DNA of 64,000 nt. Source: Desulfoplanes formicivorans (lineage in GTDB: Bacteria > Desulfobacterota > Desulfovibrionia > Desulfovibrionales > Desulfomicrobiaceae). The stretch lies in contig NZ_BDFE01000015.1 of the NCBI RefSeq assembly GCF_001748225.1, forward strand, positions 425,437 to 489,436. The letters run 5' to 3'. Position numbers and translations under genes: made by a program. Shown one piece after another: positions 1-64,000 of this stretch. Position 1 is the stretch's first letter. Every line of letters starts with the position of its first letter. The notes beneath the pieces are model-generated. The model had not been told where the DNA came from. It ran no database searches and saw only the letters and a program-made list of their open reading frames with translations.

Positions 1-3000
1 TTGGGCCACATGGGGGCGGGGATGGTTTTCCAGTACAAAGAAATGCGTCAGCAGGTCCTGATGCAACCCCGAGGCAGAGAGAATGTCTGCCAGGGCGCAG
101 TATGCGTGCCTGCGTGCCTCAATGGCCGTATCCTGCAACTGGTGTGCAAGATCAAGAAAGCTCAGGGCAGGATCGCAATGCAGGCGTACGGGCACGGTGT
201 TGGAACACAGCCCGATGAGATTTTCCACCCCGTCCAGCTCCGGGGAGCGGCACGAAACCACTTCGCCAAAAACAACATCTTTGCGCCTAAGGGAGATGCT
301 CAGCAACAGGGCCCATGCCGCCTGCAGCAGTACGTTGAGGGTGACATTGGAGCGTGCGCATAGTGCGTGCAGGCGGGACTGGAGATCATGGTCCAGTTCC
401 AAGGCTTGACGCCGGTTCTGCACATCACCTGTGGATGCATGGTATCCGGGCAGTTGGGACGGCTGGGCTCCCTGAAGATGCGTTTTCCACCAATGCAGCG
501 ATGTCTTTTGGTCCTGGGCGTTCAACCAGTCTATGAATGCATTGAACTGCAGGGGATGTTCCACCGGGGGTGTTTGGGGGAACAATTCGTTGAAGAGGAT
601 GCCTACGCTCCAGCCATCAAGGATGATGTGGTGCACCGTGAACAACAACAGGTGCTCCTGGTCGCTGATGCGCGCCAGGGTGAAACGGATCAGGGGCGGA
701 TGTTCCAGATCGAACCCACGGGCGCGTTCTTTGCGCATGAGGCTGGCCATGTGTTGCTGCCGGTCTTTTGTGGACAGGGAACTCATGTCTTCTCTGGTCA
801 GGATGGTGTCCATGTCCACTGTGCCAAGGACCACCTGCCAGGGCCTGGATACGCCATGATGGACAAAGGCTGTACGGAATATGTCGTGTCTGGATAGCAG
901 GCTCTTTATTCTCTGGTGCAACTGGTCCGGTCGGAGTTCTCCGCGGAGGAGCAGAAGATTCTGTTCCATGTACGCATGGGAGTGCGGATGCAACCGGGCG
1001 TGAAAGAGCATGGCCTGCTGCAGGGGGGCCAGATTGTACACTCGCTGCATGCGCTCACCAAACAGTGATTCCAGATACGTCAGATCGCTTGCGGGAACCT
1101 TGGGGTCTGGTTGTTCCGTACCGGCCCCCGCCTGCGTGTTGACCGCGGTCATCCGGGGGGCCAGGGAGGCGATGGTTGTGCCGCGCAGGAGATCACTGGC
1201 GTCCAGAGAGTAGCCTTTGGCCCGGATGCGTGATGTGATCATGAGGGCCTTGATGGAGTCACCTCCCAGATCAATGAAACTGTCCTCACGGCCGACTTGG
1301 GGTACATGGAGTTGTTCCGACCAGATTTCGGCGAGGAGGCGTTCTTCCCTTGTCCGGGGAGGAGTAAAGGGGCGATCTGCATTTTTGGGGATGGCCGGGA
1401 GGGATTGTTTATCCACCTTGCCGCTGGCGTTGACCGGCATCTTCTCCAGGGCCATGAGACGATCCGGAACCATGTAGGCGGGCAGACGTTGGGCCAGCAT
1501 TGTCTGCAGGTCGTTCATGGACAGGGTCGCATCATTTGTCACCACATAGCCATGGAGGTGATGTACTCCATGTTCTTCACAGGCAATGACTGCGGCCTGA
1601 CGCACGCCGGGACAATCGAGAAGAGCCTTTTCGATTTCAAGGGGTTCAATGCGGTGCCCGCGGATTTTGAGTTGACTGTCGGCCCTGCGCAAGAATTGGA
1701 TATTGCCGTCGGGGAGCCAGCGGCAGATGTCACCGGTACGGTACATGCGTGCGTAGGGCGAATCCTGAGGGGCCAGGGGGTTGGGCAGGAATGCAGAGGC
1801 AGTCAGGTCCGGACGATTCAGGTATCCCCGGGCCACCTGCACCCCGGCCAGGTGGAGCTCTCCGGGTACTCCCACAGGACGCGGGTTGCCGTCGATGTCA
1901 AGAATCAAGGCCCGGGTATTGTCCACAAGTTGACCAATGGGTACGGGCCACGTGCCGTCCAGGTCAAAACTGGTTGTCGTGACAGTGCATTCTGTGGGCC
2001 CGTACGAATTACAATGTCGGTAATTCCCTTGAGGCCGGGCCATGTGGAGGGTTTCACCCCCCGAGAGCATGAGGCGCAGATCCGGCAGGCTCGCGCCATC
2101 GATCATTTCGGCAACCTGAGACAGAAAGTAGGCTACTGTAATGCGCTCACGACGCAGGTAGTCTTCCATGCGGGGAAGATCGTGGCGCGTTTGATCGTCA
2201 AGAATGTGAACTGTGGCACCCTGCATGAGCATGGGCAAAAATTCCCAGATGGAGGCATCAAAGATGAACGGGGCAAACGCCGTGGTTCGGTCGTTATGCG
2301 TGATGGCGTAATGACGCGTAAACCACTGGCAGAGATTGGTCAGACTGCCATGTTCAACCATGACGCCCTTGGGCTGTCCGGTGCTGCCCGACGTATAGAT
2401 GACATAGGCCAGATCCTTTGGGCCTGGTGCTGGCGGCTCTGGCAGGGAGTCCTGGGGGGGCAGATGGCGTAATGTGGCCGCATCAATCCACGGGCCGGAA
2501 AAGTATTCTTCTGTGGGACGGAGATCAGCCGTGCTGATCAGGGCGCAGGGGTTTGTATCGTCAAGCTGGAATCTGATGCGTTGGGTGGGTGCGTCCGGGG
2601 CCAGTGGCACAAAAGCGGCCCCGGCCTTCATGACGCCCATCATGGCGATCACAAATTCCAGGCAGCGATCCAGACGGATGGCCACCATCTGCTCTGGTCC
2701 GGCACCAAGGGAGACCAGGTGTTTTGCCAGCATGGTGCTGGAGCGATCCAGCTCGGCGTAACTGATATGATGGTCCCGGAAGACCAGTGCGGTCCTGTCT
2801 GCGTAGCGTTGGGCGGCTTCGTTGCAAAGGTGCACAATGGTATGGCTCAGGTCAAAGGGCACATCCTTTCCCTGCCAGTCATGCAATACCTTTTGGGCCT
2901 GGACCGGAGGCAATGCTGAAACCGAACGTAACGTAACCGATGGATCTGTGGCCAGTCGGGCAACCTCCTTGACCAGATGGGCAAAGCATTGCCCGAAACA

Positions 3001-6000
3001 GCGGGCTGTTTCAGGGCGCAGGGCCTCGGAGGAAAGCAGGTTGCAGTGCAGAACACCGTCCATTTCCACTATATCAAGGGCAAAATCGTACATGGCACCG
3101 CGGCCCGGCGGCACAAGAGGCGTGAAGGAAAGACCGGGCCAGGTGGGACGTCGCTGGTCGGCCTTTTCGTAACTGAGCATGGTTGCTGCCGGGGACCGAT
3201 CCAATCCTTTGACTATTTCGCTGTAGGGCGCTCGGTTTCTGGCCATGGACTCGGCACAGGCCAGGCGGATCTGCTGCATAAAGTGAGGAAGCGTCCACTC
3301 GGGTTGTATCCTGAAGTCCTGAGGTACGGTGTTGACAAACATGCCCACAACCCGGTCCATGATCTCGTCGTGACGTCCGCCATCGGCCATGCCTACACAA
3401 AAGCGGGTCCCATCGGTGATTTTGTGCAGGAAGAGGGTGTATATAGCGTTGAGGAACATATTCATGGTCACGCTGTAGGTACGGCAGGCACGGTACGCCT
3501 GGGCGGTCAGTTCAGCATCCAGGGTTATCCATTCCTGCCGCCCCACAGGAGAACCGCTGCGAGACGGGAAGTCCAACGGGATGTTCCGCGGGGATAGATC
3601 CTGCAGACGCTGCACCCAGAACTGTGTGTCCTCTGCTGCACGATCCTGGTCTGCAACATGAGGAATATCCCGCAGAGACACGGGTTTTTCAATGGGGGCA
3701 TGGCCGTTCATGAGTGCGTTCAGGTCATCGAGCAGGATGCCCAGTGAGGTCCCGTCGGCAACGATATGCAGCAGATCAAGCATGAATACATGTGATCCGT
3801 CGGCAAGGGTTGCCAGTCCTGCGCGCATAAGGGGAGCACGTTCCAGGTCGAAGGGACGGATAAAATCGCTTAGGATCTCTTCAACCGTACGTTCACCTGC
3901 ATGTATGCGTTCCAGGGCAAAGGCTGGTTCGTCCACGACCTTGCGTACCAGGTGTTCATCAATATGGTGGAAACTTGATCGCAGGGCCTCGTGGCGGAGG
4001 ATACATTGTCCCAGGCTGATTTCCAGCTGCTCCACGTCCAGGGGCTGTTGGGTTTCCTGGATTTTCCAGGCCAAGGGCAGGTGGTAGGCATCCTGGCCGT
4101 GTTCGCGCTGGAAGATGGCATACAGACGCTCTTCTGTGGGGGACATGGGAGTGAAGATGTCAGGGGTGCCGTGGTCCAGTTTGAAGGTGAATCCGCCATG
4201 GCGTAAGGCCTGAACACTTTCCCGTACTGCTGTTTCAATCTGACGGATGTCTTCGTCGGTGTGCTCGGTGCTCAGACCGCAGGTGCGTCGTTCCCATGTG
4301 TAAATGCCGCGTTCCATGAGCAGCAGGTAGAAAAGGGTCAGTTCTATGGGGTTGGCAAGGGCGCTGTACGGACCAAAGCCTTCGAAAATGAACTGGGGGC
4401 CAAAGTTTCTCATGCGCAGGGGCACCTGGTTGTTCTGGAACCAGAGGTTGAGGCGATCAGCCAGGAGATTGGTCTGATCAGAAACCCGTTTTTGAAGAGA
4501 CGGCCCCTGTTCCAAAAGATAGCCGGTGGCGGCGCAGACTCCTTCCATGCTCAGAGGGTGGCGGCAGAAGGTTCCTCCGAAAACAATGGTTTTGTTCTTG
4601 GCCGGGTGGTTGTCTTTTCCTAAAAATCCGCCGTCGATATAGTCGATATATTCTTTACTGCCGGCAACAACACCCACGTGGAGGCCTCCGCCCACCACCT
4701 TGCCGTACAAAGCCAGATCCGCGCGTATATCGAAATGCTCCTGGGCTCCGCCAGGAGCGCAACGGAATCCGTTGACGACTTCGTCAAAGATGAGACAGAT
4801 ACCTTTTTCCCGGGTGAAGCGCCGCAACCGGCGCAGAAAGGTCTGTGGCTGCAGGTTGGGTTTGCGGCTCTGCACCGGTTCAACAAGTACTGCGGCAACG
4901 TCCTGCCAGCGTTCTTCCAGCAGGGTAAAGGCCGTATCGCTGTTGTAGTCCAGAACGAGCACGTCCTGGACCATGGCCAGAGGTGTTCCTGGTGAGTAGG
5001 TGCCGGTGCCGCCGTTTTCCGAAGCTGCAAGTATGCCGTCAAAGGTGCCGTGATAGGAGCCGTTGAACAGGGCGATGAGGGGACGTTCCGTCTTGGCCCG
5101 GGCAAGGCGAATGGCGAACATAACCGCTTCGGTGCCGGTGTTGCAGAATGAGACCCGTTCCATGCCGGTCAATCGGCTGATACGTTCTGCAGCCTTGGAC
5201 GTCAGATCACATTGCGGTCCGAGGCCGAAACCGCGTCCCAGGCGGTTGCGCAAGGCCTCCACCACATACGGGGGATTGTGTCCGAGAAAATGCACTCCCA
5301 TGCCCACGGCTATGTCGATGTACTCGTTGCCGTCCACATCGCGAAAACGCCCGCCCCATGTGCTGTCGGCAACAATGGGATAGGCAATGTCATGCAGCTC
5401 AGGACGGAAGGACAGGGAGGATTTCCAGTCGGCCAGGACTGCGGAGTGTCGCCCCAGGGATCTGGACTTTTGCGTCCGCTGGGCATGCCTTTGTACCAGG
5501 CCAGAGACAAAGGCTGCCTGTTGTTCCGAAAGGGGGGCAGGTTCAAACACGAAACCGCGGATGTTGCGTTTCAGCCGGACCTGTTTCTGGGGGGCCGGAG
5601 ATGAAGGGGAAGCGGGTTCTGCCGTTGGAGGAGAGGATGGTGATGAGGAAGGATGGAGTGCGTTTAACTGCTGGGCAAAAAGCTCCTGCATGCTCTGGAG
5701 CTGAGCTGCAAATAACGGGTGCAGATTTGTGCTGGCAGGAGAAGAGATGGCCTTGGGAGGGGGATCCATTGCCGGAAGGGGAGCTTGTTTGGCGGAGGTA
5801 TCCGGCGGCGCTTTTTCTGCTTTGGCCATGGGCACGGCATCATTGGAGCGCAATTCCATGACATGGTTGGCCAAATCGGTCAGGGAAGGCATGGTTGTCA
5901 GGAACCAGCGTGCTTCAAGGGCAACGCCGAAACGCCTTTCTATTTCCTGGGCCAGTTTGATGATCATCAGGGAATCGAGACCCAGTTCGAGAATATTGGT

Positions 6001-6078
6001 TTCAGTATCCAGTTCTTCAGGTTTGAGGCCCAGGGTGGTGTGGGCCAGGGAAATAATCGTTTGAATCGGGTCTTCCAT
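1..6078 (-). CDS. Nonribosomal peptide synthetase, ACP-aminotransferase-C-A-PCP-C, 3' end outside window
   Basis: About 2026 residues are visible and the frame is still open at base 1. Domains in order: a carrier domain with LGLDSL (phosphopantetheine Ser36); a Pro/Ser-rich linker at about 85-160; a class III PLP aminotransferase at about 190-600 with FDEVV and the Schiff-base lysine in YGKVVGGG (Lys460); a condensation domain with LHIVADG (His771, first His of HHxxxDG replaced by Leu); an adenylation domain with YTSGSTGQPKG, FDASIWEF (1273-1280) and NASGKVD (Lys1554); a PCP with LGGDS (Ser1608); and a second condensation domain with HHIILDG (1816-1822). In mycosubtilin/iturin synthases such an aminotransferase aminates a beta-ketoacyl-ACP before condensation, so a beta-amino-acyl starter is inferred. 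The start ATG at 6078 has an AAGG 11-14 bases upstream. No PKS gene lies upstream, so the ACP must be loaded from elsewhere. Product unknown. Confidence 0.93.
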   Translation of the reverse strand, partial: MEDPIQTIISLAHTTLGLKPEELDTETNILELGLDSLMIIKLAQEIERRFGVALEARWFLTTMPSLTDLANHVMELRSNDAVPMAKAEKAPPDTSAKQAPLPAMDPPPKAISSPASTNLHPLFAAQLQSMQELFAQQLNALHPSSSPSSPPTAEPASPSSPAPQKQVRLKRNIRGFVFEPAPLSEQQAAFVSGLVQRHAQRTQKSRSLGRHSAVLADWKSSLSFRPELHDIAYPIVADSTWGGRFRDVDGNEYIDIAVGMGVHFLGHNPPYVVEALRNRLGRGFGLGPQCDLTSKAAERISRLTGMERVSFCNTGTEAVMFAIRLARAKTERPLIALFNGSYHGTFDGILAASENGGTGTYSPGTPLAMVQDVLVLDYNSDTAFTLLEERWQDVAAVLVEPVQSRKPNLQPQTFLRRLRRFTREKGICLIFDEVVNGFRCAPGGAQEHFDIRADLALYGKVVGGGLHVGVVAGSKEYIDYIDGGFLGKDNHPAKNKTIVFGGTFCRHPLSMEGVCAATGYLLEQGPSLQKRVSDQTNLLADRLNLWFQNNQVPLRMRNFGPQFIFEGFGPYSALANPIELTLFYLLLMERGIYTWERRTCGLSTEHTDEDIRQIETAVRESVQALRHGGFTFKLDHGTPDIFTPMSPTEERLYAIFQREHGQDAYHLPLAWKIQETQQPLDVEQLEISLGQCILRHEALRSSFHHIDEHLVRKVVDEPAFALERIHAGERTVEEILSDFIRPFDLERAPLMRAGLATLADGSHVFMLDLLHIVADGTSLGILLDDLNALMNGHAPIEKPVSLRDIPHVADQDRAAEDTQFWVQRLQDLSPRNIPLDFPSRSGSPVGRQEWITLDAELTAQAYRACRTYSVTMNMFLNAIYTLFLHKITDGTRFCVGMADGGRHDEIMDRVVGMFVNTVPQDFRIQPEWTLPHFMQQIRLACAESMARNRAPYSEIVKGLDRSPAATMLSYEKADQRRPTWPGLSFTPLVPPGRGAMYDFALDIVEMDGVLHCNLLSSEALRPETARCFGQCFAHLVKEVARLATDPSVTLRSVSALPPVQAQKVLHDWQGKDVPFDLSHTIVHLCNEAAQRYADRTALVFRDHHISYAELDRSSTMLAKHLVSLGAGPEQMVAIRLDRCLEFVIAMMGVMKAGAAFVPLAPDAPTQRIRFQLDDTNPCALISTADLRPTEEYFSGPWIDAATLRHLPPQDSLPEPPAPGPKDLAYVIYTSGSTGQPKGVMVEHGSLTNLCQWFTRHYAITHNDRTTAFAPFIFDASIWEFLPMLMQGATVHILDDQTRHDLPRMEDYLRRERITVAYFLSQVAEMIDGASLPDLRLMLSGGETLHMARPQGNYRHCNSYGPTECTVTTTSFDLDGTWPVPIGQLVDNTRALILDIDGNPRPVGVPGELHLAGVQVARGYLNRPDLTASAFLPNPLAPQDSPYARMYRTGDICRWLPDGNIQFLRRADSQLKIRGHRIEPLEIEKALLDCPGVRQAAVIACEEHGVHHLHGYVVTNDATLSMNDLQTMLAQRLPAYMVPDRLMALEKMPVNASGKVDKQSLPAIPKNADRPFTPPRTREERLLAEIWSEQLHVPQVGREDSFIDLGGDSIKALMITSRIRAKGYSLDASDLLRGTTIASLAPRMTAVNTQAGAGTEQPDPKVPASDLTYLESLFGERMQRVYNLAPLQQAMLFHARLHPHSHAYMEQNLLLLRGELRPDQLHQRIKSLLSRHDIFRTAFVHHGVSRPWQVVLGTVDMDTILTREDMSSLSTKDRQQHMASLMRKERARGFDLEHPPLIRFTLARISDQEHLLLFTVHHIILDGWSVGILFNELFPQTPPVEHPLQFNAFIDWLNAQDQKTSLHWWKTHLQGAQPSQLPGYHASTGDVQNRRQALELDHDLQSRLHALCARSNVTLNVLLQAAWALLLSISLRRKDVVFGEVVSCRSPELDGVENLIGLCSNTVPVRLHCDPALSFLDLAHQLQDTAIEARRHAYCALADILSASGLHQDLLTHFFVLENHPRPHVAQ

Positions 6079-6131
6079 TGATTGCCGTACCTTAATGTCT
6101 ATGGAGTTGGATGGGATGAATGTGCCTCAGG

Positions 6132-6157
6132 CTCTTTCCCTGTTTATGGCAGGAAAG
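6132..6157 (-). terminator. Weak hairpin after the beta-lactamase-type autotransporter
   Basis: TCTTTCC-CTG pairs with CAGGAAAGA around a 7-base loop, with one bulge. It lies just past the stop at 6163 and before the NRPS start. There is no clear U tract, so it may only pause or stabilise RNA. If it does not terminate, the autotransporter and NRPS genes could be co-transcribed. Confidence 0.3.
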
Positions 6158-6162
6158 AAGCA

Positions 6163-9100
6163 TCAGAATGCAAAGTCAAACGACAGCGCAAGGACATTAT
6201 TGTCATACATGGAGGCTCCATTGTAACGGGAGTATTTTACCTTGAAGTGCAAGCCGGAGTTTATTTCCAGATCCAGGTCTGCGTTGAGGCGTAACAGGTC
6301 CTGATCGGTTTTGGCCCCTGTGGTGCTGAAGGAGTAGGCTGGATCGCTGCGAAAAGCAGCGTTTATGTCGGGTCTGTTCAGCCATTGATGCCACCAGGCC
6401 ATGCCCAGCCTGGGAGTGAGTGTGGCAGTACCAAGGTGAAACGTTCGGCTCAGCTGGAGTCCGGCTGTTGAAGCCAGATACTTGCTTTGCTGGCTGTCCA
6501 CGCTCAACGCACTGATGCCGCCGTCCTCTTTGTAGGAATCGCTGTCCAGAATCATGAATACGCCTTCAACCAGGGGTTCGAGTTCGAGATTCCCCACATG
6601 GAAACTGTGCGCAAGCGATGTGGAGACCATGGCATCGCGCATGTTGAAGTCCGCATCATTGCTTTCGTTCAGCCAAGGCACGTTGCGGGTGGAGGACACG
6701 TCATGGGTAGCCACGGATATGGCCGTACTCCATGTTGTTGTCCCGGAGGACCAACGCATGAAGGGACCCATGCGCAGGATGGTGTCGTCCATGTCGCCGG
6801 TGGAAGAAAAATCCTGTGTCTCCGTGCCGTAGTCCAGGAAGAGACCAAACTGCAGATGGGGACTGAAGTTTCTCCCTCCGCCCAGGGCCATGCCGTTCCC
6901 GTAGATGTCATAGCCGTCAGCTGCTTCGCCGTTGCCATTCTGGTGGCCGAAATGACCGTGGAGTCTGCCAAAAGCGAACCAGCCCCGCTCCTCCCGGGTG
7001 GGGATGTGGTACTGGTGTTGGAGGGCGCGGTGCACGTCAGGAGTCTGACGCACCAGGGCCAGGGCCAGACCGTTGGTGGTATGCGGCTGCAGTTGGGCTG
7101 CAGCCCCAGCCGGGGTATCTGATCTGTCCAAAGCTGCAATCAGGGATGTGCCGGTGGGAGACAGAGTATTCTGCACCGCTGCTGCCGCCATGGTGTCCAG
7201 GGTCGATCCCAGGTCATTATTGCTTATATTGTCGGCATAATAGGTCCAATCACGGCTGCTGTACAACCGCACATCCGTGCCGTCATGGGACAGACTGAAG
7301 GTGATGGGATTCATGTCGTTGAGGATGACTGCGGACCCCGCATATGTGGTCACGCCGGAAGCAAGGGTGTAGTTGGCATCCCCCAACACACCGGACAGGC
7401 CCGGGTCGATCCATATTGTTGAGGAGAACTCCAAGGTATCGGCATTGGCAATGCCTGCGCCTTCGTCCAGATCCAGGATGAGATAACCGTCAGAGACCGT
7501 TAGACTGTTGTTTCCCCCTCCCAGGTCAATATTGCCGTCGAGCAACCCTCCATTGGACAGGAGAACCGTATCGTCGCCGCTGCCACCCTTGATTGAATAG
7601 AGTGTGCCTGCAACAGCGCCGCCATTAATGTTGAGCGTGTTGGAAGAACCGTCGCGCATCTCTACGCCATAACCCGTGCTGCTGACCAGTCCGTATATGT
7701 TGGCTGTGGAATTCTGCATGCTGACGCCGACGGCAAGGACACCGGGCATGTCCGAGGCATCGGAAATGTACTCGCCTTGTGTGATGGTTTCCCCGTCCCA
7801 GGCATACACGGCAGTGGCCTGCGTTGTTCCGTAGAGATCAAGGACGGCGTTATTTTCCAGAACAGCGCCATAGACCGCATGGGTATCTTCGCTGACGGTG
7901 TGAAAGGTTGCATTCATTGAACGGGAAGTGGTTACAGCGGCAAGCTTGCCTGTATCGGTAACCGTGACCGTGCTGTTGTCCACGCGAAGTGCTGCAGACG
8001 GTCCCAAAACCGCAGCAGTCCCACCAATGGTGACCGTGTCTGCTCCGGATTCCACGGAAATGGCACTGCCGTTTCCCCCCTGCATATACGCCAGGGAGTC
8101 TTCTGCCGTGTTCAGGCTAGCCTGGTTTTGAACCACAATGGCTGAAGCCGCGTCGCCGTACGCGCCTACCTCGCCATACAGATCAAGGCTTGCTCCGGAT
8201 TGGATGGAGAAGACAGATGTTTCCGGGCCATAGGCTTCAGCGCGGGCATTGTCGGCCACGGTGCCGTTGACACCACTGGTCAGGACCACTGCGGCCGTGC
8301 CAGTGCTGTTGGTGTAATAGGTGAGGGTGGGGTCAATGGTCGTGACGATGGGATTGCCGATTACATCTATGAGAGTCAGATCCAGATAGGAGGTGGTCCG
8401 TCCGCTGGCTTCCACCAGAAACGAGGTGCTGTTGGTCGCATTGGTGATAATGGAGTCAAAGGATGTATACCCGCCGTAGGTACCTGCAGATACACCGGAC
8501 AGGTTAGCGTTGAGACTTCCGTCAGATCGGTACAAACGTTCCATGCCTCGGATGAGATCCATGAGCAGGATTTCGCACGGCGTGATGGTATAGACGCCGT
8601 TTTTATCAATGGTAGTCAGGCTGGGCACGTTGACCACCAATCCCAAGTTCAGTTGCTGATACCAGGCGGAAAAAGAACTGTATCCCGCGATGCTGCCCCC
8701 GTGACCGATCAGGGACAGGGGGACGCCGCTGCCGGTGAAGTCCAGTGTGAAAACATTATAGCCGTACCATAAGGGGATGCCGCCCATGCTGATGAGCGTG
8801 CTATTGGCCAGATCGGTGCGGGCCGCGAACAGTTCCTCCGGGAGGAATGATGTGCCGTTGGAAAGGGTGTTGGTCTGCAGTATCTGTATCCATTTGAGCT
8901 GGTCTTCAACTGTGGAAACCACGGCCCCTGAGGCCCAGGGGATGGTTGGGTCCATTTCCGTGATCTCTTTCCCGGCTTCCGAACCGATGATATCTGTGGC
9001 GTTTGAGTCCATGGCCAGGTAGGTAGCGTTCATTTCGGCAGGGGTAAAGACCAGTTCGTTAAGGATATCGGCAATGGTTGCGTTGGTGTTGGTTTTGGCT

Positions 9101-9762
9101 GCATAGGCAGCCTCGCCGATAAGGGAGAGAATCACTGCATTGGTGTTGGAATAGGTGCCTTCCCAGGGAGAGCTGGCTACCTCCGGATAGTTGGACAAAC
9201 CCAGTGCGGCCAGTTCGGTGTGAGTGACTTCAGGGGACAGAGATCCATAATCGGCTGCGATCCATTCGTCCCAAAGGGTGGAGGTGGATCCGGAACGTGT
9301 GCTACCCATGTAGTTGGGGACCTGCGAACTCATGTTTAGCAATTGTTCCACGGTGATGGATTCTGCCCCGTCGGGCAGTTCCGAGACGCCCAGATCCACG
9401 TCATATTTCTTTTGCAGATCGCCCAGGGTGTCGGTCAGGCTGAAGTACCCTTTATCAACCATGAGCAGGATGGCGCTGCCAACGAACATCTTGGATTGAC
9501 TGCCGATACGGAATGTTCCGTCCTGGTCAACCCCCATGCCGGAGATAGTGGGAGGATCGTTGTTTCCCAGGTTCAGCCCCACATTGCTGCTGATGCCTGT
9601 GGACGTAAAATGATTGTTCTGGATGAGTAAGAGCAGATCTTCAGCTTGCGCAGTGGCCGCGTAGGTGGAATCACCATGACAGACGCAAGGAATGACGAGC
9701 AAAAACAACATGCCAAGGTTGATTATGAGGTTTTTGTACATGTTGATATCTCTGCTTGTCAT
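6163..9762 (-). CDS. Autotransporter with serine beta-lactamase-family (class C/EstB-like) passenger
   Basis: About 1199 residues. An N-terminal signal peptide (hydrophobic core about 11-26) is followed by a serine hydrolase domain (about 40-420) carrying all three motifs of the class C beta-lactamase / D-Ala-D-Ala peptidase fold: S88-x-x-K91 (SQSK), Y204-S-N206 and H354-G-G. A Thr/Ser/Asn-rich beta-helical stalk (about 430-900) leads to a C-terminal autotransporter barrel (about 930-1199) that ends in Phe. The protein would be exported by Sec and displayed or released at the cell surface. Substrate is unknown: peptide, ester or beta-lactam are all possible. Start: the first in-frame ATG (9819) lies inside the terminator of the preceding gene, so the start is 9762 (AAGGAG only 2 bases away) or 9741 (weak SD, better signal peptide). 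Fusion of this hydrolase class to a type V barrel is unusual. Confidence 0.9.
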   Translation of the reverse strand: MTSRDINMYKNLIINLGMLFLLVIPCVCHGDSTYAATAQAEDLLLLIQNNHFTSTGISSNVGLNLGNNDPPTISGMGVDQDGTFRIGSQSKMFVGSAILLMVDKGYFSLTDTLGDLQKKYDVDLGVSELPDGAESITVEQLLNMSSQVPNYMGSTRSGSTSTLWDEWIAADYGSLSPEVTHTELAALGLSNYPEVASSPWEGTYSNTNAVILSLIGEAAYAAKTNTNATIADILNELVFTPAEMNATYLAMDSNATDIIGSEAGKEITEMDPTIPWASGAVVSTVEDQLKWIQILQTNTLSNGTSFLPEELFAARTDLANSTLISMGGIPLWYGYNVFTLDFTGSGVPLSLIGHGGSIAGYSSFSAWYQQLNLGLVVNVPSLTTIDKNGVYTITPCEILLMDLIRGMERLYRSDGSLNANLSGVSAGTYGGYTSFDSIITNATNSTSFLVEASGRTTSYLDLTLIDVIGNPIVTTIDPTLTYYTNSTGTAAVVLTSGVNGTVADNARAEAYGPETSVFSIQSGASLDLYGEVGAYGDAASAIVVQNQASLNTAEDSLAYMQGGNGSAISVESGADTVTIGGTAAVLGPSAALRVDNSTVTVTDTGKLAAVTTSRSMNATFHTVSEDTHAVYGAVLENNAVLDLYGTTQATAVYAWDGETITQGEYISDASDMPGVLAVGVSMQNSTANIYGLVSSTGYGVEMRDGSSNTLNINGGAVAGTLYSIKGGSGDDTVLLSNGGLLDGNIDLGGGNNSLTVSDGYLILDLDEGAGIANADTLEFSSTIWIDPGLSGVLGDANYTLASGVTTYAGSAVILNDMNPITFSLSHDGTDVRLYSSRDWTYYADNISNNDLGSTLDTMAAAAVQNTLSPTGTSLIAALDRSDTPAGAAAQLQPHTTNGLALALVRQTPDVHRALQHQYHIPTREERGWFAFGRLHGHFGHQNGNGEAADGYDIYGNGMALGGGRNFSPHLQFGLFLDYGTETQDFSSTGDMDDTILRMGPFMRWSSGTTTWSTAISVATHDVSSTRNVPWLNESNDADFNMRDAMVSTSLAHSFHVGNLELEPLVEGVFMILDSDSYKEDGGISALSVDSQQSKYLASTAGLQLSRTFHLGTATLTPRLGMAWWHQWLNRPDINAAFRSDPAYSFSTTGAKTDQDLLRLNADLDLEINSGLHFKVKYSRYNGASMYDNNVLALSFDFAF

Positions 9763-9776
9763 ATCTCCTTGCATGA

Positions 9777-9816
9777 CAAAAAAAGGCCACGAGGAGAGGT
9801 GATTATCCTGTGGCCT
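9777..9816 (-). terminator. Rho-independent terminator after the DUF697 gene
   Basis: Read on the minus strand, AGGCCAC pairs with GTGGCCT around a 19-base loop and is followed by seven to eight T. It begins 16 bases after the DUF697 stop codon and excludes the farthest upstream start of the next gene. Confidence 0.75.
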
Positions 9817-9831
9817 CATACGACGAGCTAT

Positions 9832-10416
9832 TTAGGAAGCTGGAGTTTCGACGGTTGTTTCCGTGGGCGCCTTGCCTTTTCCGATCCATCCGCTGACGGT
9901 CTTTTTACTGGTTTCGTAACCAGCTTTGATGGAGTCGCTGATCTTGTTCATGCTGGCTTTGTCCAGCCCTTGGCCCGTGGCAAAATGATCGGCAAAGCTT
10001 TTGCCCACCGCATAGGTTGCTGCCGCATTGGCCAGGGGAAGGGTCGCCAGCCCCAGACCGGGGCCTATAATGGGGATGTAGCGCGCCAGATCGGAAAGTT
10101 TTGGGGTGAGCAGACTGGGCAGGATGCCGCCGACCAGGGCAATGGTGATCTGTTTGCCCCACTGGGCCTGGAAGGGAATGTCATAGGCCTTGGCGAGTTT
10201 GTAGATCATTTCCAATTGCAAGGCTGCCAGTGCGGCCATGTCGAAAGCAGGGACAGGAACAAGGGCGATGGCCAGAGAGCTGTGCACCCTGTTTCTGATG
10301 ATGGCATTGACTGTCTCTGGGGCAGGCAAAGTGCGTGCGGATTGTTCATTGTGTACTGTTTTTTCGGTATGAGGAGCTGCTTCTGGTTTTTGGTCCGGTG
10401 TTTGATCTTTTTTCAT
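9832..10416 (-). CDS. DUF697-type membrane protein
   Basis: 194 residues. A charged, Pro/Glu-rich N-terminus (1-38) precedes a segment typical of DUF697, with RNRVHSSLAIALVPVP and a hydrophobic stretch at about 44-66. Two further hydrophobic segments follow (about 88-102 and 113-135, the latter with GPGLGLATLPLANAAA). DUF697 domains occur in inner-membrane proteins of the YcjF type and in proteins linked to small GTPases. Here the domain stands alone, without a GTPase. A strong AAGGAG lies 7 bases before the ATG. It is followed by its own terminator, so it is probably a single-gene transcript. Function unknown. Confidence 0.75.
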   Translation of the reverse strand: MKKDQTPDQKPEAAPHTEKTVHNEQSARTLPAPETVNAIIRNRVHSSLAIALVPVPAFDMAALAALQLEMIYKLAKAYDIPFQAQWGKQITIALVGGILPSLLTPKLSDLARYIPIIGPGLGLATLPLANAAATYAVGKSFADHFATGQGLDKASMNKISDSIKAGYETSKKTVSGWIGKGKAPTETTVETPAS

Positions 10417-10439
10417 GGTTTTTCTCCTTTTGAAATGTT

Positions 10440-11061
10440 AACCGCCATGCAATATGGGGCAGGAACTGCCATGTTTGATGAATGAAAGGTATTGTTTTCG
10501 TAAGAGACAGGGCCACAAAGGACGAAGATATCCTAACTTGTTAAAAAATTGTTCTATTTTTATCATATGAGACACGTGCCGTCTAGAAAATAATTTAATG
10601 AAGCTTAAATATCTTTTTATCGTTTTCGGATAAATATGTTTTTTTTCAAATAATTGCGTATCCTGATGGATTGGGTTCAATGCACAAGAAGAAGTATTTG
10701 AGGTGCCTTGCCGTTTCAAACGGGTAATGCCAAGCAGAACGCAGGAGCATGGGGGACGCTTTCTGAAGCCAAGGCAACATCGCCCTTCTCCTGGCTCCGT
10801 TCAAAGACCTTGAGGACAGTTTTGCCTGTACGAACAAACCCTTCGGCATAATCATCTTGACTGCACGAAATTACGGAAGGTCACTCCTTGCCTGTTCTCT
10901 CCGGAGAAAAAACAGTGCGGCCTGTTTTGCATCAATCAATGAACATCAGGACAACCAGGTATTCTGACCGCGAATCAAATCGGCCCTTTCTCCGTTATAT
11001 GTTACGGAGAAAGGGCCGATTGGGTATGTGTGTTCAGATGTAGTAGTTCAGATGGAAGGGA
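10440..11061. other. AT-rich intergenic stretch with a possible gene relic
   Basis: Most of this roughly 620-base stretch is AT-rich and shows no convincing gene. On the minus strand, about 10714-10872 holds a stop-to-stop open segment with ordinary coding composition but no start or ribosome-binding site; it reads like a piece of an old gene (it includes DDYAEGFVRTGKTVLKVF). A large hairpin occupies 10979-11020. Confidence 0.4.
10979..11020 (-). terminator. Perfect 17-bp hairpin after the second autotransporter
   Basis: ATCGGCCCTTTCTCCGT pairs perfectly with its complement around the loop TATATGTT. It lies about 41 bases past the stop at 11062. The T tract on the minus strand is short (TTTG), but stem strength and position favour a terminator. 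A related hairpin sits beside the autotransporter relic at 13975-14019. Confidence 0.7.
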
Positions 11062-13476
11062 TCAGAATCCCCATTTGAAATTGATCCACGCCCCGTTGGC
11101 CGTGAAGTCGTCGTTGTACTGGGTGGTGCATCCCAGTTCCATGCTGACATTGTCCTTGGCAAAGGTGAGGGAGGCGTCGGCGATGTAGGATGAATCCGAG
11201 ACGTTGTCGCTGACCTTGACGCTTCCGGTATTGGGCAGGGACTGGCTGACCTCGATGTCGTTGTCCGTGAGGGCCTGTTCCCAGCGAAGGCCTAGGGACG
11301 GGGTTACGCGCGCACCGCCCATTTCCCAGGTGCCCATGAGGTTGACCCCCAGGATGGACCTGAAAACGTGATCATCGTAGGAGCCGTAGTGGGTGTTCCA
11401 GTCGGAGTTGTCGGCATCAGAGGTGTGGCTGTCACATTGTGCCCAGGAGTGGCCAAGCCCTAGTTCGGGCATCACAGCCAGATTGCCGAAGGTGAAGAGA
11501 TAGCCGGCCATGATCTGGGTTTCAGCGCCGTAACTGGTATAGTCGTCTTCTTCGGGTATTTCCAGGTTGGCTCCGGTGAGTCCGTCGTATTCATGGCGGA
11601 CCGTGTACAGGGTCGAGGTGACATCTACATGCCAGGCTTCGTAATTGTATGAACCGTGGGCTCCCAGAGAATAAATATTCTGGTCGTCGGAATTGTCACT
11701 GTACCCGGTTCCCTTGAAGTCGACATTGCTTTGGGCGATGCCGCCGTGAACTCCCAGGGTGAAATCCGGATTGAAATTCCAGTCATAGCCCAGAACCAGA
11801 CCAGTGGTGGTGCCGTCATATCCCATACCGCCGTCCGAAGGATGATTCACCGTTGTCAGGTAGGGGCGGAGGAACAGTGTATTATTGCTTTTTTGGTCAG
11901 GTCGCACAGAAGTAAAGCCTGCATCGGTTGCAATGGTGCCGGAATCGGCCAGCAAGGTTGCTTCTTCTTCGGAGTTCAGGTTGGACGCCAGCACTTGGGA
12001 AATGATGCGGTTCTGGATCATGGTGATTCCCTGTCCAACCGCCTGGTGTGCTGCCCTAAGGCTCAGGGCAGCAGTACTTTCCTTTGGTTCATATCCAAAG
12101 GATACTGTGGCATTTTTTCCTTTATCCTTGCCGGACCAGGAAACCGTGATATCGGGGTTGGTGAACCCTTTTTCCAACTTGCCGAACTGTGAAATGATAT
12201 CGCCAATACCCTTTTCCTCTTGGGCTCCTGAAGACACCCAGTCAGATGGTATGACCAAATCCTCTTCCTTCTCTTCAATGATGCGATACGGGGTGTCAAA
12301 TACTATGCTCTCGCCAGGGGTAATGGCAACGCGTAATGCCGCATTATTGAGATCAAGAGTGGAACCTTGGGAAACATATATGGGGCTTTTGTAGTCTGCG
12401 CCTTCAGGATTCCCGTAAAGAGGCACGGAAAAAGCGTTTGAAAATTTTACTGAAGATTCATTAAGAACATAAAGAGCCCTGCCGCCGTTTGTGGTATATA
12501 TTTTACCGGGGCTTGAGATGATGGCATTTGTGGCATTATAGAGAGCAATGGCTGCAATTCCATTTCCATAGGGGGCATCAACAAAAATGGTTCCGGTGTT
12601 GTTGATTATGGTGTCTTGGCTGCGACTATCCAAGATGCCGATCACCCCTCTGGTGGTAGAGCCTTTGCCTGCTTTGACCTGAATCGAGATATTGCCGTCA
12701 TTTGTGATTGTTCGGTTATCGCCATCATAAGTAACGATTCCTGTTATACCAAGGAGATCGACGGAAGCATTTTCTCCAACACTATCGCCTGCAGTTGCAG
12801 TAACATAAATGTTTCCAGAGTTATGAATCTGATCAATTTTTCCTGAAACGCCGCCAATATACTCTATAGTGGCGTTTGTATCATCTCCTGTTGCGCTTCC
12901 TATTTCAACATTGGTGATAATGTTGTTGGAGTTGGTGAATGACTCGATATGTCCTGAATAAGCATTCACACCATAAATGTACTTTGCATGTGTCTTTGCA
13001 CCATCCCCAGAAGCGTCCCCAATGTTTGCGGTAGCTGAGATGGTTCCTGAGTTTATGAAAGATGCGACTTCTTCATCAAAATATACCCCATAAATGTCAT
13101 TTATATCTGCTTCAGAGTTGTCCCCTGCTGCGTCCCCAACGTTTGCGGTAGCAGAGATGGTTCCTGAGTTGGAGAAGGATTCGACATCGTTTTCAATAGA
13201 TACACCATAAATATTATCCGTTATTCCCGTTGCCTTGACGGTTGCACCCTGGATATCCAATTTATCCAATTTTTCGAGAGAATCTTTACTATATATTCCA
13301 ATTGTGGTGGGCGTAGTGTTAGTGTTAGTGTTTGTCACCTGTATATCTTTGTAAACCGTGTATGTGGAATTCCCGCTGATATCGAGCCCTATAATGGAGT
13401 CCCCCAGTGAGACCCCGGGCCAGCCCAATGCTCCAGAAATTATGAAAACCATCAGCCAACGTCTCCACTCTCCCAT
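11062..13476 (-). CDS. Autotransporter adhesin-like protein with 40-residue passenger repeats
   Basis: 804 residues with a signal peptide (MGEWRRWLMVFIISGALG, cleavage near residue 25). The passenger contains about four tandem repeats of 38-40 residues with the core SFxNSGTISATANxGDA and a following IYGV; the two central copies are closest in DNA as well. From about residue 500 the sequence is a type Va autotransporter barrel that ends WINFKWGF with the expected terminal Phe. No catalytic motif is visible, so adhesion or surface coating is inferred. AAGGAGG lies 5 bases before the ATG. Lower GC in the passenger than in the barrel fits rapid passenger evolution. The gene is followed by the hairpin at 10979-11020. 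Confidence 0.85.
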   Translation of the reverse strand: MGEWRRWLMVFIISGALGWPGVSLGDSIIGLDISGNSTYTVYKDIQVTNTNTNTTPTTIGIYSKDSLEKLDKLDIQGATVKATGITDNIYGVSIENDVESFSNSGTISATANVGDAAGDNSEADINDIYGVYFDEEVASFINSGTISATANIGDASGDGAKTHAKYIYGVNAYSGHIESFTNSNNIITNVEIGSATGDDTNATIEYIGGVSGKIDQIHNSGNIYVTATAGDSVGENASVDLLGITGIVTYDGDNRTITNDGNISIQVKAGKGSTTRGVIGILDSRSQDTIINNTGTIFVDAPYGNGIAAIALYNATNAIISSPGKIYTTNGGRALYVLNESSVKFSNAFSVPLYGNPEGADYKSPIYVSQGSTLDLNNAALRVAITPGESIVFDTPYRIIEEKEEDLVIPSDWVSSGAQEEKGIGDIISQFGKLEKGFTNPDITVSWSGKDKGKNATVSFGYEPKESTAALSLRAAHQAVGQGITMIQNRIISQVLASNLNSEEEATLLADSGTIATDAGFTSVRPDQKSNNTLFLRPYLTTVNHPSDGGMGYDGTTTGLVLGYDWNFNPDFTLGVHGGIAQSNVDFKGTGYSDNSDDQNIYSLGAHGSYNYEAWHVDVTSTLYTVRHEYDGLTGANLEIPEEDDYTSYGAETQIMAGYLFTFGNLAVMPELGLGHSWAQCDSHTSDADNSDWNTHYGSYDDHVFRSILGVNLMGTWEMGGARVTPSLGLRWEQALTDNDIEVSQSLPNTGSVKVSDNVSDSSYIADASLTFAKDNVSMELGCTTQYNDDFTANGAWINFKWGF
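12830..13200 (-). repeat. Tandem repeat coding for the 40-residue passenger units
   Basis: The coding repeat has a period near 117-120 bases. Copies share GTTTGCGGTAGC-GAGATGGTTCC and a following GAGTT (plus-strand reading), clearest near 13023 and 13140. Four units can be traced at protein level; the outer two are diverged. Such arrays change length by slippage or recombination. Confidence 0.65.
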
Positions 13477-13560
13477 CTTTTCCTCCTTTTTATCCTACCG
13501 TTTTGACATACATAAAGGCCAACTGTTCATGGAAAATTGCAGGCAACCTGCACGGTCTTA

Positions 13561-14039
13561 GTCCTGATGTGTACTTTCACACTGATTAAGGTCCATTAAT
13601 AAGTATAAATAATTTGAGCCGATATAAAGAATTGTTAATTTTTGCAAGAAAAATTTGGTTTTTTCCCAAAGGTTTTCCATAAAGATGTCAAAATTGATTT
13701 ATCCACTTGATATTTTAGAAGAACGTAACTTGATGCTCAGCTCCTGCCACAATCCTTGATGTTATGGTCAATTTGGTCATGGCATGTATTGTGATTGAAA
13801 ATGAATTTTGAATCGTTATATAGTATTATGATGTATTTATGTCTAACAATTATATTGTATGTATGAACAAGAATATGAAAGAAACAGATATTTTTTGATT
13901 TATTTTGTAGTGGGTGCATGTGTTCACTGTCCGGTATGAGTACAACGTATTTAGACAAGATACATTGCATAAAAAACCGGTCTCTTCTCCGTTGGATATG
14001 ACGGTGAAAAGACCGGGTTGTCGTGGCCATGTAAAGAGG
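13561..14039. other. AT-rich intergenic stretch
   Basis: No supported gene. It holds AT-rich DNA upstream of the autotransporter at 13476 (likely its promoter, no clear boxes picked) and the terminator hairpin at 13975-14019. A 97-codon open frame across 13737-14030 runs through that hairpin and has unusual composition, so I do not call it. Confidence 0.6.
13968..14019 (-). terminator. Terminator attached to the autotransporter relic
   Basis: Read on the minus strand, AACCCGGTCTTTTCACCGT pairs imperfectly with a matching arm ending in ACCGG, then GGTTTTTTATG. Stem, loop and distance to the preceding stop resemble the hairpin after the intact autotransporter at 11062, so stem and gene end appear to have been duplicated together. 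Confidence 0.65.
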
Positions 14040-14102
14040 TCAGAATCCTCTGTTGAAATTGACCCAGACTTTTGGCCGAGAAGTTGTCGTTAGACAGGAT
14101 GG
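14040..14102 (-). pseudogene. Remnant of an autotransporter barrel 3' end
   Basis: The minus strand reads NDNFSAK, then after a one-base frame change VWVNFNRGF and a stop at 14040-14042. This matches the end of the intact autotransporter at 11062 (NDDFTANGAWINFKWGF). At DNA level the two share TCAGAATCC, TTGAAATTGA, TTGGCCG and GAAGT-GTCGTT. Only about 20 codons survive, directly downstream of the M48 peptidase stop. Confidence 0.75.
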
Positions 14103-14114
14103 GATGGTTGTATT

Positions 14115-15431
14115 TTACTGCACATACCCCCATTCCTTGAGTCGGGTGTAGGCATACTTGGCCTGCTCACCCTGGTTTACCGACTGCAGAAATTGGTAGT
14201 ACTGCTTGGCCGCATCCTGGCGGTGGCCCATTTTTTCCAGGGCCAGGCCCTTGTAAAAAGATGTGTACGGATTGCCGGGAAGTTGTTTGTCATAGGCCGT
14301 GAAGTTTTTCAGGGCCTTGTCGTATTCCCGGGTGCCGAGCTGGGCCATGCCGGCCACCTGGAGTGCCTGGGGCTCCTGGGGATATACGGCCTGGGCCCGG
14401 GTCGCCCGACGGGCTGCCTCCGCATAATTTTTCTGTACCAGCCTGCATTTGGCCAAAAGCAGAAGTCCGGCATAGTCATTGGGCGTATGCTTCAGAGCGG
14501 CTTCAAAATGCTTGGCGGCCTGAGCATAATCTTTTTTCCCCATGAAGTCCGATCCCTTTTGCATTTCCTGGATGGCCGGCTTGATGCGCCTGAGGGATGC
14601 GGTGTTATCCAGATACCGTTCCCGATTGAGCCGGTATTCACTTGAGGTGGCGTACTTGCCTGCTGCTGCTTGTCTTGCCGTTGCCAGCCGCTCGCTGGAC
14701 ATGGGGTGGGTGGCGAACATGAGTTCCAGAGCGCTGGGGTTTGCCTGGTGCTGTTCATTGAGCATGTCCATGAGTCCCACCATGCCCTCGGTATCATAAC
14801 CTGCCCGCATCATGTAGAGCATGCCCAGATCGTCGGCCTGACGTTCGTCTTCCCGGCTGTAGCGAGCCAGCAATGCTCCTGTTCCAAGGTTGCCCAGCCC
14901 TGCGGCAATATCCCCCATGTTTTCACTTACCGTACCGGCCACGGCTGCTCCCAGCCCCACAACCAGGGATGTCAGTTGCCCCTTGCTCATGCGTGCGGCC
15001 GTGTGCCTGGCGTTGACGTGCCCCAGTTCATGGCCCAGCAGGGCGGCCAGTTCTGCTTCGTTGTCCAGTTGGAGCATGATGGCCCTGGTGAGTCCGATGC
15101 TGCCGCCAGGAAAGGCGTAGGCATTCACGTAGACGGCGTTGAGGGGCCGAAAGGAATAGGGCATGTCGGGACGATGGGTTTTGGTGGCCAGACTCATGCC
15201 CACCTCTGTTACGTATTGACTCAGCGCCTGATCCTGTACGGCCCCGTAGTCAGCGGAAAATTGGTACGGCGACTGCTGCTTGTCGATGCTGATTTCCTGA
15301 TCTCGTGAAACAAGCATGAACTGGGATTCCCCTGTGACCGGATTGGCCGCGCATCCCGCGGTCAGGCCCACAAGGGACAGGGCCGATATTTTGAGAAAAT
15401 CCCTGCGTGAGAGAGGGGGGGGGAAGTACAT
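14115..15431 (-). CDS. M48-family metallopeptidase lipoprotein with TPR tail (BepA/YfgC-like)
   Basis: 438 residues. The N-terminus has a twin-arginine-type motif SRRDFLK followed by a lipobox LTAGC (Cys27), so Tat export and lipidation are inferred. The peptidase domain carries the zinc motif HELGH (134-138) and a downstream Glu in REDERQADDLG. Residues about 300-435 form tetratricopeptide-like helices. Relatives such as BepA degrade or assist misfolded outer-membrane proteins at the BAM complex, which would suit a neighbourhood with two autotransporters; that link is inference. AAGGAG lies 9 bases before the ATG. Family and catalytic residues are clear; the physiological substrate is not. 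Confidence 0.9.
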   Translation of the reverse strand: MYFPPPLSRRDFLKISALSLVGLTAGCAANPVTGESQFMLVSRDQEISIDKQQSPYQFSADYGAVQDQALSQYVTEVGMSLATKTHRPDMPYSFRPLNAVYVNAYAFPGGSIGLTRAIMLQLDNEAELAALLGHELGHVNARHTAARMSKGQLTSLVVGLGAAVAGTVSENMGDIAAGLGNLGTGALLARYSREDERQADDLGMLYMMRAGYDTEGMVGLMDMLNEQHQANPSALELMFATHPMSSERLATARQAAAGKYATSSEYRLNRERYLDNTASLRRIKPAIQEMQKGSDFMGKKDYAQAAKHFEAALKHTPNDYAGLLLLAKCRLVQKNYAEAARRATRAQAVYPQEPQALQVAGMAQLGTREYDKALKNFTAYDKQLPGNPYTSFYKGLALEKMGHRQDAAKQYYQFLQSVNQGEQAKYAYTRLKEWGYVQ

Positions 15432-15832
15432 GGTTGTATTCTCCTTGAACCTTCAGCTCTGTGCTGTTGTGGGTTTGTAAATGAAAAAAAAGTGTGATTG
15501 GAGTAAGTTTTACGCAAAATAAAAATAGTTTTTTATGGGTATGATGTTTTTATGCTCAAGTTGTTTGTCATGGAGCAATATGGTGTTGAAGTTAATTGAT
15601 GTGGTCATTGACAGTAGAGTACATGCTTTTGTTTTCTGGCATCAAATGACCTGATTTTTGTGTTGGTTTTGCATGTTGTCATCACATTTTATTCATGTTT
15701 GATAGAAAAACATGATGGATCGCTTTTTAAGATATTTAGATATGCAATTTGACATATTTCTGGTTAGTCATTGTATTATAATATTTTATAGATTTGATGT
15801 CGTGTAGTTGTTTAACCAAATGGGAGAAATTT
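15432..15832. other. AT-rich divergent intergenic region
   Basis: About 400 bases between the divergent M48 peptidase and ABC transporter genes, clearly richer in A+T than its surroundings. A candidate promoter for the transporter lies at 15749-15779. No gene or RNA recognised. Confidence 0.6.
15749..15779 (+). promoter_or_regulatory. Candidate sigma-70 promoter for the ABC importer
   Basis: TTGACA at 15749-15754 and TATTAT at 15774-15779 are separated by 19 bases, slightly long. The start codon follows 54 bases later. Assigned by eye only. Confidence 0.4.
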
Positions 15833-16942
15833 ATGCGTGAAGGAAGCCTCAAAAGTTTGAGTTTCATTGTTTGCTTTGTTTTCGGCCTTGTTGTGTCGAT
15901 GCATTCAGCGGCCGTAGCCAGTAAAAAAACTCCGATTTATAATATGGGGTATATTTTTACCACCCATCATACCCCCTTGGTGGTGGCTATGGCCAAGGGA
16001 GAGGCTTTTAAGAATTTTGGGGTTTATCTCAAACCTGTTGTGGAAAAGATGAAATATGCACTGATGGACGGAGATACACAATTGGCTACATTGAATATCA
16101 TTGTAGCCAAGAGTGGTTCTGAAACAACGACCCTCTTTGCTATGAACCGGATGGATATGGCTTTGGCTTCCGGTACGGCCATTATGTCAGGAATCGACAA
16201 GGGGAGCAATATCAAGATGGTATGCCCTCTTCATGTAGATGGTATGGGTTTGGTGTTTCCCCAGGGGAGCTCCGTGAATGGCTGGGATGATGTCCTTGCG
16301 TATATCAAAGCATCCAAGCGGCCCGTCAAGATCGGCTATCATTCACCAACAAGTGCTCCGCGTATTGTTATAGAAGGTGCCCTGAACAAGGTTGGTCTTA
16401 AGGTAACTCAGGATGCCACGGATTTTGATGCAGACGTCCTTTTGGTGGATCTCAAATCCACATCCAATCTGATCCCTGCGCTAGTGGGTCATCAGGTGGA
16501 TGCCTGGGTCGGTCCAGCTCCCCATCCCGAGGTCGCCGAGCTCAAGAACGTCGGTCATATCGCCCTTGACCTGCGGGATCTTCCCCCGGCCGGAGAATGG
16601 CACAATTTTCCCTGTTGCGTCATGGCCGCACGTCAGAGTGTTATCGATGATCACCCTGAAGTTGTTGAAAAAATGCTAGAATTGATGACCAAGTGTGGTG
16701 AGTGGAGCAATACCCATACAGCCGAACAGAGCGAAATTGTTTCCAAGTGGATTGGTGTTCCCGCCAAGGCCATTGAAAATTCGACTATCATCTATACCAC
16801 AGAACCGTCAGATAACTGGATGCATGGTGAAGCCGTATATCTGGATATTTTGAACAGCATGGACAAGTTCAAGGGACGGCTCAAGGGGAAGACCCTGGAT
16901 GAGGTCAAACCGCTTCTTTATGATTTCAGGTTTCTCCATTAG
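15833..16942 (+). CDS. ABC transporter substrate-binding protein, NitT/TauT/SsuA type
   Basis: 369 residues. A signal peptide with hydrophobic core FIVCFVFGLVVSM ends near AAVASKK. The mature part is a periplasmic binding protein of the NMT1/SsuA-like class, recognisable from its overall pattern (an N-terminal GYIFTTHHTPLVVAMAKGE and a later PALVGHQVDAWVGPAPHPEV). It should deliver a small organic anion or cation to the permease and ATPase downstream. The substrate cannot be read from the sequence; sulfonates, nitrate-like anions, riboflavin or thiamine precursors are family possibilities. GGGAG lies 6 bases before the ATG at 15833, which is preferred over the ATG at 15794. A hairpin separates it from the permease. 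Confidence 0.85.
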   Translation: MREGSLKSLSFIVCFVFGLVVSMHSAAVASKKTPIYNMGYIFTTHHTPLVVAMAKGEAFKNFGVYLKPVVEKMKYALMDGDTQLATLNIIVAKSGSETTTLFAMNRMDMALASGTAIMSGIDKGSNIKMVCPLHVDGMGLVFPQGSSVNGWDDVLAYIKASKRPVKIGYHSPTSAPRIVIEGALNKVGLKVTQDATDFDADVLLVDLKSTSNLIPALVGHQVDAWVGPAPHPEVAELKNVGHIALDLRDLPPAGEWHNFPCCVMAARQSVIDDHPEVVEKMLELMTKCGEWSNTHTAEQSEIVSKWIGVPAKAIENSTIIYTTEPSDNWMHGEAVYLDILNSMDKFKGRLKGKTLDEVKPLLYDFRFLH

Positions 16943-16954
16943 CAGGCACTCTCT

Positions 16955-16983
16955 GAACCCCGGTCTGACAGAGACCGGGGTTC
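16955..16983 (+). terminator. Hairpin between binding protein and permease genes
   Basis: GAACCCCGGTCT pairs perfectly with AGACCGGGGTTC around the 5-base loop GACAG. There is no T tract. In ABC operons such hairpins often protect the upstream mRNA or partly terminate, giving more binding protein than permease. It ends 4 bases before the ATG at 16988, arguing for the later start. Confidence 0.7.
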
Positions 16984-17008
16984 AAACATGAAGAACAGTG
17001 GGACTGTT

Positions 17009-17845
17009 ATGCATAAACTCGTTTCCAGATTTTCTCTTTCCCTGACAACGCCGTTACTTTTTCTCCTCTTATGGTCCTGGATTGCCGGCCGGGTGGATAA
17101 TCAGGTTATCATGCCTTCGGTGGACGCAGTGCTTGATCTGCTGATTCAGCCTCATCAGGACCTGATTTCCATGGGATCGTTGGTGAGCAACGTCCTGGTG
17201 TCGTTGCTCAGGGTTTTGATCGGGTATATCCTGGCCGCGGTTATAGCCATACCCTTGGGTATTGCCATGGGATACTCCTCTGTAGCCCATACCCTCTTCA
17301 GTGATTTTTTGAACATGTTTCGTCCCATTCCCCCATTGGCGTGGGTTCCCCTGGTCATGGCCTGGTTTGGGGTAGCCAGCTTGGCCGATATGTTTGGTGT
17401 GGAAGATGGCCAATGGTTCATCTATTTGTCCAATTTTAAATATTCCATGGTGTTCATTATTTTTATAGGCGCTTTTTTCCCCATCCTGACCAGTGCCATT
17501 CATGGTGTAAAAAATGTGAACAGAGTTTTTATCGACTCTGCCAGGATGCTTGGTGCCGGAGAGCGAACCATCTTTTTCAAGGTGCTTTTGCCCGCAGCCA
17601 TGCCCGCCATTGTCAACGGTATGCGTATCGGTCTGGGAATTGCCTGGATGTGTCTGGTTTCCGCGGAAATGCTTCCCGGGTCTCTTGCAGGAATCGGTTA
17701 TCTCATCACTCATGCCTATACTGTAGCCTCAACGGATATCGTCATTGCCGGGATGGTGGCCATAGGTTTGGTGGGAGCCATCATGGATGCCTTGTTTCGC
17801 TATTTTGAAGTGAAAAAATTCAAGTGGCAGCGTTTGAATAGATAA
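17009..17845 (+). CDS. ABC transporter permease, NitT/TauT (SsuC) type
   Basis: 278 residues with about six membrane segments, beginning with LTTPLLFLLLWSWIAG. The cytoplasmic EAA-type loop that docks to the ATPase is visible as DSARMLGAGERTIFFKVLLP followed by PAIVNGMRIGLG. It forms the membrane channel of the importer encoded by 15833-18734. Two starts are possible: ATG 16988 has its purine-rich site locked in the preceding hairpin, whereas ATG 17009 has GGGA 6-9 bases upstream, so 17009 is chosen. Gene order (binding protein, permease, ATPase) is standard. Confidence 0.88.
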   Translation: MHKLVSRFSLSLTTPLLFLLLWSWIAGRVDNQVIMPSVDAVLDLLIQPHQDLISMGSLVSNVLVSLLRVLIGYILAAVIAIPLGIAMGYSSVAHTLFSDFLNMFRPIPPLAWVPLVMAWFGVASLADMFGVEDGQWFIYLSNFKYSMVFIIFIGAFFPILTSAIHGVKNVNRVFIDSARMLGAGERTIFFKVLLPAAMPAIVNGMRIGLGIAWMCLVSAEMLPGSLAGIGYLITHAYTVASTDIVIAGMVAIGLVGAIMDALFRYFEVKKFKWQRLNR

Positions 17846-17966
17846 CTAGAGACGTATTGGCATTTGTTCGTAGATGTATGTGCTTCATGGTAACAATGTC
17901 ATGGAATACAAGGTATTTAAAAAATCTTATGGGAGCCCTTACTGGCGTCCGGATCAAGGATTTGAG

Positions 17967-18734
17967 ATGAGGGATGCAGTGATAGAAGTTGCTGGATTGC
18001 GTAAAGAGTTTATTACCGAACGCGGTGAGTCCGTTCGTGCGTTGGATCGTGTGGACTTCAAGGTCTTTCACAATGATTTTTTATGTATTGTGGGGCCTTC
18101 GGGATGCGGTAAATCAACGCTTTTGCGGATTTTGGCAGGACTTGAACAGGCCTCTTTTGGCAGTGCAACGTTTCAGGGACAAGTGCTGACCAGACCTCAC
18201 CGTGATGTGGGCATGGTCTTTCAGGAATATTCCCTGTTCCCATGGCGTACCGTCATGGACAATGTCACTTTGGGGTTGGAATTTCGCGGCATATCTGAGG
18301 GAGAGCGCCGCAGTATCGGGCAGGAATATCTGCGTCTTATCGGCATGGAGGGATTTGCCGATGCTTTTCCTTATGAGCTTTCCGGAGGTATGCGCCAGCG
18401 TGTGGCCATTGCTCGAGCCCTGGCCACCGAGCCGGATGTTTTGCTCATGGATGAACCTTTCGGGGCTCTGGATGCGCATACCAGAATTTTGCTCCAAAAG
18501 GAATTGTTGCGGATTTGGGAGCATAAACGGACGACCATCCTTTTTGTCACCCACAGCGTGGACGAAGCCATTTATCTGGCTGATCGTATCATGGTCATGT
18601 CCGCTCGTCCGGGACGCTTCAAAAAGGAGATCCAGGTGGAGATGGCAAGGCCACGGGATCGTGCCATGCCCGAATACGGGCGCATGGCTGCAAGCATTTT
18701 GGACATGCTGGAACAGGAAGTCGTTAGGGGGTGA
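17967..18734 (+). CDS. ABC transporter ATPase, NitT/TauT (SsuB) type
   Basis: 255 residues. Complete nucleotide-binding domain: Walker A GPSGCGKST, Q-loop VFQEYSLFPWRT, signature LSGGMRQR, Walker B VLLMDEPFGALD and the switch histidine in THSVDEA. It powers the importer of the two genes upstream. The start at 17967 (MRDAVIEV) is chosen because AAGGA lies 7 bases upstream and because the longer forms add a sequence unlike the family. A 120-base gap without a terminator separates it from the permease. A strong bidirectional terminator follows. Confidence 0.9.
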   Translation: MRDAVIEVAGLRKEFITERGESVRALDRVDFKVFHNDFLCIVGPSGCGKSTLLRILAGLEQASFGSATFQGQVLTRPHRDVGMVFQEYSLFPWRTVMDNVTLGLEFRGISEGERRSIGQEYLRLIGMEGFADAFPYELSGGMRQRVAIARALATEPDVLLMDEPFGALDAHTRILLQKELLRIWEHKRTTILFVTHSVDEAIYLADRIMVMSARPGRFKKEIQVEMARPRDRAMPEYGRMAASILDMLEQEVVRG

Positions 18735-18794
18735 ACGGGGCAAGAAAGGACTTCATGTCCATGGGTTTATCAGGATACAATAGGCATGTTAAAA

Positions 18795-18845
18795 ACAAGG
18801 GCCTGCAAACAGGAAGATATCTTGTTTGCAGGCCTTTGTTTTGTT
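18795..18845. terminator. Bidirectional terminator between convergent genes
   Basis: GGCCTGCAAAC (18800-18810) pairs with GTTTGCAGGCC (18824-18834). T-rich tails occur on both sides (TTTGTTTTGTT on plus, CTTGTTTTTAAC on minus), serving the ABC ATPase gene and the reductase gene at 18868. Confidence 0.8.
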
Positions 18846-18867
18846 CAATCGGTATGCAGAGGGGTGG

Positions 18868-20013
18868 TCAAAGCATTTCCAGAAACGCCTCAATCCGGGT
18901 TCTGAGCTGTTCCGTATCTGACTGGGCATAGTCTGTCTCAATATGCAGAAAGGGGAGCTGGTGCTTTTGTTCCACATGCTCCCGCAGGGAAAAGGATTCC
19001 ACATTATAGGTATGGCAGCATTGCCAGGTGAGATCCACCACCCCGTCAATGGAATAATCATTGATGAGTTCACTGATGAGATCAAGCCTTCCCGTGTTGG
19101 GGGTCATGCAGGAACACGGGGTGTCCAGATATCTTTTGGCCAGTGTCCTGTACAGATCAGGCTCGTCTTGGTCCACCAGCAGATTGAAATCCTTGAGGCT
19201 GGAGCAATGTTCCTGCACGGCCACGGTAGCGCCACATTCCTCAAGGATTTTAAGCACTTTTTCCGACCCCTTGCCTGTGGGACAGCCCGTGTACAGGATG
19301 CGCGGCCCGGGCTTTGAATCCGGTTGCCGGGAGGCAACCAGGGCTTCCAGGTCATCGGCCAGCGCGGTCAGCAGGGTCAGATAGTCCTGCATGTCCACCA
19401 CAAAGCTTTTGGTTTCCGTGACGCTGAGCATGTCCAGGCCGGAAAGGGGCGGAACTGGAGCCTTGCCTGTGGCCGTGATGCGCAAGAGCTGCTTTCTTAC
19501 CTGGTTGTGCAGCTGGATTTCCTGCCGGAGCTTGTGGGGGGTGATCTTGTTGCCGGTTTCCTGTTCCAGGAAGGTTGCGAATCTGTGCAGCTCCCCTGTC
19601 CAGAAATCCAGGGATGATGCAGCGTGTTGGGTATATGGCAGATGCATGAGATGTACGGGCTTGATCCGGGCCAGCAGCTCGTACATCTTTTTTTTGCCGT
19701 CGCAGGTGGTCTCACCCACGATAAAGTCGGACGCCGCGAAAAAGGGGCAGGAATGGGTGATGCCGTATCCGTAGCTGGACTTGATCAGCGGACAGAGGTT
19801 GGCGGGCAGATTCCGTTCGGCTGCAGGGATGGGATCCTGATTCTTGCCGCACAATCCCACAGGAATGACTCCCGCAGCATACATGAGTTCTGTGGGTGCA
19901 TATACACAAAAAAGACCGCCTATTTTGGTCCCGTGCTCTTTGGCCTCGTCAATGAGGGGAAGGCTTCGGGATTTGTAGGTGGCAAGAGTGTCAAAGGATT
20001 TGGGTTTATGCAT
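18868..20013 (-). CDS. Double-cubane-cluster reductase / 2-hydroxyacyl-CoA dehydratase family protein (short paralogue)
   Basis: 381 residues of the HgdB/FldC/BcrC superfamily (COG1775). Signature segments: FCVYAPTEL, NLCPLIKSS, SHSCPFF-like HSCPFFAASDFIVGET, TCDGKKKMYE, TGCPTGKGS, EHCSSLKD, PCSCMTPN and WQCCHTYN; the cysteines are candidate Fe-S ligands. These proteins accept very low-potential electrons from an ATP-hydrolysing activator to reduce a difficult substrate. Relative to its neighbour at 20997 it lacks about 45 N-terminal residues. The ATG at 20013 overlaps the stop of the activator gene by 8 bases, implying translational coupling; longer open frame upstream is only overlap with the activator gene. 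Substrate unknown. Confidence 0.85.
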   Translation of the reverse strand: MHKPKSFDTLATYKSRSLPLIDEAKEHGTKIGGLFCVYAPTELMYAAGVIPVGLCGKNQDPIPAAERNLPANLCPLIKSSYGYGITHSCPFFAASDFIVGETTCDGKKKMYELLARIKPVHLMHLPYTQHAASSLDFWTGELHRFATFLEQETGNKITPHKLRQEIQLHNQVRKQLLRITATGKAPVPPLSGLDMLSVTETKSFVVDMQDYLTLLTALADDLEALVASRQPDSKPGPRILYTGCPTGKGSEKVLKILEECGATVAVQEHCSSLKDFNLLVDQDEPDLYRTLAKRYLDTPCSCMTPNTGRLDLISELINDYSIDGVVDLTWQCCHTYNVESFSLREHVEQKHQLPFLHIETDYAQSDTEQLRTRIEAFLEML

Positions 20014-20773
20014 TGAAGTGTTTCCTCCCCCATTGGGCAGCCCCCCGGGCGCCGACCATGTCCGGATTGTCCGGGATGACGATCTGTATCCCCAGCTCTT
20101 TTTCGAGGTTTTTGACCACGCACGGATTTCTGGCCACTCCCCCGGCAAAGACGAGGGAAGGCGTGATGCCCACACGGGTGAGCATGGATTTGGTCCGGTT
20201 GACAATGGATTGGTGCAGTCCCAGGGCGATATTGGCCGGGGATTCGCCACGGGCCATGAGGGAGACGGCCTCGGTTTCAGCAAAGACCGTGCACATGCTG
20301 TTGATGGTGGGGCAGTGGGTGGCCTGCAGGGCAAAATCCCCGAATTCCTCAATGGGGATCTGCAGGGCCGTGGCCATGAATTCCAGGAATTTGCCCGTGC
20401 CGGCAGCGCAGCGGTCGTTCATCTCGAACTTGGCGGTCTTGCCGTTGGCCAGCAGAGAGATGGCCTTGGTATCCTGGCCGCCGATATCCAGAATGGTCCG
20501 CGCCTCGGGATGTACCGCCCTGGCCCCCAGGGCATAGGCCTGAATTTCCGTAACGGTCTGAACGTCCGGGTGCAGACCTGATTCGGCCAGGAGATTGCGG
20601 CCGTAGCCCGTGGCCACCACATGGGGCGCGTTGATTTCCTTGAAGAGCTCCCGGCATTGTTGCAGGGGATCAAAGGTTGTGGGCATTTTTTTGGAAAAAA
20701 CAACCGTATCGCCATCAAGAACAACGGCTTCAATGGATCGGGAGCCTATATCGATTCCTGCTATGAGGGTCAT
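20006..20773 (-). CDS. ASKHA-type activator ATPase for double-cubane reductase (HgdC/DCCPR family)
   Basis: 255 residues. The actin-like ATPase fold is seen in IAGIDIGSRSIEAVVL, LDIGGQDTKAI and FAGGVARNPCVV. The two cysteines that, in a homodimer, hold one [4Fe-4S] cluster are in DRCAAGTGKF and NSMCTVFAETEA. It injects electrons into the double-cubane partner with ATP hydrolysis. It lies between two candidate partners (18868 and 20997), the only activator visible for both. The start MTLIAGIDIG at 20773 is the family start; an upstream ATG at 20836 falls inside a heptamer repeat. The ribosome-binding site is weak, perhaps because translation depends on the upstream gene. Confidence 0.9.
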   Translation of the reverse strand: MTLIAGIDIGSRSIEAVVLDGDTVVFSKKMPTTFDPLQQCRELFKEINAPHVVATGYGRNLLAESGLHPDVQTVTEIQAYALGARAVHPEARTILDIGGQDTKAISLLANGKTAKFEMNDRCAAGTGKFLEFMATALQIPIEEFGDFALQATHCPTINSMCTVFAETEAVSLMARGESPANIALGLHQSIVNRTKSMLTRVGITPSLVFAGGVARNPCVVKNLEKELGIQIVIPDNPDMVGARGAAQWGRKHFNA

Positions 20774-20817
20774 GTTGGTATCACTGTTGGTGGTTGTAGG
20801 GAGCGGAAAGCAGCCAT

Positions 20818-20990
20818 GACAGAGTACACAGGGCACAGTGAACAGTAAAGTGCACAGGACACAGTACGCAGTGCGCAGATAAAAAATTTCCGTTTTGATT
20901 ACAGCTGTTGATTATATAGTCAGTGAATGTGTACGTATATCGATGTATTACAGGTGGTTTTATCTGCACACTGCCAACTGCGCACTGTTT
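20818..20990. repeat. Heptamer-based inverted repeat element, copy A
   Basis: The left arm (20821-20880) is a degenerate run of seven-base units of the form CACAGNN/CGCAGNN. The right arm (20962-20988) carries the complement, units of CTGCGCA/CTGCACA. An AT-rich spacer of about 80 bases separates them. It sits between the reductase at 20997 and its activator. Related elements occur at 52247-52300 and 61163-61280. Confidence 0.7.
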
Positions 20991-20996
20991 CCTTTT

Positions 20997-22271
20997 TTAT
21001 TTGACCATTTCCACAAAGGCCTCGATGCGTGTCTTGAGCTGCTCCACGTCTTCCATGCCATAATCGGTTTCAATGACCATGGAGGGGATTTCTGCATCTT
21101 GCAGGCTTTTTTCCACGCGGAAGTTTTCCTGGGCATAGGGCTGACAGAACAAGAGAGTGTATTGGAGGACGCCGTCGGCCCTGGTCTCTTTGGCCAGGTT
21201 CAGGATATTGTCCACCCGTTCGCTGTTGGGGGTGAAACAGGCGCAGTCGATTTTCAGGTATCGGTCAGTGAGGGCGTCGATCATTTCGTCCAGGGTCTGG
21301 CCTGATTCATCCACCAGATCCCGGATGTTGCGGGTTCCCACGCAGGATTCCTCTCCCACAATGACGGCTCCGGAGCTCTCGGTGACGTAAGGAAGTTTCC
21401 AATTGGGCACGGCCATGGGGCAACCGGACATGAGCAGTCGGGGGGTTCCCTGGGGTGCAACGCCTTCGCCCCGGGCGATTTTTTCTTCCAACTGATCGCA
21501 CAGGAGATTGACCTGGTTGGTGAATCGTTCCGGGTCGTCGTAAAAACCCACCTGGTTGATGAGCAATGCGTCACGTCCTGAAATGGGAACAGGATCGGCA
21601 ACACGGAGCTTGTTCAACCGCTGGATGGCCTTTCTTTTGTTGTTGACGATGACAATGGCCTTTTTCAGGCTTTGGGCAGTAATGGTATTGCCGGTCAACT
21701 TTTCCAGGGTTTCCTTATACCGGAGAATTTCTGCCTTCCAGAGAGCCCGGTCCTGTTCACTTTTGCGCTGGGGCACTTCCATGACATACATGGGCGCGAT
21801 CTTCCCGAAGGTCTCATAGGCCTTTTTCTTGCCGTCGCAGGTGGTCTCTCCCACGATGAGGTCGCAGGATTCCGTGAAGGGGCACAGTCTGGCCAGCTTG
21901 AAGCCCATGAACGACTTGATCAGGGCACAGGTGTTTCTGGGGATGAGCTTTTCCACCTGTTCCTTGCCCGCATCCGCGCCGGAACACAGACCGATCTGGA
22001 TGGCGTTGGCCGCAATGGTCAGCTCTTCAGGCACGAACACGCAAAAGGTGCCGATGACCTTGCGTCCCTGGAGTTGTTTGGCTTCCTGAAGTTCTTTGAC
22101 CCGAAGGCCATGGATTTCCGAAAGGACCAGATCCAGGTATTCCATGCCCTGGAGGCGCCCCTGCTGGGAGAGATAAATGTCCCCGTAAAATTTGCCCAGC
22201 ACCTCCATGAGTCCCTCGTGGGCGGGCAGGTCGATGTTCAGTTTTTCCCACATGGCATCATATTTACCCAT
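20997..22271 (-). CDS. Double-cubane-cluster-containing anaerobic reductase (DCCP family)
   Basis: 424 residues. The N-terminus (LPAHEGLMEVLGKFYGDIYL) and core motifs FCVFVPEEL, RNTCALIKSF, LCPFTESCDLIVGE, TCDGKKKAYE, SGCPMAVP, EESCVGTRN, DCACFTPNSE and LFCQPYAQEN match the family whose studied member binds an [8Fe-9S] double-cubane cluster and reduces small molecules. It is homologous throughout to the protein at 18868 and has one extra cysteine (ESC). The physiological substrate of the family is unsettled. It is the first reductase of the minus-strand operon: HAD protein, this gene, activator, short paralogue. Confidence 0.88.
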   Translation of the reverse strand: MGKYDAMWEKLNIDLPAHEGLMEVLGKFYGDIYLSQQGRLQGMEYLDLVLSEIHGLRVKELQEAKQLQGRKVIGTFCVFVPEELTIAANAIQIGLCSGADAGKEQVEKLIPRNTCALIKSFMGFKLARLCPFTESCDLIVGETTCDGKKKAYETFGKIAPMYVMEVPQRKSEQDRALWKAEILRYKETLEKLTGNTITAQSLKKAIVIVNNKRKAIQRLNKLRVADPVPISGRDALLINQVGFYDDPERFTNQVNLLCDQLEEKIARGEGVAPQGTPRLLMSGCPMAVPNWKLPYVTESSGAVIVGEESCVGTRNIRDLVDESGQTLDEMIDALTDRYLKIDCACFTPNSERVDNILNLAKETRADGVLQYTLLFCQPYAQENFRVEKSLQDAEIPSMVIETDYGMEDVEQLKTRIEAFVEMVK

Positions 22272-22337
22272 TGATATCTCCTGATTGTTGGGGTTGTCGG
22301 TAATGGCTTCGGGGAGGAGAGAGACTGTTCCTCCTTG

Positions 22338-22808
22338 TTAATGTCGCAAGGTTGCTGCCAGCCGCAGGGGGTGGGTCAAAAGGTCCAGACCGTCCAGAAT
22401 GCTGGTACAGATCACATGGGCTGTACGCACAATGCCGGCATGGGCACCTTCTCCCTGGATGAGTCCGATACCCAATGCCGCTTCCTGGAGCATGAACACG
22501 TCGTTTCTGCCGTTCCCCACGGCCACGCATGCGGTTGGTCCGAGATCGTGTATCACCTGCTTTTTGGCCAGGTCCTGGTCCTGGGGCCCGAGAACAATGA
22601 TATCCAGGTCGGTTGCAGCAAACATCTTGGCCACATTGCCAAAGGTGTCGGCCGTGACAATGTGGATGGCAAGATCCCCAGCAAGGGTTTGCAGTCGTTC
22701 CAGCACGCCGGGGAGGAGCTGCCCATCCAGGGCCAGGGTGCCGTTGAAATCAAGCACCAGGTGTTCAAGTTCAAGGGGGCTGTCCCCGGGAATGTCAATG
22801 CGGATCAT
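22338..22808 (-). CDS. HAD-family hydrolase, soluble P-type-ATPase-like
   Basis: 156 residues. HAD motif I is LDFNGTLALDG (the second Asp of DxD is replaced by Asn), a TAD sequence follows in HIVTADTF, and motifs III/IV are KKQVIHDLG and VGNGRNDVFML. Length and order match the small proteins annotated as soluble P-type ATPase domains (COG4087). Phosphatase activity is possible, but with DxN instead of DxD it may differ from ordinary HAD phosphatases. It lies 66 bases upstream of the double-cubane reductase on the same strand, so it is probably in that operon. Substrate unknown. Confidence 0.8.
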   Translation of the reverse strand: MIRIDIPGDSPLELEHLVLDFNGTLALDGQLLPGVLERLQTLAGDLAIHIVTADTFGNVAKMFAATDLDIIVLGPQDQDLAKKQVIHDLGPTACVAVGNGRNDVFMLQEAALGIGLIQGEGAHAGIVRTAHVICTSILDGLDLLTHPLRLAATLRH

Positions 22809-22897
22809 TAGGGTTCTCCTGATTGCTCTTTGAAGGGCATGGCATTAGTGGAACAAGGCACAAAAGCCATTCCACCAACCCCATTGTTGTGCATCCC

Positions 22898-24172
22898 ATG
22901 AATATACTACATCTTTTAAGTCAACGACCTGATTCCACCGGAAGCGGGGTGTATGTGCAGGCCGTCATGGCCAAGGCGGTTGAACACGGCTACTCCAATG
23001 CCCTTGTGGCAGGCATCCCCCAAAGCTATTGCGTGCCTGAAACAGTGCGGGAATTGTGTGCTGTGGATATCCTGGCTGTTCGTTTTGAACAGGATATATC
23101 TTTTCCCATTGTGGGCATGAGTGACGTTATGCCGTACACCAGCACCTGTTTTTCCGACCTTGGTGCCCCTCAGATTGCACGATACGAACAATGTTTTGAA
23201 CAAATTCTGCAAAAAGCTGTGGAAAAACATGCTCCTGATATCATTCATGCCAATCATCTCTGGCTGCTCACGGCCCTGGCCTGTCGGATGTTCCCGGATA
23301 TTCCCGTGGTGGCGTCCTGCCATGGTTCGGATCTTCGGCAGTTCAGGCAATGCCCCCATCTTCGGGATCGTGTCCGGGCCGGGTGTGCAGGACTTGCCGC
23401 GGTCATGGCCCTGAGTTGCGAACAAAAAGAGACCATTGTCCGTCTGTACGGTCTGGACAGGGACAAGGTGGCTGTTACCGGAGCGGGCTTCAAGGAAACG
23501 CTGTTTGTTCCCTCTTCCCAAAGATTCAGGCCTCCGCCCGTACACATGGTCTATGCCGGCAAGTTGAGCCGGGCCAAGGGTGTTCCCTGGTTGCTTCGTG
23601 CCTGCAGGAGGCTGGACCATGATTTTGTGCTCCATGTGGCCGGGAGCGGATGCGGGCAGGAGGAACAGGATATTCAGGCCCTGGCCGCGTCTCTGGGTGA
23701 CAGGGTTGTCATGCATGGAGCCCTGAGTCAGCAGCAACTGGCCGGGCTGCTGGGGCGCTCGCACATGTTTGTCCTGCCCTCGTTTTTTGAGGGGCTTCCT
23801 CTGGTTCTTCTGGAGGCCCTTGCGAGCGGATGCTCTCTGGTGGCGACCGATCTGCCCGGGATTGCAGAAATTTTCAAAGAACTGCCCCCCCAGGTCATCC
23901 GTCGTGTTCCCCTTCCCCGGATGCAGTCAGTGGATAGCCCGTACCCTGAGCATGAAGAAGATTTTGTTCAGGCGTTGGTCAGGGCCTTGGACCATCAGAT
24001 GGCTGTGGTGCGGGCCGGGTATGATGTCCAGGCATGTGGCGAGGCTCGGAAACTGCTCGAACGGTTCACCTGGTCAGGCGTGTTTGAGCGGATCAATGCC
24101 GTGTATCAGCGGGTAATGAAGTCTGATAACGGCGCTTGCAAACGTACTCCTGTCAATGGGTCGGGGAGGTAG
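22898..24172 (+). CDS. Glycosyltransferase family 4 (GT-B fold)
   Basis: 424 residues. The N-terminal half has the glycine-rich acceptor loop in STGSGVYVQAV and HANHLWLL. The C-terminal half has the donor-site segment VYAGKLSRAKGVPWLLRAC and the E-x7-E motif FFEGLPLVLLEAL. Such enzymes transfer a sugar from a nucleotide-sugar to a lipid or glycan at the cytoplasmic membrane face. The start MNILHLLSQRP at 22898 is the family start; no strong ribosome-binding site is seen. It stands alone between minus-strand neighbours, so the acceptor cannot be deduced. Confidence 0.85.
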   Translation: MNILHLLSQRPDSTGSGVYVQAVMAKAVEHGYSNALVAGIPQSYCVPETVRELCAVDILAVRFEQDISFPIVGMSDVMPYTSTCFSDLGAPQIARYEQCFEQILQKAVEKHAPDIIHANHLWLLTALACRMFPDIPVVASCHGSDLRQFRQCPHLRDRVRAGCAGLAAVMALSCEQKETIVRLYGLDRDKVAVTGAGFKETLFVPSSQRFRPPPVHMVYAGKLSRAKGVPWLLRACRRLDHDFVLHVAGSGCGQEEQDIQALAASLGDRVVMHGALSQQQLAGLLGRSHMFVLPSFFEGLPLVLLEALASGCSLVATDLPGIAEIFKELPPQVIRRVPLPRMQSVDSPYPEHEEDFVQALVRALDHQMAVVRAGYDVQACGEARKLLERFTWSGVFERINAVYQRVMKSDNGACKRTPVNGSGR

Positions 24173-24289
24173 ATTGTAACCGGACAGCCTCCACGTGCTG
24201 GCATGTTCACCGGATACCGGGAAGCACGCTGTGCTCACATGCTTCGTTTCCATAGCCGTGATGGCAAAATATCCCAGGCGCTCCAGGCC

Positions 24290-25162
24290 TCATGACTTGC
24301 CAAGGGTAACGGCCACGGCCGTGGCGTCGTCATGCTGCTTGAAACGGGGAAAGAGTCGGCATTGGGGATCAGCTTGTTCGCGGGCACGGATATCCTGGAG
24401 AATCCCGGTCAGCCCCTGTTCCCGGAATTGGCTGGCAAAGGCGGTAAAATCGAAACGGTTTCCGGGATCTTGTGACGGGGGAAACATGCCGTCGGTCAGG
24501 GCGATAACGTGTCGTATTCCCCTGGCAGGGACAACGCCCGCGTGAAGAAAGTCAAGGGCGGCCTGCTCGCCGTTCAATACCCCGTATTCTTTGTTCATCC
24601 CTTGGCGGACCTTTTTGATGACAGGCATGGCCGCCTGGCACACATTGTCGACTCCTTGAGCTGCGAGACGGCTCATGTGGTCAAGGGTTTCGCGATCGTG
24701 GTTGTGATAAGGGGTGAGGAGTTCGGCATGTCCGTTTTCGTGGATCATCCCCACAAGGCTGTCGCCGATCTGTACCCATTCAAGGCGTTGGTTTTTGACC
24801 CTGAAAACCGCTGCGCTGGTGGACCAGCACTCAAGTTTCTGGTCACAGGGAACGTTATGGGCGATCATGGCTTGCCGGATTTTCATGTTGGCCTGTCGAG
24901 CCGTTTCCGTCAGCGACATCTCCTTTTCATGAGCAAAGACCGACCATGCCAGAAAAGAGGCCCACCAGGCCCCGGTCATGCCGTGGAATCGACCCGGAGT
25001 CAGGCTGGATGCGCCGTCAAAGACCCCGAAGGTGTGCGTGCCAATGAGAAGGTGATCTTCGTTGAGCAGGGCCGAACCCTGATCGTTGACCGACTCGAAG
25101 GTCAGGTTGCCCCGGGAGGTTGTCTGGGCGATAGGTGTGGTTGATGGCTGCAGAAAAACCAT
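24290..25162 (-). CDS. PP2C-like protein phosphatase domain protein
   Basis: About 290 residues. Metal-binding patterns of PP2C phosphatases are visible: NEDHLLIGTHTFGVFDGAS near the N-terminus, IGDSLVGMI in the middle, IALTDGMF, and DDATAVAV near the end. It probably dephosphorylates a Ser/Thr-phosphorylated or small phospho-substrate in the cytosol. The start is uncertain: the ATG at 25237 lies within the perfect hairpin at 25221-25253, while ATG 25162 is downstream of it and is used here. No kinase or anti-sigma partner is adjacent. Confidence 0.75.
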   Translation of the reverse strand: MVFLQPSTTPIAQTTSRGNLTFESVNDQGSALLNEDHLLIGTHTFGVFDGASSLTPGRFHGMTGAWWASFLAWSVFAHEKEMSLTETARQANMKIRQAMIAHNVPCDQKLECWSTSAAVFRVKNQRLEWVQIGDSLVGMIHENGHAELLTPYHNHDRETLDHMSRLAAQGVDNVCQAAMPVIKKVRQGMNKEYGVLNGEQAALDFLHAGVVPARGIRHVIALTDGMFPPSQDPGNRFDFTAFASQFREQGLTGILQDIRAREQADPQCRLFPRFKQHDDATAVAVTLGKS

Positions 25163-25220
25163 GCCATGTCCATAGATCAGGTTGCAGGCTTTGTCGCATG
25201 CAAAGTTATGATTGTTTGGA

Positions 25221-25253
25221 GCTGCACCCATAGCCATTGTCTATGGGTGCAGC
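25221..25253. terminator. Perfect 13-bp hairpin upstream of the PP2C-like gene
   Basis: GCTGCACCCATAG pairs perfectly with CTATGGGTGCAGC around CCATTGT. On the plus strand it is followed by CTTTTGG. It overlaps the farthest possible start of the PP2C-like gene and may act on that gene's leader rather than as a terminator. Confidence 0.45.
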
Positions 25254-25291
25254 CTTTTGGCCGGTTGTTCTGATGTACAACAGGCCCTTAT

Positions 25292-25342
25292 ATGAAAAAG
25301 CCCTCTGATGCGGACAGGTTCCGCACCAGAGGGCTTTTTATC
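25292..25342. terminator. Bidirectional intrinsic terminator
   Basis: AAAAAGCCCTCTG-TGCGG (25295-25313) pairs with CCGCACCAGAGGGCTTTTT (25321-25339) with one mismatch. The A/T tails suit both strands. It lies 21 bases past the stop of the glutamate-synthase-domain gene on the minus strand. Confidence 0.85.
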
Positions 25343-25362
25343 AACCAGGACGTGATGAATCG

Positions 25363-27003
25363 CTAGCTGTTGAGAATCTTCTTGGCGATATCGTCATGCA
25401 CGTCGGTAATAAAGGGAATCCCGGTCTCTTTTTCGGTTTCCCGGTTGGCAGAGCACAGATCCTCGCGGGAAAGTTCGGACATGGAAAATTTCCGGGCCCC
25501 GGCCATGAGCTGCTGCAGACCGGCACTCAGTTTGTCCGCCAAGGTATACATGGCGATGGCGCCAAAAGGAATTTTGGCCATCTCGTCCTTGCCCACGATT
25601 TTGGCCACGTCGTAGTATCCGGCAAAAATTTGTTCCGGGCTGTTGCCCAGTTTGTTCACCGAGGTGGGCAGCTTGGTCCAGTTGCCCTTGACCGCTTCCC
25701 TGCGTTCGTGATGCAGGGCCCCTTCAATGTTTGAACCCAAAAATCCGGGAATCATCAGGGCCCTGCCCATGCAGATCATTTTGGTAAACGGCGCCCCCAG
25801 GGCCAACCCCTTGAAAATCTGGTCTTCGCGGGCAAACCCGCCGGCAAAGGCCATGTCCACGACCTTTTCGCCCTTGGCCGCCAGGATGGAGGCGTATTCA
25901 TGGGCCTTGGAGTGGAGCAGGATGGAGGGAACTCCCCAGGTCTGCATCATGTTCCAGGGGGACATGCCCGTACCGCCACCGGAACCGTCCATGGTCAAAA
26001 GATCAAGCTTGGCGTCCGTGGCGAACTTGATGGCCATGGCCAGGGCTTCCATGCCATAGGAGCCGGTTTTCAGGGAAATGCGTTGGAATCCGAGTTTGCG
26101 CAGATAGGCCACTGCGTTCATGAAATCTTCCCGGACCTGCTCGTGGGACGAGATGCTGGTGTACCCAAGGCGGGAATGGCGGGCAAAGGAGCGGATGGAC
26201 TTCATCTCAAAGGCTTTTTGCACTTCCGGGTTTTCAGGATCAGGGTCCAGAAGATAGCCGCGCTTTTTGAGAAACAGGGCATAATCCAGGCTGCTGACCT
26301 CGATTTCACCGCCAATATCCTTGGCGCCCTGGCCCCATTTGAGTTCGATGATGACGTCATTGCCATATTTGTCAATAATGTATTCGGCCACACCGTTTTG
26401 AGTGTCCTCGACGTTCATCTGAACGATGATTGCCCCGTAGCCATTGTAATAACGGGTATATGTATCAATGCGGCGATCCAGTTCCGGGGACTTGGTAATT
26501 TTGCCATTTTTGAATTCGGCTTTGCGGTCCACGCCGACCACGTTTTCGCCAACAACAATGGGAATACCCACCAGGGCGCAGCCTGTGGCAAAGGATTCCC
26601 AGTACCGTTCCGCCACAAAGGTGGATCCCAGGGCTCCGGTCATCAGCGGAATTTTGACCTTGGTTTTTACCTCCGCGCCAAAGGAGGATTCCAGACTGAC
26701 ATTGGGGAAGATGCAGTCGTCCGGATTGGTGGACAGACCGGCATGCATGCCCTTTGCCCCGTAGTTGTACCCCTGGATGCGCAGGGAGTTGTAGGACACG
26801 CCTACATGGGTGGTGTTGTCGCTGCCTGCGGTGACGCTTCCGAAATCGCGAGGATACAGCAGCTTGCGACCCACGAGACTGGACAGCCATGTTTCGCATT
26901 TTCCCTGGCAGTCGGCCCGACACAGGGTACAAAGACCGGATTCGGCAGGGTTGCCACGGTTGGTGGTGCCGAGGACATCATTGGATTTTTTCTTCTGATT
27001 CAT
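25363..27003 (-). CDS. FMN-binding glutamate synthase domain protein
   Basis: 546 residues. The N-terminal CTLCRADCQGKCETW cluster (four Cys) suggests an Fe-S or zinc site. The rest is the FMN-binding glutamate synthase domain (COG0069), with IELKWGQGAKDIGGE, LTMDGSGGGTGMSPWNM and FAGGFAREDQIFKGLALGA. It lacks a glutaminase domain, so the ammonia- or glutamine-handling part, if any, is elsewhere. NfnB-like subunits, one of which lies at 56525, are relatives of the small subunit of glutamate synthase, but no partner is adjacent here. The start at 27003 (MNQKKKSND) has AAGGA upstream; longer forms enter non-conserved sequence. Confidence 0.85.
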   Translation of the reverse strand: MNQKKKSNDVLGTTNRGNPAESGLCTLCRADCQGKCETWLSSLVGRKLLYPRDFGSVTAGSDNTTHVGVSYNSLRIQGYNYGAKGMHAGLSTNPDDCIFPNVSLESSFGAEVKTKVKIPLMTGALGSTFVAERYWESFATGCALVGIPIVVGENVVGVDRKAEFKNGKITKSPELDRRIDTYTRYYNGYGAIIVQMNVEDTQNGVAEYIIDKYGNDVIIELKWGQGAKDIGGEIEVSSLDYALFLKKRGYLLDPDPENPEVQKAFEMKSIRSFARHSRLGYTSISSHEQVREDFMNAVAYLRKLGFQRISLKTGSYGMEALAMAIKFATDAKLDLLTMDGSGGGTGMSPWNMMQTWGVPSILLHSKAHEYASILAAKGEKVVDMAFAGGFAREDQIFKGLALGAPFTKMICMGRALMIPGFLGSNIEGALHHERREAVKGNWTKLPTSVNKLGNSPEQIFAGYYDVAKIVGKDEMAKIPFGAIAMYTLADKLSAGLQQLMAGARKFSMSELSREDLCSANRETEKETGIPFITDVHDDIAKKILNS

Positions 27004-27105
27004 GAACAAGGGTCCTTGTGGTGTTGGAGGTGAACGTGATGCACGCGTATGAGAAAACAAAATTGGAAAATACCTCAATTTACATTGATGTAAGATTCCA
27101 GTCAA

Positions 27106-27460
27106 ACAGGAAAATAAAAGGGTGACGATCGAACAGGTTCAGGTTCTGGCAAACAGCTGATGGGTGCAAATCTCCGGGATGCGTGAACTTCCCGGCACCC
27201 CAAGGGATTGTTGTCCTTGGAAATGTTGCTTGTTTGTTGATAGTTGGGGCATTGGATGGTGTCTTATACCGGGTTGTCAAGATTGTCAGCAACCGATGAT
27301 CGGTTTGGAAAGGGATCGCAAAAAAATGAAGATGCGGGTTGATATTGTGTTTTCATGATGCTATCCAAGGAAGAATCTGTCCATTGTATGGAACATGTAT
27401 TTCGTGGGGCAGGGGAAACACTCCCTTCCCCTCAACCGTAAACAAGCATCGGAGGAGACT
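27106..27460. other. Divergent intergenic region with a nested hairpin
   Basis: About 355 bases between the glutamate-synthase-domain gene and the small gene at 27461. On either strand 27161-27201 folds into a nested stem (GGGTGC outside, CCGGGA with TCCCGG inside) and could be a leader structure for the minus-strand gene. No known riboswitch class recognised. Confidence 0.4.
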
Positions 27461-27838
27461 ATGGCGAACATGGATTATCCGGGACCGTGCCCGAGCTGCA
27501 GTGGGATTGAGGGATGTGCAACTGATGCGGGGAAGCAGGATGCGGTAAAGCGGTATTGCAAAGGCCTTGAAATGGAACTCAATGCCTGGAAGGCCCAGCT
27601 GTACGATATCCTCGTTGCCGCCGACAAGCTTTCGGGTGACGATATGTCCAAGATGCAGCACACCCTGGACATGATCACTTCCACGGTGGGTGAGCTTGAA
27701 TCCATCAAGGACCAGATGCTTGAGGCGTGTCCGTCAACCGTGGATCAGGAAAAAGTCATCGGTTCCAAGCTGGAGCAGCTGCGTAACGAATACTCCAAGG
27801 CCCTCGAGATTCTGCCTTCAGGATGGTTTGGAGGATGA
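27461..27838 (+). CDS. Small cysteine-containing coiled-coil-like protein, unknown function
   Basis: 125 residues. The N-terminus has CPSCSGIEGC, a CxxC pair plus a further Cys, then another Cys in RYCKGLE. The remainder is strongly helical and charged with heptad-like spacing and ends in LPSGWFGG. A GGAGGAG lies 3-9 bases before the ATG, giving a secure start and suggesting high expression; the upstream in-frame ATG at 27395 is disfavoured. A strong intrinsic terminator follows, so it is a single-gene unit. I do not recognise a family; the cysteines could bind a metal. Confidence 0.75.
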   Translation: MANMDYPGPCPSCSGIEGCATDAGKQDAVKRYCKGLEMELNAWKAQLYDILVAADKLSGDDMSKMQHTLDMITSTVGELESIKDQMLEACPSTVDQEKVIGSKLEQLRNEYSKALEILPSGWFGG

Positions 27839-27866
27839 TGCACGGAATTGCAGTTGTCTGTGACCA

Positions 27867-27896
27867 GAAAAAAACCCGCCTTGGCGGGTTTTTTTG
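27867..27896 (+). terminator. Strong intrinsic terminator
   Basis: AACCCGCC (27873-27880) pairs with GGCGGGTT (27883-27890) around a two-base loop (or three with refolding), flanked by A7 and T7. It serves the small gene at 27461 and could work in the opposite direction for the open frame at 27918. Confidence 0.9.
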
Positions 27897-27917
27897 TTAC
27901 AAAAAGTGGCGTTGAGT

Positions 27918-28172
27918 TTACGGACTGGAACTTGTCCTGAAGGGCGATATCCAGATCGGAAGAGCGTTGTCTGGCTCGGTTTTTAGAGCCTCGTCACCCT
28001 TCAGGTGTTTGCTTCGGAAGCCTTGTTCTTGGCCTACGAAGGCATCCGGAAGCTGGGAAGCTGTCTTGGGACTGACATGAACATCGGCAGAAACCGAGGT
28101 GGAGCCGGAGTTGGTGGTCACTGTACCATCGTCATCCAGATGGGGGGATCTTTGCTCGAAAATGTCCGTCAT
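27918..28172 (-). CDS. Possible small hypothetical protein
   Basis: 84 codons starting MTDIFEQRSPHLDDDG and ending FRTSSSP. Codon choice resembles neighbouring genes (C/G-ending codons, few rare ones), and the sequence is rich in Ser, Asp and Thr. No ribosome-binding site is visible before the ATG at 28172, and the upstream ATG at 28277 adds a basic stretch without coding character. The terminator at 27867-27896 follows in the correct orientation. No family recognised. It could be a real small secreted or regulatory protein or a chance frame. Confidence 0.4.
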   Translation of the reverse strand: MTDIFEQRSPHLDDDGTVTTNSGSTSVSADVHVSPKTASQLPDAFVGQEQGFRSKHLKGDEALKTEPDNALPIWISPFRTSSSP

Positions 28173-28387
28173 TGGGATGGACTGATGGACACGACGGGAT
28201 GTCTTGCATGGACAACGTCTTTGTCCCCGTCTATCTATGGTCGGGATATAATCGTATAACAAAAATTTGTCGTCCACGCCCTGCGTCCGATCAGTGCAAC
28301 GACATGTTTTCGGGGCTGCCTACAACAACAAGGGCAACAGGGCGGGCATGGTGTTTTCTCGTTGCAAACCTGCAGGAACAGACAACC

Positions 28388-28768
28388 ATGATTGAATTGC
28401 TCAGTGAGGCCGCCGGGACCTTGATCCGTCTTGCGGTTGTACCCATGGGAACAGATTTGTGCGTGGCCGTTTTTGGAGGTCACAGGCCGCATATCGGGGC
28501 CGTTGCCCTGGCCGAACCCCGGCCAAGCCTTCGGGACAACAGGGTGACCAGTGCAACGGTTTCCGTTTTGGCCGTGACCGGGCACAAGGAGGATGAGCTG
28601 GCCAGGACCGTGGCCAGGGATATGGCTTCGGCCCTGAACGTGCGGGTCAGTGTGTCCTGCGGCATCCATGTGGATCAGGCACAACACGTCCATATCCGGG
28701 AGATTGTCAACGCCGTGGACGCCTTGACCCGGCAGGTGATCCAGCAGCTCCAAGCACGAGGACGTTGA
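28388..28768 (+). CDS. LpdD-like / gallate decarboxylase subunit D family protein
   Basis: 126 residues. The pattern GGHRPHIGAVALAEPRP, then SATVSVLAVTGHKEDEL, then SCGIHVDQAQHVHI resembles the LpdD family, small proteins found with UbiD-type decarboxylases and proposed to act in handling prenylated flavin. Here no UbiD or UbiX gene is nearby, so the role is open; many anaerobes carry such orphan copies. The start at 28388 follows an AGGAAC site; the longer open frame to 28172 has poor coding character. Family assignment is from recalled motifs and was not tested by a search. Confidence 0.65.
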   Translation: MIELLSEAAGTLIRLAVVPMGTDLCVAVFGGHRPHIGAVALAEPRPSLRDNRVTSATVSVLAVTGHKEDELARTVARDMASALNVRVSVSCGIHVDQAQHVHIREIVNAVDALTRQVIQQLQARGR

Positions 28769-28834
28769 GTTGTGAATCGTTTTGGGGGACGGGAGCGCAA
28801 CCGCGCTTTGGTCCCTTGATTCCATGAGGCTTGT

Positions 28835-30220
28835 TCATCCCTTGGGAGGCGCATCCCCCTTGGCCCCGGCTTCCATGATCCTGTCCTTGGGGTTCCTGTC
28901 CTCAAGTCGGGGCGCGTTCATTGCTTTTGCCAGCAAGGTCACTTCATTTTTGAATCGGGCCATGTCCTGGGGGGGGACCGGGTTGGTGGGAGGCGATTTC
29001 ATGCGCAGGGGATTGATATAGGATCCGTGGCGCTTGACCCGGAAATCAAGATGCGGGCCCGTGGCATACCCTGTGGACCCCACGTACCCGATGACCTGCC
29101 CCTGTTTCACGCGAACCCCCTTGCGGATGGACCGGGCAAATCGGCTCATGTGATTGTACACGGTTTCGTAGCCTCGGGCATGGCGGATTTTGATGTATCG
29201 TCCTGCTGCCTTGTCATAGGCTTTGGTCACCACTACGCCGTCCCCGACACTGCGGATAGGTGTGCCCCTGGGAGCGGCATAGTCCACGCCGTGGTGGGGC
29301 CGCCACCGTTTCAAGATGGGATGAAATCGTCGGTTGGCATACCCGGATGATATCCGGGTGAAGGAGAGGGGCGCCTTTAAAAAGGCCTTGCGCATGGACT
29401 GCCCTGTTTCATCAAAATATGAGGTTCTGCCCTTGCTGTCCGTAAAGCGGAATGCCCTGATAGTTGTATCTTGATTGTGAAAATCTATGGCCAAGATATG
29501 GCCGTATCCAGCGGGTTGACCCTTGCGATACCGTTTTTCCACCAGAAGTCTGAACCGGTCTCCTTGGCGAATATCCCTGCCAAAATCCACGTCCCAGCCC
29601 AGAATGTCTTCCATCATCACGGCAAGGCCGGGACCCTGGCCCAGTTTCTCCAGTGCCAGAGAAAGGTTTGAATCAATACTTCCCTGCACGACCTCCCGCT
29701 TGATCTCATAGACAATATCTTGCTTGGTGGCGGTAAAGCCGTTCGGGTTACAGGTGACGACGAGTTTCTGTTCTTCGTTGATCTCGTATTCGAACCTGGT
29801 CAGGATCTTGTTTTCAAGAACCAGAACATAGGGGTGACCCGGGCGAATGTCGGAAAGAGGAAACACGGGCTGACAGACGTGGCTCAGCTGGAGAATGTCC
29901 GGAGGGGTCAGGTAGGAGGCAAGGATGCCGCTGATGGTGTCTCCTTTGACAACTTTTGAGGTGATCTGCTGCGGTTGGGGGGCAGGAGTGACAAGGGAGA
30001 GTGTGGGGTTTGAGGCCTCCATCCCTTTGGGGGAAGGGAGATCATTTGCCGTTGTTGTCCCGTGCGATGCGAACGGGGTTGTTTCTCCGGGTTGCTGGGT
30101 GAAAAAAAGGCCACAAATGAGCGCTCCCGCACCGAGTATGGCTATGGGGAGCAGGAAAGCCCGTTTGGATCGCTTTGGGGGATTAATGTACCGGTTGTAT
30201 GCGTATTTTTTTCTGAACAT
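28835..30220 (-). CDS. M23-family murein endopeptidase (MepM/NlpD-like)
   Basis: 461 residues. One membrane anchor near residues 23-40 follows a basic N-terminus. A Pro/Thr-rich spacer leads to a LysM/OapA-like segment (VVKGDTISGILASY). The C-terminal LytM domain has the zinc ligands in HHGVDYAAPRGTP and the HLDFRV motif, with NHMSRFA between. Such enzymes cut peptide cross-links in periplasmic peptidoglycan during growth or division. Catalytic residues appear intact. The start at 30220 (MFRKKYAYNR) is chosen because the upstream 24 residues are unlike the family; the ribosome-binding site is weak. Confidence 0.88.
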   Translation of the reverse strand: MFRKKYAYNRYINPPKRSKRAFLLPIAILGAGALICGLFFTQQPGETTPFASHGTTTANDLPSPKGMEASNPTLSLVTPAPQPQQITSKVVKGDTISGILASYLTPPDILQLSHVCQPVFPLSDIRPGHPYVLVLENKILTRFEYEINEEQKLVVTCNPNGFTATKQDIVYEIKREVVQGSIDSNLSLALEKLGQGPGLAVMMEDILGWDVDFGRDIRQGDRFRLLVEKRYRKGQPAGYGHILAIDFHNQDTTIRAFRFTDSKGRTSYFDETGQSMRKAFLKAPLSFTRISSGYANRRFHPILKRWRPHHGVDYAAPRGTPIRSVGDGVVVTKAYDKAAGRYIKIRHARGYETVYNHMSRFARSIRKGVRVKQGQVIGYVGSTGYATGPHLDFRVKRHGSYINPLRMKSPPTNPVPPQDMARFKNEVTLLAKAMNAPRLEDRNPKDRIMEAGAKGDAPPKG

Positions 30221-30347
30221 AAAGTGTTGGTTGTGTCTTTGGAAATGGGGCCGTGGCGTGGGAACAGCGGGCTTTGCAAGACAGGGGTGCAAAAAGACAA
30301 GCGCCTACGAGCCGACAATCCCTTGGCTTGATGTTGGGGTGGTATGT

Positions 30348-33062
30348 TTACGGATCAAGATGCGGAATGGCGTGTTTCCACGGGATTGTTTCCGGATGTT
30401 CGAGAAGTTCTCGACAAATGGTCTCGCCCAGGGGATGGGAGAATAAGAATCCCTGGGCCTGATCGCAGCCCATGTTCTTTAGGGTTTCATACTGTTTCCA
30501 TGTCTCGATTCCTTCGGCAATGACCTTGAGGCTCAGGCTGTTGCCAAGGATGACAATGGCCCGGACGATTTCAAGGCTTTCTTCATCATTCTGAATCGCA
30601 GCGACAAAGGATCTGTCGATCTTGATGGTATCTGTGGGGAAATTGTGCAGATAGGACAGGGACGAATAGCCCGTACCAAAATCGTCCAGGGCCACGCCCA
30701 CGCCCAGGGCCTTGATCTGCTTGAGGGCTGCCAGGGCTGATTTGGGAGCTTCCATGATCGCGGTTTCCGTGATCTCAATGTTCAAGACCGAAGGCGTAAT
30801 CCCGCTGGCGTCCATGATCTGCCTGATTTTTTTGGAAAGACCAAGCACGTTCAATTGTTTGGCAGAAAGATTTACGGCCATGGTCATGCGACGTGATGAC
30901 GGGATCTCCCGGTGCCATGTGGCCAGGGTCGAGCAGGCCTGCTCCATGGCCCAAAGGCCGATCTCCCGGATCAGTCCGGTGTCTTCGGCAATGGGAATGA
31001 ACTGGTTCGGGGAGATGAGTCCCCGGGTGGGATGTCTCCAGCGAAGCAGGGCCTCGAACCCTTCCACGTCCATGGTCACGAAGTTGACCACCGGCTGGTA
31101 CTCCAAGAAAAATTCGTCCCTGGTTAAGGCCTGACGCAAATCCTGTTCGAGACTCATGGTGATCATGTTCTGACGGTGCATGCTCTTGCTGAACACTCGG
31201 ATTTTGCCCGGCCCCATGCTCTTGGCCTGGTACATGGCCGTATCCGCATCTCTGAGCAGGTCGTCCACCGTGCTGTAGGAGCCCGTCTTGAGGATTAATC
31301 CAATGCTCGAGTCGATCTGGACATCATATCCTTTGATGGAGAAAGGTTTCTGGATGATTGCCTGAATTTTTTTTATTTTATGGATAAGCTTGTGGGAGGT
31401 CCCGATTTCTTCGAACAAGATGGCGAATTCATCTCCACCGAGGCGGGCCAGAGTATCAATGGATCTGAGCGAGCGGTGAATGCGGGTGGCCATTTTCTGC
31501 AGGAGGGCATCACCCACGTGATGCCCATGGCAATCATTGACAAACTTGAATCGGTCCAGATCAATCATGGCCAAGGCAAAATGATAATCCTTGTTCCGCT
31601 GGACTCGGCGCAGGGCTTGTCCAACCCGTTCCCTGAGCAGAATTCGGTTGGGGAGATGGGTCAGGGAATCGTGCATGGCCAGATGGGAGAGCAGCTTTTC
31701 ATTGGCCTTGCGTTCAATGGCCAGAGCGATCTGGGAGGACACGGCTTCGAGGATCTGCACGTCCTGAGCGGTGTCGTGGTCGGGCCAGATATAATGTTGG
31801 ACGGCCATAGCCCCGATGACCTTGTCCCTGGATTTGAGGGGTACCCCGATCCAAATCTTGGCGGGCATGCCGATGCCATGGGAATCTATCTGGTGCTTGG
31901 TGGTCAGAACAAGGGTCCTGCCCGATTTGACAACCTTGACGATCCCGCCCTGGGTATTGGCGCTGAAATGTTCTAGTTCCGTGAACTGCTGCTCGATCTC
32001 GTCCCGGAAATACGGGAAAACCAGTCTGTCTTTTTTGGGGTCCACCAGGGCGATGCAGAAATTTTTAGCCTCTATAAAGGTGAGCAGGATCTTGTGGATG
32101 GAGGCGTAGAGTTCCTCCAAATCAACAGTGGTGTTGATGGCATTGGCTATTTGCAAAAGCATGCTGGAAATGTTTTCGGCATGTTTGCGCCCGGTGATAT
32201 CCGTACACGTCCCGGCCATCCGGACGGCTTTCCCCTCACTGTCCCTGAGCACGGCGCCCTTGATATAAATCCAACGGATGGACCCGTCCTTGTGGTACAT
32301 CCGGTACTCGTTGGCAAAGTTGGATTCATTGCTGCGCAGGATTCGGCCAAAGTTTTCGAGCATCTTTTCGTAGTCATCCTTTTGAATCCGCGTGGCCCAC
32401 TCCCAGATATCATTGGAAATTTCATGATCGGCAAATCCCAGGGATTCTTTCCATTGGGGAGAAAGATACACCGAGTCATTGGTTAAATCCCAGTCCCAAA
32501 TGCCGTCCTTGGCCCCCCGAATTGCCAGGTCATAGCGTTCTCGAGCCAGTGTAAGGGCTTTTGAGGTTAGCTTGTGCCGATCGATTTCCTTTCTGAGTTC
32601 TTCATTGGTTCTACGTTGTTCTTGGGTTCGGAGTTTTACCATCTCTTCGAGATGATCCCGGTACATGGTCAGTTCGGTTTCTCGAATTTTATGAGCGGTG
32701 TTGTCCCGGCCGTACCAGAGGAATCGAGGTTTCGCATGGACGGAACATGGCAGAAGCAGGCAGCGAGCCACAAACCAATGTTCACTCCCTGTGGCCGCAT
32801 GGGTTAGGGGAAATTCTACACGATGCGGGATATTTTTGGTAAGGGATTGTTGGATCATCTCCGGAAGGAGTTGGCCTATCTGAGGGGGGAGAACTTCGGC
32901 AAGGCTCGTGCCTTTGGTGAAGGTTTTTTGTAAGACGAGATCCGGATCCAGGGCCAGAATGTCAAGACAGATCCCTTGTCGATCAATGACAAAGGCCATG
33001 TCAAAGGGAGAACCCTTGATGGCGGGTGGGACCGGAGGAAACAAGTGCTGGGGACTATCCAT
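30348..33062 (-). CDS. PAS-GAF-GGDEF-EAL cyclic-di-GMP enzyme
   Basis: 904 residues. A divergent PAS-like N-terminal region and a coiled coil (about 130-175) are followed by a second PAS/PAC domain (GIWDWDLTNDSVYLSP, ending TDITGRKHAE). Then come a GAF domain (about 300-450), a GGDEF domain with intact active-site motif RLGGDEFAILFEE, and an EAL domain with EALLRWRHP, the ITETAIM and DDFGTGYSSLSYL motifs and Lys in IKIDRSFV. Both catalytic sets look complete, so either synthesis or breakdown of cyclic di-GMP is possible. It has no membrane segment, so it is cytosolic. Its product is the ligand of the riboswitch at 46940-47026. Confidence 0.92.
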   Translation of the reverse strand: MDSPQHLFPPVPPAIKGSPFDMAFVIDRQGICLDILALDPDLVLQKTFTKGTSLAEVLPPQIGQLLPEMIQQSLTKNIPHRVEFPLTHAATGSEHWFVARCLLLPCSVHAKPRFLWYGRDNTAHKIRETELTMYRDHLEEMVKLRTQEQRRTNEELRKEIDRHKLTSKALTLARERYDLAIRGAKDGIWDWDLTNDSVYLSPQWKESLGFADHEISNDIWEWATRIQKDDYEKMLENFGRILRSNESNFANEYRMYHKDGSIRWIYIKGAVLRDSEGKAVRMAGTCTDITGRKHAENISSMLLQIANAINTTVDLEELYASIHKILLTFIEAKNFCIALVDPKKDRLVFPYFRDEIEQQFTELEHFSANTQGGIVKVVKSGRTLVLTTKHQIDSHGIGMPAKIWIGVPLKSRDKVIGAMAVQHYIWPDHDTAQDVQILEAVSSQIALAIERKANEKLLSHLAMHDSLTHLPNRILLRERVGQALRRVQRNKDYHFALAMIDLDRFKFVNDCHGHHVGDALLQKMATRIHRSLRSIDTLARLGGDEFAILFEEIGTSHKLIHKIKKIQAIIQKPFSIKGYDVQIDSSIGLILKTGSYSTVDDLLRDADTAMYQAKSMGPGKIRVFSKSMHRQNMITMSLEQDLRQALTRDEFFLEYQPVVNFVTMDVEGFEALLRWRHPTRGLISPNQFIPIAEDTGLIREIGLWAMEQACSTLATWHREIPSSRRMTMAVNLSAKQLNVLGLSKKIRQIMDASGITPSVLNIEITETAIMEAPKSALAALKQIKALGVGVALDDFGTGYSSLSYLHNFPTDTIKIDRSFVAAIQNDEESLEIVRAIVILGNSLSLKVIAEGIETWKQYETLKNMGCDQAQGFLFSHPLGETICRELLEHPETIPWKHAIPHLDP

Positions 33063-33166
33063 GGATTGGTCCTACAAAGATGGTAAGAATCTGCTTTTTG
33101 TATAGAATAGGGTTGCGTGATCTGGCGAGCCCATAATGCTTGAAGATTTGAATCCGCAGCACAGAA

Positions 33167-33958
33167 TTATGAGGCAAACAGCGAAGCGCAATCACGGGGA
33201 TCACCTTGAAGCTTGTCCAGGGTATGGCCGATGGCCGGCAGGATTGCGGCCAGATTTTCCCGGACGGCCTTGGGGCTTCCCGGGAGGTTGATGATCAGGG
33301 AGGAGCCCAGGGTTCCTGCCACGGCCCTGGAGATCACCCCCATGGGCGTTTTGGCCAGGGACGCTGCAGTCATGGCATGCTCGAATCCCGGCAGACGTTT
33401 ATCGATGACGGCAAGGGTTGTTTCCGGGGTGATGTCCCTGGGACCGACTCCTGTACCACCGGTCGTCAGGATGAGATCAAAGCCCTGAAACAGGGCCAGA
33501 TCGGTCAACAACGCCCTGAGCCGGGTTGGGGAATCCGGAATCAGAAAGCCCCTGGCCAGGGAGAGTTCCATGGTTTCCCGCACCTGGTCTTCGATGATCG
33601 GACCGCTGGCATCTTCCCGTTTGCCTTGTGATCCCTTGTCGCTCAGGGTGATCCAGGCCAGGGAGCGGGCGCGTGGAAGCCAGTGCAGAGCTTCGTCCCG
33701 TGGCAGGGTATGTTCCAGGCATTGCATGATCCAGGCGGCAACGCTCCTGCCGTCAGGGGTGGGGTTCCATATCCGGGCAACGGCCTGCAACAGGGGAGAC
33801 GTGTCCCGACCGAGAAGATCGCCTGCCCGCATGCGGTGTATCTCGCGGGTGCCCAGAAGGGTCGGTCCGGGGTGATCCAGAGGTTCTTCGGCAAGAAGGA
33901 GCCTCTGGGGCGTGCCTTGGCAGGTCGAAAAAGGTGGTTCCACAAGGGTTGTTCGCAT
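33167..33958 (-). CDS. MogA/MoaB-type molybdopterin adenylyltransferase with N-terminal extension
   Basis: 263 residues. From about residue 97 it is a MogA/MoaB domain: AWITLSDKGSQGKREDASG, ILTTGGTGVGPRDITPE and RAVAGTLGSSLIINLPGSP, the binding site for molybdopterin and ATP in molybdenum/tungsten cofactor synthesis. The first roughly 96 residues (ending about LHWLPRARS) are not part of that fold and are not recognised; they do not show an obvious MoaC or MOSC signature. The start overlaps nothing; the stop of the DUF1614 gene lies 21 bases upstream, so the two may be co-transcribed. Confidence 0.85.
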   Translation of the reverse strand: MRTTLVEPPFSTCQGTPQRLLLAEEPLDHPGPTLLGTREIHRMRAGDLLGRDTSPLLQAVARIWNPTPDGRSVAAWIMQCLEHTLPRDEALHWLPRARSLAWITLSDKGSQGKREDASGPIIEDQVRETMELSLARGFLIPDSPTRLRALLTDLALFQGFDLILTTGGTGVGPRDITPETTLAVIDKRLPGFEHAMTAASLAKTPMGVISRAVAGTLGSSLIINLPGSPKAVRENLAAILPAIGHTLDKLQGDPRDCASLFAS

Positions 33959-33979
33959 GGGTTGTCGGAAAGGTGAAGG

Positions 33980-34690
33980 TTAGGCAAGCAGTACGGCCAG
34001 AATTCCCGTGAGAAAAATGCCGTCAAAGGTTCCGGCTCCGCCAATGGACAGCATGGGAGCCTGGAGGCGGTTCATGCTCTTGTCACGCATCAGGTGGAGA
34101 ATATCCGCCCCGAACAGGGTGCCCAGACTGCCAGCAACATAGGCCACCTGCGCTTCCTGACCGGGGGGCGCCAGTATCCAGGTGGCCAGGACGGTCAGAA
34201 GCGGCGGGATCAGAAAAGGGATGCCAATGCCCAGCCCGGGGACCGGACGGGCCAGCCTGTAGACAGTCAGGGTGACCACGCCAAAGGCCAGGGCCATGCC
34301 CAGGGACGGACCGATTTGAACCAGAAAGTACATGGACAGGAAGCAGGGGATCACCCCGCCACCAAAATTGATGGCAATGACCTGTTCCGTGATGCGCCCC
34401 ATGGGGCGGGCACTGAATTTTCGATAATGCCTCCAGATGCCGTGAAAGTCCATCTCCAGGAACCCGTCGTCTAGGTTGATGGGCAAGGGCCGGCGATACA
34501 AGGGAATATTGATGGCACTGCCCAGCAAAGAACCCACAAGGAGTAGAAAAACCTGCCCCGATGACAGGCCCAGTTTGGCAAAGGCCACGGAAATGGCCCC
34601 GATCTGGATAAAGGCGAAAAGAAAGACAAGCAGGATGATGAACAGAACGAACATCAGCAGGGCAAAGGGAAGAAAGAAAAGAGGGTTCAT
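33980..34690 (-). CDS. DUF1614 membrane protein
   Basis: 236 residues with about seven hydrophobic segments, beginning FFLPFALLMFVLFIILLVFL. The segments INIPLYRRP, IAINFGGGVIPCFLSMYFL and SIGGAGTFDGIFLTGILAVLLA are characteristic of the DUF1614 family of inner-membrane proteins of unknown function. Start taken at 34690 (MNPLFFL) rather than 34720. It is transcribed towards the MogA-like gene with a 21-base gap. Confidence 0.78.
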   Translation of the reverse strand: MNPLFFLPFALLMFVLFIILLVFLFAFIQIGAISVAFAKLGLSSGQVFLLLVGSLLGSAINIPLYRRPLPINLDDGFLEMDFHGIWRHYRKFSARPMGRITEQVIAINFGGGVIPCFLSMYFLVQIGPSLGMALAFGVVTLTVYRLARPVPGLGIGIPFLIPPLLTVLATWILAPPGQEAQVAYVAGSLGTLFGADILHLMRDKSMNRLQAPMLSIGGAGTFDGIFLTGILAVLLA

Positions 34691-34987
34691 GCCATACCCG
34701 CGTGCGTTGCATGTTTGCATGTTAGAAGCTAGACAGGGTGCCTACCAGATGGCGCGACCGTTGTCATTACATATGGACGATGTGGGCACGTTGTCATGCC
34801 TGGGGCGCGGGATTCGAAGACGGTCAGGCCGCAACCCGCAGCCATGAAGGGGTTGCAGAATGTCCGCACCATCATTTTCCCCCTCATTAAGAATAGATAT
34901 CTGTCTGTTGACAGCTCAAACGCACCCGCCTGAAACAGCCTGCAGGTTACACTGGGCGGCGACACCTCAAACGGGATATGGTACGCG

Positions 34988-35854
34988 ATGAAAGGAATTA
35001 TTCTTGCCGGCGGTTCCGGCACACGGCTCTACCCCCTGACCCTGTCCGTGAGCAAGCAATTGCTTCCGGTCTACGACAAACCCATGATCTATTATCCCTT
35101 GTCCGTACTTCTGTTGGCGGGTATCAGGGATATCCTGATCATTTCCACTCCCAGGGATCTGGGGTTGTTCAAAGAGCTTCTGGGCGACGGCTCGGCCCTG
35201 GGCATTTCCCTGTCATATCTTGAACAGCCACGGCCCGAAGGTTTGGCCCAGGCCTTTATCCTCGGGCAGGATTTCATTGGCCAGGACAATGTCTGTCTGG
35301 TTCTGGGCGATAACATCCTTTATGGAGATGAACTTTCAAGCATTCTTGGCGAAAGCTCCCGGCTCGAACAGGGGGGAATCATCTTTGGGTATCCGGTCAA
35401 GGATCCTTCCCGGTATGGCGTTGTGGAGTTCGATGAACAGGGCGTGGTCCTGGGTATTGAGGAAAAACCCGAGCACCCCAGGTCCAAGTATGCTGTCCCC
35501 GGAATCTATTTCTACGACAATGAGGTCGTGTCCGTTGCCAAGGCTCTCAAGCCTTCGGCCCGTGGAGAACTTGAGATCACTGATGTGAACAAGGCCTATC
35601 TGGAGCGGGGCCAATTGACGGTTCGTCTGCTTGGCCGCGGCTTTGCCTGGCTTGATGCCGGGACCCATGAATCCCTGCAGCAGGCAGGCACCTTTGTCCA
35701 GGCCATTCAGGACCGTCAGGGGTTTCGGATCGCCTGTATCGAGGAGATAGCCTTTGCCAGGGGATATATCGACGCGCACCAGCTAGAACGGCTGGCCGGA
35801 CAGTACAAGAACGACTACGGAGAGTATCTGCGGGAGATTGCCGGCAAGAAGTAG
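34988..35854 (+). CDS. rfbA: Glucose-1-phosphate thymidylyltransferase
   Basis: 288 residues, the usual length. The nucleotide-binding signature is [13 protein letters not shown] with the following [15 protein letters not shown]. Further conserved segments are [30 protein letters not shown] and [15 protein letters not shown]. It makes dTDP-glucose from glucose-1-phosphate and dTTP, the first step to dTDP-rhamnose for surface polysaccharide. None of the usual partners (rfbB, C, D) is adjacent, so it is isolated from the pathway here. The start at 34988 has no strong ribosome-binding site, but MKGIILAGG is the family start. Confidence 0.95.
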
Positions 35855-35981
35855 GCCCTGTTGTCCTGAGAGAACTCCGGTCGTCATGGCCGGGCACAAG
35901 GAATCGTTTGAGGCGGGAGCAGCGAAAACTACTTGAAATTTTCAGTGACTTTCTCTAGGAGGTCTTTTCCGCCATCAAGAC

Positions 35982-36057
<76 letters not shown>

Positions 36058-36067
36058 GCAAACCCAA

Positions 36068-36102
36068 CAAGGGGCTTTCGGTTACATGCCGAAAGCCCCT
36101 TG
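36068..36102 (+). terminator. Hairpin after tRNA-Thr
   Basis: CAAGGGGCTTTCGG pairs perfectly (14 bp) with CCGAAAGCCCCTTG around TTACATG, 10 bases after the tRNA. There is no T tract, but position suggests transcript end formation. Confidence 0.65.
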
Positions 36103-36332
36103 TGCGTTGCCGGGCACCTGGGGTGCGGGACGGATGAGGCTTGCGCACGTTTTCTGCCAGCATAACGGGATAGTTTCTGCCTCATGAGATGCGCCAGACG
36201 GTCCTGATGCCGGCAGGAAAAGGAAAAAAGATCATGCGTGAAGAGGCCGTGCCCGGGTTCCGGTGCATCAGTCTTTGAGCTGGACGGGACATGCCGGGCA
36301 GATTGGTGGGGATACGCCCAGCGGATGGACAT

Positions 36333-36364
36333 AAAAAAACCTGAAAGCGATCTGCTTTCAGGTT
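36333..36364 (-). terminator. Intrinsic terminator after initiator tRNA
   Basis: AACCTGAAAGC pairs with GCTTTCAGGTT around GATCT. On the minus strand it is followed by seven T. It lies 10 bases downstream of the initiator tRNA gene. Confidence 0.85.
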
Positions 36365-36374
36365 GTAATGGTTC

Positions 36375-36451
<77 letters not shown>

Positions 36452-36668
36452 TCAAGGAAGACATTTCTAGGCCTTCCCTGGGAGGATGTCAACCGATTTA
36501 TCCTCATGAACGCGATGCCGGTCCACGGGCCTACGTTCCCTGTTCGAGACTCGTGGGTGGAACACGTGGCTGGAAAACAGTCCATTTGGGGCTTGTCTTT
36601 TGTTGAAAACTGTGCTCAAAGTTCCGCCCTTGCAGCTGGGAACAGTTTTCACGAACAACGGCAGGTTT

Positions 36669-36968
36669 ATGAGTCCTCTAGTTACTGTTGCTTTGCTTGC
36701 CCTCGGGCTGGGATTGCAATTGATTTTTTTGGTTTTTTTGTTTTTTGACACGCATGTGAAGTTCCCCTCTCATCAGAGGGAGGTCGTCCTGGCCTGTGCT
36801 GCCGGATTGCTGGGAACATGCATTATCGGCCTTTTGGCGTTCCTGCGTCAGGACGTGGTCCTGCTGGTCGGGGAATTTCTGGCCATCATCACCGGGATCG
36901 TCCTGCTGTACAGAATGATCAAGGTAGAGGGTAAGGAATCCCGTGATCGTGACGGATTTTCCGTCTGA
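36669..36968 (+). CDS. Small three-helix membrane protein, possibly LABN-like
   Basis: 99 residues with three hydrophobic segments: LVTVALLALGLGLQLIFLVF, a central ACAAGLLGTCIIGLLAF, and VVLLVGEFLAIITGIVLLYR. The last part (LRQDVVLLVGEFLAIITGIVLLYR) loosely resembles the LABN domain found in front of some lipid A genes (RDP-x-FxxGQ), but the match is weak. GGCAGG lies just upstream of the ATG. The gene precedes rpmH by about 90 bases on the same strand. Function unknown. Confidence 0.6.
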   Translation: MSPLVTVALLALGLGLQLIFLVFLFFDTHVKFPSHQREVVLACAAGLLGTCIIGLLAFLRQDVVLLVGEFLAIITGIVLLYRMIKVEGKESRDRDGFSV

Positions 36969-37056
36969 CAACGGTAAAGACACCTATTGGCTTGACGTCA
37001 ATGCAGATCATGGATAAAAAAATAAGTTACTTTTTTATTTTCGAGGAGACATCAAT

Positions 37057-37191
37057 ATGAAGCGTACTTATCAGCCAAGCAAAACCAGAAGGAAACGGAC
37101 CCATGGCTTTTTGGTTCGTTCCGCCACCAAGAGCGGTCGGGCCATCCTCAAGAGAAGACGGGCAAAGGGGCGGAAGCGATTAGCCGTCTAG
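37057..37191 (+). CDS. rpmH: 50S ribosomal protein L34
   Basis: 44 residues beginning [18 protein letters not shown] and ending AKGRKRLAV, a typical L34: small, very basic, part of the large ribosomal subunit. GAGGAG lies 8 bases before the ATG. It opens the conserved block rpmH-rnpA-yidD-yidC-jag-mnmE. The rnpA reading frame remains open across the entire gene in another frame. Confidence 0.97.
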
Positions 37192-37565
37192 CATTTCCCA
37201 AAACGCATCATCTTCTCCGACGGTCCCAGTTTGAAGCGTGTTACAATCTGGGCCGTCGGTATTTTACGCCCCATTTCATCCTCTTTGTCCGCCACCGGAA
37301 GGACCAGGATCCCTGGAGGCTCGGTCTTGCCGTGAGCAAAAAAGTGGGCAATGCTGTGCAGCGCAATCGCATCAAACGGGTTGTGCGCGAATTTTTTCGC
37401 CTGCATCAGGATCGTGTTCCCTCCGGGATCGACTATGTGGTAATTCCCAAACGGAATGTTCAAGCCTTTGATCTTGCCTATGAGCAGGTTGCAAAGGATC
37501 TGGGAACATTGATCTTTTCACAAATCTCTGGTCGTGTGGCATCGTCTGAAACCAACGGCCTTTGA
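37179..37565 (+). CDS. rnpA: Ribonuclease P protein component, apparent non-ATG start
   Basis: RnpA matures tRNA 5' ends with the RNase P RNA. The conserved N-terminal part [18 protein letters not shown] and the RNR helix [18 protein letters not shown] are both present. The only usual start codon in this frame, GTG at 37332, would delete the first 45 or so conserved residues. No ATG, GTG or TTG occurs between the frame's last upstream stop (37023-37025, before rpmH) and 37332. The best candidate is ATT at 37179, with AAGGGG 9-14 bases upstream, giving 128 residues, close to the family length, and an overlap of 13 bases with rpmH. AUU starts are known in infC. A sequencing error is the main alternative. 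Confidence 0.8.
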
Positions 37566-37578
37566 CCCTCCGGTTCCC

Positions 37579-37842
37579 ATGCGCCATCTTCTCGCCAGAG
37601 TCATCTCTGTTTATCAAGCCCTGATCTCCCCCTTGTACCCCCCGTGTTGTCGTTTTGTCCCCACCTGTTCCGAATATGCCAGAGAAGCGGTTCTGGTACA
37701 CGGACCTTGCAAGGGCGTCTGGCTGGCGATGAAGAGAATCTTCCGTTGTCATCCCGGGTGTAAGGGCGGACTGGATCCTGTTCCCCTGCCCAAGCACCAT
37801 CCAACCATCAGCCGCATCAAAGAGAAAGCATCCCATGGATAA
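37579..37842 (+). CDS. yidD: Membrane protein insertion efficiency factor
   Basis: 87 residues with the YidD signature: [27 protein letters not shown] (three conserved Cys), then [24 protein letters not shown]. YidD is a membrane-associated helper of YidC insertion, encoded between rnpA and yidC in most bacteria. The start MRHLLARV at 37579 is chosen over 37534, which would overlap rnpA. The stop overlaps the yidC start by 8 bases. Confidence 0.95.
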
Positions 37843-39457
37843 TCGTCGCGTTGTACTTGCCGTAGCCCTGTCGATCGGAGTCTTGCTGATTTGGAACTGG
37901 TTGTTTCCACCTGTTCCAAACGCTCCGGTTCCGTCCTCCGAGCCCCAGCAGTCGCAAACGGCTCCGGTTCCCGCAGCACCCCAAGCAGCACCTGCGCAAA
38001 CGTCTCCTGAGACTCCGGTTGCTGCTCCGGCGGTGACGTTCATTCCTACCGAGGGGAAGAGTGTCGTCGTGAACACGCCTTTGTACAAGGCGGTTTTGAA
38101 CACGGATGGCGGCATTCTGGAACATTTTGTCCTCAAGCAGTATACGGAAACCATTGCGCAGGATTCTCCCCATATCGATCTGATTACCTCCGAGGCCCTG
38201 AACCGGGCTCCGCTGGGTATTCGCTGGAACAGGATGCCCGTGTGGAGCGATGGAACATGGGGTTTTTCCGGCCAGGATCTGACCTTGAACGGTCAGGAAA
38301 AAGGTACCCTGACCTTTACCGGCAAACTCGGTTCGGTCACTTTCATCAGAACCCTGTCGTTCGGGGCTGACCGGTACGAGATTGAAGAAACCCTTGAGGT
38401 GGTCAACACCACCCCGGCCCAGGTAATGGGTGAGCTGGAATTTTCGATGGCCAGCACCGGCCTGTCCAGCAAGGATGACCGGTACAACCGGAATCTTGTG
38501 GCCTATCTCTCCGACCTGGGTCTGGAAGAGGAAAATGATGAGGACGATTTAAAGGCCGGGTTGGCCCTTCCTTCGGGAAACGGGCTCAAGTGGGCCGGCA
38601 TTGAGAACAACTATTTCATTCTTGCTCTGGCCCCCCTGTCCGGGGATATGGGCATCAAGGCCAAGCTGGAAGGGGATGTCTACCGTCTGCTCGTGGGGCA
38701 GAATCTGATCATTGAGCCCGGCCAGAGCCAGCGTCTTTCCTGCACCTATTATCTCGGGCCCAAGAAGAATTCGGCCATGGCCAGTGCGCCCAATGAACTC
38801 AAGAGGTCCATCCATTACGGATGGTTCGATATCATTGCCAAACCCCTTATCAAGGGATTGAATTTTCTGTACACCTATGTGGGCAACTACGGTGTGGCCA
38901 TCATCATCCTGACCATCATCATCAAGATCCTTTTTTGGCCCTTGTCCCAAAAGAGCTACAAGTCCATGGAAAAGATGAAGAAGATCCAGCCGCTCATGGC
39001 CCAGGTCCGGGAGAAGTACAAGGATGACCGGGATCAGATGAACAAGGAGGTCATGCGCCTGTACAAGGCCCACAAGGTCAATCCGGCCGGGGGCTGTCTG
39101 CCCATGATACTGCAGATCCCCGTCTTCTTTGCCCTGTATCAGGCCTTGCTCGGGGCCATTGAATTGCGTCATGCCCCGTTCATCGCTCATCTTCCCATGA
39201 CGGATCTCGTCTGGCTGGCTGATCTTTCGGCCAAGGATCCGTTTTACATCACGCCCATCATCATGGGAGCAACCATGTTCCTGCAGCAGAAGATGACGCC
39301 TACGGCAGGTGATCCGACCCAGGCCAAGATCATGCTGTTCATGCCCATTGTGTTCACCTTCATCTTCCTGAATTTTCCATCCGGTCTTGTTATCTACTGG
39401 ATGGTCAACAACATTCTCTCCATTGCCCAACAATGGATGATTGCCCGTAAGCTGTAG
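37835..39457 (+). CDS. yidC: Membrane protein insertase YidC/Oxa1
   Basis: 540 residues. The N-terminal membrane segment ([19 protein letters not shown]) is followed by a Pro/Ala-rich linker (30-65), a Gram-negative-type periplasmic domain (about 65-325) and the conserved five-helix core, including [23 protein letters not shown]-type helix 2 and the cytoplasmic segment [19 protein letters not shown]. The hydrophilic-groove arginine is in [16 protein letters not shown] region context rather than resolvable here. It inserts and folds inner-membrane proteins with or without SecYEG. It overlaps yidD by 8 bases, implying coupled translation. Confidence 0.96.
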
Positions 39458-39652
39458 TGGCCCAGGGTGTAAATGTACCAACCCGCCTCACGCAACGTTT
39501 CGCATTGATTCCATACCGGCGGACGGGCTGCTCCATTGCAGCCCGTCCCCTTCACCCCAGAGTACATGTATCCCGTGTGCCGGGTGTCCAGGTTTTGACG
39601 ATGACAAGAGAGCAGGCCGGTTGCTGCGGAGGCGCTATCAAGGAGTCTTTTT

Positions 39653-40729
39653 ATGAGCGAGTACAAAAGTTTTCAGGGCAAGAATGTGGATGACGCCATT
39701 GCCGAGGCGTGTCGGCATTTCAAATGCTCGCGAGAGGAATTGGAAGTTGAAATCCTCAGCGGAGGATCCTCGGGTATTTTTGGACTGGTAGGGGTCAAAA
39801 AGGCCAAAATCAAGGCGCGGGTGCGTCAGATTGCAGAACCCAAATCGGCAGCAGCATCTGATCATACCGAGTCCCGCATGGAAAGTGCTCCCAGGACCAA
39901 GGAGCCTGCAACCAGAAAACCGGCCAAGTCTTCCAAGCCCAGGTCCCCGCGTCCAAACACCAACGGCAAGGCAGCCAAACCGGTTGAGGTTCAGGACGCA
40001 TCTCCGTCCAGGGGTAAAGGGCCGGGCAAGCAGCCCCGGGGCAATGGCCAGGCAGGACAGGGCAAGCCCGTGCAGCGCAGGGCGACTCGCCCGGTTGAGA
40101 CCTCTGAGACTCCTGCCGTGCCCAGAGAATCCATGCCCGCTCCGGAAAAACAGGCTGCCGAGTCCCGTCCTGTTCCTGCGGACATTGATGTGGAAGCGGC
40201 CCGCACGTGCATTCTTGAGAGCACACGGATTCTTCTGACCAATATTTCCGATCAGGGCGAAATCCGCATAGACATGGACAAGACACCCATTGAGGTGGTT
40301 ATCGAGGATGATGTCAATTCCGGGCTGATCATCGGACGTGACGGTCAGACCCTTTCCTCCATGCAATACCTGCTCAACCGGATTGTTTCCCGGAAGTTTC
40401 CCGGGGTTGCACGGATTCAGCTTGATGCCGGCGATTATCGGGAAAAACAGGATGAGCAGTTGCGCAAGACAGCCCAGTTGCTCGCCCAAAAGGCCAAGAC
40501 CAGTCACAGAACACAAAGCACTCGTCCCCTGAGTTCCTATCATCGTCGTGTGGTGCACATGGCCCTGCAGGATGATCGCGATATTCTGACCCGCAGCAAG
40601 GGGGATGGCCCCATGAAGCGCGTGCTGATCATGGCCCGGCGCAAGAAGAACCCTGCTCCTGGCAATGGGAACGTTCCTGTTGAACCGGTTGAACAGTCCG
40701 AGCCCCTTGTGGATCATCAGGAATCATGA
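39653..40729 (+). CDS. jag: Jag/KhpB RNA-binding protein
   Basis: 358 residues in three parts. A Jag_N domain (1-52) contains KNVDDAIAEACRHF and SGIFGLVGVKKAKI. A long, basic, Pro/Arg/Ala-rich disordered linker (about 60-170) follows. Then come a KH domain with GRDGQTLSSMQYLLNRI and an R3H domain (LSSYHRRVVHMALQDD, ending MKRVLIMARR). Jag/KhpB binds RNA, often with KhpA, and in some bacteria affects cell elongation. It lies 195 bases after yidC. The linker is longer than in compact homologues. Confidence 0.93.
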   Translation: MSEYKSFQGKNVDDAIAEACRHFKCSREELEVEILSGGSSGIFGLVGVKKAKIKARVRQIAEPKSAAASDHTESRMESAPRTKEPATRKPAKSSKPRSPRPNTNGKAAKPVEVQDASPSRGKGPGKQPRGNGQAGQGKPVQRRATRPVETSETPAVPRESMPAPEKQAAESRPVPADIDVEAARTCILESTRILLTNISDQGEIRIDMDKTPIEVVIEDDVNSGLIIGRDGQTLSSMQYLLNRIVSRKFPGVARIQLDAGDYREKQDEQLRKTAQLLAQKAKTSHRTQSTRPLSSYHRRVVHMALQDDRDILTRSKGDGPMKRVLIMARRKKNPAPGNGNVPVEPVEQSEPLVDHQES

Positions 40730-40754
40730 CCGTTGACCGGTTGGAAGTCGAACA

Positions 40755-40797
40755 ATAGCAAACAAGGCAGGGCCAACGGCTCTGCCTTGTTTGCTAT
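40755..40797 (+). terminator. Perfect 16-bp hairpin between jag and mnmE
   Basis: ATAGCAAACAAGGCAG pairs perfectly with CTGCCTTGTTTGCTAT around an 11-base loop. The following GAAAAAAGG is A-rich, not T-rich, on the plus strand, so it may process or stabilise RNA rather than terminate; the mnmE ATG follows 18 bases later. Confidence 0.5.
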
Positions 40798-40815
40798 GAA
40801 AAAAGGACATGAGGC

Positions 40816-42189
40816 ATGCAATCGACAATCGCCGCCATAGCCACTCCCCTTGGATCCGGAGGAGTCGGCATTATCAGGATCAGCGGGCCAGTGAGTAAAC
40901 TCCTTGGCCAGCGCATTTTTCGTTCGTCACGTTCGGGATTTACCGATTTCAGGCCCTATGTCCTGCATCATGGTACGGTTCTGGATGCCAGGGGGACCAC
41001 CCTGGATGAGGTGCTGATCAGCTACATGCCGGGTCCGGGATCGTATACGGGCGAGGATGTGATCGAGATCAACTGTCATGGCGGTCCGCTGGTCCTTCAG
41101 GCCGTGCTTGAACGGGTTCTGGAACTGGGGGCCATCCCGGCATGTCCCGGGGAATTCACCAAGCGGGCCTTTTTGAACGGTCGTCTTGACTTGACCCAGG
41201 CCGAGGCTGTGGCCGAGATGATCGAGGGACGGTCCGTGCAGGGGCTGGCCATGGCGGCCTCCAAGCTGGGCGGTCTGCTGGGAGACAAGCTTCGAGCCTT
41301 GCGTAATGCCCTTGAAGAACTGAAGATTGAATTGTGCGTGGCCGTTGATTTTCCCGAAGACGAAGTGGAGTGTCTGGAGCCGGAAGCCTTTGCCAGGCGG
41401 GTTGAGGGGGTTCTCGATGAAACCCGGGAACTGATTGCGGCCTATGCCAGAAACAGGTGCTGGCGTGAAGGCGCCCTGGTTGTTCTGGCCGGAAGGGTCA
41501 ATGCGGGCAAATCCAGTCTGATGAACGGGTTGCTGGGCCGGGACCGGGCCATTGTGACCAATGTGCCGGGGACCACCAGGGATTACCTGGAAGAGACCAT
41601 TGTCCTTGGCGGCATGACCATTCGCCTTGTGGACACGGCCGGACTGCGTGAAACCAGAGATCAGGTGGAGCAGGTGGGGGTAGAGCGAACCCGGGCGCTG
41701 CTGCAAGAGGCCGATCTGGTTCTGCTGCTCATTGATGGCAGCAGAGGCCCGGATCAGGAGGATGAGAGCCTGGCCCGGAGCCTGCCCCGAGAAAAACTTG
41801 TGGTTGTGGGCAACAAGGTGGATGTTTGCGGCGAGGAGCCCGGCTGGAAAAGAACCTGGGAAGAGGCAGGATATGCGCCGCTCATGCTTTCGGCCAGACA
41901 GGGAACACACCTGGATCGCCTGGAAGCGGTCATTATCCAGTGCCTGACCCGAGGGCAGGCTGAGGCCGATCAGGGAGGCCTGGTTCCCAATCTTCGTCAG
42001 AAACAGGGGTTGGAACAAGGGGCCAAGGCCCTGGAAGCCCTGCTGGACGACCTCAAGGCAGGTGTTCCCTATGATCTTCTGGCCGTGCACGTGGATGCGG
42101 CCTGTACGGCCTTTATGGAGCTGACCGGAGAAATAACTTCGGATGAGGTGCTCAATGCCATTTTCAAGGATTTTTGCATTGGAAAATAA
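40816..42189 (+). CDS. mnmE: tRNA modification GTPase MnmE
   Basis: 457 residues. The tetrahydrofolate-binding N-terminal domain starts TIAAIATPLGSGGVGIIRISG. The embedded G domain has GRVNAGKSSLMN (G1), GTTRDYLEE (G2), DTAG (G3) and NKVD (G4). The protein ends with the family's invariant C-terminal CIGK. With MnmG it installs the carboxymethylaminomethyl group on uridine 34 of certain tRNAs. Length and motifs are normal. It is the last gene of the rpmH-to-mnmE block and is convergent with rnr. Confidence 0.97.
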   Translation: MQSTIAAIATPLGSGGVGIIRISGPVSKLLGQRIFRSSRSGFTDFRPYVLHHGTVLDARGTTLDEVLISYMPGPGSYTGEDVIEINCHGGPLVLQAVLERVLELGAIPACPGEFTKRAFLNGRLDLTQAEAVAEMIEGRSVQGLAMAASKLGGLLGDKLRALRNALEELKIELCVAVDFPEDEVECLEPEAFARRVEGVLDETRELIAAYARNRCWREGALVVLAGRVNAGKSSLMNGLLGRDRAIVTNVPGTTRDYLEETIVLGGMTIRLVDTAGLRETRDQVEQVGVERTRALLQEADLVLLLIDGSRGPDQEDESLARSLPREKLVVVGNKVDVCGEEPGWKRTWEEAGYAPLMLSARQGTHLDRLEAVIIQCLTRGQAEADQGGLVPNLRQKQGLEQGAKALEALLDDLKAGVPYDLLAVHVDAACTAFMELTGEITSDEVLNAIFKDFCIGK

Positions 42190-42401
42190 GACATCCTGTC
42201 AGCTGATTGGTTGCGATGCACCTTCTCTTGGGCCACCAAAAGAGCGTTCCAGCAGAATTCCGGTTTGTGTCTGTCGGCCAGGGTGCTTTTTCCAGTGGTT
42301 TGTATGGCCTGCCTGCTGATGATTGGGTTGCCCCCTTCCAGTAACCCTTGCTGTGTCCGGGAAACAGGGAAAATGGCGTCTCATGGTCCCGCGTTCGTGG
42401 A

Positions 42402-44606
42402 TCATGAACGCGGTTGACGCTGTTTCCGGGCATTGGCTCCTGTCCCCTGATTGTTCCCCTCCTCGACTATCCCCAGGTCGATCTCCAATCTCCCCAGACT
42501 GGCATTTTCCACCCGGACGTGTACCCTTTGGCCCAGTTTGTATGTTTTGCCGGTACGCTGTCCCAGAATGATCTGTTCGCGGTTCAGGAATGCGTAATAG
42601 TCGTCGCCCAGAGTGGACATGCGAACCAGCCCCTCGGCCAGGATGTCTTCGAGTTCCACCCAGAATCCGAAATCAGCCAACCCTGAGATGACACCCACAA
42701 AGACCTCGCCAATGCGTTCACGTAGGTGAAGGATGGTGGCCCGTTTGAGTATTTCCCGTTCGGCCTGCATGGCCTTGCGTTCGCATTGGTTGATGGCATC
42801 TCCCAGTTTTATCAGGCTTTTTTTCCCTGGAAGCCGGGCCTCCTGATGGGCGAGGCAGGCCTTGAGGGCTCGGTGCACGTTGATGTCCGCATAGCGCCGG
42901 ATGGGTGAGGTGAAATGGCAGTAGCACTCGGAGGCCAGGCCGAAATGTCCCTGATTATTGGGACTGTATCCCGCCTTCATCATGGACCTGAGAAGCAGAC
43001 GGTTGACCAGAAATTCCATGTCCGATTCCTTGGCCACAAGGAGCAATTCCTGCAGTTCCTTGGGAGATCGTCCCTTGGGGAGCTGTTCGCCCAGGTCGGT
43101 GCGGGCCAGAAGTTTCATGAGGGCGTCCAGCTTGTCCTGGTCCGGGTTGGGATGGACCCGGTAGAGAAAGGGGACCTTGCAGGCGGTCAGGTATTCGGCC
43201 ACGGCTTCATTGGCCGCGAGCATGAATTCCTCGATCATCTGGTGGCCGAAGTGGCGTTTCTTGGGCACAACCTGAATGGCCAGTTCGTCGGGATCCTGGA
43301 TGATCTCCGGCTCGGGCAGGTCAAAGTCGATGGAGCCGCGTTGCTGCCGGTTGGCCAACAGTTTGCGGGCCAGGATTTCAGCGGTTTCAAGCATGGGCAG
43401 AACGTCCTGCAGTTCCTGGCGTACCTCGGCGTTGTTCAGAAACAGAGCCTCGTTGACCTGGGCATAGGTCAATCGGGCATGGCTCATGATCACCGCAGAA
43501 TAAAAGGAACTTTTTTGGGGGATGCCCTGAGACGAGAATTCGATCTCCGCTACCATGGCCAAGCGGGGTTCATGGGGATTCAGGCTGCACAAGCCGTTGG
43601 ACAAGGCCTCGGGAAGCATGGGTTCCACCGACAGGGGAAAATAGTAGGAATTACCCCGTTCCAGGGCCACCCTGTCCAGGGGGGATCCGGGAAGTACGTA
43701 GTGGGAGACATCGGCAATGGCCACGTGGAGGCGAAAACCCGTATTTGTGCGGGCCACATGGATGGCATCGTCAAAGTCCCTGGCACTGGCTCCGTCAATG
43801 GTTACCAGGCCCAGGTGACGCAGGTCCTTGCGGTTTTTGAAATCATCGGGCCAGGGCTGGCTGGGGAGATCCGCAGCCTGATGCATGGCTGAGGGCGGGA
43901 AGGGACCCGGTATGGCATGGCCGATCTTGACCAGTTTTTCCTGAACAGCCAGGGTGCCTTCTTCTCCCAGAATGGAGGTAGCCGTACCCATCCACATGGA
44001 TTTGTCGATGCGCTCGTCCGGTGAAACAAGGATGATGTCGTTGGGATGGGGAAGAACGGTTAGCGAGTTGCAGTCAGCCGTGAACAGAAGTGGAATCTTG
44101 GGATCAGCCGGTCGGCAGACAAAGGACGCCGGGCCCACACGTTTGAGAACCAGGCAGGGAAGCACGGACAATGCCCGCTTGAGAACCCGGACGATTCTGC
44201 CTGACTGGCTTCTGCCCCGACGCCCGGGAAGGATGGCCACAAGAACCGTGTCATTGGGCCAGGCCTCACCAAAGTTATCGGGAGCAACAAAAATATCCTT
44301 GCGTCGTTTGTCTTCGGGAATGACAAAGCCCACACCGGAACGCTGGACCTCCAATGTACCCTTGACCAGAGGCAGTTTGCCCACCAGGGCGAGCTTATGT
44401 CCCGAACGCAGGAGTTTGCCCTGGTTGACCAAGGTGTCCAGAATGGATTTGATCTGTTTTTTCTCGTTATTGCCCGTGGAAAAGGCCGCGAGAACATCCC
44501 TGACCCGCAAAGGGCGGTTGGCCTCATGAAAAAAATCGAGGATGGATTTGGAAGAGATTTTTTGACGGGCGTGTTGGGAAGGGGCTTTTTTTCTGTGTCT
44601 GGCCAT
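42402..44606 (-). CDS. rnr: Ribonuclease R
   Basis: 734 residues. Order: N-terminal winged-helix domain (SILDFFHEANRPLRVRDVL), cold-shock domains, the RNB catalytic domain with DFDDAIHV and the conserved aspartates, and a C-terminal S1 domain (EVFVGVISGLADFGFWVELED) followed by a charged tail. It is a 3'-to-5' processive exoribonuclease able to pass through structured RNA. The start MARHRKKAPS at 44606 has AGGA 7-10 bases upstream; the longer open frame to 44987 overlaps lpxK. It is convergent with mnmE and downstream of lpxK. Confidence 0.95.
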   Translation of the reverse strand: MARHRKKAPSQHARQKISSKSILDFFHEANRPLRVRDVLAAFSTGNNEKKQIKSILDTLVNQGKLLRSGHKLALVGKLPLVKGTLEVQRSGVGFVIPEDKRRKDIFVAPDNFGEAWPNDTVLVAILPGRRGRSQSGRIVRVLKRALSVLPCLVLKRVGPASFVCRPADPKIPLLFTADCNSLTVLPHPNDIILVSPDERIDKSMWMGTATSILGEEGTLAVQEKLVKIGHAIPGPFPPSAMHQAADLPSQPWPDDFKNRKDLRHLGLVTIDGASARDFDDAIHVARTNTGFRLHVAIADVSHYVLPGSPLDRVALERGNSYYFPLSVEPMLPEALSNGLCSLNPHEPRLAMVAEIEFSSQGIPQKSSFYSAVIMSHARLTYAQVNEALFLNNAEVRQELQDVLPMLETAEILARKLLANRQQRGSIDFDLPEPEIIQDPDELAIQVVPKKRHFGHQMIEEFMLAANEAVAEYLTACKVPFLYRVHPNPDQDKLDALMKLLARTDLGEQLPKGRSPKELQELLLVAKESDMEFLVNRLLLRSMMKAGYSPNNQGHFGLASECYCHFTSPIRRYADINVHRALKACLAHQEARLPGKKSLIKLGDAINQCERKAMQAEREILKRATILHLRERIGEVFVGVISGLADFGFWVELEDILAEGLVRMSTLGDDYYAFLNREQIILGQRTGKTYKLGQRVHVRVENASLGRLEIDLGIVEEGNNQGTGANARKQRQPRS

Positions 44607-44710
44607 GGGGCGTCCTGCTGGTTGAGAGGGTGGGGATGGATATGGGTGAGAATGATCCTGCTGACAAAGTCTGATGGCGTTCTTTGTTAAAAGAACTCCT
44701 GCCTTGTGGT

Positions 44711-45781
44711 CTACAGATTCTCGAGTTTTTGTGCAAGCCATTGCGCGAACCAGAGGGATGTGTTGGCGCGGGCAATGAACGCAAGGCGGGTTGTCAGTTC
44801 GAACAGGTGTGGGCAGTCCCAGTTGCCGAGTTTGATGCCGTCTTTGGGCGTGCAGACAATGTTCGTGGCCCGGGACGCAAGAGCGAGTTGCGTGATCCGG
44901 GCCCTGTCGTCCCGGCAAAAGGCATGGTGATCCGGGAAAAACAGGGTTTTTATGGGAGCATATCCCAGCAGTTCCCTGGCTGTACATTGGACGCGTTCAG
45001 GGTTGGCGATCCCCGTGAACAATACATATGGTGCATTGTCCAGATGATGGATGCGTTCTCCTGTCTGGATCCGGGTGAGGCCCGTGGGCACGAGGCGGGC
45101 AAAGAAGATGGGACGGCCAAAAGATTGCAGCCGATCCATGGCCATGGGAAAAAGCCGATCAAGGGATGAACCCGTGACATTGACGACAAAGGCGTGGGCT
45201 CGGGCAAGAGCCTTTTTGCCTTCCCGCCAGGAACCGGCAGGAAGGACCCTGTTCCATCCCTGATCCAGATCCTGTTCTGCCAATACAACGATGTTGATGT
45301 CTCTGCAGGCTGCAAGATGCTGGAACCCGTCGTCCAGAACGAACAGGTCGGGGGCCAATGAGCGCTGGGCCCAGGGCCCGCTGCGTATCCGTTTGGGATC
45401 GACCACCACATGAGCATGTTGGTGGCGTCGGGCCAGCATGAGGGGTTCGTCACCGGATTGGTCGGGAGAGCTGTCCGGGGTGACATGAAAGGGAAGGTGG
45501 GGGGGGTGTGCGTGATATCCTCGGGTGAGGACCACCGGATGCATACCGGCTGTTTTCGCCCAGTCGAGAAGCCAGGAAACCAGAGGTGTTTTGCCGGTAC
45601 CTCCCCAGGAGATGTTGCCAACGGCAATGCAGGGAACGTCCGGACGCCACGAGGCCATCAGATGATGTTCAAACGCCCGGGCGCGAATCTGCATGAGCCA
45701 GGCATACAGGTGACCCAGAGGCGAGAGCAGAGGTGCCAGGCGGGATTGCCAGATGAGGGGATTCACTGAATGCGTCCTCAA
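44711..45781 (-). CDS. lpxK: Tetraacyldisaccharide 4'-kinase
   Basis: 356 residues. The Walker A motif is in GNISWGGTGKTPLVSWL, followed by TRGYHAHPP and LDDGFQHLAACRDINIVVL, all typical of LpxK. It phosphorylates the lipid A disaccharide precursor at the inner face of the cytoplasmic membrane, so the organism makes lipid A and is Gram-negative. An N-terminal hydrophobic segment (PLLSPLGHLYAWLM) anchors it. It lies 105 bases upstream of rnr on the same strand. Confidence 0.95.
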   Translation of the reverse strand: MRTHSVNPLIWQSRLAPLLSPLGHLYAWLMQIRARAFEHHLMASWRPDVPCIAVGNISWGGTGKTPLVSWLLDWAKTAGMHPVVLTRGYHAHPPHLPFHVTPDSSPDQSGDEPLMLARRHQHAHVVVDPKRIRSGPWAQRSLAPDLFVLDDGFQHLAACRDINIVVLAEQDLDQGWNRVLPAGSWREGKKALARAHAFVVNVTGSSLDRLFPMAMDRLQSFGRPIFFARLVPTGLTRIQTGERIHHLDNAPYVLFTGIANPERVQCTARELLGYAPIKTLFFPDHHAFCRDDRARITQLALASRATNIVCTPKDGIKLGNWDCPHLFELTTRLAFIARANTSLWFAQWLAQKLENL

Positions 45782-45790
45782 GGAGATGAA

Positions 45791-45823
45791 GAAAAAGGGG
45801 CAAGCCCCAAACGAGCCTGCCCC
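45791..45823 (-). terminator. Intrinsic terminator after the BI-1 family gene
   Basis: On the minus strand GGGGCAGGC pairs with GCTTGCCCC (one G-T pair) and is followed by TTTTTC. It lies about 25 bases past the stop at 45850 and before lpxK. Confidence 0.7.
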
Positions 45824-45849
45824 AAGGGAAACTGCATCACAACGAGCAC

Positions 45850-46560
45850 TTACTCCCTGGCTTGGCCAAAGAAGCGCAAGAGCATGAGAAAGAGGTTGAT
45901 GAAATCCAGGTACAGGGTCAGGGCTCCGAGAATGGTTCCCCTGCGGATGGCGGTGCCGTCATCCATGGGCGCGGACTGGCCCATGACCTTGAGCTTCTGG
46001 GTGTCATAGGCGGTCAGGCCCACAAATACCAGCACGCCGATGCCGCTGATGGCAAATTCAAGACCCGGACTTTTGAGGAAGATGTTCACGATGGACGCCA
46101 GGATGATGCCCACCAGACCCATGAACATGAAACTGCCCATGGAGGTCAGATCCTTTTTGGTAACCATGCCGTAGACGCTCATGGCCCCGAACATGCCGGC
46201 GCAGATGACAAAGGTGCCGACAACGGAACTGCCCGTATAGGCGAGGAGAATGGCCGAGAGGGTCACGCCGTTGAGTCCGCTGTAAAGCAGGAAGAGCCCG
46301 CTGGCCGTGGATGCGGAAAGTTTGCTGATTCCGCCGCTGATGCCCATGACCAGCCCGAACTCGGCAATGATCAATCCCCAGAACAGGATGGGATTGCCAA
46401 AGATGGCCTGGACAAGGGTGGGGCTGGATGCGACCAGATAGGCGGTGATGGCGGTCAGGGCCAGGCCACCGGCCATCCACTGGTACACTCCGCGCAGAAA
46501 CGCGTTCAGGACCTCGGTCTGGGGAACGGTTCTGGTAGCTGCGGTACGAAAATCTGCCAT
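45850..46560 (-). CDS. Bax inhibitor-1 / YccA family membrane protein
   Basis: 236 residues with seven hydrophobic segments. Family-typical parts are TEVLNAFLRGVYQWMAGGLALTAI near the N-terminus, LLAYTGSSVVGTFVICAGMFG in the middle and FVGLTAYDTQKLK followed by ALTLYLDFINLFLMLLRFFG near the C-terminus. Relatives include E. coli YbhL/YccA and bacterial calcium-leak channels; YccA modulates FtsH. Length and motifs are normal. It has its own terminator and lies divergent from the riboswitch-pilin region. Confidence 0.92.
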   Translation of the reverse strand: MADFRTAATRTVPQTEVLNAFLRGVYQWMAGGLALTAITAYLVASSPTLVQAIFGNPILFWGLIIAEFGLVMGISGGISKLSASTASGLFLLYSGLNGVTLSAILLAYTGSSVVGTFVICAGMFGAMSVYGMVTKKDLTSMGSFMFMGLVGIILASIVNIFLKSPGLEFAISGIGVLVFVGLTAYDTQKLKVMGQSAPMDDGTAIRRGTILGALTLYLDFINLFLMLLRFFGQARE

Positions 46561-46860
46561 GGTGGAGCCTCCGAAAAAAGGGAAAAGGTTGTTTCGTTTG
46601 TCGATTGTAAGTTGGAATATATAAGGGTCAGGAACGGCAAGTCAAGGGCGGACAAAGCTCATGGCGGGCTGAATCAGGCCGGGACCCTGAAGATCATGGG
46701 GCCGGGTGTCTGCATGGTTCAAGGTTTGTTGCGGCTGCTTCAGACTGTAGAGGGTATGCACGTTCCGGCTCCATGGTACTTTAGGCAACAACCTTGGATC
46801 ATGCATGAAAATCAGGGCGCAGGGGAAGCAGGCGGGAGCCGATGCCTGTTCAATTGGGTG
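46561..46860. other. Intergenic region with no recognised gene
   Basis: About 300 bases between the divergent BI-1 family gene and the pilin riboswitch. Frames here are short and lack ribosome-binding sites. It should contain the BI-1 gene promoter. Confidence 0.6.
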
Positions 46861-46890
46861 TTGACACTAAAAAGAATATGTCCGTAGAAG
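46861..46890 (+). promoter_or_regulatory. Candidate promoter of the riboswitch-pilin transcript
   Basis: TTGACA at 46861-46866 matches the -35 consensus. TAGAAG at 46885-46890, 18 bases later, is a weak -10. Transcription would begin near 46897, about 45-55 bases before the riboswitch core. Confidence 0.45.
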
Positions 46891-46939
46891 ATACTCCAGC
46901 AGCCAACATAAACCATGTGTCGGCCCCGGAAGATTCCGG

Positions 46940-47026
46940 GAAGCCGTAGCAGCCAAAGCCAAACCTGTCGCGAGGCAGGGACGGAAAGCCACGGGTCTTG
47001 CACTGATCAAGATAGCCGGGTTGCCT
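46940..47026 (+). ncRNA. Cyclic-di-GMP class I riboswitch (GEMM)
   Basis: The core reads CCAAACC, a P2 hairpin CCTGTC-GCGA-GGCAGG capped by a GNRA loop, GGGACGGAAAGCC (consensus GGACGCAAAGCC), a P3 stem TCTTG/CAAGA, and GATAGCCGGGTTGCC. Order, spacing and the tetraloop match the GEMM-I consensus. By hand alignment the base equivalent to G20 of the Vc2 RNA is G, which favours cyclic di-GMP over the cGAMP-selective variants. An intrinsic terminator follows at 47043 and a type IV pilin gene at 47251, a known arrangement for this class. A local GGDEF/EAL protein (30348) could set the ligand level. Confidence 0.9.
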
Positions 47027-47042
47027 GGTAGGGGAATATTGT

Positions 47043-47081
47043 ACCGGGTTACCTGCAAAGCAAGGTAAGTCGGTTTTTTTG
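47043..47081 (+). terminator. Intrinsic terminator forming the riboswitch expression platform
   Basis: ACCGGGTTACCT pairs with AGGTAAGTCGGT (one mismatch, one wobble) and runs directly into TTTTTTT. It starts 17 bases after the aptamer and lies well before the pilin ATG, so transcription must pass it to express the pilin. The aptamer's GGGTTGCC and the terminator's GGGTTACC are similar, which could allow alternative pairing. Confidence 0.85.
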
Positions 47082-47174
47082 TTGGCCACATTCCCCACAC
47101 GGGTAGGCGATCAAAGTCCCGCAAACGGGAAGGAGGAAACGCCTATGATCTAGCTGCCGAGTCAAGGATGAAAA

Positions 47175-47208
47175 GGGTTGTCATAATTTTGGGAAACGAT
47201 TACAACCC
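47175..47208 (+). promoter_or_regulatory. Leader hairpin before the pilin gene
   Basis: GGGTTGT pairs with ACAACCC around a 20-base AT-rich loop, 42 bases before the pilin start. There is no T tract. It may shape or stabilise the 5' end of the pilin mRNA. Confidence 0.4.
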
Positions 47209-47250
47209 ACACCCAAATTATTGTTCGATTTCAACACGAGGAGGCATGGC

Positions 47251-47607
47251 ATGGTACGGAAGAACGAAAAAGGTTTTACCCTGGTGGAACTTCTGATTGT
47301 TGTTGCCATCATTGGTATTTTGGCGGCTGTGGCCATTCCGCAGTTTACCAAATATAAGAAGAATGCTGTAGCGGCAAAAGCGCAGGCAAATCTGACAACT
47401 TGCGTGACAGAGCTCGCCGCATTATTTGCCACGGAAGGCAATGATACCATGAATTGCAATGTTGGAGATGGTAACAGTACAAAGTTATCGATCAATGGAA
47501 CTACTGGTATTGTGACGATGGATCCTTTTTCTGGAGAAATTGATAGCTATACAGTTAATTGCGAAATTAGCGGCGAAAATGAAGTTTCATGTAATGCCAC
47601 ATCTTGA
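47251..47607 (+). CDS. Type IV pilin with four cysteines
   Basis: 118 residues. A short positively charged leader MVRKNEKG is followed by the prepilin peptidase site and methylated N-terminal helix, FTLVELLIVVAIIGILAAVA. The mature protein (about 110 residues) has four cysteines (TTCVTE, MNCNV, VNCEI, VSCNA), enough for two disulfides, and few aromatic residues in its globular part. It would be assembled into a type IV pilus or pseudopilus; assembly genes are not in the window. GAGGAGG lies 8-14 bases before the ATG at 47251, which is preferred to TTG 47221. It is controlled by the riboswitch upstream and followed by its own terminator. Confidence 0.92.
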   Translation: MVRKNEKGFTLVELLIVVAIIGILAAVAIPQFTKYKKNAVAAKAQANLTTCVTELAALFATEGNDTMNCNVGDGNSTKLSINGTTGIVTMDPFSGEIDSYTVNCEISGENEVSCNATS

Positions 47608-47635
47608 TGCTCGTTTCAAAGTGATTGCATGATTG

Positions 47636-47679
47636 TGCGACAGTTTGTGATCTGCTGGTCACAGGCTGTCGCATTTTTT
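47636..47679 (+). terminator. Intrinsic terminator after the pilin gene
   Basis: TGCGACAG pairs with CTGTCGCA, with an inner TGTGA/TCACA stem, followed by TTTTTT. It separates the pilin from the VKOR-thioredoxin gene, likely keeping pilin mRNA far more abundant. Confidence 0.88.
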
Positions 47680-47710
47680 GGATTAAATATTTCAAATGGA
47701 ATTGTTTCTA

Positions 47711-48736
47711 ATGCAATTGATAACGGTAAAACGGACTTTACTTAAAGTATTTCTTGTCCTTTTTGCCATCACCCTGACTGTTGATGTCTATCTCCAGGCC
47801 ACCCGTCATGCCAGCCTGTGTTCCACAGCCTCTTGTCAGGTGGTGGGGGAATATGTCCGCTTTGGGGAGCTCATGCTGGTCAAGGCAGGGGCCATTTTTT
47901 TCTGGGTTCTCTGGCTGCTGGTCTTTTTTGCCGGACGGTATGACAAAAAATGGCTGTGGGGGCTGGTGACCCTGGTTCTCATGGGGGCCATGGCCTTTGA
48001 TGGCGGGCTCCTTGGTTTCCAGTTCGTGGGGTTGGGCGAGCATTGTCAGCTGTGCATGGGCGTTGGCGCGGCCCTGTTTGTGGTGGTGGCCCTGTTCGCC
48101 TGGGTGCGCAAGTCCTGGCTCATGCTTCTCCTTGGAGTTGCCGTGTGGTGCGGAGGGTTTGCCGCCAATTCGGTCCTTCAGTTTACCACCCAGCTTCCGG
48201 CCTTGTCCGAGACCGCATTTCTGTCATGGCCCGAGTCCAGAACCGGAGGCACTTCAAACCATATTCCCAGGTATCATCTTTTTTTCAGCCTGCACTGCGG
48301 TCATTGCAGCAAGGTGATTGCCAATCTGGCCGTGAACAAGACGGATCAGGCCGACTGGACCTTTCATGTCATGGATGGTCAGGAGGAGGATCTGCTCCGA
48401 TTGTCCCATATTTTGTCGGCCAAGATGACGGCAGAAAATCCGTTTTTGGAGATTCTTCACTGGGAAAGTGAGGAACAGGTGCCGGACACGGCCATTCCCG
48501 AGTCCCTGCGCGAGGCCGTTGAGCAGGCCACCATCTATTTTGCCCGCAGTCGGTTCAGCGGAGTGCCCATGCTCATTGCTGACGAGCGCCCCGGGGTCAG
48601 GCTGGTTCTGTCGGGAGCAAACAGTATTCTGGCTTATCTGCATCAGGAAGGCATTATCAGAAATGTGATCCATTTCGGGGCTCCCAGAGACGAGGAAGAT
48701 GATCCTTTGCCAGCTGAAGCCCTTGAAGGGTCTTAG
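47711..48736 (+). CDS. VKOR-like disulfide-forming enzyme fused to thioredoxin-like domain
   Basis: 341 residues. The N-terminal half is a four- to five-helix membrane domain of the vitamin K epoxide reductase family, with loop cysteines CSTASC (37, 42) and the catalytic pair CQLC (112, 115). The C-terminal half is a periplasmic thioredoxin-like domain with CGHC (196-199) and a cis-Pro-type GVPML. Such fusions oxidise secreted proteins and pass electrons to quinone, replacing DsbB plus DsbA. The adjacent four-cysteine pilin is an obvious candidate substrate (inference). Starts at 47711 or 47696 are both possible; neither has a strong ribosome-binding site. Confidence 0.88.
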   Translation: MQLITVKRTLLKVFLVLFAITLTVDVYLQATRHASLCSTASCQVVGEYVRFGELMLVKAGAIFFWVLWLLVFFAGRYDKKWLWGLVTLVLMGAMAFDGGLLGFQFVGLGEHCQLCMGVGAALFVVVALFAWVRKSWLMLLLGVAVWCGGFAANSVLQFTTQLPALSETAFLSWPESRTGGTSNHIPRYHLFFSLHCGHCSKVIANLAVNKTDQADWTFHVMDGQEEDLLRLSHILSAKMTAENPFLEILHWESEEQVPDTAIPESLREAVEQATIYFARSRFSGVPMLIADERPGVRLVLSGANSILAYLHQEGIIRNVIHFGAPRDEEDDPLPAEALEGS

Positions 48737-48769
48737 GATGATACAGGGGTTTGCTGTTCGTTTGCCATC

Positions 48770-48802
48770 ATGAAAAAGGTCGCCATTGGCGACCTTTTTC
48801 AT
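48770..48802. terminator. Bidirectional terminator between convergent genes
   Basis: ATGAAAAAGGTCGCC pairs perfectly with GGCGACCTTTTTCAT around ATT. It serves the VKOR-thioredoxin gene and the antiporter gene ending at 48837. Confidence 0.88.
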
Positions 48803-48836
48803 TGCTATGAGCAGGAAAGGGAGGGCGGCAACAACC

Positions 48837-49775
48837 CTAACCCATGAAATCCCAGATCCAGCGGCCCAGATTGATGAGAATGAGCAAGGTGCCTTCCAGC
48901 CTGCCGACCTTCCATCCGGAGCGCATGAAAATGAGCACCAGAAAGACCATGGTCACCAATGCGTACAGGCTGGGCAGGGCTGTGGGGGAGATGTCCAGGG
49001 GGCGGAGGATACACGTCATGCCCAGCACACCGGCAAAGTTGAAGAAGTCACTGCCCAGCAGATTGCCAAGGAGCATATCGCTTTTGCCCCGCAGGGAAGC
49101 AGCCAGGCAGGTGATCAGTTCCGGCAGGGAGGTACCTGCCGCCACAATGGTCACGCCAATGACCCATTTGCTCACCCCCATGAACTCGGCCAGAAAGGTG
49201 GCTGATTCCACCATGAAGTGACCGCCCAGGGAAATACTCACAAATCCGGCCAGCAATAGGGGGTAATCTTTCCAGGTTGCTGGTCGCTGGGAGGGCAGTT
49301 CAAGGCCGGAAAGTTCCTTGCGTCCCCGGATGATGAGAAATCCGATATAGACCACAAGAAGGCTCAGCAGCACGATTCCTTCGATGCGGCCCATGTACAG
49401 ATTCAGGGAGAAGAGCATGACAAGGATGGTCATGGCCCACAAAAAAAGGCCATCCCTGTAGACCAGGGTCGCATGGGTGGTGATGGGTTTGATCACGGCC
49501 ATGAGCCCGAGGATGAGCCCGAGATTGAAGATGTTCGAGCCCACGATGTTGGAGAGGGAGATGTCGCCGAGGCCCTTGAAGGCGGCTGTGGCCGAAACCA
49601 GGAATTCGGGCGCTGACGTACCAAAGGCCACTACGGTCAGCCCGATAACCAGTTCGGACATGTTGTACTTGCGGGCAATGGCCGCGGCGCTGTCAACAAT
49701 CCAATTGGCGCCTTTCCAGAGGAGAAAGGCACTGAGCGCCAGCATGGCGATGTTAACGATTATTTCCGTATCCAT
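48837..49775 (-). CDS. Calcium/sodium antiporter (CaCA family, YrbG-like)
   Basis: 312 residues with about ten membrane helices in two inverted halves. Each half carries an alpha-repeat with the ion-binding acidic residue: VVAFGTSAPEFLVS and VAAGTSLPELITC, followed by NIVGSNIFNLGL and NLLGSDFFNFAGVLG. It exchanges calcium for sodium or protons across the inner membrane. Start ATG 49775 follows GTGGA; GTG 49787 is an alternative. Its start overlaps the end of the PP-loop gene by 16 bases, so the two are translated as an operon. Confidence 0.92.
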   Translation of the reverse strand: MDTEIIVNIAMLALSAFLLWKGANWIVDSAAAIARKYNMSELVIGLTVVAFGTSAPEFLVSATAAFKGLGDISLSNIVGSNIFNLGLILGLMAVIKPITTHATLVYRDGLFLWAMTILVMLFSLNLYMGRIEGIVLLSLLVVYIGFLIIRGRKELSGLELPSQRPATWKDYPLLLAGFVSISLGGHFMVESATFLAEFMGVSKWVIGVTIVAAGTSLPELITCLAASLRGKSDMLLGNLLGSDFFNFAGVLGMTCILRPLDISPTALPSLYALVTMVFLVLIFMRSGWKVGRLEGTLLILINLGRWIWDFMG

Positions 49776-50818
49776 GATTGTTTCCACTCTTGGGCTTCAG
49801 TCCATTGGGGGGGAGCCCATCCCTGCTTGTCACCCCGGTCGGGCATGACCGAGACAATCTGCTTGTTTGCACCATGGCCAATCACCACATCCACGCGGCG
49901 CAGGGATTGTTTGGCCTTGGGGGAAAACGAGGCCACCAGGGCCGCAGCTTCCCGGAGACGGTCTTCATCCCAGGAAACTTTGGGCAAGGGGCGGCCGATA
50001 CCTATGGGGCCAGGAAAATCGGCCAGCCGGAAGTGGTAATCACTGTCCTGGTGCAGTCCCTCAAGGCGTTTGTTGTCGCGCTGATCCCGGCCTATGGTCA
50101 GCCAAAGGCCCTGTTTCCAATATTGCCTGCCCACATTGGCCAGGTGGAAATCCGCTGCCGCAGGGCTCGGATGGTTCCTGAACACGGGAACATACCTGAC
50201 AGCTGCTTCGGCATCAGTGAGGCGGCACCCACCGGCTGGCGTGGGTATTTCGGTGATCCCCATCTCCCTGGCCATCCTGAGCTGGGCCTTGCGGCCTCGT
50301 CCCCACAAGCCCAGGAGTTTGGAACGGTCCACGAGGCCCTGTTCCTCCATGGGGGTGGGTTTGAGGCGCAGGGCGCTTAACGGGGAAAGAACCAGGTCCC
50401 TGACGCCGGCGTCCCGATCAACAATATTGATGGCGTCCCTGCGCTGGGACATGGGGCGCTGACCAACCACGGTGCCGGAAATGATGAAGCTGGCTCCGTA
50501 ATGGGCCAGCAGTTCCCTGGCCTTGGTGAACATGAGAATTTTGCAATCAATGCACGGATTGAGAACCTTGCCGAATCCCTGGGTGGGTCCAGCAAGGAGC
50601 ATGCGCACAAAGTCTTCTCCCACATCATGGATAGCAATGGGAACGCCATACAGCTTTTCCCACCGTTTGACCGCGTCCGGATCCCCGAAAAACGGGGACA
50701 CAAAATGGATGCCCAGGACAGGGATATTCTGGCTCTGGATGACCTTGGTGGCCAGAATGCTGTCCAGGCCGCCCGAAAACAAGGATAATGCCTGATACTG
50801 TGTTCGTCGTGTTTGCAT
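49760..50818 (-). CDS. PP-loop ATPase, MnmA/ThiI-like tRNA sulfurtransferase family
   Basis: 352 residues. The ATP-pyrophosphatase loop LFSGGLDSILA near the N-terminus and the cysteine pair NPCIDCK at about 85-91 resemble the MnmA/TtuA-type thiolation enzymes. The middle part has PAGGCRLTDAEAA, and the C-terminal 120 residues form a further domain seen in deltaproteobacterial proteins annotated as thiouridylase-like. It probably adenylates a tRNA base (or another acceptor) for sulfur insertion. It overlaps the antiporter gene downstream. The exact substrate is uncertain; a canonical mnmA may be elsewhere. Confidence 0.75.
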   Translation of the reverse strand: MQTRRTQYQALSLFSGGLDSILATKVIQSQNIPVLGIHFVSPFFGDPDAVKRWEKLYGVPIAIHDVGEDFVRMLLAGPTQGFGKVLNPCIDCKILMFTKARELLAHYGASFIISGTVVGQRPMSQRRDAINIVDRDAGVRDLVLSPLSALRLKPTPMEEQGLVDRSKLLGLWGRGRKAQLRMAREMGITEIPTPAGGCRLTDAEAAVRYVPVFRNHPSPAAADFHLANVGRQYWKQGLWLTIGRDQRDNKRLEGLHQDSDYHFRLADFPGPIGIGRPLPKVSWDEDRLREAAALVASFSPKAKQSLRRVDVVIGHGANKQIVSVMPDRGDKQGWAPPQWTEAQEWKQSWIRK

Positions 50819-51182
50819 GGGGCGGACCTAGCCGAGTCTTCCTGGTTAGGCAATCCTGGATTTGGGGGCAAGGTCGCCCAGGGTTTGCAAAGGGGGGTAT
50901 CGGTTGATGGTCCTGTTTTTCCTTGACAATAAAAAATCTTATTTACCAGATAGTTAGGCTTCTTTGCCTGATGCGTACTTGCCCTACGGAAATGATTTTG
51001 GTATTAAAACCTGTTTCGGTCCCGAAATCCGGAAGGCTGAGTTGCTGGCATGGTCAACCGACTCCGTTCTCGGCTGGAAAGGGTTCCTTTTGTATTTTTG
51101 GGGAGCAGGAAGGGTTTTCATCTTCCATGCTCTTTGTTTTGTTCGCTGTCCTTGATGCAATCACAATCACATGGAGTACCCT
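50819..51182. other. Intergenic region upstream of recA
   Basis: About 364 bases between the divergent PP-loop gene and recA. TTGACA occurs at 50923-50928, but no good -10 lies at the right distance, and I could not identify a LexA box. No gene recognised. Confidence 0.5.
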
Positions 51183-52247
51183 ATGGCTCGCAAGACGACA
51201 AACATTCCTCCCGAGCAGATGAAGAAAGAGGCCCTGGATACGGCCATCACCACCATCGAACGCAAGTTCGGCCAGGGAGCGGTCATGCGATTGGCCGACT
51301 CCGCGCATCAGACCATTCCATCCATTCCAACGGGGTCCATTGGTCTGGATCTGGCCCTGGGTATCGGGGGAATTCCCCGTGGCAGGGTTATTGAGATCTA
51401 TGGTCCCGAGTCTTCGGGCAAGACCACTCAGGCCCTGCACGTCATTGCCGAAGCCCAGAAGCAGGGAGGTACTGCCGCATTCATTGACGCCGAGCATGCC
51501 CTTGATGTCAAATATGCTAAGCGGTTAGGGGTGAATACCGACGAATTGGTGGTTTCCCAGCCCGATTACGGGGAGCAGGCCCTGGAAATCGCGGATCTGC
51601 TGGTCCGTTCCGGTGGGGTCGATGTGGTGGTGGTGGACTCGGTGGCAGCCCTTATTCCCCAAGCTGAGCTTGAAGGAAGCATGGGGGAAACCCAGGTGGG
51701 CGGTCATGCCCGGCTCATGTCCCATGCCATGCGCAAACTGACCGGGACCATTCACCGTTCCATGACGTCCATTATTTTCATCAATCAGATCCGCATGAAA
51801 ATCGGCATGATGGGCTATGGCAGTCCTGAAACCACCACGGGCGGCAATGCCCTGAAGTTTTATGCCTCCATTCGTCTGGACATCCGCAAGATCCAGACCC
51901 TCAAGGACAAGGACGAGGTGTACGGCAACCGGGTCCGGGTCAAGGTGGTCAAGAACAAGGTGGCACCGCCCTTCAGAGAGGCCCAGTACGATATCCTCTA
52001 TGGTCAGGGTATTTCCCGTGAAGGAGAGCTCCTGGATCTGGGCGTTGATTACAAGGTGGTGGACAAGAGCGGCTCCTGGTACGCCTTTGGTTCCGAGCGT
52101 CTGGGACAGGGCAAGGAGAATGTGCGCGCCTTTCTGCAGGAAAATACCGATATCCGGCAGCAGATCGAGGATGCCCTGCTGGTCAAGCTGGGGGTCAAGG
52201 AGCCTGCTGCCCAGGAACCCGTTGTTCCCGAAGAAGAGGGAGCATAG
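51183..52247 (+). CDS. recA: Recombinase RecA
   Basis: 354 residues. Walker A is GPESSGKTT and Walker B is [12 protein letters not shown]. The loop-2 segment [31 protein letters not shown] is also present. It forms filaments on single-stranded DNA for recombination and SOS induction. The start MARKTTN at 51183 has GGAG 7-10 bases upstream, and the alternative ATG at 51171 is disfavoured. Length is normal. No recX follows; a heptamer-repeat hairpin lies directly after the stop and then alaS begins. Confidence 0.98.
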
Positions 52248-52300
52248 TGTGGTTGTGCGCAGCAGATACTCCTTTCCGTTTGCTGACTGCGCATTGTGCA
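52247..52300. repeat. Heptamer-based inverted repeat element, copy B (short)
   Basis: Left arm GTTGTGCGCAGCAGA and right arm TGCTGACTGCGCATTGTGCA are imperfect inverted repeats around a short AT-rich loop. The shared TGCGCAG units match copies A (20818) and C (61163). It lies directly behind recA. Confidence 0.55.
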
Positions 52301-52406
52301 TGATAATACAGCCCCTTTCCATGGTTTGAACAGGGCGGGCCGTGAGGGATTGAGCCCGCACGTGACTTTTTTTGAAGCATCAAGGAAGCATGAAGGAGAA
52401 CCCGTT

Positions 52407-55046
52407 TTGATAACCGCAGCAGAAATTCGCGAAACATTTCTCAAGTATTTTGAAAACAAGGGGCATATTCGCCAACCCAGCTCGTCCCTTATTCCCAGGG
52501 ATGATCCGTCCCTTTTGTTTACCAACGCCGGCATGGTTCAGTTCAAGAAAATCTTTCAAGGACAGGAACAGCGTGCGTATTCCCGGGCAACGACCTCCCA
52601 GAAGTGTTTGCGCGTGGGCGGCAAGCACAACGATCTGGAGAATGTGGGGCGTACTGCCAGGCATCATACCTTTTTCGAGATGCTGGGCAATTTTTCCTTT
52701 GGGGATTATTTCAAGGAACAGGCCATCAGTTTTGCCTGGGAGTTTATCACCAAGGAACTGGGGCTGCCCAAGGAAAAGCTGTATGCCACGGTGTACAAGG
52801 ACGATGACGAGGCCTTTGAGCTGTGGAAAAAGGTGGCCGGTCTGCCGGAATCCCGCATTTATCGCCTCGGGGAAAAGGACAATTTCTGGTCCATGGGGGA
52901 CACCGGTCCCTGCGGCCCGTGTTCGGAACTGCATATCGACCAGGGCGAGCACATGGCCTGCGGTCCTGATTGCGGCATCGGCAAGTGCGATTGTGACCGG
53001 TTTTTGGAAATCTGGAACCTGGTGTTCATGCAGTTCAACCGTGACGAGACCGGCACCATGACCCCTCTGCCCAAACCAAGCATTGACACGGGGATGGGGC
53101 TGGAGCGCATTGCGGCCGTGTGCCAGGGCGTGTACTCCAATTTTGACACGGATCTGTTTGTCCCCCTCATCACGGCCATGGCTGACCGGGCCGGGGTGCA
53201 GTACGGGGAATCCGATGATACGGATACGGCCTTGCGGGTCATTGCCGACCATAGCCGGTCCATGGCCTTTTTGATTGCCGACGGAATCCTGCCTTCCAAC
53301 GAGGGGCGGGGCTATGTTTTGCGTCGTCTCATTCGCCGGGCATTCCGTTTTGGGCGGCTCATGGGTATGGAGCAGCCCTTTTTGTACGAACAGGCCCGGG
53401 CCGTGGTAAAGGAGATGGGCAGTGCCTTTCCCGAGCTTCTGGACAACCAGGATTTCATGGTCTCGGTGATCAAAAAGGAAGAAGAGCGGTTCAGCCAGAC
53501 CCTGGACAAGGGGTTGGCCATTCTGGAGCAGGAGATGGATCGGGTTCGTCACAAGGGCGGGCAGGTCCTTTCCGGTGAAGTGGCCTTCAAATTGTACGAC
53601 ACCTATGGGTTCCCCCTGGATATCGTCAACGACGTGACCGAAAAACAGGGTATGTCCGTGGACGAAGCCGGATTCAACACCTTTATGGCCGAACAGAAAC
53701 GCAAGTCCAAGGAGGCATGGTCCGGCTCCGGTGAAAAGGATGTTGCCGCCCAGTTTGCCAGGCTGCTGGAAGCGGGCATGCAGACCCGTTTTGTGGGCTA
53801 TGATACTCTGTGTGCCACCAGTCGCATCGTCACCCTTCTGGATGCAACCGGGCAGAGCGTGGATGTTCTTTCCCAGGGTGATCATGGATATATTCTGACG
53901 GCCCAGACACCGTTTTACGGGGAATCGGGCGGACAGACCGGGGATCAGGGGGCCCTTACCACGCCCACGGGTTCGGTGCAGGTGGTCAATACCCTCAAAC
54001 CATCACCCCAGCTCATTGTTCACGAGGTGGAAATCAGCAAGGGCGAGGTCACCCTGGATCAGGAAGCCGCTCTCCAGGTGGAAGAGGGCGTGCGCATTGC
54101 CACGGCCCGCAACCATACCTGCACCCATCTGCTCCAGGCGGCCCTGCAAAAGGTCCTTGGCAAACACGTCAAGCAGTCAGGCTCTCTGGTCACTCCCGAA
54201 CGGTTGCGTTTCGACTTCACCCATATTGCGGCCATGACCCCGGAGGAGATCGCCAGGGTCGAGGATGAAGTCAACGCGTCCATTCTGGCCAACGTGGATC
54301 TGACCACGCAGATCATGTCCCTGGAAGAGGCCAAGGCCAAGGATGCCATGGCCCTGTTCGGGGAAAAATACGACCAGCAGGTGCGTGTTGTTGAAGTGCC
54401 CGGGATTTCCGTGGAACTGTGCGGAGGCACCCATCTCAAGTCCACGGGCCAGGCTGGCAGCTTCTGCATTCTTTCGGAATCGGGCATTGCCTCGGGGGTT
54501 CGGCGTATTGAGGCCCTGACCGGATGGGAGGCTCTGAAGCACTGGAAAACCCTTCGGGCCGAGCATGAACAGATTGCCCGGGAACTCAAGAGTCAGCCCG
54601 GCGAACTGGTTGCCAGGGTGCACAGCCTCAAAGCTCAGCTCAAGGAATTGAGTCGGGAAAACAAGTCCCTGCAGGAAAAGCTCCTCTCTTCCCAGGGCAG
54701 GGATCTCATGCAGGGAGTGGAAGAAATCAACGGTGTCAAGGTCCTGACGATCCAGACCGAGGCCCAGGATGTGAACGCCCTGCGGACCCTCATGGACGAT
54801 CTCCGCTCCAAGCTGACCAGCGGTGTGATCGCCCTGACGGCCCATATTGGTGAAAAGGTTGTCCTGCTTCTTTTTGTGAGCAAGGATCTGCATGACCGGT
54901 TCACTGCCCCCGGTTTGATCAAGCCGGTTGCCGCAGCCATTGGTGGTGGAGGGGGGGGACGTCCGGATCTGGCCCAGGCCGGAGGGACCGATCCTTCGGG
55001 CATTGACAAGGCCTTTGCCCGGCTCAGGGAGCTTGTGGGCGCATAA
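52407..55046 (+). CDS. alaS: Alanine--tRNA ligase
   Basis: 879 residues, the usual length. The catalytic core has [18 protein letters not shown] and [16 protein letters not shown]. The editing site has [11 protein letters not shown] and [10 protein letters not shown]. The C-terminal oligomerisation domain ends in the glycine-rich [15 protein letters not shown]. It charges tRNA-Ala and clears mischarged Ser/Gly. The start is TTG at 52407 (family N-terminus [14 protein letters not shown]) with AAGGAG 8-13 bases upstream; the open frame further upstream is not conserved. An Rb-type hairpin terminates the gene. Confidence 0.97.
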
Positions 55047-55057
55047 CGCAGACAGGA

Positions 55058-55093
55058 AGGACCGACAGGGAGCATTATGACCCTGTCGGTCCT
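55058..55093 (+). terminator. Hairpin after alaS
   Basis: AGGACCGACAGGG pairs perfectly with CCCTGTCGGTCCT around AGCATTATGA, 12 bases after the stop. There is no strong T tract on either strand; it could also end the minus-strand gene at 55128. Confidence 0.7.
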
Positions 55094-55127
55094 GTCATTC
55101 TTGTTCCATGTAGTGTCTGGGCCAGGA

Positions 55128-55520
55128 TCAGGCCACGGCGGAAAAATCCGGAGTATGGGCCGCCTGGAGCAAATCGGCCTGCCGGTCATAGGCCTGGAAA
55201 GCCCTGGCTTTGGCAAGGGGAGATGATGTTGGAGAGGCTTGGCTGGTCGGGCCTGGAAGAAACGATACCGTCTTTGATTCCCTGGCCAGGGCCAGGGAAA
55301 ATTCCTGGGCAAAGCTTGTTGTCGGTCTGGAAAAGGTTTCTGCCCGTGTGGAGGATGGGGTCGGCAGGGCATCCTGGGTGGAGTAGGTGATACCCAGCTT
55401 GCCCAGACGCATGGAAAGCGATGTTTCCTTGATGTTGTTCGCGTGCCTGGCCCTTGTTTCCTGTCCCCCGCCAAGGGATCCGTTCAGGGCTTGTGTCTGA
55501 TATGCCGGGGGGATACGCAT
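55128..55520 (-). CDS. Hypothetical protein, 130 residues
   Basis: 130 residues starting MRIPPAYQTQALNG and ending HTPDFSAVA. It is rich in Ser, Thr, Ala and Gln, lacks a signal peptide or membrane segment, and looks largely disordered with a helical C-terminal part. Codon usage is similar to neighbours. The ribosome-binding site is weak (GGTG). It stands alone between alaS and the nfn operon, on the opposite strand. No family recognised; a flagellum- or secretion-related small protein is conceivable but unsupported. Confidence 0.6.
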   Translation of the reverse strand: MRIPPAYQTQALNGSLGGGQETRARHANNIKETSLSMRLGKLGITYSTQDALPTPSSTRAETFSRPTTSFAQEFSLALARESKTVSFLPGPTSQASPTSSPLAKARAFQAYDRQADLLQAAHTPDFSAVA

Positions 55521-55695
55521 CTGTTCACCGTGTCGTGTTGCAACCGTTGTCTAAAGGTTGCTTTACCGATACGATGGCGTCGGTGTTTTGACAAGGCAAC
55601 AAGGAAACTTTTTCATTATGCAATGAAAGTACCGGTTTTCACGAAGCCCTGTTTTTTCGGGATAGAGGGGAAAAACGGTCAGCGCAGGAGGGTAT

Positions 55696-56532
55696 ATGCC
55701 AAATACGATCGTCAAGAAAAAGGGACTCATTCCGGGCAGGGTGAGCGAAATGATCATCTCCGCTCCGGAGATCGCCACCAAGGCCCGTCCCGGCAATTTC
55801 GTGGTGCTCAGGCTTTCGCCCCAGGGAGAACGCATCCCCTTGACCATTGCAGACACGGACCCCCAGGCCGGAACCATCACCATTGTCTACATGGTACTTG
55901 GCAAGACCACGGCCATGCTCGAAAAACTGGTTCAGGGCGACGATATTCTTGATGTATGCGGTCCTTTGGGCAAACCCACCCGACTGGACAAGGTGGGCAC
56001 GGTCATTTGTGTGGGAGGTGGAACAGGCATTGCCGCCATGCATCATATTGCCAAGGGACATCACAGGGTCGGCAACCGGGTGGTGGCCATTATCGGTGCC
56101 CGGAGCAAGGATCTGCTGCTTTTTGAAAAGGAACTGGCCTCGTTCTGTGATGAAGTTCTGGTGGCCACGGATGACGGCAGCTACGGCCACAAGGGTTTTG
56201 TCACCGAGGTGTTGGCCAAGCGTCTTGCCCAGGATGCTCATGTCGGCGAGGTCGTTGGTGTCGGCCCCGTACCCATGATGCGTGCCGTGGCCGAGACCAC
56301 CAGGCCCTTCAAGGTCAGGACCATCGTCAGCCTGAATCCGATTATGGTTGACGGCATAGGGATGTGCGGGGCATGCAGGGTGACTGTTGGGGGAAAGACC
56401 CGGTTTGCCTGTGTGGACGGCCCTGAATTCGACGCCCATAGTGTGGATTTTGATGAATTGATGCGGCGTTTGGGTTCTTTTCGCGAACAGGAGCAGGCCT
56501 CCTACAATACCTATTGTGAATGCCATGGCTAA
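55696..56532 (+). CDS. nfnA: NADH-dependent reduced ferredoxin:NADP+ oxidoreductase, subunit A
   Basis: 278 residues. FAD-binding segment PGNFVVLRLSPQGERIPLTIAD, NAD-binding VICVGGGTGIAAM, and the C-terminal 2Fe-2S cysteines in GMCGACRV and RFACVDG match NfnA/SudB. With NfnB it forms the electron-bifurcating transhydrogenase that couples ferredoxin and NADH oxidation or reduction with NADP+. It is typical of sulfate reducers, clostridia and Thermotoga. It begins 17 bases after an AGGAGG site and its stop overlaps the nfnB start by 8 bases. Confidence 0.93.
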   Translation: MPNTIVKKKGLIPGRVSEMIISAPEIATKARPGNFVVLRLSPQGERIPLTIADTDPQAGTITIVYMVLGKTTAMLEKLVQGDDILDVCGPLGKPTRLDKVGTVICVGGGTGIAAMHHIAKGHHRVGNRVVAIIGARSKDLLLFEKELASFCDEVLVATDDGSYGHKGFVTEVLAKRLAQDAHVGEVVGVGPVPMMRAVAETTRPFKVRTIVSLNPIMVDGIGMCGACRVTVGGKTRFACVDGPEFDAHSVDFDELMRRLGSFREQEQASYNTYCECHG

Positions 56533-57943
56533 AAAGAGCAAAATCCGACCACGCGTTGATATGCCCATGCAGGACCCCACGGTCCGGTGTACCAATTTCA
56601 GGGAAGTGGCTCTGGGCTATTCCAGGGAACAGGCCATGCTGGAGGCCTCACGCTGTCTGCAATGCAAAACACCCACATGCCAGAGTGGCTGTCCCGTGGA
56701 GGTTGACTGCAAGGGATTTATCCGGGCCGTTGCCCGGGGTGATATTGAAACGGCTTATGGGATCATCAAGGAAACCAACAGCCTGCCTGCGGTATGCGGT
56801 CGGGTCTGTCCCCAGGAAAATCAGTGCGAAGGCCATTGCAAACTGGCTCCCACGGGCAAGCCCATTGCCATCGGGCGGCTGGAGCGGTTCGTGTCGGATT
56901 CCTATTACGCCAAGAACCCTTGCGATGCCATTACCGGGCGTGACGATTGCCCCATGCTCCGCGAGGATCTCAAGGTGGCGGCCATCGGATCCGGGCCGAG
57001 CAGTTTGACCGTGGCCGGATATCTGGCGGCCCGGGGCATCAAGGTGACCGTGTTCGAGGCCCTGCACGAGCTTGGCGGGGTGCTGACGTACGGGATTCCG
57101 GAGTTTCGACTTCCCAAGTCCATTGTCCACACCGAAGTGGAATTTCTCAAGAAGCAGGGTGTGGAATTTTTGACCAATCAGGTCGGTGGCATGACCGTGA
57201 CCATTGATGACCTTTTTGCACAGGGGTACAAGGCGGTTTTCATCGGCGTGGGCGCCGGGCTGCCCAAATTTTTGAATATTCCAGGAGAATCCCTGATCGG
57301 CGTGTATTCGGCCAACGAATTTCTGACCCGGGTGAACCTGATGAAGGGGTACCGGTTTCCCGAGTATGATACCCCGGTTCCCTTGGGGAAGCATGTGGCC
57401 GTGTTTGGCGGGGGGAATGTGGCCATGGATGCCGCCCGTACGGCCCTTCGGCTGGGTGCCGAAAAGGTGAGTATTGTCTACCGGAGGACCAAAAATGAAA
57501 TGCCTGCACGCAGGGAAGAACTGGAACACGCCCTGGAAGAGGGCGTCTGCCTGGAATGTCTGGCCCAGCCCCTGGCCTTTGAGGGGGATGATGCGGGCAA
57601 CCTGACGGGCATCCGTCTTCAAAGGATGGAATTGGGTGAGCCCGACGAAAGCGGCCGGTGCCGACCGTGTTGCATTGAAGGGGAAACCTATGTCCTGCCT
57701 GTGGATCTTGCTGTTCTGGCGCTGGGCACGGGACCCAATCCGGTACTGCTCAACGCAACACCGGAACTTAAACAGACTAAATGGGGCTATATCGATGGTG
57801 ATGACCAGACCGGGGAGACCAGTATTCCCATGGTCTTTGCCGGTGGTGACATCGTGACCGGATCGGCCACGGTTGTCATGGCCATGGGGGCGGGCCGCAG
57901 AGCCGCCAAGGTCATCGCCCGAAGATTGCTCGGAGAAGAGTGA
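56525..57943 (+). CDS. nfnB: NADH-dependent reduced ferredoxin:NADP+ oxidoreductase, subunit B
   Basis: 472 residues, related to the small subunit of glutamate synthase. The N-terminal Fe-S region has CLQCKTPTCQSGCPVEVDC and CGRVCPQENQCEGHC. Two Rossmann-type sites follow: AIGSGPSSLTVAGYLA for FAD and VFGGGNVAMDAARTALRLGA for NADP(H). The end GGDIVTGSATVVMAMGAGR is family-typical. It carries the bifurcating flavin and two 4Fe-4S clusters in known NfnAB structures. The ATG at 56525 is preferred over GTG 56516. It directly follows nfnA and precedes the PSP1-domain gene by only 3 bases. Confidence 0.95.
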   Translation: MAKKSKIRPRVDMPMQDPTVRCTNFREVALGYSREQAMLEASRCLQCKTPTCQSGCPVEVDCKGFIRAVARGDIETAYGIIKETNSLPAVCGRVCPQENQCEGHCKLAPTGKPIAIGRLERFVSDSYYAKNPCDAITGRDDCPMLREDLKVAAIGSGPSSLTVAGYLAARGIKVTVFEALHELGGVLTYGIPEFRLPKSIVHTEVEFLKKQGVEFLTNQVGGMTVTIDDLFAQGYKAVFIGVGAGLPKFLNIPGESLIGVYSANEFLTRVNLMKGYRFPEYDTPVPLGKHVAVFGGGNVAMDAARTALRLGAEKVSIVYRRTKNEMPARREELEHALEEGVCLECLAQPLAFEGDDAGNLTGIRLQRMELGEPDESGRCRPCCIEGETYVLPVDLAVLALGTGPNPVLLNATPELKQTKWGYIDGDDQTGETSIPMVFAGGDIVTGSATVVMAMGAGRRAAKVIARRLLGEE

Positions 57944-57946
57944 TAT

Positions 57947-59146
57947 ATGGGGCATGTTGTAGGAGTGAAGTTCCGGGATCAGGGGCAGGTCTATTATTTT
58001 GATGCCCGTCCCTATGTGGTCAATGTGGGAGATGTGGTCCTGGTCAAGACCGATGAAGGCCTGGGCCTGGGCCATGTGGTGGATCAGCGCACCGCGCCTC
58101 CCGCTGACATGGCGGAAGATGTTCTGAAGCCCATTTTTCGTCTGGCCACCCCCGAAGATCTCAAGGAGCAGGAAGAAAACAAGAAACTGGCCCGTGAGGC
58201 CTTTGCCCATTGTCGGGAATGCATCGCCACCCACAAGCTGGAGATGAAGCTGGTCGATGTAGAGGTCTATTTTGATCGGAGCAAGATGGTTTTCTATTTC
58301 ACGGCTCCCGGTCGGATCGATTTCAGAGAGCTGGTCAAGGATCTTGTGCGTGCCTACCGTACCCGTATCGAGCTGCGTCAGATCGGGGTGCGCCATGAAA
58401 CCCAGATGCTGGGGGCCATGGGCAATTGCGGGCAGGTTTGCTGTTGCCGGCGTTTTTTGCGCAAGTTTGAACCCGTGACCATCAAGATGGCCAAGGATCA
58501 GAACCTTTTCTTGAACCCGGCCAAAATTTCAGGTGTTTGCGGCAGATTGCTCTGCTGTCTGGCCTATGAAAAAGACACGTACGCGGATTTCCAGAAACGG
58601 GTTCCCAGAATGGGCAAGCGGTTCAACACCTCCCTTGGGCCCATGAAAACCTTGCGCAGCAATCTGTTCCGGGATTCCGTGGTCGTGCTCACCGAAGACA
58701 ATCAGGAACGCGAAGTCTCCCTGGACGAATGGCACGAGATCGTCACGGGCAGACCGGTGTCCCGACAACCCCATGCTCCGGGCAAGCCTGTTCATGAAAC
58801 CAGAAGACCGGAACCCTCTTCCCGCAAACGGGATGCAGCAAAGCCGCAGGGGAAAAATGGTGATCGCGGGGCCGGAGGGAAAAAACAGGCAGCTGGTGGG
58901 GACAAACCGGCTCGTCCCAAGGGGGGAAACAAGCCAGCAAGAAAGCCCAGAAAGGCGTCCCGGCCTTCAGGCACTCCTGACGAGAAACAAAGACAGGGCA
59001 AGCCCAGAGCCCAGCAACCCATCAAGCAGGACAAGGATACTCCTCCTGATGGTCCTCCCAAGGGGGGAAACAAGCGTCGCAAACCCTCCCGCAAGCGCCG
59101 TCCCCGCAAGAAGCCCGGTCAGACAAAGCCCGGGACTTCTTCGTGA
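57947..59146 (+). CDS. PSP1-domain protein, RicT-like, with long basic tail
   Basis: 399 residues. Residues 1-270 form the PSP1/RicT domain with cysteine-rich motifs GNCGQVCCCRRFLRKFEP and GVCGRLLCCLAYE and the segment FYFTAPGRIDFRELVKDLV. RicT (YaaT) in Bacillus binds Fe-S clusters in a complex that affects RNase Y and RNA processing; its role in this group is unclear. From about residue 275 the protein is a Lys/Arg/Pro/Gly-rich tail (repeated KPARKP- and KRRKPSRKRR-like blocks), probably disordered and nucleic-acid binding. It follows nfnB by 3 bases and precedes metG. Confidence 0.85.
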   Translation: MGHVVGVKFRDQGQVYYFDARPYVVNVGDVVLVKTDEGLGLGHVVDQRTAPPADMAEDVLKPIFRLATPEDLKEQEENKKLAREAFAHCRECIATHKLEMKLVDVEVYFDRSKMVFYFTAPGRIDFRELVKDLVRAYRTRIELRQIGVRHETQMLGAMGNCGQVCCCRRFLRKFEPVTIKMAKDQNLFLNPAKISGVCGRLLCCLAYEKDTYADFQKRVPRMGKRFNTSLGPMKTLRSNLFRDSVVVLTEDNQEREVSLDEWHEIVTGRPVSRQPHAPGKPVHETRRPEPSSRKRDAAKPQGKNGDRGAGGKKQAAGGDKPARPKGGNKPARKPRKASRPSGTPDEKQRQGKPRAQQPIKQDKDTPPDGPPKGGNKRRKPSRKRRPRKKPGQTKPGTSS

Positions 59147-59226
59147 GTCGTTTGTGAGATTGTCCCGAGGCACGGTCGGCGTGCAGACGATTTTTTCAAG
59201 CAATAACCCAACAAGGAGAATTGGCC

Positions 59227-61152
59227 TTGGATTCGTTTTTTCTTTCAACGCCCATCTATTATGTTAACGCCAAGCCCCATCTGGGGCATGGATATACCAC
59301 CATTGTGGCCGATGCCCAGAGCCGGTTCCACCGTCTGGCTGGCGAAAAGACCTTTTTTCTGACCGGCACGGACGAACACGGGGACAAGATTGTTCAGGCC
59401 GCTGAAAAGAACGGGCAGTCCCCCCAGGAATATGCCGATCACATCAGCGGATTGTTCAGCAGCCTGTGGCCCAGGCTGAACATTTCCAACGATTATTTTG
59501 TCCGCACCACTGATCCCGGGCACAAGAAGATCGTCCAGGAGGTTTTGCAAAAGGTCTATGACAACGGGGACATCTATTTCCATGAGTATGGCGGGCATTA
59601 CTGCTACGGGTGCGAACGGTTCTACACGGAAAAGGAACTGGTGGACGGGAAGTGTCCTGATCACCTGACCAAGCCCACCTATATCAAGGAAAAGAATTAT
59701 TTTTTCCGGATGAGCAAGTATTTTGACCGCCTCCGGGAGCATATCGAGACCCATCCCGAGTTCATCCAGCCGGAACGGTACCGCAATGAGGTCTTGTCCA
59801 TGCTCAAGGAGGATTTGGGGGATCTATGCATTTCACGGCCCAAGTCCCGGCTGACATGGGGGATCGAACTGCCTTTTGACAGCAATTTTGTCACCTATGT
59901 GTGGTTTGACGCCCTGCTCAATTATATTTCCTCCCTTGATTATCCCGATGGGGAGAAGTTTGCCTTGTTCTGGCCGGGTGCCCATCATCTTGTGGCCAAG
60001 GACATTTTGAAACCCCATGCCGTGTTCTGGCCGACCATGCTCATGTCTGCAGGCATCCCTTTGTACAAGGGACTTCGGGTGCACGGATACTGGACGGTGA
60101 ATGAGACTAAGATGTCCAAGAGCCTGGGCAATGTGGTCGAGCCTTTGACCATGGCCACCAAATACGGGCTTGATCCGTTTAGGTATTTCCTCTTGAGGGA
60201 GATGCGCTTTGGATCGGATGCCTCCTTTTCCGAAGAGGCCCTGGTTGGCCGGCTCAATGCCGATCTGGCCAATGATCTGGGCAACCTGTTCAGCCGAGTG
60301 CTTTCCATGACCAAAAAATATTTTGGCAGCGTGGTCCCTGCGTGCGGGGAACTCACGCAGGATGACAGGGAAGCCATTGAGCTGGGCACCAATGCCCTGG
60401 ACAATTTCAGGGAGCTCTTTCCCCGGTTTCAGGTGTCCCGTTCCCTGGATGCCCTCTGGGAGCTGATTCGTTTTCTGAACAAGTACGTGGATTCCCAGGC
60501 TCCGTGGACGTTGGCCAAGCAGGGCGATACTGCACGGCTGCAAACGGTCATGTACATTCTGCTCGAAGGGATGCGCAAGGTGGCCTTGCATTTGTGGCCG
60601 GTCATGCCAACAGCCTGTGAAACCATGCTTTCCCAGCTGGGGATTGATTTTGATCTCCAGGCCGTGGATCTGGCCGGAGAATCCGGCCATTGGAGCGGGT
60701 TGGTTCCCGGAACCAAGGTGGCGGCAAAATCCAATATCTTTCCCCGTCAGGAGCTGCGATTGGACCAGGAAGAATCGGTGGCGGACAAGGGAGACAAGCC
60801 ATCAGGGAGGGATCAGCAGGAAACCCCGTGCATTGACTCCGGGGCGTTCCAGCAGGTGGATCTGCGAGTGGGAACTGTTGTCAAGGCCGAGCCCGTGCCC
60901 AAGACGGACAAACTGTTGCTCATGACCATTGATCTGGGCGAGACCGAACCACGCCAGGTTGTGGGCGGTCTGGCAGAATCCTGGACGCCCGAGGAACTGG
61001 TGGGCAGACAGGTGGTTGTGGTGGCCAATCTGAAACCCCGCAAGCTCCGTGGGGTGACCTCCCAGGGCATGGTCCTGGCGGTGAGGACCGACAGCGGGCT
61101 CGAGTTGCTGGCCCCAAGCGGCAATGTTGCCCCCGGGAGCAGGGTTTCGTAA
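59227..61152 (+). CDS. metG: Methionine--tRNA ligase
   Basis: 641 residues. HIGH-type motif NAKPHLGHGYT, zinc-binding CYGCERFYTEKELVDGKC, KMSKS loop TKMSKSLGN, and a C-terminal tRNA-binding EMAPII/Trbp111 domain (QQVDLRVGTVVKAEP). It charges both initiator and elongator tRNA-Met; the initiator tRNA is at 36375. The start TTG at 59227 lies 8 bases after AAGGAG, better placed than TTG 59221. It is in line with the PSP1 gene upstream. A heptamer-repeat element follows the stop. Confidence 0.97.
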   Translation: MDSFFLSTPIYYVNAKPHLGHGYTTIVADAQSRFHRLAGEKTFFLTGTDEHGDKIVQAAEKNGQSPQEYADHISGLFSSLWPRLNISNDYFVRTTDPGHKKIVQEVLQKVYDNGDIYFHEYGGHYCYGCERFYTEKELVDGKCPDHLTKPTYIKEKNYFFRMSKYFDRLREHIETHPEFIQPERYRNEVLSMLKEDLGDLCISRPKSRLTWGIELPFDSNFVTYVWFDALLNYISSLDYPDGEKFALFWPGAHHLVAKDILKPHAVFWPTMLMSAGIPLYKGLRVHGYWTVNETKMSKSLGNVVEPLTMATKYGLDPFRYFLLREMRFGSDASFSEEALVGRLNADLANDLGNLFSRVLSMTKKYFGSVVPACGELTQDDREAIELGTNALDNFRELFPRFQVSRSLDALWELIRFLNKYVDSQAPWTLAKQGDTARLQTVMYILLEGMRKVALHLWPVMPTACETMLSQLGIDFDLQAVDLAGESGHWSGLVPGTKVAAKSNIFPRQELRLDQEESVADKGDKPSGRDQQETPCIDSGAFQQVDLRVGTVVKAEPVPKTDKLLLMTIDLGETEPRQVVGGLAESWTPEELVGRQVVVVANLKPRKLRGVTSQGMVLAVRTDSGLELLAPSGNVAPGSRVS

Positions 61153-61162
61153 AAAAAAACAA

Positions 61163-61280
61163 AAGTGCACAGTACGCAGTGCACAGTGCGCAGAAAAGTT
61201 CGGATGAAAGGTGGAGCAAGGCATCCGCGTTTTGTTGTTTGTCATCCTGTGCCCTGCGTCCTGTGTACTGTGTACTTCTG
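61163..61280. repeat. Heptamer-based inverted repeat element, copy C
   Basis: The left arm (61163-61195) repeats the seven-base unit as TGCACAG, TACGCAG, TGCACAG, TGCGCAG. The right arm (61246-61278) repeats the complement as CTGTGCC, CTGCGTC, CTGTGTA, CTGTGTA. A spacer of about 50 bases lies between. It fills the gap between metG and the small gene at 61296. Confidence 0.75.
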
Positions 61281-61295
61281 GATCCGGGAGGATTC

Positions 61296-61616
61296 ATGCC
61301 TTCCCTGGACGTATTTTTTCGTGAAGCCGGATTGAAGCGGCTCGTTCATTTCCCCGAGGGATTTCGCAAGGCTGTTCTGGGCAATCCCGATCTGTGTCAG
61401 GACGAGAAAATGGTCCTGGCCACCTTGTTGTATCTGGATTCCCAGGGAAAACTTGTCACCTTTCGGGACGCCCTGCCCAGAATGACCGGGCTCCCCATGG
61501 CCGGGTGCGAAGCCTGTCTCAAATCCCTTGCCCGTCAGGGGCTAATAGCATACACCCGGTCCGTGCTTCGTTTACGAGTCAAACCCCTTTCCTACACTCC
61601 ATCCCCGCACGAATAA
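61296..61616 (+). CDS. Small hypothetical protein, possibly winged-helix
   Basis: 106 residues. The part DEKMVLATLLYLDSQGKLVTFRDALPRMTG-LPMAGCEACLKSLARQGLIAYTR-type pattern (helix, helix, strand) resembles a winged helix-turn-helix domain, but I do not recognise the family. A GGGAGGA lies 4-10 bases before the ATG, so it is likely translated. It ends 3 bases before carB and so is probably co-transcribed with it. A DNA-binding or adaptor role is possible but not shown. Confidence 0.65.
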   Translation: MPSLDVFFREAGLKRLVHFPEGFRKAVLGNPDLCQDEKMVLATLLYLDSQGKLVTFRDALPRMTGLPMAGCEACLKSLARQGLIAYTRSVLRLRVKPLSYTPSPHE

Positions 61617-61619
61617 TCC

Positions 61620-64000
61620 ATGCCCAAAAGAACAGACATCCACAAAATCATGCTTATCGGTTCCGGTCCCATTGTCATCGGACAGGCCTGTGAATTTGAC
61701 TATTCCGGGACCCAGGCCATCAAGGCACTCAAGGAGGAAGGGTACGAGGTCATTCTCGTCAACTCCAATCCCGCGACCATCATGACCGATCCTGAACTGG
61801 CCGACAGGACCTATGTGGAGCCCATTGAGCCGGAAACCGTGGCCAGGATCATTGCCAAGGAACGTCCCGACGCCCTGCTGCCCACCCTTGGCGGGCAGAC
61901 CGGGCTGAACACGGCAGTGGCCGTTGCCGCCAATGGCGTTCTCGACAAGTACGGGGTGGAGCTCATCGGGGCTTCCCTGCCGGTCATTCAAAAGGCCGAG
62001 AGTCGTCGGCAGTTCCGAAAGGCCATGGACAATATCGGGCTGAAGGTTCCCCGAAGCGGGATCGCCCGGACCATGGACGATGTCCGGGAGTGGGCTGCCA
62101 AACTCTCCTTTCCGATCATTGTCCGTCCGGCCTTCACTCTGGGAGGAACCGGCGGCGGCGTTGCCTACAATCGGGAGGATCTCGAGTCCATTGCCGCCCA
62201 GGGGCTGGCGGCCAGCCTGACCACCGAGGTCATGCTGGAGGAGTCCCTGCTCGGATGGAAGGAGTACGAACTCGAGGTCATGCGGGACAAAAAGGACAAT
62301 TGCGTGATCATTTGTTCCATTGAAAATCTTGATCCCATGGGTGTGCATACGGGCGATTCCATCACGGTGGCGCCTGCCCAGACCCTGACGGACCAGGAAT
62401 ATCAGATGATGCGCGATGCCTCCCTGGCCATCATGCGTGAGATCGGGGTGGAAACCGGGGGGTCCAATGTCCAGTTTGCCCTCAACCCGGCCAACGGGGA
62501 GCTCATGGTCATTGAGATGAACCCGCGTGTTTCCCGGTCCTCGGCCCTGGCCTCCAAGGCTACGGGGTTTCCCATTGCCAAGATCGCGGCCAAACTGGCC
62601 ATCGGATACACCCTGGACGAACTGCCCAATGATATCACCCGGGAAACCATGGCCTCGTTTGAGCCGGCCATTGATTACTGTGTGGTCAAGATCCCCAGGT
62701 TCACCTTTGAAAAATTTCCGGGCACCAAGGACTATCTGACAACGGCCATGAAAAGCGTGGGTGAAACCATGGCCATTGGCCGGACTTTCAAGGAGGCCCT
62801 GCAAAAGGGAGTGCGCTCCCTGGAAACCGGGCTTCCCGGTCTTGGCAAATATTTTTATGCCGAACGGCCTGACAGGGAAGAGCAGTTGGCAACCCTGCGC
62901 CAGCCAAGCTCCAACCGTCTCTATCAGCTCCGCTGGGCACTGCTTTCCGGCATCACAGTTGATGAGATTGTGGAAGCCACCTCCATTGATCCCTGGTTTT
63001 TGGATCAGATTCAGCAGATCATCGATCTGGAGCGGGAGATCAAGCAGGGCGGCCTGGACCATAATGTTTCCGCAGACAATGAAACCATTGTGGCCCTGCT
63101 CCGGAAGGCCAAGAAGAACGGGTTTTCGGACAAACAGCTGGCCACCTTGTGGAAGAAGGATGAAAACGACATTCGCAGGATGCGCAAACAGGCCGGTATC
63201 CTGCCCACCTACAAACTGGTGGATACCTGTTCGGCCGAGTTCGAGGCCTATACACCCTATTTTTATTCCACTTACGAGCGGGAAAACGAGGCACGGACAA
63301 GTGCAGGCAAGAAGGTGGTCATCCTGGGGGGCGGACCCAACCGTATCGGCCAGGGGATCGAGTTCGACTACTGCTGTGTTCATGCCTCCTACGCCCTCAG
63401 GGAAATGGGCGTGGAATCCATCATGGTCAATTCCAATCCCGAGACCGTGAGCACGGACTACGACACCTCTGATCGTCTCTATTTCGAACCCCTGACCCAG
63501 GAAGATGTCCTGAACATCATCGAACAGGAACAGCCCGACGGGGTGATTGTCCAGTTTGGCGGGCAGACGCCCCTGAATCTTGCCGTTCCCCTTTTGAGGG
63601 CCGGGGTGCATATTCTGGGAACATCTCCGGACAGCATTGATCGGGCCGAGGATCGGGAACGCTTCCAGGCCCTCATCCAAAAACTCGATCTTCTCCAGCC
63701 GGAAAACGGCACGGCCATGTCCGTGGAGCAGGCCGTGGCCATTGCCGAGAAAATCACCTATCCCGTGGTTGTCCGTCCCTCCTATGTGCTGGGCGGTCGG
63801 GCCATGGAAATCGTTTACGACGAGAGTGAACTGCGAACCTATTTTCGCGAGGCTGTTGTGGTCTCTCCGGAACACCCCATTCTGGTGGACAAGTTTCTGG
63901 AAAACGCCATCGAGATGGATGTAGACGCCCTGAGCGATGGTGAAGATTGCTATGTTGCCGGCATCATGGAGCATATCGAGGAAGCAGGCATCCACTCCGG
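61620..64000 (+). CDS. carB: Carbamoyl-phosphate synthase large subunit, 3' end outside window
   Basis: 793 complete codons are visible of an expected roughly 1070. The first synthase half has [20 protein letters not shown], the ATP-grasp segment [12 protein letters not shown] and [18 protein letters not shown]. The second half begins [19 protein letters not shown] and reaches [16 protein letters not shown]. It makes carbamoyl phosphate from glutamine-derived ammonia, bicarbonate and two ATP for pyrimidines and arginine. The start ATG at 61620 lies 3 bases after the preceding gene. No carA is seen in the window. Confidence 0.97.

What the first reader, a model, noticed from the sequence alone, without database searches (positions are those of the whole stretch)
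1..6078. NRPS that starts with ACP-aminotransferase, with no PKS gene upstream
Visible domain order is ACP, PLP aminotransferase, C, A, PCP, C. In mycosubtilin-type synthases this aminotransferase follows a PKS module in the same protein and turns a beta-ketoacyl-ACP into a beta-aminoacyl-ACP. Here the protein begins at the ACP, and the next gene upstream on the strand is an autotransporter, so the beta-keto acyl chain must be supplied in trans. A beta-amino-acyl lipopeptide from a likely sulfate-reducer relative would be unusual.
Basis: partly seen in the sequence, partly recalled or inferred. Interest (0 to 1): 0.62.

Follow-up and report, generated by a model that had tools for sequence, protein, structure and literature searches.

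The report
Split PKS-NRPS making a beta-amino peptide
The gene at the edge of the window is half of an ordinary kind of antibiotic-style assembly line (a polyketide-peptide hybrid) in a sulfate-reducing bacterium; its supposedly missing polyketide genes exist just outside the window, and it travels with an unusual surface-displayed peptidase gene.

Summary
The domain reading is right: ACP - MycA-type aminotransferase (AMT) - C - A - PCP - C. The inference "no PKS" is a window-edge artefact. In the parent genome the NRPS is complete (5430 aa: ACP-AMT-[C-A-PCP]x4-TE-E). Convergent to it, 1.5 kb past its stop codon, lie PKS1 (AT-ACP-KS-AT-DH-KR-ACP), PKS2 (KS-AT, no ACP), a type II thioesterase and a PPTase, with a tripartite efflux operon behind. 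PKS2 ends just after its post-AT linker (YPFER) and the NRPS begins at the ACP, so the canonical KS-AT-ACP-AMT module is split between two polypeptides; a Xenorhabdus locus has the same break. The AMT belongs with iturin/microcystin-type domains, not GSAM. The same gene order occurs in one other genome, of another genus in the family, and in no other of 348 genomes of the order. Expected product: a beta-amino-gamma,delta-unsaturated acyl tetrapeptide; no fatty-acyl ligase, so "lipopeptide" is unsupported. The upstream autotransporter carries an S12 (D-peptidase-like) hydrolase found only in the same two genomes of 150 searched: probably self-protection or product trimming. New member of a known kind; the surface S12 link and the TE-E ending are the unusual parts.

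The parts
1..6078 (-). 5' 2026 codons of a 5430-aa NRPS (full gene G000:C15:415222-431514, -): ACP-AMT-C-A-PCP-C-A-PCP-C-A-PCP-C-A-PCP-TE-E
5860..6060 (-). ACP, res. 7-73, Ser36 in GLDS; the only carrier protein in the cluster not assigned to another module
   Evidence: PF00550
4159..5556 (-). MycA-type class III aminotransferase domain (res. 175-640; PLP Lys K460 in YGKVVGGG, codon 4699-4701), preceded by the helix LFAAQLQSMQELFAQQLNAL typical of ACP-AMT linkers
2887..4152 (-). condensation domain C1 (joins the beta-aminoacyl chain to residue 1; LHIVADG, second His kept)
1417..2820 (-). adenylation domain A1 with its C-terminal subdomain
1147..1338 (-). PCP1
1..1050 (-). condensation domain C2 (cut by the window edge; DCL/dual-like clade)
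6163..9819 (-). S12 serine hydrolase fused to an autotransporter; 84 bases upstream of the NRPS start; conserved in the second cluster
8629..9540 (-). S12/beta-lactamase (PF00144) passenger: SQSK (S107), YSN (Y223), HGG (H373)
6229..6972 (-). autotransporter beta-barrel (PF03797)
9832..10416 (-). DUF697 protein, same position upstream of the S12 autotransporter in the second cluster (69% identity); role unknown

Best explanation
The window gene is the NRPS half of a complete modular PKS-NRPS hybrid. Steps: (1) PKS1 loads a monocarboxylic starter on AT0-ACP0 and its KS-AT-DH-KR-ACP module extends it to an (E)-2-enoyl-ACP. (2) PKS2 (KS-AT, no ACP) adds malonyl and leaves the beta-ketoacyl chain on the ACP at the N-terminus of the NRPS, i.e. 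one canonical KS-AT-ACP-AMT module split between two proteins. (3) The AMT turns the beta-keto into a beta-amino group (probably from Gln, as in MycA), giving a 3-amino-4-enoyl thioester, the same logic as in Adda of microcystin. (4) Four C-A-PCP modules add four amino acids. (5) A TE with a Cys nucleophile releases the product; a terminal E domain behind the TE, with DCL/dual-like C2-C4, points to D-residues. (6) A tripartite RND pump exports it; the co-operonic surface S12 hydrolase most likely cuts it, as self-protection or final trimming. Shown: gene content, domain order, motif integrity, conservation, AMT affiliation. Inferred: protein pairing, chemistry, product, role of S12.
For: PKS genes and domains. 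PKS2 has no PP-binding hit and ends after MPVYPFEREH plus a short helix, while single-chain AMT proteins run AT - YPFxRxxxW - ACP - QLxxMxxQLxxL - AMT; the break falls between the linker and the ACP in both genomes. Xenorhabdus bovienii has the same break: KS-AT // ACP-AMT-C-A-PCP. AMT: MycA 6kfm 1.3e-112, inside the PKS/NRPS AMT clade at 96/100 and apart from the host's own GSAM-like enzymes. Synteny in G006 from efflux to DUF697: NRPS 66%, PKS2 69%, PKS1 58-67%, TE 60%, PPTase 48%, RND 84%, S12-autotransporter 59%, DUF697 69%. PKS1-PKS2 and PKS2-TE genes overlap (TGATG, ATGA). Catalytic motifs kept in KS, DH (HVIFGKAISP), KR, AMT Lys, TE and E.
Against: No direct evidence that PKS2 and the NRPS dock; no known docking-domain pair was identified. 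C1 did not group with the C domains that follow AMT in iturin-like proteins (FastTree, few references). AT0 specificity and the four A-domain codes are unassigned (codes read by eye matched no well-known residue). PKS1 could be iterative. The G006 copy is on four contigs (C97, C107, C225, C85), with the C4-A4-TE piece not found, so its synteny is by pieces.
Confidence: 0.85

Rival explanations
1. The NRPS is an independent lipopeptide synthetase: its ACP is charged in trans by fatty-acid synthase or a stand-alone ligase, and the convergent PKS genes belong to another pathway.
For: The PKS genes are on the opposite strand and not in the same operon.
Against: PKS2 lacks the ACP that the NRPS has spare, and the break falls exactly at the linker. 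Both halves occur together with the same layout in the second genome that has the NRPS. The cluster has one PPTase, overlapping the NRPS 3' end, and one type II TE. A KS search of the whole genome found only two KS domains besides a single one in a 503-aa frame.
Confidence: 0.06
2. The AMT does something other than beta-amination, e.g. it is a GSAM-like or amine-loading domain that has lost function.
For: Best NCBIfam hits for the domain are GSAM models, all below cut-off.
Against: MycA AMT is by far the best structural relative, the tree separates it from GSAM at 96/100, and Lys460 and the surrounding motifs are intact and 77% identical between two genera.
Confidence: 0.05
3. The S12 autotransporter is a chance neighbour (a peptidoglycan or ester hydrolase) and not part of the pathway.
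For: There is another autotransporter close by (11062-13476) and S12 enzymes have many roles; a weak NCBIfam match is to the D,D-carboxypeptidase AmpH.
Against: It sits 84 bases before the NRPS in our genome and 86 in G006, is 59% identical overall and 73% in the passenger, and among 150 relatives it occurs only in the two genomes that have the NRPS. Its best solved relative is an alkaline D-peptidase.
Confidence: 0.3

Closest known systems
MycA / BamA (mycosubtilin, bacillomycin D; iturin family)
   Same: Class III AMT of the same clade after an ACP and before C-A-PCP at the PKS-NRPS border
   Different: MycA/BamA is one chain starting with an acyl ligase and using a trans AT (BamD/FenF); here there is a cis-AT PKS split from the ACP-AMT, AT-ACP loading, a DH-KR module, four NRPS modules, no acyl ligase
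McyE-type AMT module of microcystin (Adda); from general knowledge, with a Planktothrix AT-ACP-AMT-C-A protein as the fetched relative (L027)
   Same: A DH-KR module upstream gives a 4-ene, then KS-AT-ACP-AMT gives the beta-amino group
   Different: Only one extending module before it, split polypeptides, different peptide length and TE-E ending
Xenorhabdus ACP-AMT-C-A-PCP protein (D3VEV4 in PMC3870968; X. bovienii L069)
   Same: Same break: PKS ends KS-AT, the next protein begins ACP-AMT
   Different: Its PKS starts with an AMP-ligase-ACP, genes are co-directional, and the AMT is only 40% identical
ClbP/ZmaM S12 prodrug peptidases and BogQ-like D-stereospecific resistance peptidases
   Same: S12 hydrolase encoded in an NRPS cluster; SxxK and YxN motifs
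   Different: Here the hydrolase is an autotransporter passenger; Asn (not Ser/Thr) in YxN, no transmembrane helices like ClbP's

Membership tests
PKS-NRPS module with MycA/McyE-type aminotransferase | Class III AMT of the PKS/NRPS clade, not GSAM | tested here: met
PKS-NRPS module with MycA/McyE-type aminotransferase | Order KS-AT-ACP-AMT-C-A-PCP | tested here: met
   Met across two polypeptides, PKS2 // NRPS; physical pairing not tested
PKS-NRPS module with MycA/McyE-type aminotransferase | AMT converts beta-ketoacyl-ACP to beta-aminoacyl-ACP | not testable with these tools
   needs an enzyme assay
Iturin-type beta-amino fatty acid lipopeptide synthases | Chain start by a fatty-acyl ligase-ACP | tested here: not met
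   PKS1 begins AT-ACP; no AMP-binding domain in PKS1 or PKS2
ClbP/ZmaM prodrug-activating S12 peptidases | SxxK and YxN motifs | tested here: met
   SQSK107, YSN223
ClbP/ZmaM prodrug-activating S12 peptidases | Ser/Thr instead of Asn at the third residue of YxN (position 188 in ClbP, PMC9889268) | tested here: not met
   YSN in both genomes
ClbP/ZmaM prodrug-activating S12 peptidases | C-terminal transmembrane domain | tested here: not met
   autotransporter barrel instead
D-stereospecific resistance peptidases (BogQ-like S12) | S12 hydrolase in the NRPS cluster that cuts the D-residue-containing product | tested here: inconclusive
   S12 relative of alkaline D-peptidase in the cluster; activity untested
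Strained-ring Cys thioesterases (ObiF, SulM) | Cys nucleophile | tested here: met
   GLCMAG at res. 4829
Strained-ring Cys thioesterases (ObiF, SulM) | Gln-Cys-Asn motif for beta-lactam formation (SulM) | tested here: not met
   Leu-Cys-Met here; nearest solved TE is that of A. baumannii AB3403, 4zxh, which also has a Cys but the usual Asp position (PMC11298585)

The most novel reading that the evidence does not exclude
A Gram-negative producer displays a D-peptidase-like S12 hydrolase on its surface through an autotransporter, encoded just ahead of its own NRPS, so that the exported D-residue-containing beta-amino peptide is activated or neutralised outside the outer membrane: a new place for the known S12 prodrug/resistance strategy, in a sulfate reducer.
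Probability: 0.35. Interest if true: 0.6.

Novelty: new member of a known kind. Interest (0 to 1): 0.38.

Why it matters
It corrects an apparent orphan: the assembly line is complete and its chemistry can be read. It adds a beta-amino-acid PKS-NRPS pathway in dissimilatory sulfate reducers (I found no paper describing one). It also supplies a natural split of the KS-AT-ACP-AMT module useful for docking studies, and a testable link between an autotransporter-borne S12 hydrolase and a nonribosomal product.

Tried and rejected
Viral contigs: no relative of ACP-AMT. Host placed only indirectly: dsrA above cut-off, nearest solved DsrA 2xsj (to my knowledge Desulfomicrobium norvegicum) ahead of 2v4j and 3or1. 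FkbH family in own genome: no hit, but no control rang either, so absence is not shown. Acyl ligase or FAS supply: considered and dropped once PKS1/PKS2 were found. ClbP membership of the S12 enzyme: rejected on YxN and the membrane domain. Adenylation codes were read by eye and matched no well-known specificity; not used. Literature for TE followed by E, or for autotransporters in NRPS clusters: nothing found in the searches made. The one-file genome download was not available.

Full report
What was checked. The window lies at G000:C15:425437-489436 of a 3.0 Mb genome in 26 contigs, 100% complete. The minus-strand ORF at 1-6078 has no stop at the window's left edge; Pfam confirms ACP, aminotransferase class III, condensation, adenylation, PCP and condensation in that order. 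Reading on, the ORF ends at contig position 415222 and encodes 5430 aa. Pieces searched separately give ACP-AMT-(C-A-PCP)x4-TE-E (the last C-like domain is called E from its LTPIQRWLF, HHLVVDG and FNYLG motifs, and from its place with E domains in the tree).

The missing PKS. A search of the whole genome for ketosynthases gave three places; two are in this cluster, at C15:405506 and 410872. They belong to PKS1, C15:404087-410779 (+), 2230 aa, AT-ACP-KS-AT-DH-KR-ACP, and PKS2, 410776-413688 (+), 970 aa, KS-AT. A type II thioesterase (413685-414437, +) and an Sfp-like PPTase (414524-415246, -, overlapping the NRPS 3' end) complete the core; a tripartite RND-type efflux set lies at 398199-404006 (+) (the names of the efflux proteins come from sequence inspection). 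PKS1, PKS2 and TE overlap by a few bases, so they are very probably one operon, convergent with NRPS-PPTase.

The split module. PKS2 has no carrier protein after its AT. Its C-terminus is the usual post-AT linker (MPVYPFEREH) followed by a short tail with a helix-like stretch (QLALLQQETFRQVCQMQQEFL). In AMT proteins that are one chain (Planktothrix, Nostoc, Aliiroseovarius, Variovorax, Spirosoma, Burkholderia, Paenibacillus) the order is post-AT linker - ACP - AMT, in most of them with a QLxxMxxQLxxL-like stretch between ACP and AMT. The NRPS here starts at that ACP and keeps the stretch (LFAAQLQSMQELFAQQLNAL). So the break is between linker and ACP, and the N-terminal ACP is the only unassigned carrier in the cluster. 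The same break is present in Xenorhabdus bovienii (A-CP-KS-AT // CP-AMT-C-A-CP), and CP-PLP1-first proteins from Xenorhabdus nematophila and Streptomyces were tabulated in 2013 (PMC3870968). Hence the layout is rare but known.

The aminotransferase. MycA's AMT (6kfm, 6kfr, 6kfu) is the best solved relative at 1.3e-112, GSAM follows at 4.7e-48. In a maximum-likelihood tree the domain lies within the PKS/NRPS AMT group (96/100) together with BamA, while the host's own GSAM-like enzymes lie outside. MycA's amine donor is Gln (PMC3870968).

Conservation. One other genome, G006, in another genus of the same family, carries the same set: efflux and PKS1 5' part (C97, L057), PKS1 3' part-PKS2-TE // PPTase-NRPS end (C107, L056), NRPS middle (C225, L058), DUF697 - S12 autotransporter - NRPS start (C85, L024); identities 48-84%. 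No other genome among 348 of the order and none at this level in a sample of 395 of the phylum (one remote homologue, G440, 39%). G006 has four extra genes between efflux and PKS1: 3-hydroxyacyl-CoA dehydrogenase, a discrete ACP, acyl-CoA dehydrogenase and an FkbH-like HAD protein, the set that makes hydroxy- or methoxymalonyl-ACP in known pathways (general knowledge); so the two products probably differ in one extender unit.

Predicted chemistry (inference). AT0 lacks the Arg that ATs for dicarboxylic extenders keep (LAHSQLL against LHRGRCM and LTRGELA), consistent with a monocarboxylic starter. KR has the LDD motif and DH the HxxxGxxxxP motif, so module 1 should give an (E)-enoyl chain; PKS2 adds two carbons without reduction; AMT then gives a 3-amino-4-enoyl unit. 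With an acetyl starter this is 3-aminohex-4-enoyl. Four amino acids follow. C2-C4 group with a bacillomycin C domain that follows an E domain (small reference set), and no module has an E of its own, so either they are dual C/E domains or the E behind the TE acts on them. The TE nucleophile is Cys (GLCMAG), as in AB3403, ObiF and SulM; the SulM Gln-Cys-Asn motif is absent.

The autotransporter. It is an S12 hydrolase (SQSK, YSN, HGG) fused to an autotransporter barrel. The nearest solved relative is an alkaline D-peptidase. In 150 relatives the passenger was found only in the two genomes with the NRPS. S12 enzymes in NRPS clusters are known as prodrug peptidases (ClbP, ZmaM; PMC9889268) and as D-stereospecific resistance peptidases (BogQ, cited in PMC9541196). 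ClbP-type membership fails two tests (Asn in YxN; no membrane domain). The most probable role is cutting the exported product at the cell surface, for self-protection or trimming; this is inference.

Verdict.

Noticed in passing
window 11062-13476 (-): A second, unrelated autotransporter (804 aa) just upstream of the cluster; the stretch 12001-14000 has low GC (0.42 against about 0.55).
   Followed up: no
L018:3226-5298 (-) (NRPS C-terminus, G000:C15): TE with Cys nucleophile (GLCMAG) followed by an intact-looking E domain (HHLVVDG, FNYLG); the E domain is also at the NRPS end in G006. E after TE is not the usual order.
   Followed up: partly
L057:4133-7429 (+), genome G006: Four genes resembling the hydroxy-/methoxymalonyl-ACP pathway inserted between efflux and PKS1 in the second cluster, absent from that place in ours.
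   Followed up: partly
G000:C15:389927-390511 (+): A paralogue of the DUF697 protein lies left of the efflux genes, so DUF697 genes stand on both sides of the cluster.
   Followed up: no
L025:1-10455 (-), genome G440: A 3485-aa protein from a distant family of the phylum also begins with an ACP-like domain and an AMT (37-39% to ours), but its ACP reads GLDP in place of GLDS and its first C domain is divergent.
   Followed up: partly
window 15794-18734 (+): NMT1-like binding protein, permease and ABC ATPase: a complete small-molecule uptake system beside the cluster.
   Followed up: no
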